64,000 nucleotides of DNA from Mytilus galloprovincialis (taxonomy: Eukaryota > Mollusca > Bivalvia > Mytilida > Mytilidae). The position numbers and the translations under genes are program-made. Below are positions 1 through 64,000 of the stretch, one piece after another (positions within the stretch are counted from its first letter, which is position 1; every line of letters begins with the position of its first letter). The notes beneath the pieces are model-generated. The model saw nothing but the letters and a program-made list of their open reading frames with translations, searched no databases and had not been told where the DNA came from. The stretch spans positions 16,970,646 through 17,034,645 of the forward strand of contig NC_134844.1 of assembly GCF_965363235.1 (NCBI RefSeq), given 5' to 3'.

Positions 1-202
1 GTTCGTAGACCACATTCATGCTGTGTCAGACACCTATGCTGTGTCAACTATCTAATCACTATCCAAATACAGAGCTTGAATGTTGTGTCAATACTTTCCA
101 CAACTGTTCAGACCTCTGCGGTCGTATCAAGCGGCGCCCTGCTGAGCACTTAAATTTTAATATAAAAACCTTATAGTTATTTTATTCACTTGTAGAATTA
201 AA

Positions 203-3191
203 ATGTATTCACCATTAGTGACAATTGTTCTAGCAACTGTTGTTATAGTTGTCCAAAACCATGATTGTAAAGACTATGTCCTGTCATCATCAGACCAGTC
301 TATGATAGATATGATGAAACATTACCTGCATACGTCAAGGAAAGAAGAATATTCAAATCATGCAGGCAAACCATCTGATACAGGTAATAATGTTTTGTCC
401 CAAGCTTGACATATTTGAGATTTGATTTTTAGTTTGAGGTACAACAGAAATACATAAAACCGAAACGGCAGTTTGGCAACAAATTCTAGGCGACGAATAT
501 ACTTTTTGTTGATCAAAAAGTCAAATTATCAATTGCAAATATCCTTAAAAACAAAAAACAAAAAAAATTTGCAGTGGCTTCCAAAAACAAATTGTAAATT
601 TTGGTGCAAATAATTAGGTCATCAGAAGAGATTCAAACACAACATATTGAACGCACATACGAATACGAAGAACAATTACCTTTTTGAATTAATTTTGCTG
701 GAGTTCAACATTAAATTGTCTTTTTTCGAAAATTGATGTGTTAGTTTTTACAGATAACTGATGTGTTTATATTTTTCCTTTTCCATAGGAGTGACATACG
801 TGCGTTGGGGTAAGAAAAATTGTCCAAAAGAAGCGAATATTGTGTATACAGGTAATGAAACTTATATCCTAATATATTTGATTCGCATTAGCAAAAAAAC
901 AAAAAAATATTGAGCAATAATATTTAGTTCATTTTTAATCTTAAAGTACTTTTGAATGCAAAATATGTCTAATTACTTATATGGAGTAACTTATTTTGTT
1001 TTTACTTAAAAAATACAAATGCAGATATTTGTATTGACACAAACTCATTAACAACAAATGGTTAAGACCTATTACATATATATATAAGTATTTTTATTGA
1101 AAAATACTGTTAATATATAATGATAGAATGGACAGTTACACTCTGATATGAAAGAGGAAGACAGTCTATGTAATAATGCTGAGCTATTGTTAAGCGAAAT
1201 ATATGTTTTTTCATCAGTGTGAATGTTACGCTGTATTCTTAATTTTAACATTAATTTTATTTTATAATATTTCTTATTTTGAGATAAATCTATTACACTG
1301 TAATCTTTCTAGGATTGTTAAGATGTTTTTCACTTTCAATCATTAAAGAATGTTCACTTATGTTCACTGTTATTTATGTCTCCCAAATGATTCTGAGAAT
1401 GGACAGCATCAATCATATGCCAACGACCAGGTATATGGGGTTCGTGTTGTTTATTCTTTAGTTTTCTATGTTGTGTCATGTGTACTATTGTTTTTCTGTT
1501 TGTCTTTTTCATTTTTAGCCATGGCGTTGTCAGTTTGTTTTAGATTTATGAGTTTGACTGTCCCTTTGGTATCTTTCGTCCCTCTTTTATGCGTATTTGG
1601 TATATTGTTGCTCTTATATTTAATTATTTAATGAATCACCACATGGTCTGTGACCTATATTGTAGACTTGATGAAAGAAACTGAGTTCCTGTATATTTGC
1701 TTTTTTTTTTAAATTCCAAGCACTGCTCATAAATCTTTATAAATAGAGATAAAAGATGATTAAACTGCAATCATTCAACACTTCAAGTTACAAATAAAAA
1801 TATTTTATAAGAAAAATGTTAATATATTCATTTCTATGTTAAAGTAGAGTTTGTCAATGATCGAGTTAGAGCTTTATTTGTCTATTTAATATTGCGTTTA
1901 AACATATATGTTTTATTAAGGACAAGTTGCTGGTAATTATAATGGCAACAGAGGAGGTGGTGTGAACTATCTATGTCTCCCAAATGATCCTGAGAATGGA
2001 CAGCATCAATCATATGCCAACGACCAGGTATATGGAGGTGAATATCAACTTAGTTCGTCAATAAAGCCATCGGGTTGGTCAGAAAGCATGGCCGACAAGG
2101 AAGTACCATGTGCTGTATGTTATCAAAAACGAAGATCAACAGTTATGATGATACCAGGTACATGTATGTCAATAAATTAGACAGTGCCCAATTTGAAAGA
2201 ATTTATAATCAATTTGATTGATATAAATATATGAAGATGATCATCATGTGGTATGATTACCAATGAGATAAATGATGTAGAAGTAAGCAAATATAGTTCA
2301 CTGTACACCCTTCAATAAAGAACAAGACCAATACTGCACATCACGCTATAAAATTATAAGGGTCCCGAAAAAAACAATGGTTAGTTTTTTACGTGATCAT
2401 AATTAAACAAAACAAAGCAACTCTGACTTATATATTACTATTATCAAGCGAAAATATTCCAAGAAACTCAACTTATTAAACCAGTTGATCCTTTTTGTCA
2501 TATAGCTTTGGAGGTCTATATCATTTCTTATGTATAAACTTTAATTAAAGATACCAGGATTGAAATGTTGTACTCCAGACACGCGTTTCATCTCCAAAGT
2601 ACTCATCAATAGAACTGTCTAAAAAAGTAAAATAACAAAACACTGGACTCCGAAAAAAAAAAATCCAAACGGAAAGTCAACTATCAATGACATAATCAAA
2701 ACATCAAACACATCAAACGAATGGATAACAGATGTCATTTCCCGATTTGGTACAATCATGTTCGTATGTGGAAAATGGTGAATAAACTTTTAGCATTTCT
2801 TTAATGTATTTTATAAAATTTGCAATTGGTTGTATCTAGTTATGAAAATAATTGCACGCATAAAAACCTTAAACACATGATCTGACCACGTTTTTTCTCC
2901 TATTTGTTTTTGATACTTATCTCTTATATTATTCTTATTGGAATATTTTAGGTCGAAAGACTTGTTATAAAGGTTGGACCTCAGCATATCATGGTTATCT
3001 GATGAGTGAGCACAAGAGCCATTATAAAAAAAGACTACGCATGCGTCGACAGGAATGCAGAACCGTTGGACAATCAGAATGGAAATGACAATGGAGCTTT
3101 GTTTTATGCTCTCCGAACCAAATGTGGTAGTTTAAGATGTCCACCGTATACCAATGAAGCCGATGTGCTTTGTGTCGTTTGTACAAAGTAA
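203..3191 (+). CDS. Secreted short-chain-collagen-C4-like protein, four exons
   Basis: Exons read by eye: 203-383, 789-851, 1921-2157 and 2952-3191; every junction is phase 1 with GT/AG ends. Exon 1 gives a hydrophobic signal peptide (MYSPLVTIVLATVVIVV) and a short linker. Exon 2 encodes GVTYVRWGKKNCP, the opening of the domain found C-terminally in sponge short-chain collagen C4 and in many bivalve secreted proteins. Exon 3 carries NYLCLPNDPENG, VPCAVC and STVMMIPG; exon 4 carries CYKGWTSAYHGYLM, CGSLRCPPY and the terminal CVVCTK. Paired cysteines suggest a disulphide-rich extracellular fold; molecular function is not known. No collagen Gly-X-Y tract is present. The predicted length is about 239 residues. 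Exon 4 changes frame in an A7 run near 3030: GYLMSEHKSHYKK is read upstream and DYACVDRNAEP one frame over. Both halves stay family-like, so this is either a homopolymer sequencing error or a recent null allele. A poly(A) signal follows at once. Confidence 0.8.
1375..1440 (+). pseudogene. Partial duplicate of exon 3 of the C4-like gene
   Basis: About 66 bp match the interior of exon 3 (from about 1970) almost exactly and repeat LCLPNDSENGQHQSYANDQVYG with one Pro-to-Ser change. Neither the exon start with its acceptor nor the exon end with its donor is duplicated, so it cannot act as a clean alternative exon. It lies in intron 2, about 550 bp before the real exon, and is joined directly to a PLE 3' tail. 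Confidence 0.75.
1437..1588 (+). mobile_element. 3'-tail fragment of Penelope-like element (tail type 1)
   Basis: About 150 bp match, in reverse complement, the 3' ends of the PLE copies at 23583 and 34988, including GCCATGGCGTTGTCAG and the terminal GGTATCTTTCGTCCCTC. It is a strongly 5'-truncated copy, as target-primed reverse transcription often leaves. Its 5' end abuts the exon-3 fragment, where GGGGTTCGTG could be shared microhomology. Confidence 0.75.
2545..2640 (-). repeat. Degenerate retrozyme (hammerhead repeat) fragment
   Basis: Contains GATACCAGGATT, CCAGACACGCGTTTC and ACTCATCAAT, the order found in the intact hammerhead repeats at 14994 and 57163. On the minus strand the core reads TTGATGAG in place of CTGATGAG, so the ribozyme should be inactive. 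Homology outside the core is short. Confidence 0.55.
2640..2790 (+). repeat. Dispersed repeat family A fragment
   Basis: Shares ACTCCGAAAA, CGGAAAGTC, ACATCAAACGAATGGATAAC and GTGGAAAATGGTG with copies near 20540, 21740, 22390, 22820, 33330 and 59970. Family A lacks an ORF. Related sequence occurs in the 3' UTR of the naiad elements, so these may be old PLE-derived tails. Confidence 0.6.
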
Positions 3192-3207
3192 AAAAAAAGT
3201 TATAACA

Positions 3208-3213
3208 AATAAA
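3208..3213 (+). promoter_or_regulatory. Poly(A) signal AATAAA of the C4-like gene
   Basis: AATAAA lies 17 nt after the TAA of the last exon, in an AT-rich context. It supports 3191 as the real stop and therefore the exon-4 reading after the A-run. Confidence 0.6.
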
Positions 3214-3294
3214 TTTGATTTGAATGACTTCCCGTTATCAATTATCAATTTATCAGAAGGTTGTCGTTTCTTATTAAATCTATTAGTTTCGTAA

Positions 3295-3600
3295 TCAATA
3301 AAAGCAACAGTAGTATACCAGTCATAAATAGATTAAGAGAAAACAAATGCGGGTTACAAACTCAATCCAATTGAAACTCATTAACTATAAGATGACTTAA
3401 GTGCAAGAAAACAAACGGCAACATTATAAGAACAAACGATGGGATGAACTGGTTCTATGGTTAGCAATACCACCCGCTTATGTGATAATGTTAAAATAGA
3501 TATTGCTAAAATGACTACATTCGTCACAGAAATACAGCTCACACACATGCAAGAAACACTACATTGAAGAACCTCAGTGTTTAATAAAAAATGCACTGAA
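3295..3600 (-). repeat. Old naiad-like PLE 3'-tail fragment
   Basis: GCAACAGTAGTATACC followed by a GTCATAAAT-like segment and GCGGGTTACAAACTC resembles the 3' extremity of the naiad copy beginning at 37229. Similarity is clear only over the first 100 bp or so; the rest is too diverged to assign. Confidence 0.4.
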
Positions 3601-3869
3601 AGGTATTGTTAACACATAATAATGTAAATACATATCTAAATTGCTAGTAGTGTCTTTGATATGCATTTTGTGGAAACCTCAACTGGATGACTTATTCTAC
3701 AATAGGATGATCGTCACATCAGTCAGCAATCCTCTTATGATAAAATATTGTATTTCATGTTCTGGTGAAAATCTGTTTTTTCAAAGATACAAAGTGTAGA
3801 ATTTTGTTATTCATTGGTGACGCTCAAATAAAAAAATCAAGTTAAAAGGCCACCCAAAGCCAAAACATT

Positions 3870-4510
3870 ACGACAAAGAGTACCCAAATATGTCAATAAA
3901 ATGTAAAGACATAGGTTTTTTTTACCGCGAAACAATAATGGCCTTAGATGCATACTTTTTTATTAGTTGTTATTGGCTTAGAACTAGCTGCAATAACTGT
4001 AAGTACTCTCTAATCTGTACTGAGTGTCTTTTAGTTTTGTTGAAATGTATAAGTTCCTGGCTATTTCCACCCTGCGTTTTTGTTGGAGGTATTTCTATTT
4101 GTATCCACCTAATGAGTTTAGCCTTTTTCAACTATTTTCATACTTTGTTCTTTTGATGTACTGTTACACCACTCTCGCAGGTTAGAGGAGAGTTTTACAT
4201 CCGCTAACATGTTTCACAGTCCCATTTTGAGTGGGCACGTCTCAAGCAAGAAGCCTGTAATTCAGTAGTTGTTTGTTATTGTTTTACATATTTGTTTTTC
4301 GTTCATTATTTTGTACATAAATTAGGCCGTTAGTTTTCTCTTTTCTATGGGTTCTCATTTGTAATTTCGGGCCTTTTATAGTAGACTATAAGGTATAGGC
4401 TAAACTCATTGTTGAAGGGTATACAGTACCTATAGTTATTAATTTCTGTGTCATTTGGTCTCTTGTGGAAAGTTGTCTCATAGACAAGCATACTACATCT
4501 TTTTATATTA
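3870..4510 (+). repeat. Dispersed repeat family C, long copy
   Basis: About 640 bp ending in GTCATTTGGTCTCTTGTGG and a TACTACATCTTTTTATATTA tail. The same end recurs at 4620, 8530, 17790, 20340, 49310 and 50550 in both orientations. The 5' part (GTTATTGGCTTAGAACTAGC onward) resembles the copy at 6180. It has no coding ORF. The T-rich 3' end with a constant boundary suggests a retroposed non-autonomous element. Confidence 0.6.
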
Positions 4511-4619
4511 TAATATAAACGCAAGCATTCGACGCATTGAAAGTTTGCAAAAACACGAAGAGTTTATTATTTTCACTAGAATAAACTTGATATATTCTTT
4601 ATCCAATATCATATGCGAG

Positions 4620-4730
4620 AAGGCCGCATGGTGACCTATAGTATGTTGTTAATTTCAGTATCATTTTATCTCTTGTGAAGAGTTGTATAATTGGCAATAA
4701 TATCACATATTCTTTTTTTATATATATATA
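4620..4730 (+). repeat. Family C 3'-end fragment
   Basis: Carries ATGGTGACCTATAGT, a GTATCATTTTATCTCTTGTG variant and TTGGCAATAATATCACAT, ending in a T-rich and AT microsatellite tail. Confidence 0.5.
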
Positions 4731-4734
4731 TTAG

Positions 4735-5139
4735 ATACATTTATCAGAACTTTATGTTTTAAATGGTCAAAATCTTGCAGTTGATTTGGCAATTTGATTG
4801 GAGTTCTTTTGGCAAGTCGTATGTACACGAAGCGTATGTCTGGCGTAGTAGATAACTTAGTCGATATCACACGTTTTAGCTGTTTCATCGACTCGCGTAT
4901 CACATCCAAAATGGTCATTACTCATCTTATATATCATTTCTTTTGGATTTTTTTTCATACAAGATGTCATGTCATCATCTTACCATAAATCAGTCACCTA
5001 CGACATTTTCATAAGAGCACACTCACAACGCTTAGTAGACGCTTTGAAGTATACATTTGGAAAAAAAAAACACTCCATAATATCGTTTCGATCATTAAAA
5101 GTTGAATTTAAAATTTACCAGTATTTAAAAGTGCTGTTA

Positions 5140-5171
<32 letters not shown>

Positions 5172-6180
5172 AGAATTTAAGACTTATCTGCCAAAATGTG
5201 ATTTCTATGCTTGTTTTTTTAGCAAATAGAATGGTATGTGTGTTATTTTTATACTCTACGAAGTTACGACATATCATATCCAGTTAAAAAGCCATTCTTA
5301 AAATTATTAACTTTGGGTAGAAATAGATTTTAGGAGAATTGCAATGGTAAGACATCTAAATCAATTGAAACAATAAATGATAAACAATACCTTTCTTCAA
5401 TATTCAGCAAATCTGGAAAACTACATAAAGAACATTCATTTTAATTTATTGAGATGGTATATAAAGCAACAATAGTAAACAGGTGTTCAAAAGTCATAAA
5501 TCAATTGAGAGAAAACAAGCCCGGGTAACAAACAAACACCGAGGGAAACGCATGAGAGACAATTTTTACAGTGTTTCACATTTGAGACATTATCTGCTAA
5601 CCATTCTGAAGAACATGAAATAACTCTCATTTAGGTTTTTATTTAAAGATTTGATGTTTGTTATACGTCACCTTTTGTATTGTTCCGATTATTCTGCTGA
5701 GAATGGATTATCTGCCTTATTTACAGCTCTAGTTCTGTATTCGTAAATGTATAACCTTACAATACTTCGGAATGAAGTGTGCGGAGCTGAACGTTTTTGA
5801 ATGGAATACTAATAGATAAAACGCACGTCAGATATTTATGAACAAACTTCTGAGAAAAAAATATCATTGAACGAAAAGCTATCACTTGTACCCTAACAAA
5901 GAAAATAGTTTTTCAGTAAAAAATAATGACCACATCTTTTTTAATTCTTTGAGAAAGAGAAATTGTGCTTGTTTTGAGAGGCAGAAGTCCATATCAAAGT
6001 AAAGAGCACTTTACAACGGTACAATGTGTACTTAAACCGATAGCTAAAAAGTATGATTATAGACTATACACGTTCACAGTTCTATAATCTCTCGATACCT
6101 ATATTTTGGAAGTGCACTAAGATATGGTCTTCTCTGACTGTAAACGACGTCTTAACACTAAATGAATTGTATTTAGGATG
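4735..6180. other. Intergenic; simple repeat and one weak PLE-tail match
   Basis: No supportable gene. An uninterrupted A-run covers about 5142-5170. At 5465-5575, CAACAATAGTAAACAGG and ACCGAGGGAAACGCAT match the 3' end of the naiad element (compare 37229-37325), so a short tail fragment is likely there. Small ORFs in this stretch show no codon bias or family match. Confidence 0.5.
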
Positions 6181-6560
6181 TGTACCGGTTAATATTTTAG
6201 TCTTTGACACATGCATGTTCTATTAGTTGTTATTGGTTTGTGACTACCTTTTAGTAATTAAGGTACTCTAAGACCTGTACTATCTGTCTTTTGTGTTTCT
6301 ATAAGGAGCTTTATGTGCTATGTATTGATCTGATCATTTAAGCGCCTTTCATCTGATTTTAATAGTTTGATTTTATGTAGTGTTTCACCACTGTCAAAGG
6401 TGAGAGTGACGGTATAGCCCAAGAAAACATGTTTTATCCCGTCATATTCTGTATGTGCCTGTGTAAGGAGCCGGTAACTGTTGTTGTCATTTGTTGCCGT
6501 GAGTCACATTTAATTTTCGTTTATGGTTTTGTAAATACATCAAGCTCCAATTAGACACCA
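6180..6560 (+). repeat. Diverged copy of family C, 5' part
   Basis: CTATTAGTTGTTATTGG, GTGTTTCACCACTGTC and GGAGCCGGTAACTGTTG parallel the order of motifs in the copy at 3950-4290. Many substitutions and small gaps suggest an older insertion. Confidence 0.5.
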
Positions 6561-6649
6561 GTATAATTGCATAGACATGATTTATTATGACATGTTTTGC
6601 ATCAAGTATGTTATAAAAAAATTGTTACATCTTCCTCTGTTTTAGGTCA

Positions 6650-7032
6650 AAGTAAAAAATTAAAATAGAGGCGAAAGATATCAAAAGGACAGTCAAATCA
6701 TAAATCAAAAATAAACTGACAACGCCATGGCTAAAAATAAAAAAGAAAAACATACAAGTAATAGTACACACGACACAACATAGAAAAGTAGACTAAGCAA
6801 CCGAAACCCACCAAAAACTGAGGTTGATCTCAGGTGCTCCGGAAGGGTAAGCAGATCCTGCTCCACATGTGGAACCCGTCGTGTTGCTTATGTTATTACA
6901 AACTCAGTAAACAGTCTTATTCGGTAGGTCACATTCATGAAACGGAAGGGGATTGTAGTTACTACGTAAGGAAAATATCCGATATCATCTGTGAAACGGT
7001 TATCCATAACGGTCAATCATCAAAATTACGCT
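6650..7032 (-). mobile_element. 3'-tail fragment of Penelope-like element (tail type 1)
   Basis: Matches the 3' end of the PLE copies at 23583 and 34988 from the terminal GCGAAAGATATCAAAAGGAC through GACAACGCCATGGCTAAA and CAGGTGCTCCGGAAGG to CATAACGGTCAAT. It stops just before the RT coding region begins, so only the last 380 bp or so of the element inserted. Confidence 0.75.
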
Positions 7033-7039
7033 AAATTAA

Positions 7040-8260
7040 ATAAAATTAAAGCAACACTTATTCAATCATATACAGCCAGAGCAATCTTCTAACTATGATA
7101 AGCTAGATATTCAAAAGCCAAGAATGTATGAGTGCGTGAACACGTGAAAAAAAGCAACAGAAGCCTTAAAATAATAGTCATATAAAGTCAACTAAGGCTG
7201 AACGTTAGTTTAGCTGATAGATTTATAAACAAATAATAATAGAAAGTTCTACATCAGATTAAAGAGATCCGTTTACCTTTTTGGTTCAACATGTGCTTTT
7301 AACGGTATTGTAGTATTTAAGATAATAAGCTTGTATCTTGTTTAGAAACGAGAATGTAGTAAATGAAGAGCCAAGTCAGGTACATGACAGTTATTATCTA
7401 TTTGTTTGATGGGATTGAGCTTTTTATATTAACATTGGAATATGCAACTATGGACTATGCATTGAAAAGGTTGAGGTTGATAAACTTGTAATATTCAGTG
7501 CAACATGTCGAATTGTATAATTGTTTTGAAAATAACCATGGATATGCTTTATTTTGAAAATTGCACCTTTTTAATAAATGATATCGTCACCAATAATTCC
7601 TAGAATTTAAAATAAAGTCTATGTTGGTCTGTATTTAATAACATTATCCTTGCAGTTTGTATGTTTTTATGGTTAGTATTTATGTTTGTGTGTTTATAAG
7701 TGGAACAAATATTGAATCTTAAATCATATTAAGTCATCATACTAAATCAATTGATGTAAACAGTCTGAACTGATGAAATGAACAAATGCAACAACCATGT
7801 CTTCCAATTTTGAGTCAAGGTGGATATTTGTTACGGTATTTCATTGGTCAAGAGCACAGTGTTGTTAAATCTTTGTATCGGTCACCAATGTACCTGTAAG
7901 TAGTTAATAAGATGTAAACAAGCATAGATTAAACTTTTAAAAGACATGAAAACATTGCTGAAGTACAATTTTACAAAAACAGTACCTAAAATATTATCTA
8001 TACAATTAAACGAGAAGACCTCATTTTGGGTGTCGCTTCTCTTCTTTCCACAATAAATTAATCAACACGCCTCTGTGTCCTATAGGTACAGTGCATAGTC
8101 GCATTTGTCATCCATTCACATGATTATTCAGATTGAGTTATTTTGGGAGAAAAACGAGAAAAAGGGTATCCGGATATTGTTCCGTCATTGGACAAAATTT
8201 TAAGTCAGATTATACTTCCGGTTTGCGTTTTTCTGTATACTTTGAACATACATATACTAC
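7040..8260. other. Intergenic, no gene recognised
   Basis: At 7370-7430 a minus-oriented scrap of family A (GACAGTTATTATCTATTTG and GATTGAGCTTTT) can be seen. The remainder is AT-rich with no convincing exon, RNA gene or element boundary. Confidence 0.4.
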
Positions 8261-8261
8261 G

Positions 8262-8424
8262 AATAAAGTGTATTTTCAGAATTTTATCTGCTATCATTTT
8301 CAAGTTTACTATCCACGGTGGTCACAGAGTTTATTAAATAGAGAGGGTCTGTATACTATATCAATGACCACCATGGATCGATTAGAAAACTTACTAAGTT
8401 AGAATTGAAAGTAAATACACTTTA
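8262..8424. repeat. Palindromic hairpin element
   Basis: AAGTGTATTTTCAG near the left end and GTAAATACACTTT near the right end are inverted, as are ATCCACGGTGGTCA (8311) and TGACCACCATGGAT (8363). The whole segment could fold into one hairpin with about 60-bp imperfect arms. It may be a foldback MITE; no target duplication was identified. Confidence 0.5.
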
Positions 8425-8529
8425 TTTATATATAGATACAGATAAGCGCTAAAATTATTCATGTGCACTTTTGATACCTTTTCTGAAATTCTCCAGTCAT
8501 TAAATCTTTTTTCAAAATTCATTGATTAC

Positions 8530-8810
8530 AAAAAAAAGAAGATGTGGTATGATTGCCATGTTGACAACTCTCCACAAGAGACCAAAATGACACAGAAATT
8601 AACAACTATAGGTCATCGTACGGCCTTCAACAACGAGCAAAGACCATACCGCATACTCAGCTTTAAAAGGCACCGAAATGACAATGTAAAACAATTCAAA
8701 CGAGAAAACTAGCGGCCTTATTTATGTACAAAAAATGAACGAAAAACAAATATGTAACACATAAACAAACGACAACCACTGAATTACAGGCTCCTTACTT
8801 AAATGTTCAT
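8530..8810 (-). repeat. Dispersed repeat family C copy
   Basis: Reverse complement of the family at 4190-4510: GATGTGGTATGATTGCCATG at the terminus, then CAAGAGACCAAAATGACAC and GCGGCCTTATTTATGTAC. Similarity to the copy at 4190 is high, so it is relatively young. Confidence 0.65.
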
Positions 8811-8814
8811 AACA

Positions 8815-9418
8815 TACTAAATGTATATTCATATTGAAATTGATAGAAAACCACAAATTGGGAATTTTGGAAATAAAGGAGGAGGGATTAAAAAAAAAAC
8901 ATTTTCCTGTCCCCAATAACCTATGATTTATGATACTTTTGCTGAAATTCTCCTGTTATTCAATATTTCACAAAATTCTTCAAACAACACTTTACATACT
9001 TTAAACTACGCTCTGAATGCCCGCGATTTCGCGGTTGTGTTCTAGTATATAAGTATGCTAGCATTAACCTCAGATGCATAGTAAGTTGTATCATATGGAC
9101 TACTAATATATCATCCATGGAAATGTCGGAAGTATGATTAACCTCTTGTCTTGAACATTTAGCAACCAACTCATGTAATTAACCGGTTATACATCATGTA
9201 TGTCTTGTCATTTTGATGACCATCAGTCAAGGTCGAATATTGAATTCACATCAAAATGTTTCTGTATTTATGTTTTAAAGATGGTTTTGAATGTTAATGA
9301 GCATGTACATTGTTCATACTATCAACAGAGTACTTTGTTCTTCATAAATAATGTACATCAAATATTGATATTTTACATAAAAAGTGTTTTACCCCCTAAT
9401 TTATAATGTGTAACTTAC
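8815..9418. other. Intergenic or intronic, no exon assigned
   Basis: Contains the palindrome CCGCGATTTCGCGG at 9021-9034, strikingly GC-rich for this window. This stretch should be intron of the minus-strand gene whose first exon ends at 9419, but no following exon could be fixed by splice signals and phase. Confidence 0.4.
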
Positions 9419-9566
9419 CTGCTGTTCTGGAAGGGGTAGTATAACTAAATCCTCTCTCCTCAGGCAACTTTTGACATACCAATCGACAACAAAAGCAAAC
9501 AAGAATAACACATACAATCACTATTGTCAAAAATGTAATTATTAAGGCTTCTAACCATGGCTCCAT
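9419..9566 (-). CDS. First coding exon of a small single-pass membrane protein
   Basis: On the minus strand an ATG opens MEPWLEALIITFLTIVIVCV and continues open for 49 codons to a strong donor (CAG|GTAAGT, GT at 9417-9418). Residues 8-25 form an uninterrupted hydrophobic span. Cysteines 24, 26, 27 and 31 sit at its cytoplasmic edge, where palmitoylation is common, and a short basic/polar stretch (QKLPEERGF) follows. The very short N-terminus has no cleavable signal and suggests a type III or tail-like single-pass topology. The following exons lie below 9419 and were not found, so family and role are unknown. The ATG context and donor make a real exon likely. Confidence 0.55.
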
Positions 9567-9569
9567 CTG

Positions 9570-10330
9570 CTTGTATCAACATATGTACATGCTATTGTTG
9601 TTCACACATCTAAATGCGACATTTTATACGCCATACGACGTCACGAATTAGCACCTTTGTGGAATCAAAAATACATTAACAAAAACTACCGACCTCTAAG
9701 GGAAATTCAACGAGATGTCTATAAAGCTGAGAAAATCAAACATTATACTACTGTGTTTAAGGTAGATGGGGTGTCTAAATTATAATCCATAAATATTTTT
9801 AATAATTTTTCAAAATGTAGTTTATATCATGCTTTTTAAAAACAAATGGGTCACCGGGCTTATTTTCACGCTACACGATGTTCAAAATTGACAAAATTTG
9901 TATAGATTATGTATGGAAAACCCAATTTTCTGCAATAAAGCGTAATCTACACCACAGAAGTTTGAGATAACATAACAGAAGATGGCTTTAATAGTATGCT
10001 TTCAGTTAAGAAAAAGAAACAATGGGGTCAACTGACCCGTTTTCTTGCTACATTATAAAATAGGTAAATTCCTAACACATTCTATTGTAAAAGTACCTTA
10101 ATCTAAATTATCTGCCCTTGCAATTGAGTTGCCTCCCCTTACGTGGCAAAGTTGGCAAAAAATTGATCAAACAAAAGTTTTCTGTTTTTTGTAAAATACA
10201 ACCATCAATATGATAAAACATGTCATTTTCTATATTGAGGTGTAAGTTTTCACACATGCATTACCTACTACTCTATAAATTTGCACATTCTGCTAAAGAT
10301 CTAGACATTGTTTTCTGGTATTTTAAAATC
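9570..10330. other. Upstream region of the membrane-protein exon; no gene
   Basis: AT-rich sequence including GGGTCACCGGGC and GGGGTCAACTGACCCG patches that look like diverged dispersed repeat. No promoter element could be singled out. Confidence 0.35.
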
Positions 10331-10625
10331 CAAGACCTTAACTAAGATAAAATTGAGAAAGGAAATTGGGAATGTGTCAAAGCGACAACAACCCGACCAT
10401 AGAGCAGACAACAGCCGAAGGCCACCAATGGGTCTTCAATGTAGCGAGAAACTCCCGCACCTGGAGGCATCCTTCAGCTGGCTCCTTAAAAAATATGTAT
10501 ACAAATTCAGTGATAATGGACGTCATACTAAACTCCGAATTATACACAAGAAACTAAAATTAAAAACTAGGAGTCCATTTATGGACATTCAATCAGCACC
10601 TAATAAGTAGACAAAATCTATAGTA
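10330..10625 (+). repeat. Dispersed repeat family B copy
   Basis: Carries GGGAATGTGTCAAAGCGAC, CAACCCGACCATAGAGCAG, GGCCACCAATGGGTCTTCAA and ATGGACGTCATACTAAACTC. The same order recurs at 50340 (+) and 45420 (-). No ORF is conserved between copies; the constant leading end suggests a SINE-like or retroposed non-autonomous element. Confidence 0.6.
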
Positions 10626-10729
10626 ATTGTTTACTTTACATAATGATGGCCATAAAAACTGTTGTCGCACAATGTTGACTGTCGTATCATTATTTTGGAC
10701 ATTTTTGATAGTAATTAAATTGAGAATGG

Positions 10730-10900
10730 AAATGGGGAATGTGTCAGAGTTATGATTGTTTTTTTTCACACATCGGTGTCAATACAACGAAATTGTATGC
10801 GACTGTATACCTGTACTAAGTCAGGAATATGACAGTTGTTATCCATTCGTCTGATGTGTTTGAGCTTTTGATTTTCCTAGTTGTTTGGTATTTTTGATAT
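10730..10900 (-). repeat. Dispersed repeat family A fragment
   Basis: CCTGTACTAAGTCAGGAATA, GACAGTTGTTATCCATTCG and TGTTTGAGCTTTTGATTTTC are the reverse complement of family A (compare 22900-22960). Confidence 0.6.
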
Positions 10901-10904
10901 TTTA

Positions 10905-11680
10905 TTTTTTTTTCTATTTTTAAGTAAGGCTTGAAACGAGTATGATGTGAATATTCAATATACATATGATATTTCAAAGGAACAAGCCGTTTTCTGTTGT
11001 TATATTTGTTTATTCATAGGATTAAAGAACCTGTTTTATAAAGCTCTTCTGATATCGTTACAGAACGGTTTGAATATAGGTGAACATTTGATCAACAAGC
11101 ATTTTAATCGGCGAAAAATGTTCTTTAATTTATCTCAAAGTAATCTGAACTCGAATTTCTAGTAGATACATATTTCTTAAAAGATCAATTGTTGATGATA
11201 CATATTTTCCCGTTTAATTGATGTCAAATGATGATAAGGTCACCGACTTCTTTTTGTGCATTGACCAACCTGTCAGCTAGTTGATTCTTTTTTGTTCTAT
11301 ATGCTTAACTGATAAGTCAACTCTTTTCAACTGATCTTTTACAGTTTGTTTTTATGTTGAGCTGCTAAAAGTTAGGGGAAAGGTTGAGTGCCCTCAACTT
11401 AATCCAACCGAATTCTGTATATGCATGTTCAAGGTAAAGGTTTATTTATGTAACGCTATTATGTTATGCTTATTTCGATGTTTTGTTGTATTTGTTTCAC
11501 ACCACCTTGAATGCGTATAGCATAAAATCAAAGTCTGTGATTTTTTTGATTTTTTTTATATATCTCCGTCATGCAAACCTCAAATGTCTTGTCTGATTTT
11601 CGATATATCTTTTTTCAAAATTAAGGTATATATTCTTTTCAACTGTTTTAATAAGATTTTTATTTTATATTTTTTTTGGC
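10905..11680. other. Intergenic, no gene recognised
   Basis: T-rich, AT-rich sequence. The short ORFs show no signal peptide, motif or paralogue in the window. Confidence 0.4.
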
Positions 11681-11685
11681 CTCAA

Positions 11686-11726
11686 GCATCACTGTCTCGT
11701 TTATTGTCGAAATTCGCATCTGGTGC
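11686..11726 (+). ncRNA. Degenerate hammerhead-like motif, second family
   Basis: GCATCA pairs with TGGTGC to give a six-base-pair stem I (one G-U). The downstream core GTCGAAAT is followed by a tight TCGC loop and ATC, an acceptable NUH cleavage triplet. The first catalytic segment reads CTGTCTC where a hammerhead needs CTGANGA, so this copy should be inactive. The sequence differs from the CCAGACGCGCG family elsewhere in the window. It lies in a short repeat continuing to about 11760. Confidence 0.45.
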
Positions 11727-11764
11727 AGATAAAAATGGTACTGTTTATGGTATTGAATTATTCA

Positions 11765-12780
11765 ACTTATGGTCTCCATGACATTCAAGTGTTTATTTTT
11801 TGGCCTGTTAAGGACATGTTGAAAATGTGAACTTCAACCCGTAAGTATACCAAATCATAAGCCAGGTACCTTTGATAACTAAGTAGTCTTAACATGTTAT
11901 TATTGTCGAAAAATTGCAGATTTACATGACAAACTTGAAATTTAAACAACAACAACCATGACACCTGCTTACCTGTCTATTACAAAAAGAAGACAAAATC
12001 TGGAAACAGGCAAACAAGCAATAAAAATATTGTTGTAATTCAACACCAACACATACAAAACAAATAATATCAATATTAGCACTTATCAAGGATGCCTTAA
12101 ATAAAACAAACACGCAGGTGGAATGTGAAATTTTTGATACAAAAAAAGAAACCCAAAGCTGTGACTTGAGGTTGAGCAAAAGCTAATTATATGACTAATA
12201 TGACTATCAACAATTCATATAATAAGAAAATATAAAAACGCATGAAATTTACCACGATCGATGTATTGCAGATTATTATTTGAACGATATGAGCCCGACC
12301 TCATATAATCAAAGTAAAAGAAAACCTCTAAGATTCTTTATAAAATATTTATCAATTAAAAAACAAATGTTATGAAAAATAAAACATCATGAGTATTATG
12401 TTTTCTGTAGAAGAGATAAAGTAAATTGTGTATAAACATTGAAAGTATTAAACAATGTGAAAGTAAACAATAATAATAAAACAAAAATCACTAAAACAAA
12501 ATGAAATATTTGCTTTTGATATTCTTTAAATTAATTTATCTGCTACATCTTAGCATATTTGACGTTTTACTTCGATTGTTCAAAGATATATATTTTTGCA
12601 TTACAAATGTATATGATCATTATCTAAATTGATAAAAACAAGATAGCATTTGATTTACTTTAACCTTGCAGAATATTTTTATTATCATCCAAAGTGTCAG
12701 GAGGAATATTTACAAACCATATTCTAAAGCTGTTCTGTGCGCATATTCATGTATCATTCTCAACTTGTTTAGACTGCAGG
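11765..12780. other. Intergenic, no gene recognised
   Basis: AT-rich throughout. The minus-strand ORF at 11922-12179 lacks any family feature and is not supported. Confidence 0.4.
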
Positions 12781-12781
12781 A

Positions 12782-13438
12782 GTGGTGCTCTCGAAAGTAT
12801 CCTAAGATTCGTCCTAAGTCATAGATAAGACCAATTTTAGGATTGACTTAGGACACTCTTAAGTTGTGTCTCGAAGCTATCTCAGACACATCTTATGTTA
12901 AAACGTCCTCAACATATCCTATGTGCGAAATTCTAAATGGTTAAAGTAATTGTTTGATTAAACATTTATTAAAGACGAAACCATATGATACAATTGTTCA
13001 CGGAATTTTGTAATAACACCTATTTAATAAAATGCATGATTTCAAATGTAATTATAAAATAATATCAAAAAAAAGGTCGTGAATTAAACTGGAAAACAAT
13101 TTGTTTTGAAATGAGAATAATGAATTCGTAGTGTCATCGTATCGTAAAACACGAAGTTCAAAGTTTAAAATTCTGCACAATTTCTGTATACGAGTTAATA
13201 ACCGATGGTGCGTTTCATTTCATCTTCATCTTCACGTAAAAAATTGAGAAAAAAGCATGCAAAAAGTTATGGTGAAGATATGATGATCTCAAGACACCTA
13301 ATTAGGTGTCCTAAAGTTAGGACGAAAAACGATATATCCTAAGTTAAGAGAGCTTCGAGAACACGACTTAGGACAAAGACTTGTCATAAGATGGTCTTAG
13401 GACACGTCCTAATTCTCAGATAGCTTCGACAACACCAC
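12782..13438. mobile_element. MITE-like element with terminal and internal inverted repeats
   Basis: The ends are inverted: GTGGTGCTCTCGAA at the left and TTCGACAACACCAC at the right. Subterminal units repeat inside both arms: TCGAAGCTATCT on the left, its complement AGATAGCTTCGA on the right, and several CTTAGGAC/GTCCTAAG. The AT-rich middle (about 12930-13280) has no ORF. The length of about 650 bp fits a non-autonomous DNA transposon; a clear target duplication was not seen. It ends about 250 bp before the GTPase start codon. Confidence 0.6.
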
Positions 13439-13683
13439 CCAAGTCAGTTTGAAAATGTTTTACGTAGATATTTGCTATTCTATTGAAGGCTACATTGGCT
13501 CCACCCATGAAACGTTTTTATTTGAATACTGTCTAAATGACATACGCACATATCGGGATTGCATACAAACGATATTGAGATACGTAGCTGTTTTATATCG
13601 TTCTAAATATAGCAGACACAAAACTAATGTGCATACTTAACATTATAAGTGTACCAGGATGTTTTTGTTATGATAACATCAAC

Positions 13684-16600
13684 ATGAGTGATCCTATATT
13701 TATCAGTTTTATTGGAGAGAAATATGTAGGAAAGAGCTCTATTGTTGATTTCTATGGTTCGAAACATTACAATCCTGAATTGTATGCAACTACGGGAGTG
13801 GAGACCCATATCATGAAAAACACATTTACTGGAGAGTTAAATGTTCATGTTCTTGACATGGCAGGGGAAACAAACGAGTAAGTGTAAATACTAAACGTAT
13901 ATACAAAACTTAATATAACGGATCATATTAAAGGGGGGGGGGGGCATTGGCTGTCAAATTTATGTTTTGACTCAAGTTCTCTCCATTGAAATATAACATA
14001 CTCAAATGTACATCTGTATCACAAGAGTCTAATATAAACAAATTTACAATGCATGAACTGGATGATATATATATATATATATATATAAATAGTTTCAAGA
14101 CCATTGTTATCATTGGACAGCAATCGAGAAACATTCTAAGTTATCCAAAATCTTTCCTTAGCCTCCCATGATTGCCTTCAAACAACCTAACAGCCTGAGA
14201 AATATACTTGTCCGTGCTGACCTTTCCAAACCTAACCATACTGTAGGTAATTGCCAGCATTCATCAACATTTCACAGTAAGACCACAGAAAAGACATACA
14301 AGATCTTCTGCAGTATCAACTGCAAAAGCTCAAACGTGATTTACGTTCTTGAGTGTCCTATATGTGGTCTCCAATATGTAGGTGAATCTATGCAGCCATT
14401 TCACAAACGCCTTAATGGTCACAGGAGTGACCTCACAAAAAACCGTATATTCCTGTCAGTAAACACTTCAGGTTACCAGATCACAATCTGGCAGATTTTG
14501 ATCACATGAAGATCCTTGTGATCGAACAGGATTGTACATGGCAACATAGGCAAAGAGAGAATCGGGGGAAGTTTTGGATAAAAGAACTGGGTGTCATCTT
14601 TACAGATGGAATCAATAGAAAGAAATAATTAAATTTACAGTCTAATGTTTATATTATTATATTCAGGATTTTGGATTAAAATCAATCGACCAAAACTTAC
14701 CTGTATTATTACTGATCTATGTTTACACCTTATACATTATATATCAGTATTGTTAAAACTTTTAACACTGACGAAGGCCATTTGTTGAGCCGAAATATTT
14801 GCAATTATTGTATAATTTATATCATCTGTTCAGTTTTTCCATCTTTGTTCGATGATATTCAACATTTTTTAGTGTTTTGTTTTCCATCTATTTATCGGTA
14901 TTGTTACACAATCTTTTATACTCTAAATTCCCAAAGGTGGTGACAGTTAAACAATTAAACTCATCATAGATACCAGGACTAAATTTAGAATATACGCCAG
15001 ACGCGCGTTTCGTCTAAAAAAGACTCATCAGTGACGCTCGAATCCCAAAAAGTCAAAAATGCCAAATAAAGTACGACGTTGAAGAGCATAGAGGACCAAA
15101 ATTCCTTAAAGTTTTGCCAAATACAGCTACGGTAATCTATGCCTGAGGTAGAAAAGCCTTAGTATTTCAAAAAATTCAAAAATTTGTAAATAGTTAATTT
15201 ATAAATATAACCAATGACAATTAATGTCAAGTGCTGACTACTGGGCTTGTGATACCCTCGGGGAAATAAATCTCCACCAGCAGTGGCATCGACCCAGTGG
15301 TTGTAAATAAACTCATTATAGATACCAGGATTAAATTTAGAATATACGCCTGACGCGCGTTTCGTCTAAAAAAGACTCATCAGTGGACTGGACTCATACA
15401 CTTTTCAGGAATTTTTAAATTATACTAGTTTTAATTACAGGTTAACGACTATTTGCTATTGCATTATTTAAGATCTATCTGAGTTCATGTTATAGGAAAA
15501 CAATATTTTAACCATCGTTTATACATGTATACGATTTTTTGTGTGGATCAAATCGGTCAACGAAATGGTGCACCATTGTTTCACTTTCAATGTTGACATT
15601 TTTTTTCTTTTAAGAGCTGAACACGCTTATTACATGTGTATCCCAGAACATATCCACGTTAGGGGTTAAATTGAAGTTCACACTATAGCAAACTCACATG
15701 AGGATGAATTATTAAGTACAGCTCTTTGTAAGAACCAGGCAGAGTGCGATACATGAAGGTTTCAGATTTTATCTATAATTGGCCTAGTAGAAGCAATAGT
15801 GTGGTAAAATCTTTCAAAAATCAGCTAAATCACCACACTTCAGAGCCTGATTATGAATAGAATCATTCATTTTTCATTAATGTTCATATGTGACATTGAT
15901 ACAACTTGGTTTAAGCTTCATTTTCGTGAAAATTTCATGTCAATTAAATTTGTAAATTTTTTGAAAAATTTTGCCAAAAAATGCATATTTTCAACTTTTC
16001 TGAAATTGGGATTTTTGCGAAATTATCAAATTTTCTCTGGTGTTTTTCAGAAAAGTGCAAGTGTGTACAGAATAGTTAGCACTGTAGTCATGAAGTTTTG
16101 ATTCTTCTTTACCAAATTAAATAAAAAAATGTGAGGGATTTTTTTTTAGTTTTATCACCATAGCAACCAATTTTTTCCTTGGAAACGGAGTTTTTATTTA
16201 CAGAATATTGCAGTTTAAGAGCTTAAATGTCCTGAATTGTTTTATAACCGATAAGAAAATACATAAAAGGTAACACAAACTTTAAATTACTATCTTCAAG
16301 TGTTGTTGAATTCAATTGTTACCATGGAAACACATATTATCCATAGCAACATCCACTCTAAAACTGCATAAATAGAAATTTATGTAAAAAATACATAAAT
16401 ATAGATTAAAGGATGTTTATTTTTCAAATTTGAATATGACTGCATGCTTTGCTTCACTCACAGTTTTTTCTGTTCTTTTCATAAGGTTCAACAAATACAA
16501 ATGTAATATATAATGTAATATTGGGGTTGGGTGGGGTGGAGGTGATTTAAAAAAAGGGGGGTAGTTTTTTTTTTAAAGATATCATAGATGTAGATTGTTG

Positions 16601-19600
16601 AAAAGATAACGTTTGGTCGGAGAGCCTGATTATAAATAGAATCATTTTTTTCCTCAGAAATTTCATATATTACATCGATATAACTTGAGTTTAGCTTCAG
16701 AGCTTAGTTAAGGTACATTGTAGTTCGCTTGTCATGTTTTGGGATTTTTGTCAGATTTTCGGAAACCGTACGTTTTATTCATTTGAATGCCTTAAAAAAA
16801 AAATTGGCATTGACCCTCATTTATCTTTTTACAAATCTTTTACATGTATAATGATAAGCCATCTGTGAAAGTCGTATAAAATTTCTATCATTCTTTATTA
16901 GCTTTTGAGAATGTTAACTAGTCATTGATAAAGCTATGTAAAGTCAAGAGAGAATATTTTCCTGCCAAAATTTCAATGGCTAATATCTCAAAAACAGGCA
17001 CATTGACCTGTATGTTTTTTTACTCTTTTGATTCCTTTATTAATCCCCTATCGATATTGACTAACTAATTAATCTGAAACTGAGAAGCGTACTTGCTTCA
17101 GATTGCAGTTGAACCCGACTTTTAGATTTGTTATTTAAATATACAAAACATATACAAAAAACACATATTTTCATTTTTTCTGAATCATGGAGTTTTGTGA
17201 AATCATCAAATTTTCTCATGTGTGTGTGTCTTTTTTTTTTTTTATTGAAAAACATAGCTAGCATTGTAGGAACAAAGTTAATTTACCAAAAAGTAATTCT
17301 TGTTTTTACATTTTTTCCTAGAAAACTATATATTTGTTTGTTTTTCTTTATTTTAAAGTTTGAACCAGTTTATTATTTGATACGGACCCTACAGCCATTC
17401 AGGTGTAAAATTCATACACAGATAGATAAATATTAAGAAAAGTTAACGAACAGAACGTACAAGGGTTTTAAAAGTAGCAGTCAAGCTTCATTTGTAGAAA
17501 ATGTACCTTTTAACATGATTATTAATGTAGAATAACTTAAAACAGGGTTTGTTGTTCAGCTTTTTGATATTGAATCACATTCCACTTTGTTGTTTTTGTG
17601 ATGCTATTCATGTTTACTGTTTAATATTTATATCAATATATATATATATATATCTGTTGTATATGCGATGCATTTTCACAGAAGGATTTTAATTTAGCCG
17701 AGTCTGTAACATAATTTATGAAGTCAGAAGGATTTATTATCTATGCATACGTTGTGAGTGAAAGTCTGAGGTAATATATTTATAAATGCTGTAAAAATGG
17801 CATTTATTGCTCATTGTTGAAGACCGTACGGTTACCTATAGTTGTTAATTTCTGTGTCATTTTGGTCTCTTGTGAAGAGTTGCCTTATTGGCAATCATAC
17901 CACATCTTCTTTTTTATATTGTCAATTCTATATTCTCTGATAATTTGAACAGACCCAGATCTATATGGAAGATTAAAAATATCCTTTCCTATTACACGCC
18001 ATCATTGTATACATATATCTTGGACAGCTAAAGTAGCAACCATGTGATTTTCTGATGGGGCGGGGGGGAGGTCTTTGATTTTTTTTACATTGACCAAAAG
18101 TAACTTGTAATGTTTTTCCCTGTAAATAACCTGTATTTTTTTCCAGGCAAAGTAACTTGTATTTTTTATAAGGGCCAATCGAAAACATTTTTTTTTCACG
18201 TAGTGACCCGAACCTGCTAGGAGGGTTTGGGTCCTCCCTCCAGCCCCTAGAAAAATTTTGAAAATTAGACCATACTCATTTTCTTCAATAACACATTAAT
18301 ATAGTTCTTTTTCCAAAAAGAAATCCGTTGTATTGAACGGAACGGATATGTGATCTCTGCGCCGGAGGTTGTAAGCTAATGTGCCATTTCAAGTAACTTA
18401 CCCCCCCTCCCCCCCAAAAAAATCAAATGATTGCTACCGGAAAAGCAGTCTACGATTTCGGTCTAAATATACAGCAGATACTTGAGACTTGCTTGCTTGG
18501 TTTGTATTCATGTTTGCCTAGGCATTGTAATTGAGATAGAGCTTGAACTTATGAGATATATTGATTCAATTATTTTGCTTGATAATTTTGTTTGATAATT
18601 TTGATTTGATAATTTTGCCGGTAATAGCATAATTATTTTACCGGAATTAGCACAATTCCAACTTAGCAAATGTATTCTATTTGTCTATCTCGGAGATCCG
18701 GAATTCCAATTGCGGGATAGTAGTACAATAAAGGAGTTATTAATGAAATGTTAATAGCTACATGTATATCTTAAGAGGATTCCATTATACTGGACTTCTG
18801 ATATTAGTGATCACCAATTGACTAATATTATTTTTAAGTCACCACCAACTTAACATGTGTTCAATTTGCCTGTCCGTCTATTCGTCTGTTCATCACACTT
18901 CAGTTTCAGTTTAGAAATGCTTTGACCAAATGTTTCTATTATTGGGATGTACAGCTTAATATTATGTTACAGGTCAATTTTGTGATTTATGCTGGTGTAA
19001 TAACATCTCAGACGGGTGTGTGCCATAAGAAATTAAGAATGTTCTTACAATTATTTGGGCCATATCTACCTTTCCTTGCCATAAGCCCGGTTGGCCCGGC
19101 TATTGCAATCCCATGAAGTGCATAATCTGTTCACTTTCAAAAATTTGATTATAAGATGATGAACTCGGAACAAAGTCTGACCAAACGCAAGTATCTTTAC
19201 AAGTATCTACTTGTATGCAACATTTAAAAAAATTAACATACCTCCCTCTCCCCTTTTCCACGCCACCCCCTCATCCCCCAACCCAAATGTTACATTATAT
19301 ATTATATCTATTGAACAATCTGAAGAAAAAACCCAGATTAGACTGAGAGTGAAGCAAAGAATGAACTCATATTCCAATTTGAAAATTAACACCCTCTATT
19401 TATGTTTTTTTTTACATAAATTTTTATTTATGCAGTTTTTGAGGGGATGTTGCTATGGATATTATGTGATTCCGTGGTAACAATTGAAATCAAATACACT
19501 TGATAGTAATTTTAAGTTTTCGTTAACTTTTATGTATTTTCTTATCGATTATAAAACAATACAGGACATTTGAGCTCTTAAACTGCAATATTCTGCAAAT

Positions 19601-21279
19601 AAAACTCCGTTTCCAAGGAAAAAATTGGTTGCTATGGTGATAAAATTAAAGAAAATCCCACGCATTTTTCTATTTAGTTTTGTAAAGAAGTATCCAAACT
19701 TCATAACTACAGTGCTAACTATTCTGTACACATTTGCACTTTTCTGAAAAACACCAGAGAAAATTTGATAATTTCGCAAAAATCCCAATTTCAGAAAAGT
19801 TTAAAATATACATTTTTTGGCAAAATTTTTTTCAAAAAATTTACAAATTTGGTTGACATGCAATCCTCACTAAAATAAAACTTAAACCAAGTTGTATCAA
19901 TGTTCCATATGAACGTTAATGAAAAATGCATGATTCTATTCATAATCAGGCTCTGAATTGGGGTGATTTAGCTGATTTTTGAAAGATTTTACTACGCTTA
20001 TCAACTAAAAAATAGTGTGTCCGTTACCATGGCAACCACTCATATTTTTCCACTAAAAATTATTTTTTGATCAGTTTTCATTTATTGCTTCTACTAGGCC
20101 AATTTTAGATAAAATCTGGAACCCTCCGTGTATCACATGTATACAGCACTCAGCCTGGTTCTTATAAAGAGCTGTACTTAACTTTCAAGTCACTAATAAA
20201 TGAAACTAAAAGTATCGTATCTTAAATTTGTATCGTACTCGAAGCTAACGCCCCTTTAACATAAAATTGTCCCTTGTTGTACAGTATATGCTGACCAAAA
20301 CTGCATAAAAAGAAAGTCTAGTAAAGTTCACTAAACTTCTACGTCATTTTGGTCTAAGGTTCTACGTTATTTGGTCTATAGTCGATAAATGTCTCATTGG
20401 CAATCATACCACATTTCTTAATTTTAATATTCGGCCATTTTGTCGTAGAATTGTGTTGTATATTTTTGACTTATGCCGAATCAAAATATATTTTCTTCAT
20501 ATTTTTCTTATATAATTTTTTATAAATATAAATACTAGTGTGGCAAAAAGTGAAATAAAAAAAAAATTAACTCCGAGGAAAATTCAGAAAGGAAAGTCTC
20601 TAATCAAATGGTATAATCAAAAGTCCAAAGACATGAAATGAATGGATAACAATACAAAGGTATAACATTATAAGAAATATTGTACAATTAATTATTTAAT
20701 TTTATTTAAAGAGTTAATATCATGCTACATACAACATGTATGAACATGACATTTCTTTGTTTTTTTGATATGTTCATTCTATAGGCTTAAGTAACACTTG
20801 AAGTGGTATTTTTTTGTTTTCTATGTTATAGGGCGACAATTATAGCGTTATGTGTCACATGCGACGTAATTGTTCTTGTTTATGACAAGACGTATAGACA
20901 AAGTTTCAGGAAGATTGACGATTTCCACAACATCATCATACAACATATATATCCAGAGAAATCAGTGGTTGTACTATTGGGAAACAAAACAGATGACACA
21001 AACGGAGAAAAGGTGAATTCAGACGAAGGTTATAATAAACACAAATATCTGAAGACAGACTTGTTCATAGAAACCTCAGCAAAGACAGGATACAACATAA
21101 ATGTGCTTTTCCAAAAAATGGAGGAAGAAGTTAAAAAGAAACGGGAATGGAACGTAGAAGTTTTCCAGAAAGAGGACACTGATTATTTGATAGAGCCTCA
21201 AATTCAAACTTATATTTGCCCTTGTTCATGTAGATGCATTTGTCCATCATGCCGCTGTTGTGAATGTACATTAGTGTAG
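13684..21279 (+). CDS. Ras/Rab-like small GTPase with cysteine-rich tail, two exons
   Basis: Exon 1 is 13684-13877 (donor GA|GTAAGT) and exon 2 is 20832-21279 (acceptor TTATAG|G), together 213 residues. G-motifs are complete: P-loop GEKYVGKSS (11-19), switch-I Thr36/37, DMAGE (58-62, Glu where Rabs have Gln), NKTD (116-119) and ETSAK (145-149). LVYD and a normal spacing place it in the Ras superfamily, nearest Rab in layout; the subfamily is not assigned. The last 20 residues hold nine cysteines and end in CTLV, which could serve as a CaaX box with neighbouring palmitoylation sites, implying membrane attachment. The ATG at 13684 was preferred over the in-frame ATG at 13627 because it puts the P-loop at the usual distance from the N-terminus. 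The Gln-to-Glu change in DxxGQ may alter GTP hydrolysis. Confidence 0.85.
14100..14936 (+). mobile_element. Canonical Penelope-like element, C-terminal endonuclease end
   Basis: Encodes PMIAFKQPNSLRNILVRADL, the linker typical between RT and endonuclease in canonical PLEs, then a GIY-YIG domain: VIYVLECPICGLQYVGES with CPIC cysteines and HKRLNGHRSD. After a frame change near 14460 it ends in FWIKELGVIFTDGINRKK and a stop at 14628. RT is missing, so the copy is 5'-truncated. The 3' tail contains CTGACGAAGGCC and GAGCCGAAA, able to form a small stem. It lies in the GTPase intron on the gene's strand. This order (RT then endonuclease) differs from the naiad copies in the window. Confidence 0.75.
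14994..15037 (-). ncRNA. Hammerhead ribozyme, type I, intact core
   Basis: On the minus strand GCGTCA precedes CTGATGA, stem II is GTCT/AGAC around a T-rich loop, then GAAAC, a four-base GCGC loop of stem III, GTC and TGGCGT. GCGTCA pairs fully with TGGCGT (with wobbles) as stem I. All core residues of CUGANGA...GAAA...NUH are present, so cleavage after GUC is predicted. Confidence 0.85.
15346..15386 (-). ncRNA. Hammerhead ribozyme copy with altered stem I
   Basis: Core, stem II and stem III are the same as in the copy at 14994. The sequence before CTGATGA is AGTCCA and after GTC is AGGCGT, leaving only about two base pairs in stem I. It marks the other end of the retrozyme unit, and flanking DNA has replaced half of stem I, so self-cleavage in place is doubtful. 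Confidence 0.7.
15711..16575 (+). repeat. Long inverted repeat, left arm (unknown family)
   Basis: About 860 bp match, in reverse complement, 19222-20183. Landmarks are TTAAGTACAGCTCTTTGTAA, AGAGCCTGATTATGAATAG, CCATAGCAACCAATTTTTTC and GGGTTGGGTGGGG. The arms differ by scattered substitutions and small gaps. No ORF or known transposase is present. It lies wholly inside the GTPase intron. Confidence 0.75.
16621..17345 (+). repeat. Degenerate third copy of the same repeat
   Basis: AGAGCCTGATTATAAATAG at 16621 and a patch around 17150-17300 (TTTTGTGAAATCATCAAATT) follow the order of the left arm at 15850-16080, with an unrelated stretch between. It is much older than the two arms. Confidence 0.5.
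17640..17925 (+). repeat. AT microsatellite and family C fragment
   Basis: (AT)n near 17638-17653. Then 17800-17920 carries GAAGACCGTACGGTTACC, GTCATTTTGGTCTCTTGTG and GCAATCATACCACATCTTC, the 3' end of family C. Confidence 0.55.
18033..18437. mobile_element. Candidate MITE with G-rich inverted termini
   Basis: Left GTAGCAACCATGTGATTTTC followed by a G-rich run, and right TCAAATGATTGCTAC preceded by a C-rich run, are inverted. AAGTAACTTG recurs near both ends. No ORF is present; about 405 bp. Target duplication is unclear. Confidence 0.4.
18440..19220. other. Intron sequence between the inverted-repeat arms
   Basis: Short direct repeats of TTGATAATTTTG occur at 18580-18620. Nothing else recognisable; it would form the loop between the two long arms together with 16576-18440. 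Confidence 0.4.
19222..20183 (-). repeat. Long inverted repeat, right arm
   Basis: Reverse complement of 15711-16575, from CCCCAACCCAAATGTTACAT through TTGGTTGCTATGGTGATAA to TAAAGAGCTGTACTTAA. It is slightly longer than the left arm, with an extra stretch near 20020-20090. With the left arm it could give a long intronic double-stranded RNA. Confidence 0.75.
20340..20655. repeat. Family C scrap followed by family A fragment
   Basis: GTCTCATTGGCAATCATACC at 20390 is the family C end. AACTCCGAGGAAAATTCAG, GGAAAGTCTCTAATCAAATG and GAATGGATAACAATAC at 20568-20650 are family A. This is the last repeat before GTPase exon 2. Confidence 0.55.
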
Positions 21280-21740
21280 ATAGTGCTATGAATGATACAA
21301 CAAACAATAGATAACATATGGGAGAATTTCAAACACTTTTTTTACTTTTTACTCATTTAGCTTCTGCATATAAGATGATGTACTGAAATTTGTTTGTACA
21401 TTCTATCAAGAACCGAAGTTTCTTTAAACATGTTTTTGTTGTTGTTGAAAAGAAGGAAAATCGATGTATCAAATGTAGATAAATATTTCAGCTGTCTAAG
21501 TTCTAGAAACTTATATTATTGTTAATATATAGTTATGCAAATTTATCGTTTCACCCTAACTTTAAAATCTATGAAAATAATTAATAATATATATAAATAT
21601 ATATTTTTAAAATTCGATCGAAATTTTAACTTTGTAGATAAATTACGTCTTAACATATTTCATGTTAAATACCTATATATTTGGCACCTTTTGTTGACAA
21701 AATTGTGATACAGCTTGATTATATTAGTTTCATTTTATGA
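21280..21740. other. 3' UTR and downstream of the GTPase gene
   Basis: AT-rich; likely holds the GTPase 3' UTR. No single poly(A) signal stands out close to the stop. No other gene seen. Confidence 0.35.
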
Positions 21741-23220
21741 TGCATAAAAAATAAAATCACAAAAATACTGAAATCAGCGGAGTCGAAATGCAATGTCACT
21801 AACCAAATGACAAAATCGACAAATGTATCAAACAAATGGACACCTGTCATATTTCTGACTTGGTACAGAAATTTCCTTTTGTAAAAAAATGTGGATTAAA
21901 TTTGGTTTTATAGCTAGCAATAGTGAATTTACTGCGAATATTGAGTTCAATAATTTTATTTTATGGTTATTTATGAGTATCATTCATACCGACATGAATA
22001 AAACAAACCTGTTTCTTGTAAATCATGATAGTGATGATAAGTTATTTTGTTTTTATCAAGATTATTACTTTTTCTTCTAAATTATAAAACTCCTAAACGC
22101 AATGAGTATGAGTTTTAAACTTTATAAGCTTCTGCATATATATGAGATAAGATTTGAAAAATACAGGAGAATAATTGGAACAATTTCAAAATATTACTGA
22201 AATAAATGTGGGTCTATGATGCCCTCCGAACTCAAGACGGCTTTCAGTAACCTACCTCAAAACTATGAATAGACATACGACCATTCGAAGACGATTTGTT
22301 ACCCAAAGGGAACAACATCAATAAATAGGCCTCAAATTTTTAGGCCTGACATTTGATTAATTATAAAACTAGGAAAGTGGAATATATCTTCCCTATTGTC
22401 GCGGTTTCTTGTCATATTCCTGACTTGGAAATGACATTTGCTTTTGTAGAAGATGATGGATTAAACCTGGTTTAAACATCTCACGTGTATGACAGTCGAA
22501 TAAAATTCCTTTATATTGACAATAATTTGTGAACAAAACAAACAGACATAATAGTAAAAACTGTCAAATTTCAGGGTACATAAGTCAACATTGTGTGATA
22601 ATCATAATGACTATAAAACAAACAATATGCCAACAAAGAAAAACCAAATGTAAACATATAAACAAAGCACAAGTACATATAAAACATTTAAGACAAGAAA
22701 AAAACAAATCACCATAGCTTAGTACTGTTAACTTTTGAATACAACAGACTAAAGTAAGAACCATTTAATATATAGCGGAAAAAATGAAATAGATTAAGTG
22801 AAGTATTATTCAATATAAAAAATAAAAAAAGTAAGATCACAAAAATACTGCACTTAGAGGAAAATCAATTCGGAAAGTCCATAATCACATGGCAAAATCA
22901 AATAACAAAAAGCATCAAAAACGAATGGACAAGAACTGTCATATTCTTGACTTGGTACAGGCATTTTCAAATGTAGAAAATGGGGGATTAAACCTGGTTT
23001 TATAGCGCTAACCCTCTCACTTTGATGTCAGTCTCGTCAAATTCCGTTATATTTATATTGATGCGTTAACTAAACAGACACAATAAATAAAATAGTCAAA
23101 ATATGGGTACATCCGTCATCATCGTATAACAATTTTAAAAGGGACAATTTAACAGAGCACAAAAACATCTATCTACAAACTCATTCATTGATTTGTGTGT
23201 CTGACGTCAAATTATTTTAT
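21740..23220 (+). repeat. Three successive family A copies
   Basis: Copies begin near 21745, 22390 and 22820, the last being the longest. Each runs through ATCACAAAAATACTG, CTTGGTACAG, GGATTAAACCTGGTTT, ACAGTCG or TCAGTCTCGTC, and AACAAACAGACATAATA-like segments. They are not exact tandem repeats and probably inserted separately or through an old duplication. No ORF is conserved. Confidence 0.6.
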
Positions 23221-23582
23221 ACGTCACATACATTTGTCGTTCAATGTGCATGCAAACAATTTTAAAGTTAACATAGGCAATGTTAGCATGTAGGGTTAAT
23301 AAATCAAAAGTATGTAAGAATAAATATCAGAAAAAGACCGAGATTGAAAATAGTCCAAAAGTTGTATATAGAATTTATAAGAATCCACAAATAGTTAATT
23401 CCACTATCGAAATATAGACTAATCTAAGTACTGTTCAGTAGAAAATATGAGCTTTTAATATAGAAAAATCAAACATACTTTAAAATAGAAAAGACGAAAT
23501 ATAAACATATTCAAGTAGTTTTTAATCGACATAACGGTTATTGACTATGCTAACTGCTATTCAATACCAAAGACATAATATA

Positions 23583-25590
23583 GAAGAGGGACGAAAGATA
23601 CCAAAGGGACAGTCAAACTCATAAATCTAAAACAAGCTGACAACGCCATGGCTAAAAATGAAAAAGACAAACAAACAACAGCACACACGACACAACATAG
23701 AAAACATAAGAGTAAACAACACGAACCCCACCAAAAAACTAGGGGTGATCTCAGGTGCTCCGGAAGGGTATGCAGGTTCTGCTCCACATGTGGCACCCAT
23801 CGTGTTGCTCATGTAATAACACATCCAGTAAATAATCTAATTCGGTAGGTCACAATCATGAAAGGGAAGGGATTGTAGTTACGACGTAAGGAACATATCC
23901 GATATCATTTGTGAAACGGTTATTCCATAACGGTCAACCAACTTGTGATGGCGTCCGTAAAATTTACGAAGGGATGATTTCAACTTCACCATTGGGAACT
24001 CTTGGTTTAATAGCTTCCTTGTGAGCAGCAACCCTCTATCAAGAAAATCATGATAGGAAATGCAAGCACGGGAATATCGTATCAATTGGGAGATATATAC
24101 CCCGTATGCAGGTGCTGCTGGAATGTTGCTACTTAGAAATGGAAAGTTCACAATTGGAAAGCTGAAATCATCTCTTTTGTCGTAAAGTTTTGTTTTCAAC
24201 CGACCGTCATTGTCAATTTCTAGATGTAAGTCAAAATATGAGGCCGACTTAACTGTATCTGTAGTATCCTTTATCTCTAGCTCGATTGGATAGATGCGTT
24301 CCACATAGTCACCAAATTGGGAATTATTTAGTGAAAGAACATCATCTATATAGCGAAAAGTAGAGTGAAAGGATATTGCTAACTTCTTATCTTTCTTTCT
24401 AAAAAGTTCCTGCATGAAGTCAGTCTCATAATAATAAAGAAACAAGTCGGCAAGTAGAGGGGCACAGTTTGTTCCAACTGGAATGCCGACAGTCTGTTGA
24501 AAAACACGTCCTCTGACCGTAACAAATATGTTGTCAATCAAGAAATCAAGCATCTTGATAATATCAGTTTCAGAGAATTTTTAGTTCGAATCAGAGTGAT
24601 CCTTTACAAAGTAGGATTTATCCCTCCCTAAGACAAGATACTCGTATCTACTTTGGCCATTCTTTTTTAAGAAGCCAAGCAATACTAACTCTTTCAATTT
24701 GTCTTTTAGTTTGGAATGTGGAATACTAGTGTAAAGAGCAGAAAAGTCAAATGTTTTAATACTGTTACAAGATGAAAGAGAGTTAGATTGTATGTACTCT
24801 AAAAGATCTTTGGAATTTTATAGTATCCACATCTGATTCACGCCCCCTCTAGAATAGGCAGATTCACAATAACTTTGAAGCCCGTCTTTGATTGCTGATA
24901 AAATAGATGTTAATAATTTAGAAAGAGGTTTCGTGGAGCACTTGGAGGACCCAGCAATATACCGTTATTTGTAAGGACACTTATATAGTTTAGGTATCCA
25001 ATATAGTGATGGCAGATCCAGTTCTTCATCGTTGAACTTGCAAAGGAACACAGAACAGACCTATGATTATCCAGGATTTCCTCTTTGGTAAGTGTCGTGA
25101 GGGTATATGTTGAGTTTCCAAGTGAATTGTCAATACCCAATTCGTTTATCAAGCAGTTAATGTAATGAGTTTTACACACAAAAACGATGTTGTTTGGGGC
25201 TTTATCTGCGGGGACAACAACATATTTGTCATGGAGGTAGGATAGGTGTTTTGCAACATTTGGGTCTTTAAAGATTGACGTAGCATGGGCATTGATAGAC
25301 CCATTCAGTTTCTTAATTCTGATTTGTATCAACGACCTCACTGCCTTAATCTATTCGGAAAGAGTGTCTACGTCTTCCTTCTCGCGCTTAGCCCATTGCC
25401 TGGCATAATCCTCAACTGAATCAATCAAAATTTTAAAGTTGTATTTCCAATTGATGGATTTAGGCTCACCATATTTCGGACCTTTCGATAACACATTTCG
25501 CAGAGTAGTGTTATTAACAATGTTGAGGTCACCGGTAATAACGTGTCCAGCAGGATTATATGTGAATTGGGAACTAGCACAAGCGCTTGA
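23583..25590 (-). mobile_element. Penelope-like retroelement, 5'-truncated, RT end and 3' tail
   Basis: Reads, on the minus strand, from a CxC-domain remnant (SPAGHxxTGDL-like, near 25545) through RT to a 3' tail ending in CTTTCGTCCCTC. The RT piece at 23879-24553 has QQTVGIPVGTNCAPLLADLF (motif B region) and FRYIDDVLSL (catalytic YIDD), with KLYDKRDDFSF downstream. An upstream piece at 24910-25341 has KYVVVPADKAPNNIVFVCK. RT resembles the naiad copy at 38898 throughout, so it belongs to the same broad clade but a different family with a different tail. The frame is interrupted in several places and the endonuclease end is absent, so the copy is dead. Confidence 0.85.
23879..24553 (-). pseudogene. 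PLE reverse transcriptase, C-terminal fragment (224 residues)
   Basis: Longest open piece of the copy above: palm and thumb, with YIDD and the conserved GIPVGTNCAPLLADLFLYYY. It ends at the native stop (ISDMFLTS). Upstream coding is disrupted just before LDFLIDNIF. Confidence 0.8.
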
Positions 25591-25892
25591 TATTTCGAGA
25601 CGACGCTAAGTCCTATTTAGTTACAAAGACAGGATGTTGACTACGCTAAGTAGCATTCCATAGCAAAGACAAAATATAGACTATACTGAGTACTATACAA
25701 ATAGAAAATATGGGATATAGAACTTCGGTAAGTTCTTTTCAGTATCAAAAATATGATAAAGACTACGCTAAGTACTAAACATAGCAAAGCCAGAATTAAG
25801 ACTACGCTAAGTACTTTTCAATAGAAAAGACGGGGTATAGACTTCGCTAATACTATGCAATAGCAAAGACTGGATATCGACTACGTTAACTT

Positions 25893-27185
25893 GTAGCAAC
25901 TTTACCTGACCATATCGGAAAATGGGTATTTAGTCGGATCTTAACACGTACTTGTGATTTGGTTAAAACCGGTTTTGATCAAAATATACGAAGAAATGTC
26001 GAAATGTTCAGGACTTAATTAAATCCGTATTTCGGTAAGATGGTGCAAGCATACGATTTTTAACCGGATTTTTGTGACAAAAATGTCGGTTATTGATTTG
26101 GGGATGTACGGCGGACGGGCGGTCGGGCGGCCGGGCGGTCGGGCGGCCTGGCGGTCGGGCGGGCGGCAATCAAATGTTGTCCGTGCATTTACTCATGAAC
26201 CGTTCAACCAAAGCTTTTAAAATTTTAATATGTTGTTACTGACAACTAAATGAAGGTCAAGTTCAATAATGGCGATTTTGACTTTTACCGTTCAGGAGTT
26301 ATGGTTCTTGAAAGATTGAAAAATGGAGTTTCCAGTCGTGTCCGTGCATTTACGCATGAACTGTTCTACCAAAGCTTCCCAAATTTTATTATGTTGTTAC
26401 TGATGACAAAATGGAGGTCAAGTCCAATAATGACGATTTTGACTTTTACCGTTCAGGAGTTATGGTTCTTGAAAGATTGAAAAATGGAGTTTCCAGTTGT
26501 GTCCGTGCATTTACGCATGAACTGTTCTACCAAAGCTTCCCAAATTTTAATATGTTGTTACTGATGACAAAATAGAGGTCAAGTCCAATAATGACGATTT
26601 TGACTTTTACCGTTCAGGAGTTATGGTTCTTGAAAGATTGAAAAATGGTGTTTCCAGTCGTGTCCGTGCATTTTCTCATGAACCATTCAACCAAAGCTTT
26701 TGAAATTTTTATATGTTGTTACTGATGACAAAATAGAGGTCAAGTTCAATAATGGCGATTTTGACTTTTACCGTTCAGGCGTTATGGTTCTTGAAAGATT
26801 GTAAAATGGCGTTTCCATTCACGTTGTTGCATTTACTCATGAACCATTCAATCTAAGCTTTTCAAATTTTAATATGTTGATACTGATGACAAAATAGAGG
26901 TCAAGTTCAATAATGACGATTTTGACTTTTACCGTTCAGGCGTTATGGTTCTTGAAAGATTGTAAAATGGCGTTTCCATTCACGTTGTTGCATTTACTCA
27001 TGAACCATTCAATCTAAGCTTTTCAAATTTTAATATGTTGATACTGATGACAAAATGGAGGTCAAATTTGATATTGACGATTTTCCCTTTCACCATTCAT
27101 CAGTAATGGTTCTTGTGATATTGCCAGGACACAAATAAATATTAATAAATCCGGTTTGCTGTCGTTGTGACAGCCTCTTGTTATT
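25893..27185 (-). mobile_element. Tandem-repeat-core element (pearl/HINE-like), 161-bp units
   Basis: Landmark GTCCGTGCAT (or its variant) recurs at 26179, 26340, 26501 and 26662, and as GTTGTTGCAT at 26823 and 26984: an exact 161-bp period over about six units. A GC-rich (CGGGCGGT)n microsatellite occupies 26106-26166. The other end has the hairpin GCTGTC/GACAGC (27158-27174) followed by CTCTTGTTA. Read on the minus strand the order is AACAAGAGGCTGTC hairpin, tandem core, microsatellite, 3' flank, the layout of bivalve pearl elements and Helentron-associated elements. No coding capacity. Confidence 0.65.
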
Positions 27186-28268
27186 GCGTCTTACACTTTG
27201 AGAAGCGAATAATCTTCAACTACTTTATTCAAATAGTGTGTAAAAAAGTTAATTTTGAGCTATGAAAGTCAAGTGGCTCGAGCATTTTTCTGAGGAAGTT
27301 TTAAAAAATTGCAAAGAAATATTTTTACAGTGGGTTAGCTTTCATTAGTCTTAACTATCTATAGATATACAACTTTTGGTTATATTTCTAATTTAGAATC
27401 ATCATTGAAGGTGGGGACGATTGCACAGATAATTAATTATATTGATGTGCCATTTGTATGCAATAGTGACATTCCGTTGTATTATCTGCCAATTTGAAAA
27501 AGTTATGCGAGTATTCTCTCCCCTTAACAGGTTCATTCTTTTATAATTAAGTTAAGGTTTCTGATATAATTTTGAATAATTCCAAAATGTATCAATTCAA
27601 TATATTTCAGTTTTTGTTATTGGTGTATCAAAAACATTGATGTACGAATATAATTTTATAAATTTGAAACGTTTAAAATGATTACATACCAATATAAAGA
27701 ACCGTCCATAATTTTTGAAAAACACTATGAACAAAATTCGAATTAGTTATCTTCCCTTGGTGATAGATTGATTGGGAAATGAACCAGTGTAATCTAATGG
27801 TAATGACAGAGAGGGACCAGCAAGCAAATTTTAGTTGTAGCTTATTCAACGTTAAAACAATTTTCCACTATAAACGAATGTTACTTTATACAAATATAAT
27901 GACTTTGTTGGCTAAATCTACAAATTTTATTAGATATTATGATTTTGTATTGCAATAGATTAATATGCTACGTTAAGTATTATTCAATAGCATATGATTG
28001 GTACACAATGTATAGACTACGCTAAGTACTATTCAACAGCAAAGAAAAGATAAAGGCAAATCTAATAACTACTAGTATTCAGGAGAAAATACGAGAGTAA
28101 TCCAACATATTGTTCAATAAAAATGACGTAATATGAACCTAACTTAGTAATTTTTAATATAAATATCGGTCATAGACTATCACGTTTAGTACTATTTAAT
28201 AGTAAAGACAGGATATATTTTCTATATTAAGTATTATTCAATGGCAAAGAAGAAACATGGTCAATTTA

Positions 28269-28506
28269 GGGACGACATCAAAAGATCGATGTAGGATAAA
28301 AACTTAAATCGAATAGTTTGGGGCTGGGGGGTCAACATTGTTGCAAGTTTTGTTAATCTAAAATCGATTTTACATATATCCATATAGGTAAATCAATTTT
28401 TCCCAAATTAAGTTAAGAAGGGGGTAAGGAGGGGGGTGGGGGGTAGGCGAAAAAAACTATGTGAATTAAGTTTTTTGATCCTACATTGAACTTTTGATGT
28501 CGTCCC
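28269..28506. mobile_element. MITE, PIF/Harbinger-like (TTA target duplication)
   Basis: 238 bp flanked by TTA on both sides. Terminal inverted repeats begin GGGACGACATCAAAAG and end CTTTTGATGTCGTCCC, with the match continuing imperfectly for about 40 bp (ATGTAGGATAAAAACTTAA). The interior contains G-rich runs at 28415-28450. A 3-bp TWA duplication and GGG start fit PIF/Harbinger; no transposase is present. Confidence 0.75.
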
Positions 28507-28509
28507 TTA

Positions 28510-29350
28510 ATCATGGCACACTATCTCATTCAACAAAGCCATAAGCAAAGACAAGGCGTGTATGATACTCTAACAACACTTATGAAAGAGGAAATACTAA
28601 ACGATAATAGGTCTTTTCTTTGTTCTTTTTGAATGGAAAACTGGAACGGTCCTAACTGTACTAGTTGTCAAAACAACATAAATGTTTAAAAACAACAAGT
28701 CCTATTTCTATGAGACTGAACAAAATACATGATATTAAAATGAGCAACGCGACAGATGCCATGCAGAGAAGTATCATTTTCATTTTCGTTTTCATTGTTT
28801 TATTTTTCGTCTGACGCTTGACATTTTAAAACGAAAAGCAATTATCACATGACATGCAGCCACTTTCTGTCTGACATACACTCAAATCCATACAATGGGG
28901 ATGCATTTAAAAAAATCAGACGATCCTATAGCACATCCAAATATGTTGGATAGCTTGACATGAAATAACGTATGCACAGGGGAAAATTTAAATAACGAGG
29001 ATAAACTGCATAGATATAAAAAATTCGATAAACATTAACAATCCCTTTGATATCTTTCGCCAGTCTTTTTTATTTCCAATTTTTCACGATTAGTCTGTTT
29101 TGTGGATAACTCGGCTAAGGTAATTGTTAGCAGATTGCTATATAGATATGTTTCATCTTTAAACGATAATTTTGTTTGATATTCTGCCAATTTGAGTATA
29201 TATTTATATATTTAGGCATTTAAAAACTGTACTGTTAGTAGTAAACAGAACATTTCAATAAATATGAATATATAACGCCACTTCTACGTACACTAATGAG
29301 TATACCACTGTTAATATGTGAAATGAAAGATAAGTAGAAAAAAGTATTAT
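28510..29350. other. Intergenic, no gene recognised
   Basis: AT-rich; no repeat shared within the window was found apart from a TTTGATATCTTTCGCC scrap near 29046 resembling PLE-tail ends. Confidence 0.35.
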
Positions 29351-29353
29351 AAT

Positions 29354-29359
29354 TTTATT
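29354..29359 (-). promoter_or_regulatory. Poly(A) signal AATAAA downstream of the 29405 stop
   Basis: AATAAA on the minus strand, about 46 nt after the TGA of the predicted terminal exon. Confidence 0.45.
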
Positions 29360-29404
29360 AATCCAAAGTCTTTTTTGGGTTAAGCTTTAAAATTCTATTT
29401 TAAT

Positions 29405-29778
29405 TCATCCAAATCCAGGCTTTTGTCCTGATGCCTCAGCTTCCATATGCTGCAAAGAATAACAATATCAGCATTTTTCATAAAAAAATATACTTTATTT
29501 ATAATACATATACATTTCTAATATTAAATTATAGAATCTCAACAATAAAAAAACTGTGATGCATGCATATCAACATTTATTCTTCAATTGCACGAAATTT
29601 ACAAATCAATTTAATATTGCAAGTGACAAACCTATATAGTAACAATAATTATTTTGAAAAAAAAAACATTTTATGATTCGCATTTGAAAACTTAACTTAT
29701 AACAAAACATGAACTTCTAATAACTTACATCAACTAAGTAGATCAAAAACTGATGTGTGTCTCTTGGAGAAGAAATAT
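29405..29778 (-). CDS. Probable last two exons of an unidentified gene
   Basis: Exon 29729-29778 (acceptor TTTCAG|AT, donor GAT|GTAAGT) encodes ISSPRDTHQFLIYLVD. Exon 29405-29449 (acceptor TTTGCAG|CAT) encodes HMEAEASGQKPGFG and a TGA. The phases agree: exon one needs one base from upstream and ends in phase 0. A poly(A) signal follows. Upstream exons were not identified and the 30-residue tail matches no family I can name. Support is good splice signals, phase agreement and a 3' signal; no homology was seen. Confidence 0.45.
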
Positions 29779-29784
29779 CTGAAA

Positions 29785-30420
29785 TACAAATACTAAATGT
29801 TTAAAATACATTAACCATTTAAAGTCACATGAAACCTCAAATAAAAAATTATGCATATGATTTTTATAACTAAATGGATACTTTTCATTATTAAACTTAT
29901 GTACACATACTTTTTTTCTGACGAAAACTCTTTAATTTGTTCACATTAAAGCAATTCACTGATATATTTTCCGTATATGCAAGTGATCTTAGCATGACCC
30001 GTCTCGTAAAAATCCGGTGATTGCAATACGCATGAATCTGTCAATAAAATAAACAATTATCTGATTGTATATGTTAATCACGTGCTCAATATCCATGCTT
30101 TTTGTTGATTATTAACTATAAGGTACAATCGGTAAACTTCGGCGATTATACGATATCTTAATGTAAAAAATGATAAAATCGTGCACAGAAGACTAAGTTT
30201 ATGATATATACATGCATTTGTTTAAGAATTGGATAAACATTATTTGTCACCAGTCACTCGTTTCATATGACTTTAGTCATTTGATTTAAATAATGTATTT
30301 ATCTCTATACATATAATAGAAATAATTCATATAGATTATATATCTTGCAAATAATAACGTCATTACAGATATGAGCAAAGTGAATGCGAGGGAATGTATA
30401 AACACCTAAGACGGACGTCA
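29785..30420. other. No feature assigned
   Basis: Probably intron or upstream of the minus-strand gene at 29405. An acceptor-like site near 30045 opens a frame of about 40 codons, but codon use and the downstream donor are unconvincing. Confidence 0.3.
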
Positions 30421-30870
30421 TATCCCTCAAAAAAGGGAAAATTGGCTATAGGAAAAGCTAAATCGTTCTATTTGTCGTATTTTTGTAAAAGGTTTCACGT
30501 GGAAACCTCAAATATGAAAGGAGTTATATTGTTTTATTTGTAGGATGTTCCCTAGGGTAAACTTCGGAAGTATATCAAGTGGGTAGTTTTTGATAACATC
30601 AAAGTAACGGTAAGAGTTGTTGAATTTATCAAGTAATTGAATTATGACGGATTATACTGAGTTTTAAACAACAGAACACGTTTGCTTTTCACGGGGTACG
30701 ATTTGTGCCAAAAAATACCTACAACCTGTCGATAAGCTGTATTGCCGAAACCAACAAAGATGTTGTCAAGAAGAAAATGTTCGTCTTTAATTATCATATC
30801 AATTTTCCAGTTATTAGAAATAAAAACCTTCCCGTCAGCGTGTTTTTTGTCACCTTTATCTATAGAAATT
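30420..30870 (-). pseudogene. PLE reverse transcriptase relic, another family
   Basis: The minus strand gives IIKDEHFLLDNIFVGFGNTA, then YRQVVGI followed by a degraded PMGTNCAP-like stretch. Further down are RYFD and a segment matching the NFPFL region of intact PLEs. FLLDNIF and RQVVGI are diagnostic of PLE RT but differ from both other families here. The catalytic YxDD cannot be read intact. Its 5' side is cut by the element starting at 30871. Confidence 0.65.
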
Positions 30871-31662
30871 AAACTAGAGGCTCTCAAGAGCCTGTATCGC
30901 TCATTTGACTCTACTTAGGTTTTTGAAATCATATAAAAACAGATAAAATTTGACTACAAAGTAACAACACTTGGTCAGCACTTCATAAGGAAAGGACTGT
31001 TCATGCTATGTTTGATTTCATTCAATTCCTTGGTTCTCTAGAGGACTTCTGTATGCATTTCCCATAGGATCCTATGTTAAACTAAGCCCCCCGCTGGATG
31101 ATGGATCAGCTACAAAGTAACAACACTTGGTCAGCACCTCATAAGGAACATTTTTGCCATGTTTTGGTTTCATTCCATTCAGTGGTTCTCTAGAAGAAGT
31201 CATTTGTATGCATTTCCCATAGGGTCCTGTTAAACAAAGTCCCCCGCTGGCGGCCATCTTGATTGATGGATCGGCTACAAAGTAACAACACATGGTCAGC
31301 ACCTCATAAGGAACATTCATGCCATGTGTGGTTTCATTCCATTCAGTGGTTCTCTAGAAGACGTCATTTGTATGCATTTCCTATAGGGTCCTATGTTAAA
31401 CTAAGTCCCCCGCTGGCGGCCATCTTGGATGATGGATGGACTACAAAGTAACAACACTTGGTCAGCACCTCATAAGGAACATTAATGCCATGTTTGGTTT
31501 CATTCAATTCAGTGGTTCTCTAGTAGAAGTTCAAAATGAAAAAAGTTAACGACGACGACGGACGACGACGACGGACGACAGACGACGACGACGGACGACA
31601 TACGACGGACGCCAAGTAATGCTAAAAGCTCACTTGGCCCTTCGGGCCAGGTGAGCTAAAAA
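30871..31662 (+). mobile_element. Tandem-repeat-core element (pearl/HINE-like), about 165-bp units
   Basis: Begins AACTAGAGGCTCTCAAGAGC with a perfect GGCTCT/AGAGCC hairpin. Core units start with GTAACAACAC at 30961, 31117, 31282 and 31448. A (GACGACG)n microsatellite follows at about 31551-31612. It ends with a strong hairpin, AGCTCACTTGGCCC / GGGCCAGGTGAGCT, and AAAAA. Termini match the element at 36621-43624 almost exactly while the cores differ. Non-coding. Confidence 0.75.
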
Positions 31663-31804
31663 ATCAACAAACGTATACGACTTCATATTCTCTATATGCT
31701 GTCATCCAGCATCAAATGTGGCGAACAGTCATTTAAGATAGTTATTGTTTGATTCAATGTCGTCTGAACTTATAATTAGCATAACATATTCTTTTGAATA
31801 AAAA

Positions 31805-34800
31805 TTACGTACGTTCTACCAAAGCTAGGACTTTACTGTATCCAATTGTATGAATAAATTCTGTGACGTTGTGATGTTGAGCAGCAACAAATAAGTCAAC
31901 AACCAACTGCTTATCCTGCTGATTCATAGTAGTATACAAATGTGTCTGCATAAGGTTATTGACCTGTGTCTGGAGATCGCGTAGCTGAAAATAAAATAAG
32001 ATATGTAGTGTACAAATGTGTCTGCATATGATTATTGACCTGTGTCTGGAGATCGCGTAGCTGAAAATAAAATAAGATATGTAATGTACAAATGTGTCTG
32101 CATAAGATAATTGACCTGTGTCTGGAGATCTCGTAGCTGAAAATAAAATAAGATATGTAGTGTACAAATGTGTCTGCATAAGATTATTGGTTTGTGTCTG
32201 GAGATCTCGTAGCTGAAAATGAAATAAGATATGTAGTGTACAAATGTGTCTGCATAAGGTTATTGACCTGTGTCTGGAGATCTCGTAGCTGAAAATAAAA
32301 TAAGATATGTAGTGTACAAATGTGTCTGCATAAGGTTATTGACCTGTGTCTGGAGATCTCGTAACTGGAAATAAAATAAGATATGTAGTGTACAAATGTG
32401 TCTGCATAAGATTATTGACCTGTGTCTGGAGATCGCGTAGCTGAAAATAAAATAAGATATGTAGTGTACAAATGTGTCTGCATAAGGTTATTGACCTGTG
32501 TCTGGAGATCTCGTAGCTGAAAATAAAATAAGATATGTAGTGTACAAATGTGTCTGCATAAGGTTATTGACCTGTGTCTGGAGATCTCGTAACTTGAAAT
32601 AAAATAAGATATGTAGTGTACAAATGTGTCTGCATAAGATTATTGACCTGTGTCTGGAGATCGCGTAGCTGAAAATAAAATAAGATATGTAGTGTACAAA
32701 TGTGTCTGTATAAGATTATTGACTTGTGTCTGGAGATCTCGTAACTGGAAATAAAATAAGATATGTAGTGTACAAATGTGTCTGCATAAGATTATTGACC
32801 TGTGTCTGGAGATCGCGTAGCTGAAAATAAAATAAGATATGTAGTGTACAAATGTGTCTGCATAAGATAATTGACCTGTGTCTGGAGTTCTTGTAACTGG
32901 AAATAAAATAAGATATGTAGTGTACAAATGTGTCTGCATAAGATTATTGACCTGTGTCTGGAGATCGCGTAGCTGAAAATAAAATAAGATATGCAATGTA
33001 CAAATGTGTCTGCATAAGATAATTGACCTGTGTCTGGAGTTCTTGTAACTGGAAATAAAATAAGATATGTAGTGTACAAATGTGTCTGCATAAGATTATT
33101 GACCTGTGTCTGGAGATCGCGTAGCTGAAAATAAAATAAGATATGCAATGTACAAATGTGTCTGCATAAGATAATTGACCTGTGTATGGAGTTCTCGTAA
33201 CTGGAAATAAAATAAGATATGTAGTGTACAAATGTGTCTGCATAAGATAATTGACTTGTGTCTGGAGTTCTCGTAACTGGAAATAAAATAAGCTATATAT
33301 AGAGAGCAACAAACAGTGTTATTTTGAAAACAAATAGGTAAAATCACCACAAAAATACTGAATTCCGATGAAAATTCAAAACGGAAAGTCCCAATCAAAT
33401 GTAGACATTGGTGGATTGAACCTGTTTTTATAGCAAAAGCACCATGTCAAATTCGAGGTATATTAGAGATTTCCAATTAAATGACATACGTACCTCACTC
33501 GACGTACGCACGTAACGGGACCGGTTATTGCTAACCAACTAATTTTGTTAAATGCGACTCTCAAATTTTAACTAAGTATTCCTTAACTATTAAACCCATT
33601 CATAATTTATTTTTTTAATATCAAGTGTTTCTTAGATGATGAAAAACGAAAGAAATCATGATTTTTATATATCACGTGATTCCTGCGTAATCTTCACTGT
33701 CATAAGACCACGTATAAACGGTATATATACGTATCTTTACCTATCATTCGATTCATAGGAGTTGTCTTTCATGTTTTTGACCATGACTTTGTTTGTCCGA
33801 TATACTTTGCAAAATTTAATGAACCTTTTATCACCGTGTATCATCAGTACACCGGATATAGGTACTAACCAAGCAGGCATGATCGATTTTGACCTTTCAT
33901 GATAACAAAAAACTTTGTTTTGCTTTATCAATATTCAATGTATATTTCTGAACATCTGAAATTCCTGCTCCCAAATAATTTTCGCATCGATTTTTTCCTA
34001 TTCATAAAACAACTTTGATATCTAATAAGAACAATTAACTTGTAAATTTGCAAATAGTTGTGAATGTCAACACCAACTTTCAATTTCGATACAGTTGTTG
34101 AGACATTTACATGAGTTGCAATGAATATAGAATAATATCGGATGAGACGAGTGCCAACTTCTTTTACAAGTATTTGCACATGCTTTTAGTAATCCCTCTT
34201 GTTTTGGGGAAATAATGAGACATTTCTAATCATCAACCTACGACCAAATCATTTCTTAAAACATTATGTTTAGATTGAAGTACACATTGATATTATGTGA
34301 ACAAAAACAAAGATTTTTCGTTACCGTGTAAGATAAAAATCGCTCAGGCCCGCTTGGTTAGTACCTATATCCGCTGTACGATGATACACGGTGATTATTA
34401 TTTAATATTTTTATTGCTTCTGTTTGTCGTTATCAGATTGGTGTCCCTGTTCGTTTATGTAATGTTTTATAATATTTAATTTTCGCGGGTATTTATTATT
34501 AAATATGGTGGTGGTTTTTTTTTATCAATTTCCAAAAAAGTGAACTCAAAGTGTTAATTAGAATGTGTCTGTTAAAGTTGATAACTTGGATTCCATCCTA
34601 CAATATTAAGCATTATTTCAAACGTTCTCCTCTTCTGCAGTTAATCTCCTTAATTTACAATCTCGGAATTTTTTTAACTGGAAAAACGTACGACAACGGG
34701 ATGTTTATATTTAAAAAAATTAAACAGGTCTTGTACTTCTTTAAATTCAATGAGTTGACATACACTTTTCTTTCAAATGAAAGTCAACTAACATTAAAGA

Positions 34801-37800
34801 AAAAGAATATTGTAATTGATAATAATGTGTGTAAATAAGTGTGTACATCAATTCATTATTTATATATAGATTGTAATTTGGAAGGTGTGCTTGATTAGCA
34901 ATAGTTATCAAAGGTACTAGGATTATAATTTAGTACGCCAGACGTGCGTAAAATTTTAAAAAGATGTGCCAAATACGGCTAAGGTAAAAAAGGGACGAAA
35001 GATACCAAAGGGACAGTCAAACTCATAAATCTAAAACAAACTGACAACGACATGGCTAAAAATGAAAAAGACAAACAAACAACAGCACACACGACACAAC
35101 ATAGAAAAATAAAGAATAAACAACACGAACGCCTACAAAAAACTAGGGGTGATCTCAGGTGCTCCGGAAGGGTAAGCAGATCCTGCTCCGCATGCAGCAC
35201 CCGTCGTGTTGCTTATGTGATTACAAATCCGGTAAATAGTCTAATTTGGTAGGTCACATTCATGAAGGGGAAGGGGATTGTAGTTACGACGTAAGGAACA
35301 TATCCGATATCATTTGTGAAACGGTTATTCCATAACGGTCAACCAACTCGTGATGGCGTCCGTAAATTTACGAAGGGATGATTTCAACTTCACCATTTGG
35401 AACTCTTGGTTTAATAGCTTCCATGTGAGCAGCAACCCTCTATCAAGAAAATCATGATAGGAAATGCAAGCACGGGAATATCGTATCAATTGGGAGATAT
35501 ATACCCCGTATGCAGGTGCTGCTGGAATGTTGCTACTTAGAAATGGAAAGTTCACAATTGGAAAGCTGAAATCATCTCTTTTGTCGTAAAGTTTTGATTT
35601 CAACCAACCATCATTGTCAATTTCTAGATGTCAGTCAAGATATGAGGCCGACTTAACTGTATCTGTAGTATCCTTTATCTCTAGCTCGATTGGATAGATG
35701 CGTTCCACATAGTCACCAAATTTTGAATTATTTAGTGAAAGAGTATCATCTATATAGCGAAAAGTAGAGTTAAAGGATATTGCTAACTTCTTATCTTTCT
35801 ACCTAAGAAGTTCCTGCATGAAGTCAGCCTCATAATAATAAAGAAACAAGTCGGCAAGTAGAGGGGGACAGTTTGTTCCCGTTGGAATGCCGACAGTCTG
35901 TTGAAAAATACGTCCTCCGAACGTAACAAATATGTTGTCAATCAAGAAATCAAGCATCTTGATAATATCAGTTATCTAGTTATCTATGCCTGGGATAAGA
36001 AAATCCTTGGTTTTTCGAAAAATGCAGTTTTATACACAGGAAATTTACAACTGATGAATAATAATCTGCATATAAACATTGGTCACTGAGGATAGTAAAC
36101 TATCAATTTATAGTACATATTAATTGTCTTAAATATCCTGTTCCCAAGTATCTCTGGTTAAATGTGGATGAGAATGCCAGTTTACATACTTGTTACATTT
36201 TTGGGACAGTCTTCACGGGAAGTTTGTTTTACTCTTACTTTACCAATAAGAAGTGGATTCTAAAGTTATCACATATTTTAATTGAGTTAGAGATTTTTTT
36301 TAGTTTCAATTTTTGTCTCGCTTGAAGGTTTATATATATAAACGTGACAACTCTGCGACAGATACATGGACAGAATCACCAGTGAAGGTGATACACGACT
36401 TAAAAAAACCTGTTATACACATAATTATATACTGGTACAATGTACATGGGATTGACTTGTAGCAGACTAGTCTCGAATACGGGTTCAATTATTGTGTTGT
36501 ATCCCCTGATCGAATGACTTTAAGCCTTGTAACCTAGCATATGACAATGCGACTCTTAGTGTTGGGCATGTACAAAAAGGTATATGTATTTATCATAATC
36601 ATATCATCATTCTTAATATAAAACTAGAGGCTCTAAAGAGCCTGTGTCGCTCACCTTGGTCAATGTGAATATTAAACAAAGGAAGCAGATGGATTCATGA
36701 CAAAATTGTGTTTTGGTGATGGTGATGTGTTTGTAGATCTTACTTTACTGAACATTCTTGCTGCTTACAATTATCTCTATCTATAATGAACTTGGCCAAG
36801 TAGTTTATGAAAATTGTTAAAAATTGACTATAAAGGACAATAACTCCTTAGGGGGTCAATTGACCATTTCAGTCATGTTGACTTATTTGTAAATCTTACT
36901 TTGCTGTACATTATTGCTGTTTACAGTTTATCTCTATCTATAATAATATTCAAGATTATAACCCAAAACAGTAAAATTTCCTTAAAATTACCAATTTAGG
37001 GGCAGCAACCCAACAACGGGTTGTCCGATTCATCTTAAAATTTCCGGGCAGATAGATCTTGACCTGATAAACAATTTTACCCTTTGTAAGATTTGCTCTT
37101 AATGCTTTGGTTTTTGAGTTATAAACCAAAAACTGCATTTTACCCCTATGTTCTATTTTTAGCCATGGCGGCCATCTTGGTTAGATGGTCGGGTAACCAG
37201 ACACATTTTTTAAACTAGATACCCCAAATAAAGGCAACAGTAGTATACCGCTGTTCAAAACTCATAAATCCATGGACAAAAAACAAAATCGGGGTAACAA
37301 ACTAAAACCGAGGGAAACGCATTAAATATAAGAGGAGAACAACGACACAACACCGAAACGCAACACACACAGAAACGGACCAAGCAATAGACAAAACACC
37401 ACGAGAATAACAAATATAACATCAAAACCAAATACATGAATTTGGGATAGACAAGTACCGTGCCACGTCTTATCTAAAAAATAAGAGAAAACACAAACGA
37501 CTCAACGTTAAAATGCAACACACACACAGAAACGAACAATATTATAACAATGGCCATCTTCCTGACTTGGTACAGGACACTTTTAAAGGGGAATAAAAGT
37601 GGTGGGTTGAACCTGGTTTTATGGCATGCCAAACCTCGCACTTTAATGGCAAAGTTAAATATAACATTGAAATGACAACATAATATTACAGGACTACAAT
37701 ACAAATAAAAAGGAGACCATATTAGACAAAGAAAAGCATGATTAATAGATAACAAAAAGCATCAGGTTTAAAATTCAATACGCCAAAAACGCGTCTAGTC

Positions 37801-40800
37801 CACACAAGACTCAATAGTGACGCCCAGATATAAAAGATCGAAAGTGAAAAAAAGGGTACAAAGTTGTACAGCACTGAAGATCAAAAGTTGAAAAGGTTTT
37901 GCCAAATACGGCATTGTTTGTATGCCCGGGATAAGAACATTCTTATTATATAGAACAATTCATGCTATTGCAAACAGTAAATTTTATCAAATGAATATGA
38001 AAGAGATATACATAATGAAACTAAAGTATTAACTAATTACAGAAAACTAAACCCGAATACATAACGCCCAGATATAAAAGATCGAAATTGAAAAAAGTAC
38101 AAAGTTGTACAGCATTGAAGATCAAAAGTTGAAAAGGTTTTGCCAAATACGGCATTGTTTTTATGCCCGGGATAAGAACACTTTTATATAGAACGATTCA
38201 TGCTACTAGTATTGCAAACAGTAAATTTGAACAAATGAATGTGAAAGATATATTCATAATGAAACTGAAGTATTAACTTATTACAGAAAACTAAACCCGA
38301 ATACATGATGCCAAGTTCAATACAGCATAGACACACCCGAATCAGTCCAGGCGTCAACGCAATTAAAAAAAATGACGTCACATACGATGGCGAAAAGGCA
38401 AACGTTATGCCACATTTGAATTTATGAAATTTAGAAACAGCATGACGTCACACATGAAAAACTATAATTCAAAAGTGAGATAGAATTAGGATTGCTTAAA
38501 GATTATATTAGAACTAAATACTGATAATTTATAAAAACAAAATGCATATTGCAATACTTATTAATAGCAATTAACTGTAATATATATAAGTCCAGTTTGT
38601 TATGAATCCAACTTCAAACGTAATTAATCGTACGAAATTAAATATAATAAACAAAGGCGGTGATTAATTTTTCCATCCGTAACACCTAAATATAATAAAA
38701 AGACGTCAACACATTTGACAAAATGAGAATTACAAATATAACATTAAACATGTAAACTAAATACATGAATTTGGGATAAACAAGTACAGAAACACGTCTT
38801 ATAGTAATACGAATTCACATTCAGCAAAACAGTCACAATCGGGAATAAGTCACGTTTGGTAATTAAAAGATTAGACGACATAATGACAAGCCACAATCTA
38901 CCATGTGGTAAAAATGTCCTTAGCTAGTTTGGTTAAAGAGACATCATATGGGTCCACCAATTCGTGATGGTGTCCATAAAATTTACGGAGTGTCAATTTT
39001 AATCTGTCCTCCTCATAACTTTGTTGGAGCAGTTTCTGCGTAAGGAGCACACTCCTGTATATGAAGTCCGTATAGTGTGAACAAGCACGTGAATAACGTA
39101 TCAATTGTGATATGTAAACACCATACGAAGGGGCAGAGGGTATGTTACTGCTAAGAAATGGGAAATTGATAATTGGGAAGTTGAAATCGTCCCGTTTATC
39201 ATAGATTTTCGTGTGAAGTCGTCCATCTACGTCAATATTGAGGAAAAGATCAAGGTATGAAGCAGTCCTTCTAGTATCAGTAGTATCCTTAATTTCAAGT
39301 TCACTAGGATATATGAGATGTAAGTATTGGCTGAAGTATGGGTTGTTCAATGATAAAACATCATCAATATATCGGAAAGTAAAATTAAAGAATTTCGCAA
39401 GGTGCTTTTTCTTTTTGTCTTTTAGAAGGTTCTGAATAAATTCTGCTTCATACGAATACAAAAACAAATCAGCCAGCAGGGGTGCACAATTAGTACCCAT
39501 TGGAATACCGACTGTCTGTTGAAATATAAATCCTCCAAACTCAACAAATATATTGTCGATCAAAAAGTCCAGCATTTTAATAATATCATCTTCAGTATAT
39601 TTTCTGGAAGATTCAGTGTGATTCTTTACAAAATATGAATTATTGTATCCCAAAACAAGAAATTTGTATCTACGATTCCCATTTTTATAGAAAAAGCTCT
39701 GTTTTATGAGATGGTGAAGTCGATCTTTCAACTGAGCATGGGGAATAGTAGTATATAGCGTAGAAAAATCAAAAGTTTTTATGTTGCTGCAAAATTGCAA
39801 AGATTGTGATCGAAGGTTAAGCAGTAGATCTTTCGAATTTTTGAGAATCCACATCTGGTTAACACCACTGGTAGAATATATCTCCTCACAATATTTTTGC
39901 AGCCCATCTTTAACTGTAGAAAGAATAGTAGTCAATACTTTAGAAAGGTGTTTAGTCGAACATTTTGAAGACCCAGCTATGTATCGTTCTTTATATGGAG
40001 TTTTGTGTAATTTAGGTATCCAGTATAATGAGGGCAAGTTTTCTTCGTTTTCTTTGATGTTGATACCAAAAGAAAGAAGGACAGATTTATGATTTTGTAA
40101 AATTTCATCCTTGGTAAATGATGTTAAAGAATATGTAGGATTACCAGTAGTTTTATCAATTCCAAGCTCTGTAGTGAGACATTGCAAATAATGTTTTTTA
40201 CATATGAAGACGATATTATTGGAGGCTTTATCTGCCGGAACAACGACATATTTGTCATGCAAAGAGGATAAAGCATCCACAACCTCCGGATTCTTGAAAG
40301 GGTTAGAAACTCTAGTACTCATATTACATCGTAGTTTTTGTATGCGCCTCTGAATGCATGATCGAATAGCTTTGATCCATTCAGACAAAGTGTCCAGTTC
40401 GGGTTCGTCTGGTTCGCGCTTTACCCATTTTCTTGCATAGTCCTCAACTGCATCCATCAGTAACTTGAAATTCTTGTTCCAGTTGATGGGCTGGGGGATT
40501 CTATACTTTGGTCCCTTGGCTAGCAACTCTCTTAGTTGTTCATTGGTAACAATACCAAGGTCACCAGTAATAATATGACCAGCTGGACTATAATTGTATT
40601 GAGAAGATGCACATGAGCAATCCGGAGGCTTGGATTTTGTATCTTTGAGGTTAAAAGCCTCTAAAACTCTCTTGTGGTTGAAAATCTTTGATGCAATAGA
40701 CTTGGTGTAAGTATAAGAAATAACAGGTGTAGCTTTATTTTTGAAGTAATCAGGTATAGTTTTTTGTACAGATTTTTGATGGAAAATATTGCCAATATTT

Positions 40801-43800
40801 ATAGCATCTAAACCTTTATTGGCGAATTCTACCTTAAAAAAGTAACGTTTTTCCTCACTATTGGATGTAGTCAATACGGGTTTGAATAGTCTATGGTTAG
40901 CAATGTCCATGATAATTGCAACTAATCTATACAAAACAGAACGAGAATCAGTAACGGAAGTATTTTTGGCATCTTGAAATAGTAAAGAAAGTTTTGACAA
41001 TGGAATGGAGTATAATTTAGTCCTAATATGATGAATTCCTAAAGGTTTTTGAACAGACGATAATAGACTATCAATCGTCACGGTGTGTACAGCAGGTGGT
41101 ATATATTTTCTGTGACCATGACTTCTATTTCGTCGAGCAGAAGTATTAAATAATTTTAATGTATTGACAGTACTACACCTGGGACTAGATAAAATACCTA
41201 CACCATCAATTTTGTCATTGCATCCATAGGGAATGGCTGTTCCCAACTCTCTAATCCAAAAGTCTTCTCTTTGTAAACGATATGGTGTACTCAATATGGG
41301 GTCATTTGTAGGATGATATATTTTCTCTATAATCCGGACTTTCATTGAAACAATAGAATGGTCAGGCTGATTAAAATGTTTATAGAGAAATTTGTTGTTA
41401 TTAGGATCATTAACATTTGACCGATGATCATTCATCCTAAAATTGAGTCTTTGTCGAGTTTCCCCGACGTAGATCAATCCACAAAGAGTACATTCAATAC
41501 CGTAAACAATATTGGAGGCAGTGCAATTCAAATCCTCATGGCTATGTGTATTGTAATTTTTGGTGGTTAAATTACTTTGAAAGTGGGTATCAGTTATTAG
41601 TATATCACAGGTTTTACAATTTTTACGGTTACATTTGGAAATAGAGCAATATTGATGGTTGTCATTGAAATCTAAAATATCTGAAAGTTGAACAGTACAC
41701 GGCCGAATATATTCAAACTTGTCTGAATTTTTATAGTACAATGCGGATTCAGAAGACTGCACATGTGTCATTTTCATAACATCATTTAAGATGATCCTGG
41801 GGACACCTGATAAAATCGGTGTTGTTGTGTCCTTGACAACAGCCGATTGACACCTTTTTATCCTGGGCGTCGTGTCATCCAGTATAATATTATTTGTTCT
41901 ACTAGTTTTCATGCTGTTAGGCTACCGGACTACCGGACTTTAGGCTAAAGATGTTTGTGGCCAAGTTTGGATTATTTTGGCCCAGTAGTTTCAGAGGAGA
42001 AGATTTTTCTAAAAGATTACTAAGATTTACGAAAAATGGTTAAAAATTGACTATAAAGGGCAATAACTCCTAAAGGGGTCAACTGACCATTTCGGTCAGT
42101 TTGACTTATTTGTAAATCTTACTTTGCTGAACATTATTGCTGTTTACAGTTTATCTCTATCTATAATAATATTAAAGATAATAATAACAAAAAACAGTAA
42201 AATTTCCTTTAAATTACCAATTTATGGGCAGCAACCCAACAACAGGTTGTCCGATTCATCTGAAACTTTCAGGTCAGATAGACCTTGACCTGATAAACAA
42301 TAAACCTGTGTCAGATTTGCTCTAAATGCTTTGGTTTTTGAGTTATAAACCAAAAACTGCATTTTACCCCTATGTTCTATTTTTAGCCATGGCGGCCATC
42401 TTGGTTGGATGGCCGGGTCACCAGACACATTTTTTAAACTAAATACCCCAAAGATGATTGTGGCCAAGTTTGGATTAATTTGGCCCAGTAGTTTCAGAGC
42501 GGAAGATTTTTGTAAAAGATTACTAAGATTTACGAAAAATGGTTAAACATTGACTATAAAGGGCAATAACTCCTAAAGGGGTCAATTGACCATTTCGGTC
42601 ATGTTGACTTATTTGTAAATCTTACTTTGCTGAACATTATTGCTGTTTACAGTTTATCTCTATCTATAATAATATTCAAGATAATAACCAAAAACAGTAA
42701 AATTTCCTTAAAATTACCAATTTAGGGGCAACAACCCAACAACGGGTTGTCCGATTCATCTGAAAATTTCAAGGAAGATAGAACTTGACCTGATAAACAA
42801 ATATACCCTGTGTCAGATTTGCTGTTAATGCTTTGGTTTTTGAGTCATAAACCAAAAACTGCATTTTACCCCTATGTTCTATTTTTAGCCATGGCGGCCA
42901 TCTTGGTTGGAAGGCCAAGTCACCGGACACAATTTTTAAACTAGATACCCCAAAGATGATTGTGGCCAAGTTTGGATTAATTTGGCCCAGTAGTTTCAGA
43001 GAGAAAAATTTTTGTAAAAGATTACTAAGATTTACGAAACATGGGTTAAAAATTGACGATAAAGGGCAATAACTCCTAAAGGGGTCAACTGACCTTTTCG
43101 GTCATGTTTGACTTATTTGTAAATCTTACTTTGCTGAACATTATTGCTGTTTACAGTTTATCTCTATCTATAATAATGTTCAAGATAATAACCAAAAACA
43201 GCAAAATTTCCTTAAAATTACCAATTCAGGGGCAGCAACCCAACAACAGGTTCTCCGATTCATCTGATAATTTCAGGGCAGATAGATCTTACCTGATAAA
43301 TAATTTTACCCCATGTCAGATTTGCTCTAAATGCTTTGGTTTTTGAGTTATAAGCCAAAAACTGCATTTTACCCCTATGTTCTATTTTTAGACGTGGCGG
43401 CCATCTTGGTTTATTGCCCGGGTCACCGGATACATTTTTTAAACTAAATACCCCAATGATGATTGTGGCCAAGTTTGGTGTAATTTGGCCGAGTAGTTTC
43501 AGAGGAGAAGATTTTTGTAAAAGTTAACGACGCAGGACGACGACGGACGACGACGGACGACGGACGCCGGACGCAAAGTGATGGGAAAAGCTCACTTGGC
43601 CCTTCGGGCCAGGTGAGCTAAAAATTGTATGTAATATTTGTCGCTGGATATAAAACAAACATCAGTATCAACATCATCATAAGTACTATAGCTTGATGCT
43701 AATTCCCCGTCGTAAGTCCGTGCATTTTATAATGCTTGAGGCTTCTTCGTAAGTATTATAACTTGAGGCTTAATTCTTATATGATATTTTTGCCAATTTA

Positions 43801-46800
43801 TGTCAAGAACTTATTTTACGCATGCATCTCTGTGCTACATAACTAGTTTTTATAAATGTCCAAGTTAAAGGCAATAGAGATCATAGAAGTATGTTTATCG
43901 AATGATCATGTCACAATTAAAACAGTAAGAAAGGGATTGACGTGAAATGAAGTATAAGAAATCTATAGACAGTCTAGAAAAGCAAGACATTTGTCATGTC
44001 AAAAGAACAGAGTGTGTGTAGGACCATTAGTTGTATAGCAGAGTATATGTAGTTTCCGTGTGTCCATTAGATTACACATCTGTATCAAATTTCTGTGTTA
44101 AGTGAGCTATTAAATTACGGGAAAATCCAATTCAGTATACATGTAGTCTCAAACTTTTACATTTCATGCGAAATGTCTAATGTTCAGACAGTGTTGTTTT
44201 TAAACAGTAGTCATCAAAGTCAAACGACAATCTTTTATTTTTTTTTATTTGTTCAATACAATTTGTGAATATGGCTGGATCCAAGATATTTGAAAGAGGG
44301 TGTAGTTCCCGATATTGGACTTATGTTGACGAGCGGAGCAATGCCACAAAATAGTTTGGACGATTTCTAGTATACGCTAAAAATGTGTATAGATATTGTG
44401 GAAAACATGAGATTTTCAAAATTATTTAGCGATCGAAAAAAGGGGGTACGCCCTCTACCCCTGTATCCTCGAATGCACGTTTAGGTATACAAGGACAAAC
44501 ACCTGATAATACTTCCATGGTATAGGTATTAAAAGACGAAAAAGTACTTTTGATAAATATATCAATGATATGAATTTCCGCCCACATCAAATTATCTTCA
44601 ATTAAATTATAGAAAAATACTATTAAAAAAATAGTCGAGTACACCTTTCACATTCGGGTGGTTGGAATCTACTGTAAACGTTAAAACTTGTGAAAACAAC
44701 ACAAAAGACAACCTTCTCGCTTCGGAATTCATTATTTTAATATATTATTTGCTAAATTTCGTCTTTGTAGTTTTTAAAATTCATAATTTGAAAAGAACTA
44801 AAATATGGGTCAAGTAAAATGACAAGTAATGATGGGTGTATTTGATTTCAAGTTGCTAACTTACTTATTCCATTATAATATTTGTATCAATAAAATCTTT
44901 CAAAATTTAATGACAAAATATTCAAATATTAAAAAAATTATTTAGGGTTAAATTTTACATAAAGTATATTCCAGCTAAAAAGGCGTGTTCAAAGAGTAAA
45001 ACATGCATGTAGTGTATTCTTTCCTTCGTCATACTACAATGCAAATACGTTGAGTTAGGTCGGTTATGTCGAGTAAAGTCGTTTTATTGAAAATCTCTAA
45101 TAAAAAGACATAGTTTACAAAGTTATGCTCTTAAAATAAACTTATCATAGATACCAGTATTGATATTTTTACGCCAGACATTACAGTATATGAAGAAGTT
45201 GACATTGATTCCCACACACCGTGTCATTCGAAGGGGTACATGTATATCATTCCTTCTCCGCATAGGACATCCGTATTTGTTTGCTAACAAGTTACTATTT
45301 AATAAGTTAAAAGAGTTGATTTATATTAAAAATCTAGTCGTGAACGTATAGAGACGACCGGTATGTGACTTAGAAAAAGTAAAGAACTGTACATGGCGTT
45401 CATTATCACTGAACTAGTATATATTTGTTTAGGGCCCAGCTGAAGGACGCTTCCAGGTGAGAGAATTTCTCGTTGCATTGAAGACCTGTTGGTGACCTTC
45501 TGCTGTTGTCTGCTCTATGGTCGGGTTGTTGTCTCTTTGACACATTCCCCATTTCCATTCTCAATTTTATGTTTTGCTTGCAACAACAAAATGCATTGAC
45601 CCTATCAATGTTAGCTGTCGACAGACACTAGGCGCTCAAACCTTGCTTGTGTATCTATTATGTTGATGGCGTTATCGGCATCTTACATTTATCGTGCTTG
45701 TAAAAACAATCTTATATATATACAATTATAATCTGTCGTGGGCCTTTAGTTGGTGATGTAAGTAATCTCTACATACACATATCAATTGATACAATAAACG
45801 TGTGTTTGCATAAAAATGTGAAGGAGTTTGTTCACATCTTGGAAATTATATTTAAGATTAGTAATATAACGAGAACAACTATTAGATTGTTTTGTCGTAT
45901 ATATAGTGTTGTCAATGCTTATTCTCCTTACATAACTATTAAATTTAACAATAGGGTTGGAAGAAACCAAGGATGCAATAAAAAGTTGGGAAATATAGAC
46001 GATTCAGATAACACAGATGAAATGCAAAACAAAAAAAAAAAACGGCCGAATTAAGTACAAAGTGACGTATTTACCTTTATAACAACACTGTCATCTGAAT
46101 GATGAACTGCGGTCACTGTCTCCTGATTTAATTCCTAGAATAAAATAAAAATGTCAAAATTATGTGTATTTACTGTCCACTGACTCGGTGAAGATTATAG
46201 GTACTGTGATACCTCATGAATATCTTTATAATGCCATCCTAAAAGTTGAAAGAGAACGATTACAGAGGAACGTTCAAATTCACAAGTCAAAAACAAGCTG
46301 TCAACGTCATGGTTAAATTTGAGAAGACCAACAGACAAACAAAAGTGCACAAACAAAACATAGAATGTAGAGTGTGCAACACGAACTCCACCAAAACAAT
46401 GGGAGAGTTGTTTATTCAAATCCTGAAGAATAATCAGATAATGTTCTACATGTCACACGTACACCAGTTGTGTTGCTGATGAAAGGTTAAACATGGCAAT
46501 TAGTCCAATGATAATTCCGGGGAATTGTTTTTAAAAAGTTTTATTTCTACACCCGTTCATGAAGCATGATCGGTGTCGAAAACTTGCACATAATACTTTT
46601 AACGCCGATTCAATTTCCTGTCAAATTTCTGTTCATTAAATGGTCAAATCATAAAAACACTGAGGTTTTTCAACTACGGGTAGTCATTGTCCTATCCGTA
46701 ATTTGCACCACTGTTTGGAATTGTTGGTTATTATTGCTTTGTCATATTTTTTTAATTCAAGCTCCTTTGATAAGTTTTTCTTAGATTAACCGCATGTCTG

Positions 46801-47590
46801 GAAAACCTAATTGATATTGAATGCATGGTGTCTTGAAAAGTACCTCTGATTAACGTTAATATAGCGGTTACTTATTCGTAATGTTAACTGAGATTTGTGT
46901 AATGACTTTCAAATGGAATAAACCCTTGAAAAAATATGAGTCATAAGGACTTTTCATGATCTACATTCATCTAACGCGCTCAAATCTTAACCTAGTGAAT
47001 AAACAAATAGCCAAATTCGTGAAGATTAAATTGCATGAAGGAATTTGAATTTTAGTTTCTTAATAATGTTTTAATTAAATAACGGGGAATCTTAAACATG
47101 TTGCTTTTTCACTAGAGTAATTTTCAGCAGGAAAGCGTAAACCTCAACACTTGAAAGCCAAAGATGCATCAATACATTGCACCTTTATGAACATATAACC
47201 AACTGGTTTATGCCCATGTAAAATTTTAGAAGGAAAGGAAGAAGTAACACAAACCAACTGCTGACTAAGAGCAAGAAAGTTCCTTTGTTATTCATGAAAA
47301 TGACAGTATATTATGGTGTTACCACTCTAACAGTTAACGACTGTATCTGATTATTGATAGTCTCAAAAACTTCCTTCTTGGTGTTCATGCCAACAAGTAT
47401 ATTATAATTAGAAAGTTTTAACGTGACATTAGGATAGTATACAATCGTATATTCTAGCATGAAAATCAGCTTAAACGTCAGCAGTGAATAGTATTAAGAA
47501 AAAATGTTATGCATGTATTAATAACTATATTAACCTGTATCAGATAATGTTCCAAAAGTTTTGCCTCCCCTTGATCTATCTTCGTTACAT
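31805..47590 (-). CDS. Small helical protein gene, three candidate exons (5' end not found)
   Basis: Candidate exons on the minus strand: 47535-47590 (VTKIDQGEAKLLEHYLIQ), 46075-46134 (ELNQETVTAVHHSDDSVVIK) and 31805-31984 (LRDLQTQVNNLMQTHLYTT onward to a TAA). All have AG/GT borders and phases agree: 1 to 0, then 0 to 0, then 0. The last exon is homologous to the C-terminal half of the 86-residue gene at 48596-51183: both have HxY near the start, a Leu/Val-rich helix with AA, and G[YF] before a final helix. The paralogue is secreted, so this one probably is too, but no signal-peptide exon entering 47590 was found. The 14-kb last intron contains the naiad and an 18-copy array of the terminal acceptor. 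Exon 3 is firmer than exons 1 and 2. Confidence 0.5.
31930..33300 (-). repeat. 18 tandem 76-bp units carrying acceptor plus heptad-coding segment
   Basis: TACAAATGTG recurs at 31935, 32011, 32087 and onward to 33227 with an exact 76-bp spacing, 18 units. On the minus strand each unit holds a pyrimidine tract with AG (TTATTTTATTTTCAG), then CTACGAGATCTCCAGACACA, coding LRDLQTQ. The unit next to the gene is the true start of the last exon. Differences between units in the heptad are mostly silent or conservative: CTA/TTA, CGC/CGA, Asp/Glu, one Arg-to-Gln class. Units 12-17 alternate as A-B pairs (152-bp higher order). No unit has a stop in any of the three minus-strand frames, so long ORFs through it are a by-product. 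Confidence 0.85.
33330..33470 (+). repeat. Family A fragment with internal deletion
   Basis: AAAATCACCACAAAAATACTG, AAAACGGAAAGTCCC, then directly GGTGGATTGAACCTGTTTTT, lacking the middle of the family. Confidence 0.55.
33832..34396. mobile_element. MITE-like element with about 95-bp terminal inverted repeats
   Basis: TCACCGTGTATCATCAGTAC at the left end and TACGATGATACACGGTGA at the right end are inverted. The match continues inward through GGTTAGTACCTATATCCG on the right arm to an AACAAAG block. Total about 565 bp, with a non-coding middle. ORFs over the arms are incidental. No clear target duplication. Confidence 0.55.
34905..34987 (-). repeat. Retrozyme fragment, left part of an interrupted copy
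   Basis: GTTATCAAAGGTACTAGG, TACGCCAGACGTGCG and GCCAAATACGGCTAAGG keep the retrozyme order, but the hammerhead core between GTGCG and the next block is deleted. It resumes at 35976 after the PLE. Confidence 0.65.
34988..35975 (-). mobile_element. Penelope-like element, 5'-truncated, inserted in a retrozyme
   Basis: Closely similar to the 3' kilobase of the copy at 23583: tail with GCCATGG-like ACGACATGGCTAAAAATG, then RT C-terminus (KLYDKRDDFSFPIVNFPFLS at 35325-35603), the YIDD region near 35750 and GTNCPPLLADLF-like coding up to LDFLIDNIF. Several frame interruptions. The 5' end stops at the same RT region as CTTGATAATATCAG at 24553. Retrozyme sequence lies on both sides. Confidence 0.8.
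35976..36070 (-). repeat. Retrozyme fragment, right part of the interrupted copy
   Basis: TTATCTATGCCTGGGATAAG, AAAATCCTTGG and TTTTTCGAAAAATG continue where 34987 left off in other retrozyme copies (compare 15139-15180). Confidence 0.65.
36075..36620. other. Intronic, no feature recognised
   Basis: AT-rich; no repeat or exon identified. Confidence 0.35.
37555..37700 (-). repeat. Family-A-like segment inside the naiad 3' UTR
   Basis: CCTGACTTGGTACAGGACAC and GGTGGGTTGAACCTGGTTTT match free-standing family A copies. The same segment occurs in the second naiad (63910-64000), so it is part of the element. Confidence 0.6.
37775..38310 (-). repeat. Retrozyme-like segment and 244-bp tandem duplication in the naiad 3' UTR
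   Basis: CGCCCAGATATAAAAGATCG occurs at about 37823 and 38066, with TTTTGCCAAATACGGCATTG and ATGCCCGGGATAAGAACA in both units: two tandem copies of about 244 bp. The outer copy is preceded by AATACGCCAAAAACGCGTCT and AGACTCAATAGTGACGCC, the layout of the hammerhead repeats (stem I TGACGC/ACGCCA kept, core altered). The second naiad has one unit. Confidence 0.7.
38898..41912 (-). CDS. Naiad-type PLE protein: GIY-YIG endonuclease, CxC domain, reverse transcriptase
   Basis: 1004 residues, no stop. A Cys cluster (CSISKCNRKNCKTC, 89-102) precedes an N-terminal GIY-YIG nuclease at about 134-236: VYGIEC (136-141), LIYVGET (147-152), RMNDHRS, and a CCHH set formed by Cys141, Cys144, His163 and His179, with DFWIRELGTAIPYG near its end. 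A linker holds CSC (432-434) and SPAGHIITGDLG (442-453), the CxC domain of N-terminal-endonuclease PLEs. RT follows: VVVPADKASNNIVFICK (557-572), WIPKLHKTPYKERYIAGSS (631-649), FDFSTLYTTIP (714-724), QTVGIPMGTNCAPLLADLF (799-817), catalytic YIDD (848-851) and IYDKRDDFNF (903-912). Endonuclease before RT is the reverse of canonical PLEs. The key cysteines are ordinary Cys codons, so this is not one of the selenocysteine-bearing naiads. All visible catalytic motifs are intact. Confidence 0.93.
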   Translation of the reverse strand: MKTSRTNNIILDDTTPRIKRCQSAVVKDTTTPILSGVPRIILNDVMKMTHVQSSESALYYKNSDKFEYIRPCTVQLSDILDFNDNHQYCSISKCNRKNCKTCDILITDTHFQSNLTTKNYNTHSHEDLNCTASNIVYGIECTLCGLIYVGETRQRLNFRMNDHRSNVNDPNNNKFLYKHFNQPDHSIVSMKVRIIEKIYHPTNDPILSTPYRLQREDFWIRELGTAIPYGCNDKIDGVGILSSPRCSTVNTLKLFNTSARRNRSHGHRKYIPPAVHTVTIDSLLSSVQKPLGIHHIRTKLYSIPLSKLSLLFQDAKNTSVTDSRSVLYRLVAIIMDIANHRLFKPVLTTSNSEEKRYFFKVEFANKGLDAINIGNIFHQKSVQKTIPDYFKNKATPVISYTYTKSIASKIFNHKRVLEAFNLKDTKSKPPDCSCASSQYNYSPAGHIITGDLGIVTNEQLRELLAKGPKYRIPQPINWNKNFKLLMDAVEDYARKWVKREPDEPELDTLSEWIKAIRSCIQRRIQKLRCNMSTRVSNPFKNPEVVDALSSLHDKYVVVPADKASNNIVFICKKHYLQCLTTELGIDKTTGNPTYSLTSFTKDEILQNHKSVLLSFGINIKENEENLPSLYWIPKLHKTPYKERYIAGSSKCSTKHLSKVLTTILSTVKDGLQKYCEEIYSTSGVNQMWILKNSKDLLLNLRSQSLQFCSNIKTFDFSTLYTTIPHAQLKDRLHHLIKQSFFYKNGNRRYKFLVLGYNNSYFVKNHTESSRKYTEDDIIKMLDFLIDNIFVEFGGFIFQQTVGIPMGTNCAPLLADLFLYSYEAEFIQNLLKDKKKKHLAKFFNFTFRYIDDVLSLNNPYFSQYLHLIYPSELEIKDTTDTRRTASYLDLFLNIDVDGRLHTKIYDKRDDFNFPIINFPFLSSNIPSAPSYGVYISQLIRYSRACSHYTDFIYRSVLLTQKLLQQSYEEDRLKLTLRKFYGHHHELVDPYDVSLTKLAKDIFTTW
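43626..45140. other. Intronic or intergenic, no feature recognised
   Basis: AT-rich; the minus-strand ORF at 44426 shows no family feature. Confidence 0.35.
45142..45180 (-). repeat. Retrozyme fragment ending near the cleavage position
   Basis: CATAGATACCAGTATTG and TACGCCAGAC match the hammerhead repeats and stop within a few bases of the predicted cleavage site; the ribozyme core is absent. Confidence 0.5.
45420..45575 (-). repeat. Dispersed repeat family B copy
   Basis: Reverse complement of 10335-10480: AGCTGAAGGACGCTTCCAGG, TTGCATTGAAGACC, TCTATGGTCGGGTTGTTGTC and CACATTCCCCATTTCCATTC. Confidence 0.65.
46240..46510 (-). mobile_element. Old PLE 3'-tail fragment (tail type 1)
   Basis: AAACAAGCTGTCAACGTCATGG, ACATAGAATGTAG, CACGAACTCCACCAAAAC and CCAGTTGTGTTGC follow the order of the tail at 23640-23820, at lower identity than the other fragments. 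Confidence 0.55.
46515..47534. other. Intron of the minus-strand gene, no feature
   Basis: No repeat or exon recognised between the two candidate exons at 46075 and 47535. Confidence 0.35.
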
Positions 47591-48595
47591 CTGAAATATA
47601 AAATTGTTTGCAGTAAAATATATCAACCTTTCGGTTTCAATATATGAGCTCATACACGTTGGAAACTAGACAATACTATGTCTTTCCGTGTTTAAACTAC
47701 CTTCTTAAAGCGCTAAGTTAAAACTGTCTTATAAACTCCTTTCTATAAACTCAGTACATTGATTTTCTGAAAATAAATTTTCTTTTCTATTGTCGTAATA
47801 TATAAAATAATAAAATTTGGAAATTCATCATTAGGGTATACTTTCTTCAAAGCAGTATCGAAATAAGCATAAAACCGTCGTTTGTTGATTTTTTTTATAC
47901 ACATGTACAAGTCTAATCGAAAGGAATTCATACACATATTAGAGAGTAATGCTTTTTTTTTTAACCATTCTAAAAAAACAAAGTTGTGTGAAAAACTATA
48001 TACAGATACGTGACATAATATTGTTTTGTAACTTTACCAGACACTAGATTACAATTTTGTTTTGTATCGTTATGCAAATCATTCTTAATTTGGCGATATT
48101 TCGGATTTAATAAAATTCTACAGGTTGAACTCCATACGAATATATATATAAAAAAAATATGTGTACCAGTTATAACACCAGATATGCAACAATTACAACA
48201 GTATATAATAGGTGTATAAATGTATAGAATGTTCGTAAAAGGCGACGAAAATTATTATTTGCCTTCATCTAATTTTTAAATGGCATTCAATCCTTCACTT
48301 ATGTGAATAGTTTTCATGTTAACGTATAATGTTTTTATAATAGATGTGGTTTCAATTGCACATTATCTATAAACTATATCAATTTATCTGTGATGCAGTT
48401 TTATTGTAAATCTTTTTATTTATATTTTGTTATTCCACTGGTCGATATTAAACGGTAGATGGTATAATTTTACAAACAAAAACTAGATTAGAATATTGTA
48501 TATCCTATTAATGATTCGGATTTGTTTTTTTGTGTCTGTTGAAGTTGCTGTTTCATTGACACGTATTCAAACTTGTTTTTTGTATTAATAACTTA

Positions 48596-51183
48596 TTACA
48601 TACGATCAAGAAACTGAGCAATTCGAGCGAATCCAACTCTGTCAATTAAATGTGTGACTTGGTCAACCTCTGCTGCAGCCAATAACTCTACCAGTAGCAC
48701 CCTCTCTGATGACGGCAGGGAATTGTAGATATGAGATTTGTGCATTACCTCTAAAATATTAAGTAGATGATCGGTCGAGACTGACACTGTAGTTTTCGGC
48801 GTTTGTGCAAAAGTGCACATTGCGCATGTCAAAACAATTAGTGCTGTTATCCTGGAAAATAAGCATGAATCGTGATTTCATTCAAGTTTCTAAACGACAA
48901 TAACTGTTTAATATCGGTTTATTCCAAATTCGAGTAAAATTGTCTTATAAAACTTTAATGTGATGGACGAAATATGAATTTCCAGATAAAAAAACCCCAA
49001 TTGAATGGGTATCTATATTTTGACAAGTTATTTACAATTAGAATGCACTCCTCATGAAAAATTTAAAAAAAGTTCAGATGATCAACACTACAATATATCC
49101 TTCTAACAAAGCAGTTGCTAAAAAATGGAAATTCTCTACAGAACAATGCTGTTATAATTTAACAGAAGAGAAATAAGGTTTATATATTTGTTTTTATATG
49201 TATAAGATTAACATATCAAGCAATAACTGAAAGTTTTAAATCATTAGAACAAAAGACAAAACAGTCAGGTATTTTTTTGTTAAACAAAAGATAGTAGGAA
49301 CAAGTAGTTTTGACCATGCTTAGCAGTCATACCACATCTTCTTTTTTATATTAGCTATATCCTAAAAATTTCATTGAGAAAAATAGAATAGAGAATTGGA
49401 ACGGGGATCGTGTCTATTAGACAATGACCGGATCAAAAAGAACATTACAATGTAAACTCATTGGTCCCATTGGATATCAACTACTTACTTGGCGATGAGC
49501 GAAATCTCTATAGGGAACAAAACAGTTATTTTGAAAAATATCTAAAATATTAGTATTTCCAACAATTTTTTGACACTCTAATTGCTGTTATTTGCACTAT
49601 TTTCGTAGACCTTATTTGAAAAGAAAATAATAAGGTTTTTGATTGTACCAAGTGAAATAGTAAGTAGAATCGACAGTTAAGAAGTGGAAACCAGTCTTGA
49701 AGTCGAAATAAATCTTTATTTGAAAATGCATAGTTAAAACAGCTCAATCACTGAACCATTTTGAATATTTTTATGTTAAATGTGTTTTCTTTGCCTCTAT
49801 AAAAAGATAATGGTAAACAATTATATGCAATACAGATAATGGAAAAGGTGAACAGGAAAGTAGTGATGGAACAGGTCAACGGGAAAGTATTAACCAATCA
49901 AAATACGTCAAATGAAAAATAACTCATGTGTTACCTTCACCTGACTGTTAAATGCTTTTCAAATTGGGTAACATATGAAATATCAATTTGTTCATACAAA
50001 CTATTTGTTATCTTTTCCCACAATTTGTGTTTTATATTATTTTTATATCCCGTTCTGTTTGTTTGCTGCTCGTGTTGATGTCAAAGTGTTTTTTAAAGTT
50101 TAACTTCTAACTTCTGGGTTCATGCATAATGTAAAAAATGTTGTTTAGTAATATTTATCGTTTGTACTGATATCATTGCCCCCTACATATCTTGTATTAT
50201 CCTGGACTATTTTTACATAAGTTTTTTTGACCTAATTTAGATGTACTTCTATTTATATGATAAGGTTATCTCCTTGATCTCAATCAGAATGTCACTTTCA
50301 ATTATATTGGCCAATCTTTAACACACTTCGTCAAGGTGAAATTTAATTTGGAAACAAGGAATGTGTCAAAGAAACTCGGCCAAAGGGCAGATAATGGCCT
50401 AAGGCCACCAATGGGTCTTCAACACATCGAAAAACAAAATCATGCAACAGTAGGCGGGATTCAGCAAGCCCAGAAGCAATCATGTATAATGTGAAATTAG
50501 ATGTCATTCTACACTAAAAAAGAAAATTTACGAAAATTTACGAAACATACATGACTTAATGTTGAAGCCGTATAGGTTGTTAATGTCTCTGTCATTTGGT
50601 CTCTTGTAAGAGTGACCTCATCTGCAATCATATCATATCATCTTTTTTTGTTATATAACAAACGCTATAGGTTCCTGACTTGGGACAGACACAAATATGT
50701 AGCGATGTTTAAACTGTTTTGTGAGATCTCAAGTCTTCACTAGCCAAAATGGAATACTCCACCGCTTATCAATACGCTCAATACAAGTCAGTATTAATGA
50801 AGTCCGAGTCCGAAGTTAGAAAAGGTAAAGAAAAAAACTGATCAAAATGACAATAATCAATGTAAATGAACAAAGGACTTCTAACAGTTACTGTCATGCT
50901 ATCTCCAGACTTCAATTAAATTGCTTTAAAGATTATGTATTCATCATAAGACAACCAACCACAATTCCTCCTGTTAGAGGTTTGAAAAATATAATAATAA
51001 AATATAGCCCGTATCATGCCAACAACTGGTTTTACATTAAATGTTTAAATGTGCAGTCTTTTTGAGTAACGACATATAGTCATAAATATTTCAATTTATT
51101 TCTCGTTTCATACTATTTTGTCAAATATTAGAGTATGTGACATTTTATATATGAGATAATAGAAGATAGAATACTTACTTCAT
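48596..51183 (-). CDS. Secreted 86-residue helical protein, two coding exons
   Basis: Exon 1 contributes ATGAA (51183-51179, donor AA|GTAAGT). Exon 2 is 48851-48596 (acceptor TTTTCCAG|G). The joined start MKITALIVLTCAMCTFAQ is a typical signal peptide, probably cut after AQ. The mature part, about 68 residues, is cysteine-free and looks all-helical: HLLNILEVMHKSHIYNSL, ERVLLVELLAAAEVDQVTHL, and GFARIAQFLDRM at the end. It matches the last exon of the gene at 31805 in pattern, so the two form a local paralogue family on the same strand. A 5' UTR exon may lie upstream: TTCTATCAG precedes the start exon and another donor (TTTG|GTAAGT) lies near 51313. AATAAA is found about 180 nt past the stop. 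Function unknown. Confidence 0.65.
48855..50330. other. Intron of the secreted-protein gene, no feature
   Basis: Only a short family C scrap (GCAGTCATACCACATCTTC near 49322) and a family-B-like GAGAATTGGAACGGGG patch near 49392 were seen. Confidence 0.4.
50335..50740 (+). repeat. Family B copy interrupted by a family C fragment
   Basis: Family B runs 50335-50520 (AGGCCACCAATGGGTCTTCA, GTGAAATTAGATGTCATTCT) and resumes at about 50665 (AGGTTCCTGACTTGGGACAG). Between them, 50560-50660 carries the family C end (GTCATTTGGTCTCTTGTAAG). Confidence 0.55.
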
Positions 51184-51659
51184 GATTGTGCCTCCTGATA
51201 GAAGTAAGTTAACCTAAATATTTACTTATCATCTGACGATAAGACGATTTCATGACCATAGGCAATACTGACAATATCTGTCTGTCCAATAAATAACTGA
51301 TAACTTACTTACCAAAGATAGAATATGAAAATGGAGGTCATTTGCATGTAAATGACTGAATGCATTGTCATGCGTTACATTTTTAAATATTTTTTTTTAA
51401 GATAAGGGTCACCGATTTTGTCGAACCAAGTTCTTTTTCGATGATGTTTTCTTCTGCTTCCAAAGATTAACATGATTAATATAAAAATAAAATTGAGAAT
51501 GGAATTATTCAGATATAATTCAGACTTTTGTATTCCATGATCAAACTTCTTCATTATTCATCTTTTCCTAATTATTTCGTAAAGATCTGTTGAATGCGTA
51601 ATATAGAAATAGAACACTTGTTGGAGTTTTCCGTTATTGGTAGATATGGTGCATGTCTC

Positions 51660-51840
51660 TTTAAGCTAATCCATTTAGCTTTGGTTTGCAAAGCCAACCC
51701 TACTACTCTGTTGCGCAGTATGTCTTCGACTTTAAGCAACACGAACCAACTAACAAACTGGGGGTCAACTAAGGTTGTCCGGTAGGGCAAACAGATCCTA
51801 CTTCAAATGTGACACTCGTTGAGTTGCTTATGTTTAGTTA
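51660..51840 (-). mobile_element. Old PLE 3'-tail fragment (tail type 1)
   Basis: AAGCAACACGAACCAACTAAC, GGGGGTCAACTAAGG and GTCCGGTAGGGCAAACAGAT match the tail at 23715-23790 with many substitutions. Confidence 0.5.
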
Positions 51841-51844
51841 GGCA

Positions 51845-54090
51845 TCACAATGAAAACGAGGATGTTTTAAAAAACATTTCAAACTTGATCACATTACATA
51901 TATCGATTGTACCAATATCAAGACACATTCAAATTTATAATTAGATAAATGTATGAGCGATACATAAACAATTGGACAGTATATGGTCTTCTGAAATGAA
52001 TAAGAATACTATATTTGTACTAATTACAAGTACACGTTAAATATCCCCCATAGAAATTAAACTAAAATGAACATCCACAAGTTTAATACAAATTTATTCA
52101 GTTTGATAACATATATATATGTAGTTTCCTGAAAGGAAGATATTTTGATAATTGTTTTTCATTGAAACAAACTAATTTTAGCAAACTACTTGGTATTTTT
52201 TCCCTGATTTTGATCAATCTACAGACCGTATGACCACGACTCCAGTGGTCAACTCTCAGTGATCAATTATATTATATCTATACTCTTAGGAATAAAGAAA
52301 TTGGTTTGGTGTCAATTATGTTACTCGTGATATTTAAATGATGTATACTTAACACTATCTCTGGAGAAAGTTAGCGGCAGATAAAATTAAATAACAATAG
52401 TTTGTTTAGTTATGTATATTAAATTCTATACTGGTCCACTTCAGAGAATGGCCTTAATCAAATGTCCAGTTATCAATCATCACCGTATCTGTCTACTTCT
52501 GGGGATACATTATATATCTAGGTTGAATCAGATTATGTTAATAAGTGAGTGTTTACACTATCAACGGTTTCTATAACAATATACATATACATGTACTGTC
52601 ATGAAAAGCAATATTTTTCATTGCTTGGACTTGATGGGTATGCTGTTTGATTCATAGATGAATTTTGCAAAATAAAAAAATATTTCAATCAAAGTTAATT
52701 ACGTTTCATTCTTTATAATAACTGTATGTTATTCAGATAATTCAAATGTTTGTCCTGATATCGATTGCAAAAACTTTACAATACTGCAGAGTCAAACCAA
52801 ACATATGTTTTATAGAAAAAAAAATCTTCTAAAAGTCGGTGTTAAATCATTGAAATAATTGACAAAAGATTGAAAAGGAAGATATACTCTCTGTTTGTTA
52901 GAGTTTAATAGGAGTTTGAACTTCGTGATAAATCTTATAGGTATGTTTGAAAAGTCATTGTAAAATGAAGGTTTGTCAGATAGGGCAGATATTGTACCTA
53001 CGGGTCATCCAATAACTTATCCTTAGGTTCGTTTGCGTGCAGACATCATGGCACTATCTCTACATCAGGATCCCGATCAGACGTTGCTGTGGATTCTTAA
53101 ATCATCAATCATGGACACCATTATCGGACAATATGTATACATCACTCAATCCTATGAGTGTGATATATATGACTGACAAATACATAACATATATTTATTG
53201 ATGTCATACACTTATTATTATTACAATGTATTACCTATATGTAAATAGATATATTTCCTTGGTATGCAATTTTTTTTTAAATTTTAGTATCAATTTTAAG
53301 GTATAAGATAAACGCTGTGTATAGAAAAGAACTAACGAAAATTTCAAAAGTACAACTGAGACGCGTTTCGTAAACAACATTGATAACCTAAGTAAAGCAT
53401 CTAAGAGTTTGAATAAGATAAAGCTGTATGAAACTATTAAAAAAAAATCTTCACCTTTTTTCTTAAATTTAATCAAAATCCGTTGTTTTACAAAACTAAC
53501 ATATATGAAAGTACAACCTACTCAGTTATATTAAGATAAAGCACTTCACTGAACAATACCTGCAGAATAAACAATAACAATATAGGTTATATAAACAAAT
53601 CAGTAATATACAATTATTGCTTTTGTATGAGGGCCATGCAAGGATATAATGATCTGAAAGAATCATACCGACTGGGGACGAAGTTCTAGATTGGTATACA
53701 GCTTAGGGTCGATATCTCTTTTATTGACCTCAAACAAAAGCTGCAAATGTTATATTATTAATTTTCAACCAAATTTGTATTATAATCATCGATGCATTAC
53801 AAAATGTATATAGACTCTTTTTTTTCGTTCATTTTAATTTGTCGGAATTTTATAGATACGACAGTTAAAACATTTTAGTTGTTATTTTTTATGGTTTTTT
53901 TTGGGGGTACATCTTTTGTGTATGAAAATTATTGTCATTAAATATTTCGATTGTTAATATACACTTTTAAACACTTATAACAATATCAAGAAATTTATTA
54001 GATGACGTATCGAAGTACTACGGTTTATAGTTTTTTCTAAAAATAAAAGTGCACAATTATCACCTTTCTATCCGCCGTTTTCAATCGACC
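51845..54090. other. Intergenic, no gene recognised
   Basis: Long AT-rich stretch. A GAGACGCGTTTCGTAAACAA scrap at 53359 recalls a retrozyme but lacks the core. No exon or element boundary identified. Confidence 0.4.
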
Positions 54091-54094
54091 TTTA

Positions 54095-54400
54095 TGAAAT
54101 AAATTTTTGATTCGAGCGACACTGATGAATCTTTTGTAGACAAAACACGCGTCTGGTACAAATATAAAATTGTCATCCTGGTATATAGGATGAGTTTATT
54201 TACAACCACTGGGTGGATGCCATTGTTTACCGAGGGAATCACTAGCCCAGTACTCAGCGCTTCTGTGTTGACATGAATTATCATTGATATGGTCATAATT
54301 ATAAACTAACTGTTGAAATACTTAGGTTTTTTATAAACGAAACGTTCGGCCGGTTTAGATATAAAGTTGCATTCTTGGTATCTCTGATGAGTTTATTTCA
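54095..54400 (+). repeat. Degenerate retrozyme copy, plus orientation
   Basis: GAGCGACACTGATGAATC, GTAGACAAAACACGCGTC and TGGTACAAAT keep the hammerhead layout, but the GAAA core segment reads AAAA, so it should not cleave. Internal landmarks (CCACTGGGTGGATGCC, CACTAGCCCAGTACTCAGCG) are the complement of those at 15229-15300. A second, more degraded unit follows to about 54400 (GTTTTTTATAAACGAAACG). Confidence 0.65.
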
Positions 54401-54404
54401 CATG

Positions 54405-57125
54405 TGACTTTTCCTGAACGAATCAAAAAAGTTAAAAAATACAAATTTATAACATTAAACAAAACAAATGATTAACAAGACTGTATCAAAATAAACTTGT
54501 AATTACCACTGACAATATACTCGTACCCTACATGTTTATGTGGAATCGTGCTGGCTTAGGCACTGAAATATGATGCCGTACTTAAAAGATAATTTCAAAC
54601 AGCAATCCCATAAACAACAAACACCCATATCTAATCTTTCAGTGTCAAGAGCTTACAATTTTATTTAAGAAAAAACAAAAAAGAAATATTATCACTTCGA
54701 CATGCTTTCCCAAGTGTACAAATAACCCACATTTTTGGACTCAAAAGATAATTATGTCACTGATTATAAATGGTTCTATAGTATTATTTTATTTGATTAA
54801 TTGAATATTATGAAATATAAGACGGTTGTAATCATACTTTATTTTTTGAAAATGTTCACGTTGAGGAATTTATTACATAGAAGACAACTGTGTCAATTAC
54901 TTTTTAATAAAAAAAAAAAAAAAAAAGAATTATTCATATTTGTTTTGTATAATATGATGACAAATCAGACATCAGGTTAATTCGCGTTATGAGTATGAAT
55001 GATACCTTCTTTGGAACTGAGGCCTCTATCAGTCCCAAAAATTGAAATGAATTATTTCACATAACTATATTTCAGATAATGCATACTTTAATGTTTTTCT
55101 TGTTGTAAAACACACCGACGGGTATCAGGGTCGTTCAAAATAGAGATCAACCGTAGTTTGTTGTTGATGTGTTGAGAATCAACACTTTGCTAAAACACTT
55201 ATCATTGCAGACATTTAACGACACACTAGAATAATAATGATTATTCTTTATTTCTAAGAAGAGTAAAAAAAAGAATACTTTATCGAAGTAAGCACACATA
55301 GTAATTCATTGAAGTTGACCCGGCATTTCTTTTTATTATAATCTATTTGTTGTTTTGGTCTCGTTGTAGCTTCCTTGCTTCGATTGTGGAAAGTCGTGAT
55401 TTAATATGCGATGGGAGATTCGTCGGTTGGGAGTCGAAACATTAATAATTTACATATCCTGTAGAACGAGCGTCTGCCTGCTAACTGTTACATAGTAACT
55501 GTGAACTTACAAGTTAAATAAAACTTTACATGAGGTCGTGTATGAAGTATTGTTCATATTCTGAATGAATTATATTAAACATGAATGCTCTCTTTCAACT
55601 ATGCAAGCAATAATTGCCACTCTAACACCAATCAATCAATATCCTCTATCTATAATTTCAATATTTCGAGAGTGTCCTCTGTAGTTATTCACACCTGTTT
55701 TAACTAACCTTTTGTTTGTTAAATGAAGTTGATCTTTCTTATATGATTCCATCCTTTCTATATAAGCTAACTGATCTTAGATTAACTCTTTTTAACAAAA
55801 GCCCAGACATTTAAAATATACATTCGAAATTGTAAATGCGACGTCTTATGTTACTAAGACCAACTTAATCGGTGAAGTGGAACGAACAGCTACGATTAAG
55901 TGATTTCGAAATGAATTTTTGGCAGTAAACATTAAACGAGTATTGGTACGTGAACATTACAGTTTCCTAAATGGACTATATGATATAATAATCACAAAAG
56001 ATTCAATTGTTCGTTCTCTTTTGTTAATTTTCGTTTGATCTCATCTCTCGGTCTGTTTTCTCCAAATATTTGACTGTCCACTGTCTACATTGACGTTTTG
56101 GATTTCAATTATTTTATAAAATGGCAAGTTGTATGCGAGTAAGTCAGAGATTTCGAAAATAAAATGTTCATAAATGCAACTTATATTTTTTAACGTTTGG
56201 CTGTATTTGTTATTAAACGGAATATCGCATCCTTTTGCGAGGGTAGTTTGTTTTCTAAAAACAATAAATTCAGCTACAATCCATTTACATTTATTGATCT
56301 TTGTTAAATATAGTCTAATAGGTTATCTGTTTCACATCGTGGTAAGATCTCTGAATAATGTTTCCATAGATTCTAGCTTTGATTTTGTGTTTTTGATTAT
56401 TGTTTTTTTTTTGTGTTTAATGACATTCTGTCAGCATTATAACTACATCGTGGCGGACAGTTTTTATTTGTGAAGAAACTAGAGTAATCGTTGAAAACCA
56501 CACCGTTTCGACAGGAAAAACTTATAATCCTAAATTGTCTTCATTTTCTTGAGAGGCCCAGTCTCTATACGATTTACTAAATTAACTCTAAGCAGCCTTT
56601 AATCAAGTAAGTTTGGAGTTGAAGTCAACTGAAGTCAACAATTCTCATGTATTTTTCAAACATAATTGAATAAAAGTTCTATACAATTATGACAGGTAAT
56701 GCCAATGATGAAACATTTGCAACTGGACGTGACAATTGCAGCAATTAGGCAACAACTCTATGATTTGTTGGACATAACATGACTCAATTGTCTCATATTC
56801 AACTACAATGTGACTAATACGTAGCCGTTGTTTATAGCATCATGAGACGTTTTAACATACTCTTTGTGAATAATGTGAACTATTACAATATTTCTTTTCC
56901 GATATCAATGCGTCCATGACCGATCATTGAACTATATATTTAGCCATAATCATAGTTTATTAGTCTTTGGTGCAAATTAGTTTATGTCTTGTTTTTTTGT
57001 AAATCTTCACGCCAAAATAACAAAACACCTTATTAATGAAGTAATTTGTTGGATGTATAATGTGACAAGATGTATAATTGTTTTGAGCGAAAAAATAATT
57101 TCTAATGCGATCAAAGGTTTGTATG
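54405..57125. other. Intergenic, no gene recognised
   Basis: AT-rich, with an A-run at 54909-54926. At 56122 ATGGCAAGTTGTATGCGA abuts GTAAGTCAG, but six codons are too few to call an exon. Confidence 0.4.
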
Positions 57126-57127
57126 AT

Positions 57128-57300
57128 GATAGTTATCAAAAGTACCAGGATTATAATTTTATACGCCAGACGCACGTTTCGTCTACATAAGACTCATCAG
57201 TGACGCTCAGATCAAAATAGTTCAAAAAGCCAAATAAATACAAAGTTGAAGAGCATTGAGGACCCAAAATTCCAAAAAGTTGTGCCAAATACGAATGTGT
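57128..57300 (-). mobile_element. Retrozyme fragment with an intact hammerhead
   Basis: Begins AGTTATCAAAAGTACCAGG and runs through the ribozyme to AAAAAGTTGTGCCAAATACG. It holds about half a unit and has no second ribozyme. Confidence 0.75.
57163..57206 (-). ncRNA. Hammerhead ribozyme, type I, intact core
   Basis: Minus strand: GCGTCA, CTGATGA, stem II GTCT/AGAC with loop TATGT, GAAAC, loop of stem III, GTC, TGGCGT. Stem I pairs as in the copy at 14994, and every core residue is present. It is a separate genomic copy with a different stem II loop. Confidence 0.85.
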
Positions 57301-57304
57301 TCCG

Positions 57305-59215
57305 ATTCAGTATCTCTTTACGAATTCTCGTGGACATAATTATTAATGAAATCAGCTTTATTTTCAAGAGAAAAATTTATCTAATTATTGACATCAACTG
57401 TTTGAAAAATAATTAAACATTTTTAACACAGCTATGATAGAAAATAAATTCAGTTTCTGACGTAAAACGAAATAGAAAATATTAAAATTACAAATATGTT
57501 AATAAAACATACGTACGCAAGGTTTAAACTACATTTTTGTAAGTACAAAAAAAAACGCCCGTATCACATGCATGTTGAATGCATCATTTAACAAATTTTG
57601 ATATATAGTGAAAAAGAAAACACATTTATATTATCAAAGGCACAATGTACTTACAATTCCCAAAAGAAGCAAACTGAATGCATTTACTATCACATGATTA
57701 TCAATATGTTCACTTCATTAATTTACTAGTTTGGAAAACAACCATTTATCTAATATTATTGCGACTGGTCTTTCGTAGAATGTAACATAGAGCACAAAAA
57801 ACAAACACAACAATAACCCAAATAAGAATTCCCTGATCAAATAATAACGCTTAAAACATATAGATAACTCAAAATGTTTTTTGTGTTGTTGTTGTTCGAT
57901 CGATATTTTTTTTCGGGCACAAATCCATTGACAGTTATTATTTAGAACAAAACTACTAGTATACAAAAGGTAAATATTTTATTTTTTGTGCATTGAAATT
58001 GTAAACTAATTAATTTGCACATTATACAAGATTATTTTCTTCCTATATCTCTTGTTTTTTACATTTTTAAATCGACCTTTGAAGGACTTGACAATTATTG
58101 TAGATCTAATTTGATCGTTTCACTATTCTACTATTTCTGTCCTTATACTCCTTTGCTTTTCAAATATTCGGCTTTGAACATTTCAAAGGAAGTTAAGTCC
58201 GGTTCGGAGGGATATCTTTTATAACAAAAGTGATGTTTACATTTTTAAGGCGGTGAATTTTGCAATGAAAATATCTAGTTTTACTAACAAATCCAGAGGA
58301 CATTTAGAGGTTAACATGTTAGGATCTTCAACTTTATAGTTGTGTTTTCCACTAAGTCTTGTAGTTTAATCAAAGTGTGAAAATCTTGATTGGCAAGTGA
58401 CAGATTTAAAATGAATGTATACCTGTAAAGCAATTATTGTTTTTTTCTAAGATATTTTGAGATTATGTTAATGTGATCTTTGTGCTCTATGTTACACTCC
58501 GTCAACTAAAAAATTCAAAGAGCCAAAATGTACAGACAACTTTACTTCAAATTGTAAAAAAACGAAATTTCATCAACTGTATGAGCTACACCATATCTTT
58601 TTCTATTTAATTTTTTAGCGTTTGTTCACCTAGTTGCTTGTGGATTGATGAATGCTATCATGAGAGAAAGTGAAGAAGGGCATTGACATGCAGAACTAAT
58701 GAAATTGTTTTAGTTTATATGGTTGTTATTGCTGAGGTCGTTTACAGAATTGAAATAATGAACTTTTACAAACCTGTCTTTCTAGAAATTGTAGTCTAGT
58801 TCTATTATCTAATTTCAGCTTGTGAATTTTCTATTACTAGTTCTATTTTGATAATAATGCCCTACTAACTTAGTGTCACATTTGCTCCCCGTACTGTTGA
58901 TTCATTTTCCGATAACTTACACAAACAGATTTTTTTTAGAGTGGTCATGTAGTTTGCTGTTACTACGTCGACCGAGGTTTGGCCCTAGTAAACATGCTTA
59001 ACTCTGTCACAATTGTGTATGTATCTGTCAGGGATCTATATTTCAGTGATTATCGTCTGTTGCAGTATATTTTTTGTTTGGTTTTGGTTTATTATTTTTT
59101 TGTACATTTTATATAAGTGAGTTATATCGTTTGAGTTGATTTACACTTTTCATTTCGGGTTCTTTTTAACTTGCTCTGTCAATATTTAATGCGAATATGC
59201 AGAAATACTTAGTGT
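57305..59215. other. Intergenic, no gene recognised
   Basis: AT-rich with no supported ORF, RNA or repeat. Confidence 0.35.
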
Positions 59216-59218
59216 ACG

Positions 59219-59252
59219 TTTATAACCCAACGACGACAAATCATCTAGAAAG
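59219..59252 (+). repeat. 34-bp direct repeat, copy 1
   Basis: TTTATAACCCAACGACGACA and the following AATCATCTAGAAAG recur exactly at 60135-60168, at the 5' junction of the second naiad. Confidence 0.85.
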
Positions 59253-59969
59253 TATTATATGTTCCCCACCAAAAGAGGTATTTTTATCTTTTATGAATGC
59301 ATTATTTCTTACGCATTGTTGATTAACGTACCTCTCTTTGTTATATCATATCATAACATACCATCAACAGTACCATTGTAAATGCATCATAATAATTATG
59401 CTAAATACGACAATTTAGCGTTCCGGTGAGGGTAAAACCAGAAAAGCGGTTCGAATGAATGAAATTTATAATTTGCTGTTTTCATTTTTGAATGCGTATT
59501 CGATGATTTTATTTTATTAATTTTCAAACCCAAATCCGACATTGATATGTTGGAACGTTGGAATTGAACAAAACAAAATATCTGATACGGAATATTATTT
59601 AGGAAAAAAATTCAGACCGAAAATTGGTAATAGTTTAGCTCACAAACATCAAGTATTTAATAATAACAAATGTTAAGCCTGTATTTCTCTTTTGACAAAA
59701 AGACCTCCTCGATTTTGAAAATTTGAAAATTAGTATTTACTCAATGAAGGTCAACATACATGTGTAAAAAATTAACTTTACTCAACTTTTTTTCGGATGA
59801 GGAAAAGGGGAGGAATCTAAATCTTGTTTTCTTTGTCTATAGAGTGTCTATATGGAATTATATTTTTCTTTGTTGAAATAGTTATTTGTTTTATAGTGTT
59901 TGTGTTTATAACACAACTTTGCCTGCTGTACCACTATTTTTGACAACTTTACTTATTGTGTAAAAAGTA

Positions 59970-60140
59970 AATAAAAAAAAAATACCTTACTCCGAAAAAT
60001 ATTCAAAATTGAAAGTCCTTAATCAAATGGCAACTTCAAATGATAAAACACTTCAAACGAATGGACAACAACTTTCATATTCCTGACTTGGTACAGGCAT
60101 TCGCAAATGCAGAAAATTGTGAATTGAACCTGGTTTTATA
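59970..60140 (+). repeat. Family A copy truncated by the naiad junction
   Basis: TTGAAAGTCCTTAATCAAATG, CTTCAAACGAATGGACAAC, CTTGGTACAGGCATTCGC and GAACCTGGTTTTATA, after which normal family A sequence is replaced by the 34-bp repeat. Confidence 0.65.
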
Positions 60141-60168
60141 ACCCAACGACGACAAATCATCTAGAAAG
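60135..60168 (+). repeat. 34-bp direct repeat, copy 2, at the naiad 5' junction
   Basis: Exact copy of 59219-59252, placed between family A and the first naiad base (AATGTAACCG). It looks like templated filler at a truncation junction; TTTATA is shared by both sides. Confidence 0.75.
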
Positions 60169-60305
60169 AATGTAACCGTAAAAATTGTAAAACCTGTGAT
60201 ATACTAATAACTGATACTTTCAAAGTAATTTAAGCACCAAAAATTACAATACACATAGTCATGATGTCCAATACTGTATAAGGTATTGAATGTACTCTTT
60301 GTGGA

Positions 60306-62893
60306 TTGATCTACGTCGGGGAAACTCGACAAAGACTCAATTTTAGGATGAATGAACATCGGTCTAATGTTAATGATCCTAATAACAACAAATTTCTCTA
60401 TAAACATTTCAATCAGCCTGACCATTCTATTGTTTCAATGAAAGTCCGGATTATAGAGAAAATATATCATCCAACAAATGACCCCATATTGAGTACACCA
60501 TATCGTTTACAACGAGAAGACTTTTGGATAAGAGAGTTGGGAACAGCCATTCCCTATGGATGCAATGACAAAATTGATGGTGTAGGTATTTTGTCTAGTC
60601 CCAGGTGTAGTACCGTCAATACATTACAATTATTTAATACTTCTGCTCGACGAAAAAGAAATCATGGTCACAGAAAATATATACCACCTGCTGTACACAC
60701 CGTGACAATTGATAGTCTATTAACATCTGTTTAAAAACCTTTAGGAATTCATCATATTAGAACTAAATTATACTCCATTTCATTGTCAAAACTTTCTTTA
60801 CTATTTCAAGATGCCCAAAATACTTCCGTTACTGATTCTCGTTCTATTTTGTATAGATTAGTTGCAATTATCATGGACATTGCTAACCATAGACTATTCA
60901 AACCCGTATTGACTACATCCAATAGTGAGGAAAAACGTTATTTTGTAAAGGTAGAATTCGCCAATAAAGGTTTAGATGCTGTAAATATTAGCAATATTTT
61001 CCATCAAAAATCTGTACAAAAAGCTATACCTGATTACTTCAAAAATAAAGCTACACCTGTTATTTCTTATACTTACACAAAGTGTACTGCATCCAAAATT
61101 TTCAACCACAAGAAAGTTTTAGAGGCTTTTAACCTCAAAGATACAAAATCCAAACCTCCGGATTGCTCATGTGAATCGTCACAATACAATTACAGTCCAG
61201 CTGGTCATATTGTTACTGGTGACCTTGGTATCGTTACCAATGAACAACTAAGAGAGTTGTTAGCCAAGGGACCAAAATATAGAATCCCCCAGCCTGGAAA
61301 AAGAACTTCAAGTTACGGATGGATGCAGTTGAGGACTATGCAAGAAAATGGGTAAAGCGCGAACCAGAAGAACCAGAACTGGACACTCTGTCTGAATGGA
61401 TCAAAGCTATTCGATCATGCATTCAGAGGCGCATACAAAAACTACGATGTAATATGAGTACTAGAGTTTCTCACCCTTTCAAGAATCCGGAGGTTGTGGA
61501 TGCTTTATCCTCTTTGCATGACAAATATGTCGTTGTTCCAGCAGATAAAGCCTCCAATAATATTGTCTTCATATGTAAAAAACATTATTTGCAATGTCTC
61601 ACTACAGAGCTTGGAATTGATAAAACTACTGGTAATCCTACATATTCTTTAACATCATTTACCAAGGACGAAATTTTACAAAATCGTAAATCTGTCCTTC
61701 TTTCTTTTAGTATCAACATCAAAGAAAACGAAGAAAACTTGCCTTCATTATACTGGATACCTAAATTACACAAAACTCCATATAAAGAACGATACATAGC
61801 TGGGTCTTCAAAATGTTCGACTAAACATCTTTCTAAAGTACTGACTACTATTCTTTCTACAGTTAAAGATGGGCTTCAAAAATATTGTGAGGAGATATAT
61901 TCTACCAGTGGTGTTAACCAGATGTGGATTCTCAAAAATTCGAAAGATCTACTGCTTAACCTTCGATCACAATCTTTGCAATTTTGCAGCAACATAAAAA
62001 CCTGTCATTTTTCTACGCTATATACTACTATTCCCCATGCTCAGTTGAAAGATCGACTTCACCATCTCAAAGAACAGAGCTTTTTCTATAAAAATGGGAA
62101 CCGTAGAAACAAATTTCTTGTTTTGGGTTACAATGATTCGTATTTTGTGAAGAATCACACTGAATCTTCCAGAAAATATACTGAAGATGATATTATCAAC
62201 ATGCTGGACTTTTTGATCGACAATATATTTGTTGAGTTTGGAGGATTTATATTTCAACAGACAGTCGGTATTCCAATGGGTACTAATTGTGCACCCCTGT
62301 TGGCTGATTTGTTTTTGTACTCGTATGAAGCAGAATTCATTCAGAACCTTCTAAAAGACAAAAAGAAAAAGCACCTTGCAAAATTCTTTAATTTTACTTT
62401 CCGATATATTGATGATGTTCTATCATTTTATAACCCATATTTCAGCCAATACCTACATCTCATATATCCCAGTGAACTTGAAATTAAGGATACTACTGAT
62501 ACTAGAAGGGTCCGTGTAACACTTATCATTTCATACCTTGATCTTTTCCTCAATATTGACGTAGATGGACGACTTCACACGAAAATCTATGATAAACGGG
62601 ACGATTTCAACTTCCCAATTATCAATTTCCCATTTCTCAGCAGTAACATACCCTCTGCCCCTTCGTATGGTGTTTACATATCAAAATTGATACGTTATTC
62701 TCGTGCTTGTTCACACTATACGGACTTCATATACAGGAGTGTTCTCCTTACGCAGAAACTGCTCCAACAAAGTTATGAGGAGGACAGATTAAAATTGACA
62801 CTCCGTAAATTTTATGGACACCATCACGAATTGGTGGATCCATACGATGTGTCTTTCACCAAACTAGCTAAGGACATTCTTACCACATGGTAG
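60306..62893 (+). pseudogene. Broken naiad protein: GIY-YIG, CxC domain and RT in three open pieces
   Basis: Open pieces: 60306-60734 (IYVGETRQRLNFRMNEHRS, endonuclease), 60783-61355 (linker with CSC replaced by DCSCESSQYNYSPAGH, CxC kept) and 61319-62893 (RT with QQTVGIPMGTNCAPLLADLF and FRYIDDVLSF). Three breaks separate or disturb them: a stop after the endonuclease, a small change with frame shift near 61295, and a short insertion near 62510. Residue differences from the intact copy are few (for example MNEHRS for MNDHRS), pointing to recent common origin. Confidence 0.9.
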
Positions 62894-63739
62894 ATTGTGG
62901 TTTGTCATTATGTCGTCTAATCTTTTAATTACCGAAAGTGACTTATTCCCGATTGTGACTGTTTTGCTGAGTGTGAATTCGCATTACTATAAGACGTGTT
63001 ACGGTACTTGTCTATCCCAAATTCATGTATTTAGTTTAAATGTTTAATGTTATATTTGTAATTTTCATCGGATTTTGTCAAATGTGTTGACGTCTTTTCT
63101 ATTATATATATGTGTTATGGTTTAAAACAAATTTATCACCGCATTCATTCATTAGATTTCATTTTGTTCAACGTAATCAGTACGATATTTTACGTTTGAA
63201 GTTAGATTCAAAACAAACCGGACATAGCTTTATAATATAGTTAATTGCTACCTTAGTTTGCTATTAATAAGTATTAAAATGTGCATTGTTATTAAATGCA
63301 GTATTTAGTTCAAATATAATCTTAAATCAATCCTTATTCTATCTTATTCATTCAAATGTGACGTCATTGTTGATTTTTTGATGATCTGTTTTACAAATTC
63401 AAATGACGTCATTTTTTTGTCATTTTTTACAATTTCAAATATGATGTCACTTGGCGTTCAGGTTTAAACCTATTCGGATTTGTCTACATTTTGTGTTACA
63501 AATGTCTGGTTATGTAATGTATTTCAGTTGTTTCCTGTAATAAGTTAATACTTCAGTCTTATCATGTACATCTTTTGTATATAATTTTATAAATTTACTG
63601 TTTGCAAAAGTATAAATTATTCTAAATAATAGGGATGTTCTGGTAACTAACAGAACACCCTGGCCGTTTTTGGCACAACTTTTTTGATCTTTTGGTCCTC
63701 GATGCTGTTCGACTTTATGCTTGTTTCGGCTTTCAAACT

Positions 63740-63810
63740 TTTGTATCTGGGCGTCACTAGTAGATCTTGTGTGGACAAAATGCACTTCTGGCGTATTAAA
63801 ATTTTGAACT
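63740..63810 (+). repeat. Retrozyme-like hammerhead relic in the second naiad 3' UTR
   Basis: GGGCGTCACTAGTAGATCTT, GTGTGGACAAAATGCAC and TTCTGGCGTATTAAAATTTT align with hammerhead repeats over stem I, stem II and the flank. The stem I halves still pair; the core reads CTAGTAG, so no cleavage is expected. Confidence 0.65.
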
Positions 63811-64000
63811 TGTTGCCTTTTGTTGGCTGTTGTTTGTGTGTTTCTTTGTCGATTGTGTTCTCCAATTTATTTATATTGTAGTCCTGTGGTGTTGAGTTGT
63901 CATTTTAATGTTATATTCCACATGGCTATAAAAGAGGGAGGTTTGGCATGCCACAAAACCAGGTTCAATCCACCATTTTTTCCTGTTAAAAATGTCCTGT

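Follow-up and report, generated by a model that had tools for sequence, protein, structure and literature searches.

A tandemly duplicated intron/terminal-exon boundary in Mytilus galloprovincialis, probably a minisatellite carried as intron

Why does one gene end carry a long series of near-identical 3' splice sites, and what would they do to its transcript? The series lies in a 64,000-nucleotide stretch of the Mytilus galloprovincialis genome (contig NC_134844.1, positions 16,970,646 to 17,034,645; hereafter the window). A first-pass annotation had described it as 76-bp repeats on the minus strand, each with a splice acceptor and a 21-nt segment coding for a heptad, and had offered two explanations: a splicing-tunable coiled coil or a selfish expansion of a splice site. 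In this study, we determined the make-up of the repeat unit, its relation to the adjoining exon, and the splicing signals and reading frames that it carries.

Make-up and growth of the array

Tandem Repeats Finder placed the array at 31929-33296 (minus strand), with 18.0 copies of a 76-bp unit, 93% matches, and 0% indels, which confirmed the earlier count of 18 copies at exact 76-bp spacing. The units lie head to tail with high identity, and their length falls within the range of about 10-100 bp, as in a minisatellite or VNTR. The repeats had been called exact. This holds for the period, 76 bp throughout, and not for the identity of the copies: units 3, 5, 7, 9, and 12 share one sequence (5 of 18), and units 11 and 14 share another (2 of 18).

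Read on the minus strand, every unit joins the final 20 nt of an intron to the 56 nt with which a terminal exon begins. The 20 nt are pyrimidine-rich and end in AG; they are followed by 21 nt encoding L[RQ][DE]L[QH]TQ and then by 35 nt. The tract, the AG, and the heptad-coding segment were seen in all 18 units, as had been described. In the last unit, the 35-nt part is continued coding sequence (VNNLMQTHLYTT), and unit 18 passes unbroken into MNQQDKQLVVDLFVAAQHHNVTEFIHTIGYSKVLALVERT and then a stop. The main features are as follows.

33276 - 76k (k = 0..17), minus strand: first exon bases of the units, which are the 18 acceptor positions
33221..33296, minus strand: unit 1, the gene-5' edge, adjoined by unique intron sequence unlike the repeat
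32157..32232, minus strand: unit 15, acceptor 32212, with ACC instead of GTC after the heptad
31805..31984, minus strand: coding part of the terminal exon, from the unit 18 acceptor to TAA; 59 aa (LRDLQTQVNNLMQTHLYTTMNQQ...VERT), a predicted five-helix domain

Since every unit joins an intron end to an exon start, the array is a tandemly duplicated intron/exon boundary. The 76-bp unit is derived from the boundary between the intron and the terminal exon. This origin is supported by the uniform 20 + 56 make-up and by the two edges, unit 1 running into non-repeat sequence and unit 18 into coding sequence. The make-up of the unit agrees with the earlier view, in which it was a 3' splice site followed by the beginning of a terminal exon on the minus strand.

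A search pattern for acceptor plus heptad, written from the array itself, found 18 matches in the window at up to 3 mismatches, all of them inside the array, and a mean of 0 in 100 shuffles. When the array was used as a query against the whole genome (1.38 Gb, 331 contigs), a single locus was matched in a search that skips very common words. Rfam gave 0 matches over 31500-33600.

The mean distance between units was 3.25 at lag 2 versus 5.0 at lag 1, the pattern that copying of units two at a time would produce. The five identical units and the lag-2 similarity are the signs of block exchange between units that are looked for in minisatellites.

The terminal exon and its surroundings

Upstream exons were sought between 33300 and 48600, and three candidates passed the chosen cut-offs. 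They are listed here with a neighbouring open frame.

46075..46134, minus strand: 60-nt candidate for an upstream internal exon, with frame 0 as its only open frame (ELNQETVTAVHHSDDSVVIK); best of the 3
47535..47590, minus strand: candidate upstream internal exon, 56 nt, with two open frames, one of which (VTKIDQGEAKLLEHYLIQ) ends in phase 0
46422-46213, minus strand: third exon candidate
48596..48877, minus strand: the neighbouring open frame; by eye, its start is hydrophobic and signal-like

The terminal exon starts in phase 0, with which the candidates at 46134-46075 and 47590-47535 would be compatible. A first exon of the gene was searched for and not found.

The terminal exon aligned without gaps to the C-terminal 50 aa of the 48596-48877 frame, with 12 of 50 residues identical. 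The alignment scored 78, whereas 3000 shuffles reached 44 at most, a comparison made somewhat favourable by choosing the segment after aligning; genome searches alone gave E values of 0.24 and 0.67 for the pair. The similarity reaches into the repeated part (NLMQTHLY), so the terminal exon predates the array. For the same reason, the array was rejected as the source of the exon. From the two-sequence alignment, AlphaFold2 predicted five helices (best model with mean pLDDT 88.3 and pTM 0.67; the other four 75.5-79.3), with the heptad in the first helix of the domain (residues 2-12). In Pfam, the 48596-48877 frame also has a sub-threshold match to the N-terminal domain of baculovirus PEP (Baculo_PEP_N; 20.8 bits against a cut-off of 23.9, E 5.7e-4).

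Relatives of the terminal exon were also sought. Pfam gave no match on the exon, the PDB gave 0 matches to the domain at E <= 10 by sequence or by fold, and a viral fold library gave 25 matches at E <= 10 and 0 at E <= 0.001. No close second copy of the exon appeared in the genome search. A family search of the genome, from whose output the neighbouring frame itself was absent, returned one weak match elsewhere (E 0.98). Weak matches on C14, C5, C2, and C8 were considered as paralogues and taken as chance, a judgement in which translation covered only part of them; the three matches on C14 contain a stop and nearly duplicate one another.

The nearest candidate exon lies about 14 kb from the terminal exon, with retroelement sequence between. 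Together with the missing first exon, the lack of a close second copy, and the lack of Pfam, PDB-sequence, and PDB-fold matches, this distance would suit a gene that is dispensable or dying, in which the array is tolerated and no useful protein is made any more. We consider this unlikely, because the reading frame of the terminal exon is intact as far as its stop, the best model of the domain has a mean pLDDT of 88, and the 46075-46134 candidate combines strong splice signals with a matching phase.

Further features were observed in the window. A 1007-codon open frame at 38898-41921 (minus strand) has a GIY-YIG match at residues 138-226 (22.5 bits, cut-off 22.6), and this endonuclease precedes a weak reverse transcriptase match at 753-856, below cut-off. 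With its endonuclease first, the frame resembles permuted Penelope-like elements, a type named Naiad. At both 31549-31660 and 43527-43617, an ACGACGG-type microsatellite is paired with a palindrome-like stretch (AGCTCACTTGGCCCTTCGGGCCAGGTGAGCT), and the pairing has the same orientation at both sites; the two sites are probably parts of one repeat family. A further tandem array, with 5.8 copies of 161 bp and 92% matches, lies at 26178-27115. Three diverged repeat copies about 500 bp apart at 42222-43523 (minus strand) contain open frames reading ...PRWPPWLKIEHRGKMQFLVYNSKTKA..., and a fourth copy is at 36956-37180.

Splice signals, reading frames, and the fate of the units

To score the splice sites, position models were built from 62 donors and 59 acceptors at the ends of 66 myosin and clathrin exon matches in the same genome. 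These model sites are themselves inferred, with 3.4 (donor) and 2.2 (acceptor) candidates per end. A second fit used the myosin exons alone (53 acceptors, 56 donors). The unit acceptors scored above the median of the 59 inferred acceptors in 17 of 18 cases, the exception being unit 10 (AAG), and all 18 beat the median of 53 in the myosin-only fit. Among the 2985 AG sites on the minus strand of the window, the array holds 16 of the top 18 with either fit. The two outside the array include 46134, the acceptor of the best upstream exon candidate.

The unit length of 76 is not a multiple of three, and every third acceptor shares the frame of the last one. Assuming an upstream exon that ends in phase 0, as the candidates suggest, we read onward from each acceptor as exon. 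An early stop was reached from 16 of the 18 acceptors (13 after 34 codons, 3 after 110), and only units 15 (135 aa) and 18 (59 aa) led to the natural stop. All units had been claimed to be free of stops in every frame. This was wrong, as 14 of the 18 units have one frame with a stop: in 13 it is a TAA within the exon-derived part, and in unit 1 a TAG on the intron side. A T that removes the stop is carried by 5 of the 18 units.

We weighed what the units would do in the transcript. Most probably, the array is a minisatellite that arose at the intron/terminal-exon boundary and is carried as intron, with the last acceptor leading to protein and most of the others acting as decoys. A boundary segment, made of ~20 nt from the intron end and ~56 nt from the beginning of the terminal exon, is present in 18 tandem copies, and the identical alternate units (3, 5, 7, and 9) look as if copied in blocks of units. 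The array would now be part of the intron. Use of the gene-proximal acceptor at 31984 would give the protein; most of the other 17 acceptors, if used, would give a frameshift and an early stop, and hence would be decoys. Their number may lower productive splicing, in which case copy number could tune output. Against the decoy reading, nearly all of the acceptors are still strong, though most should harm if used. We infer from the sequence that the array behaves as intron and that the last acceptor makes the protein. No selected function is needed to explain the array. It has the look of common repeat expansion at an uncommon site, not of tiny exons built for a purpose. Of the two explanations first offered, the expansion of a splice site stands as far as the sequence goes; its selfishness does not, as nothing shows it.

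The upstream units could instead be products of iterated intron gain: in-frame 21-nt microexons separated by 55-nt introns, by which a Leu-heptad helix is lengthened variably. Such exons would preserve the frame, LxxLxxx in tandem would place Leu at a and d, and the segment lies in the first predicted helix (residues 2-12). With GT in 16 of the 17 upstream units and AG in all, the duplicated segment supplies both ends of a potential intron, and one intron gained through duplication of a 3' splice site and exon start has been described in potato (PMC4974935). The would-be donor CAGGTCAAT, found in 14 of the 17 upstream units, is inside the range of the inferred donors, of which 10 of 62 (9 of 56 in the myosin-only fit) score as low or lower. 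However, C at +3 occurs in just 1 of the 62 inferred donors. Donor CAAGTCAAT (units 1 and 8; CAA/GTCAAT in unit 1) scores just below all 62, and the GT is absent after the heptad in unit 15, so that 3 of the 17 upstream units, unit 1 included, have no GT or a donor below every inferred one. The donor-like sequence is identical to the GTC AAT codons of the terminal exon, and none of the units has a better version of it. The first-pass annotation had CAG/GTC following the heptad in most units and one unit lacking GT. The former was found in 15 of the 18 units, terminal exon included, the rest reading CAA/GTC (two) and CAA/ACC (one); the latter is the unit with ACC at acceptor 32212. Intron length also speaks against microexons: adjacent myosin exon matches lay at least 259 nt apart in 29 gaps (median 1147) versus 55 nt for the would-be introns, in a small sample from one gene family beside which shorter introns may well occur.

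Variation among the units bears on the same alternative. The first-pass annotation had described changes inside the heptad as mostly silent or conservative, and would have counted equal substitution patterns inside and outside the segment as a refutation. On small counts, the 21-nt segment was the most diverse part, with a diversity among the 18 units of 0.095, compared with 0.042 for the intron part (20 nt) and 0.055 for the remaining 35 nt (0.097, 0.043, and 0.052, respectively, when unit 18 was left out). In a sliding comparison of 76 frames of 21 nt, 66 were less diverse than the heptad segment and 42 had fewer variable sites. In the 56 exon nt, 5 of 15 changes were silent in the coding frame versus 21-26% expected (P 0.20-0.36; small counts, low power), and 4 of 14 and 5 of 14 were silent when read in the other two frames. 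Extra constraint on the 21-nt segment was thus not detected by diversity and silent-change counts in 18 units, at low power. Among older changes (minor count at least 3), 4 of 7 were silent in the coding frame versus 2 of 6 in each other frame. Units 1 and 18 differ at 7 positions in the exon part, 4 of them silent, 2 in one Asn/Tyr codon, and 1 Asp/Glu. The older changes and the differences between these two units lean weakly to past coding constraint and are too few to decide. The tendency of older changes to be silent is all that favours microexons beyond coherence, and it is weak.

Taken with the donors and the intron length, the undetected constraint makes microexons improbable. Even less probable is that up to 14 introns were gained by repeated boundary duplication, with splicing and copy number setting the length of the Leu-heptad helix. 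The splicing-tunable coiled coil is likewise unsupported, given no detected constraint on the 21 nt, weak or absent donors in 3 of 17 units, and 55-nt introns versus a shortest gap of 259. Least credible is an in-frame 76-aa extension formed by units 15-17 from acceptor 32212, the only upstream acceptor open to the natural stop and that of the sole unit without GT, since with one acceptor in three in frame and 5 of 18 units carrying the stop-removing T such a case arises easily by chance, and the extension would be read mostly in frames foreign to the exon.

Comparison with known systems

Ordinary minisatellites show an exact period, high identity, and identical blocks of units. The Mytilus array has all three; it differs from them in that its unit is the intron/exon boundary of a gene.

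The human ABCA7 intron-18 VNTR has, according to the cited passages, a 25-bp unit that includes the donor of exon 18. Retention of one unit gives a frameshift and a premature stop, and longer arrays accompany more exon 19 skipping, with unit retention unchanged with length (PMC5954066). As in ABCA7, the tandem repeat studied here contains the real splice site of the adjoining exon, an acceptor in 18 of 18 units. Its 76-bp unit holds the acceptor and 56 nt of coding sequence, whereas those passages name no exon coding sequence in the 25-bp donor unit. Splicing was measured for ABCA7; for the array, we infer it.

In the potato RdRp gene, according to the cited passages, duplication of the 3' splice site and exon start created a single new intron; its donor is GTAAG, and 106 RNA-Seq reads were reported (PMC4974935). 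The duplicated piece is in both cases the 3' end of an intron plus the 5' part of the next exon, with the 3' signals inherited and the donor taken from the exon part. Potato has one duplication and GTAAG, whereas the array has 17 extra copies, the weak GTCAAT, and 55-nt would-be introns, and is known from sequence alone.

The nearest analogue of the microexon idea, by virtue of very short coding exons, is found in the Schistosoma micro-exon genes, described in the cited part of the source as coding for secreted proteins with exons of 3-81 bp and long introns of up to 5 kbp, the proteins having been verified (PMC10526429). Unlike these long-intron genes with verified proteins, the array has near-identical units and would-be introns of 55 nt.

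Among the literature matches listed, which covered titles and the starts of abstracts and few subscription journals, none described an acceptor and coding exon repeated in tandem. The locus would offer a natural experiment in which the splicing machinery chooses among 18 near-identical acceptors 76 nt apart, few of them giving protein, and the array would test repeated boundary duplication as a route to serial intron gain. By the comparisons above, it combines features of the ABCA7 VNTR and of the potato RdRp duplication, the nearest known cases.
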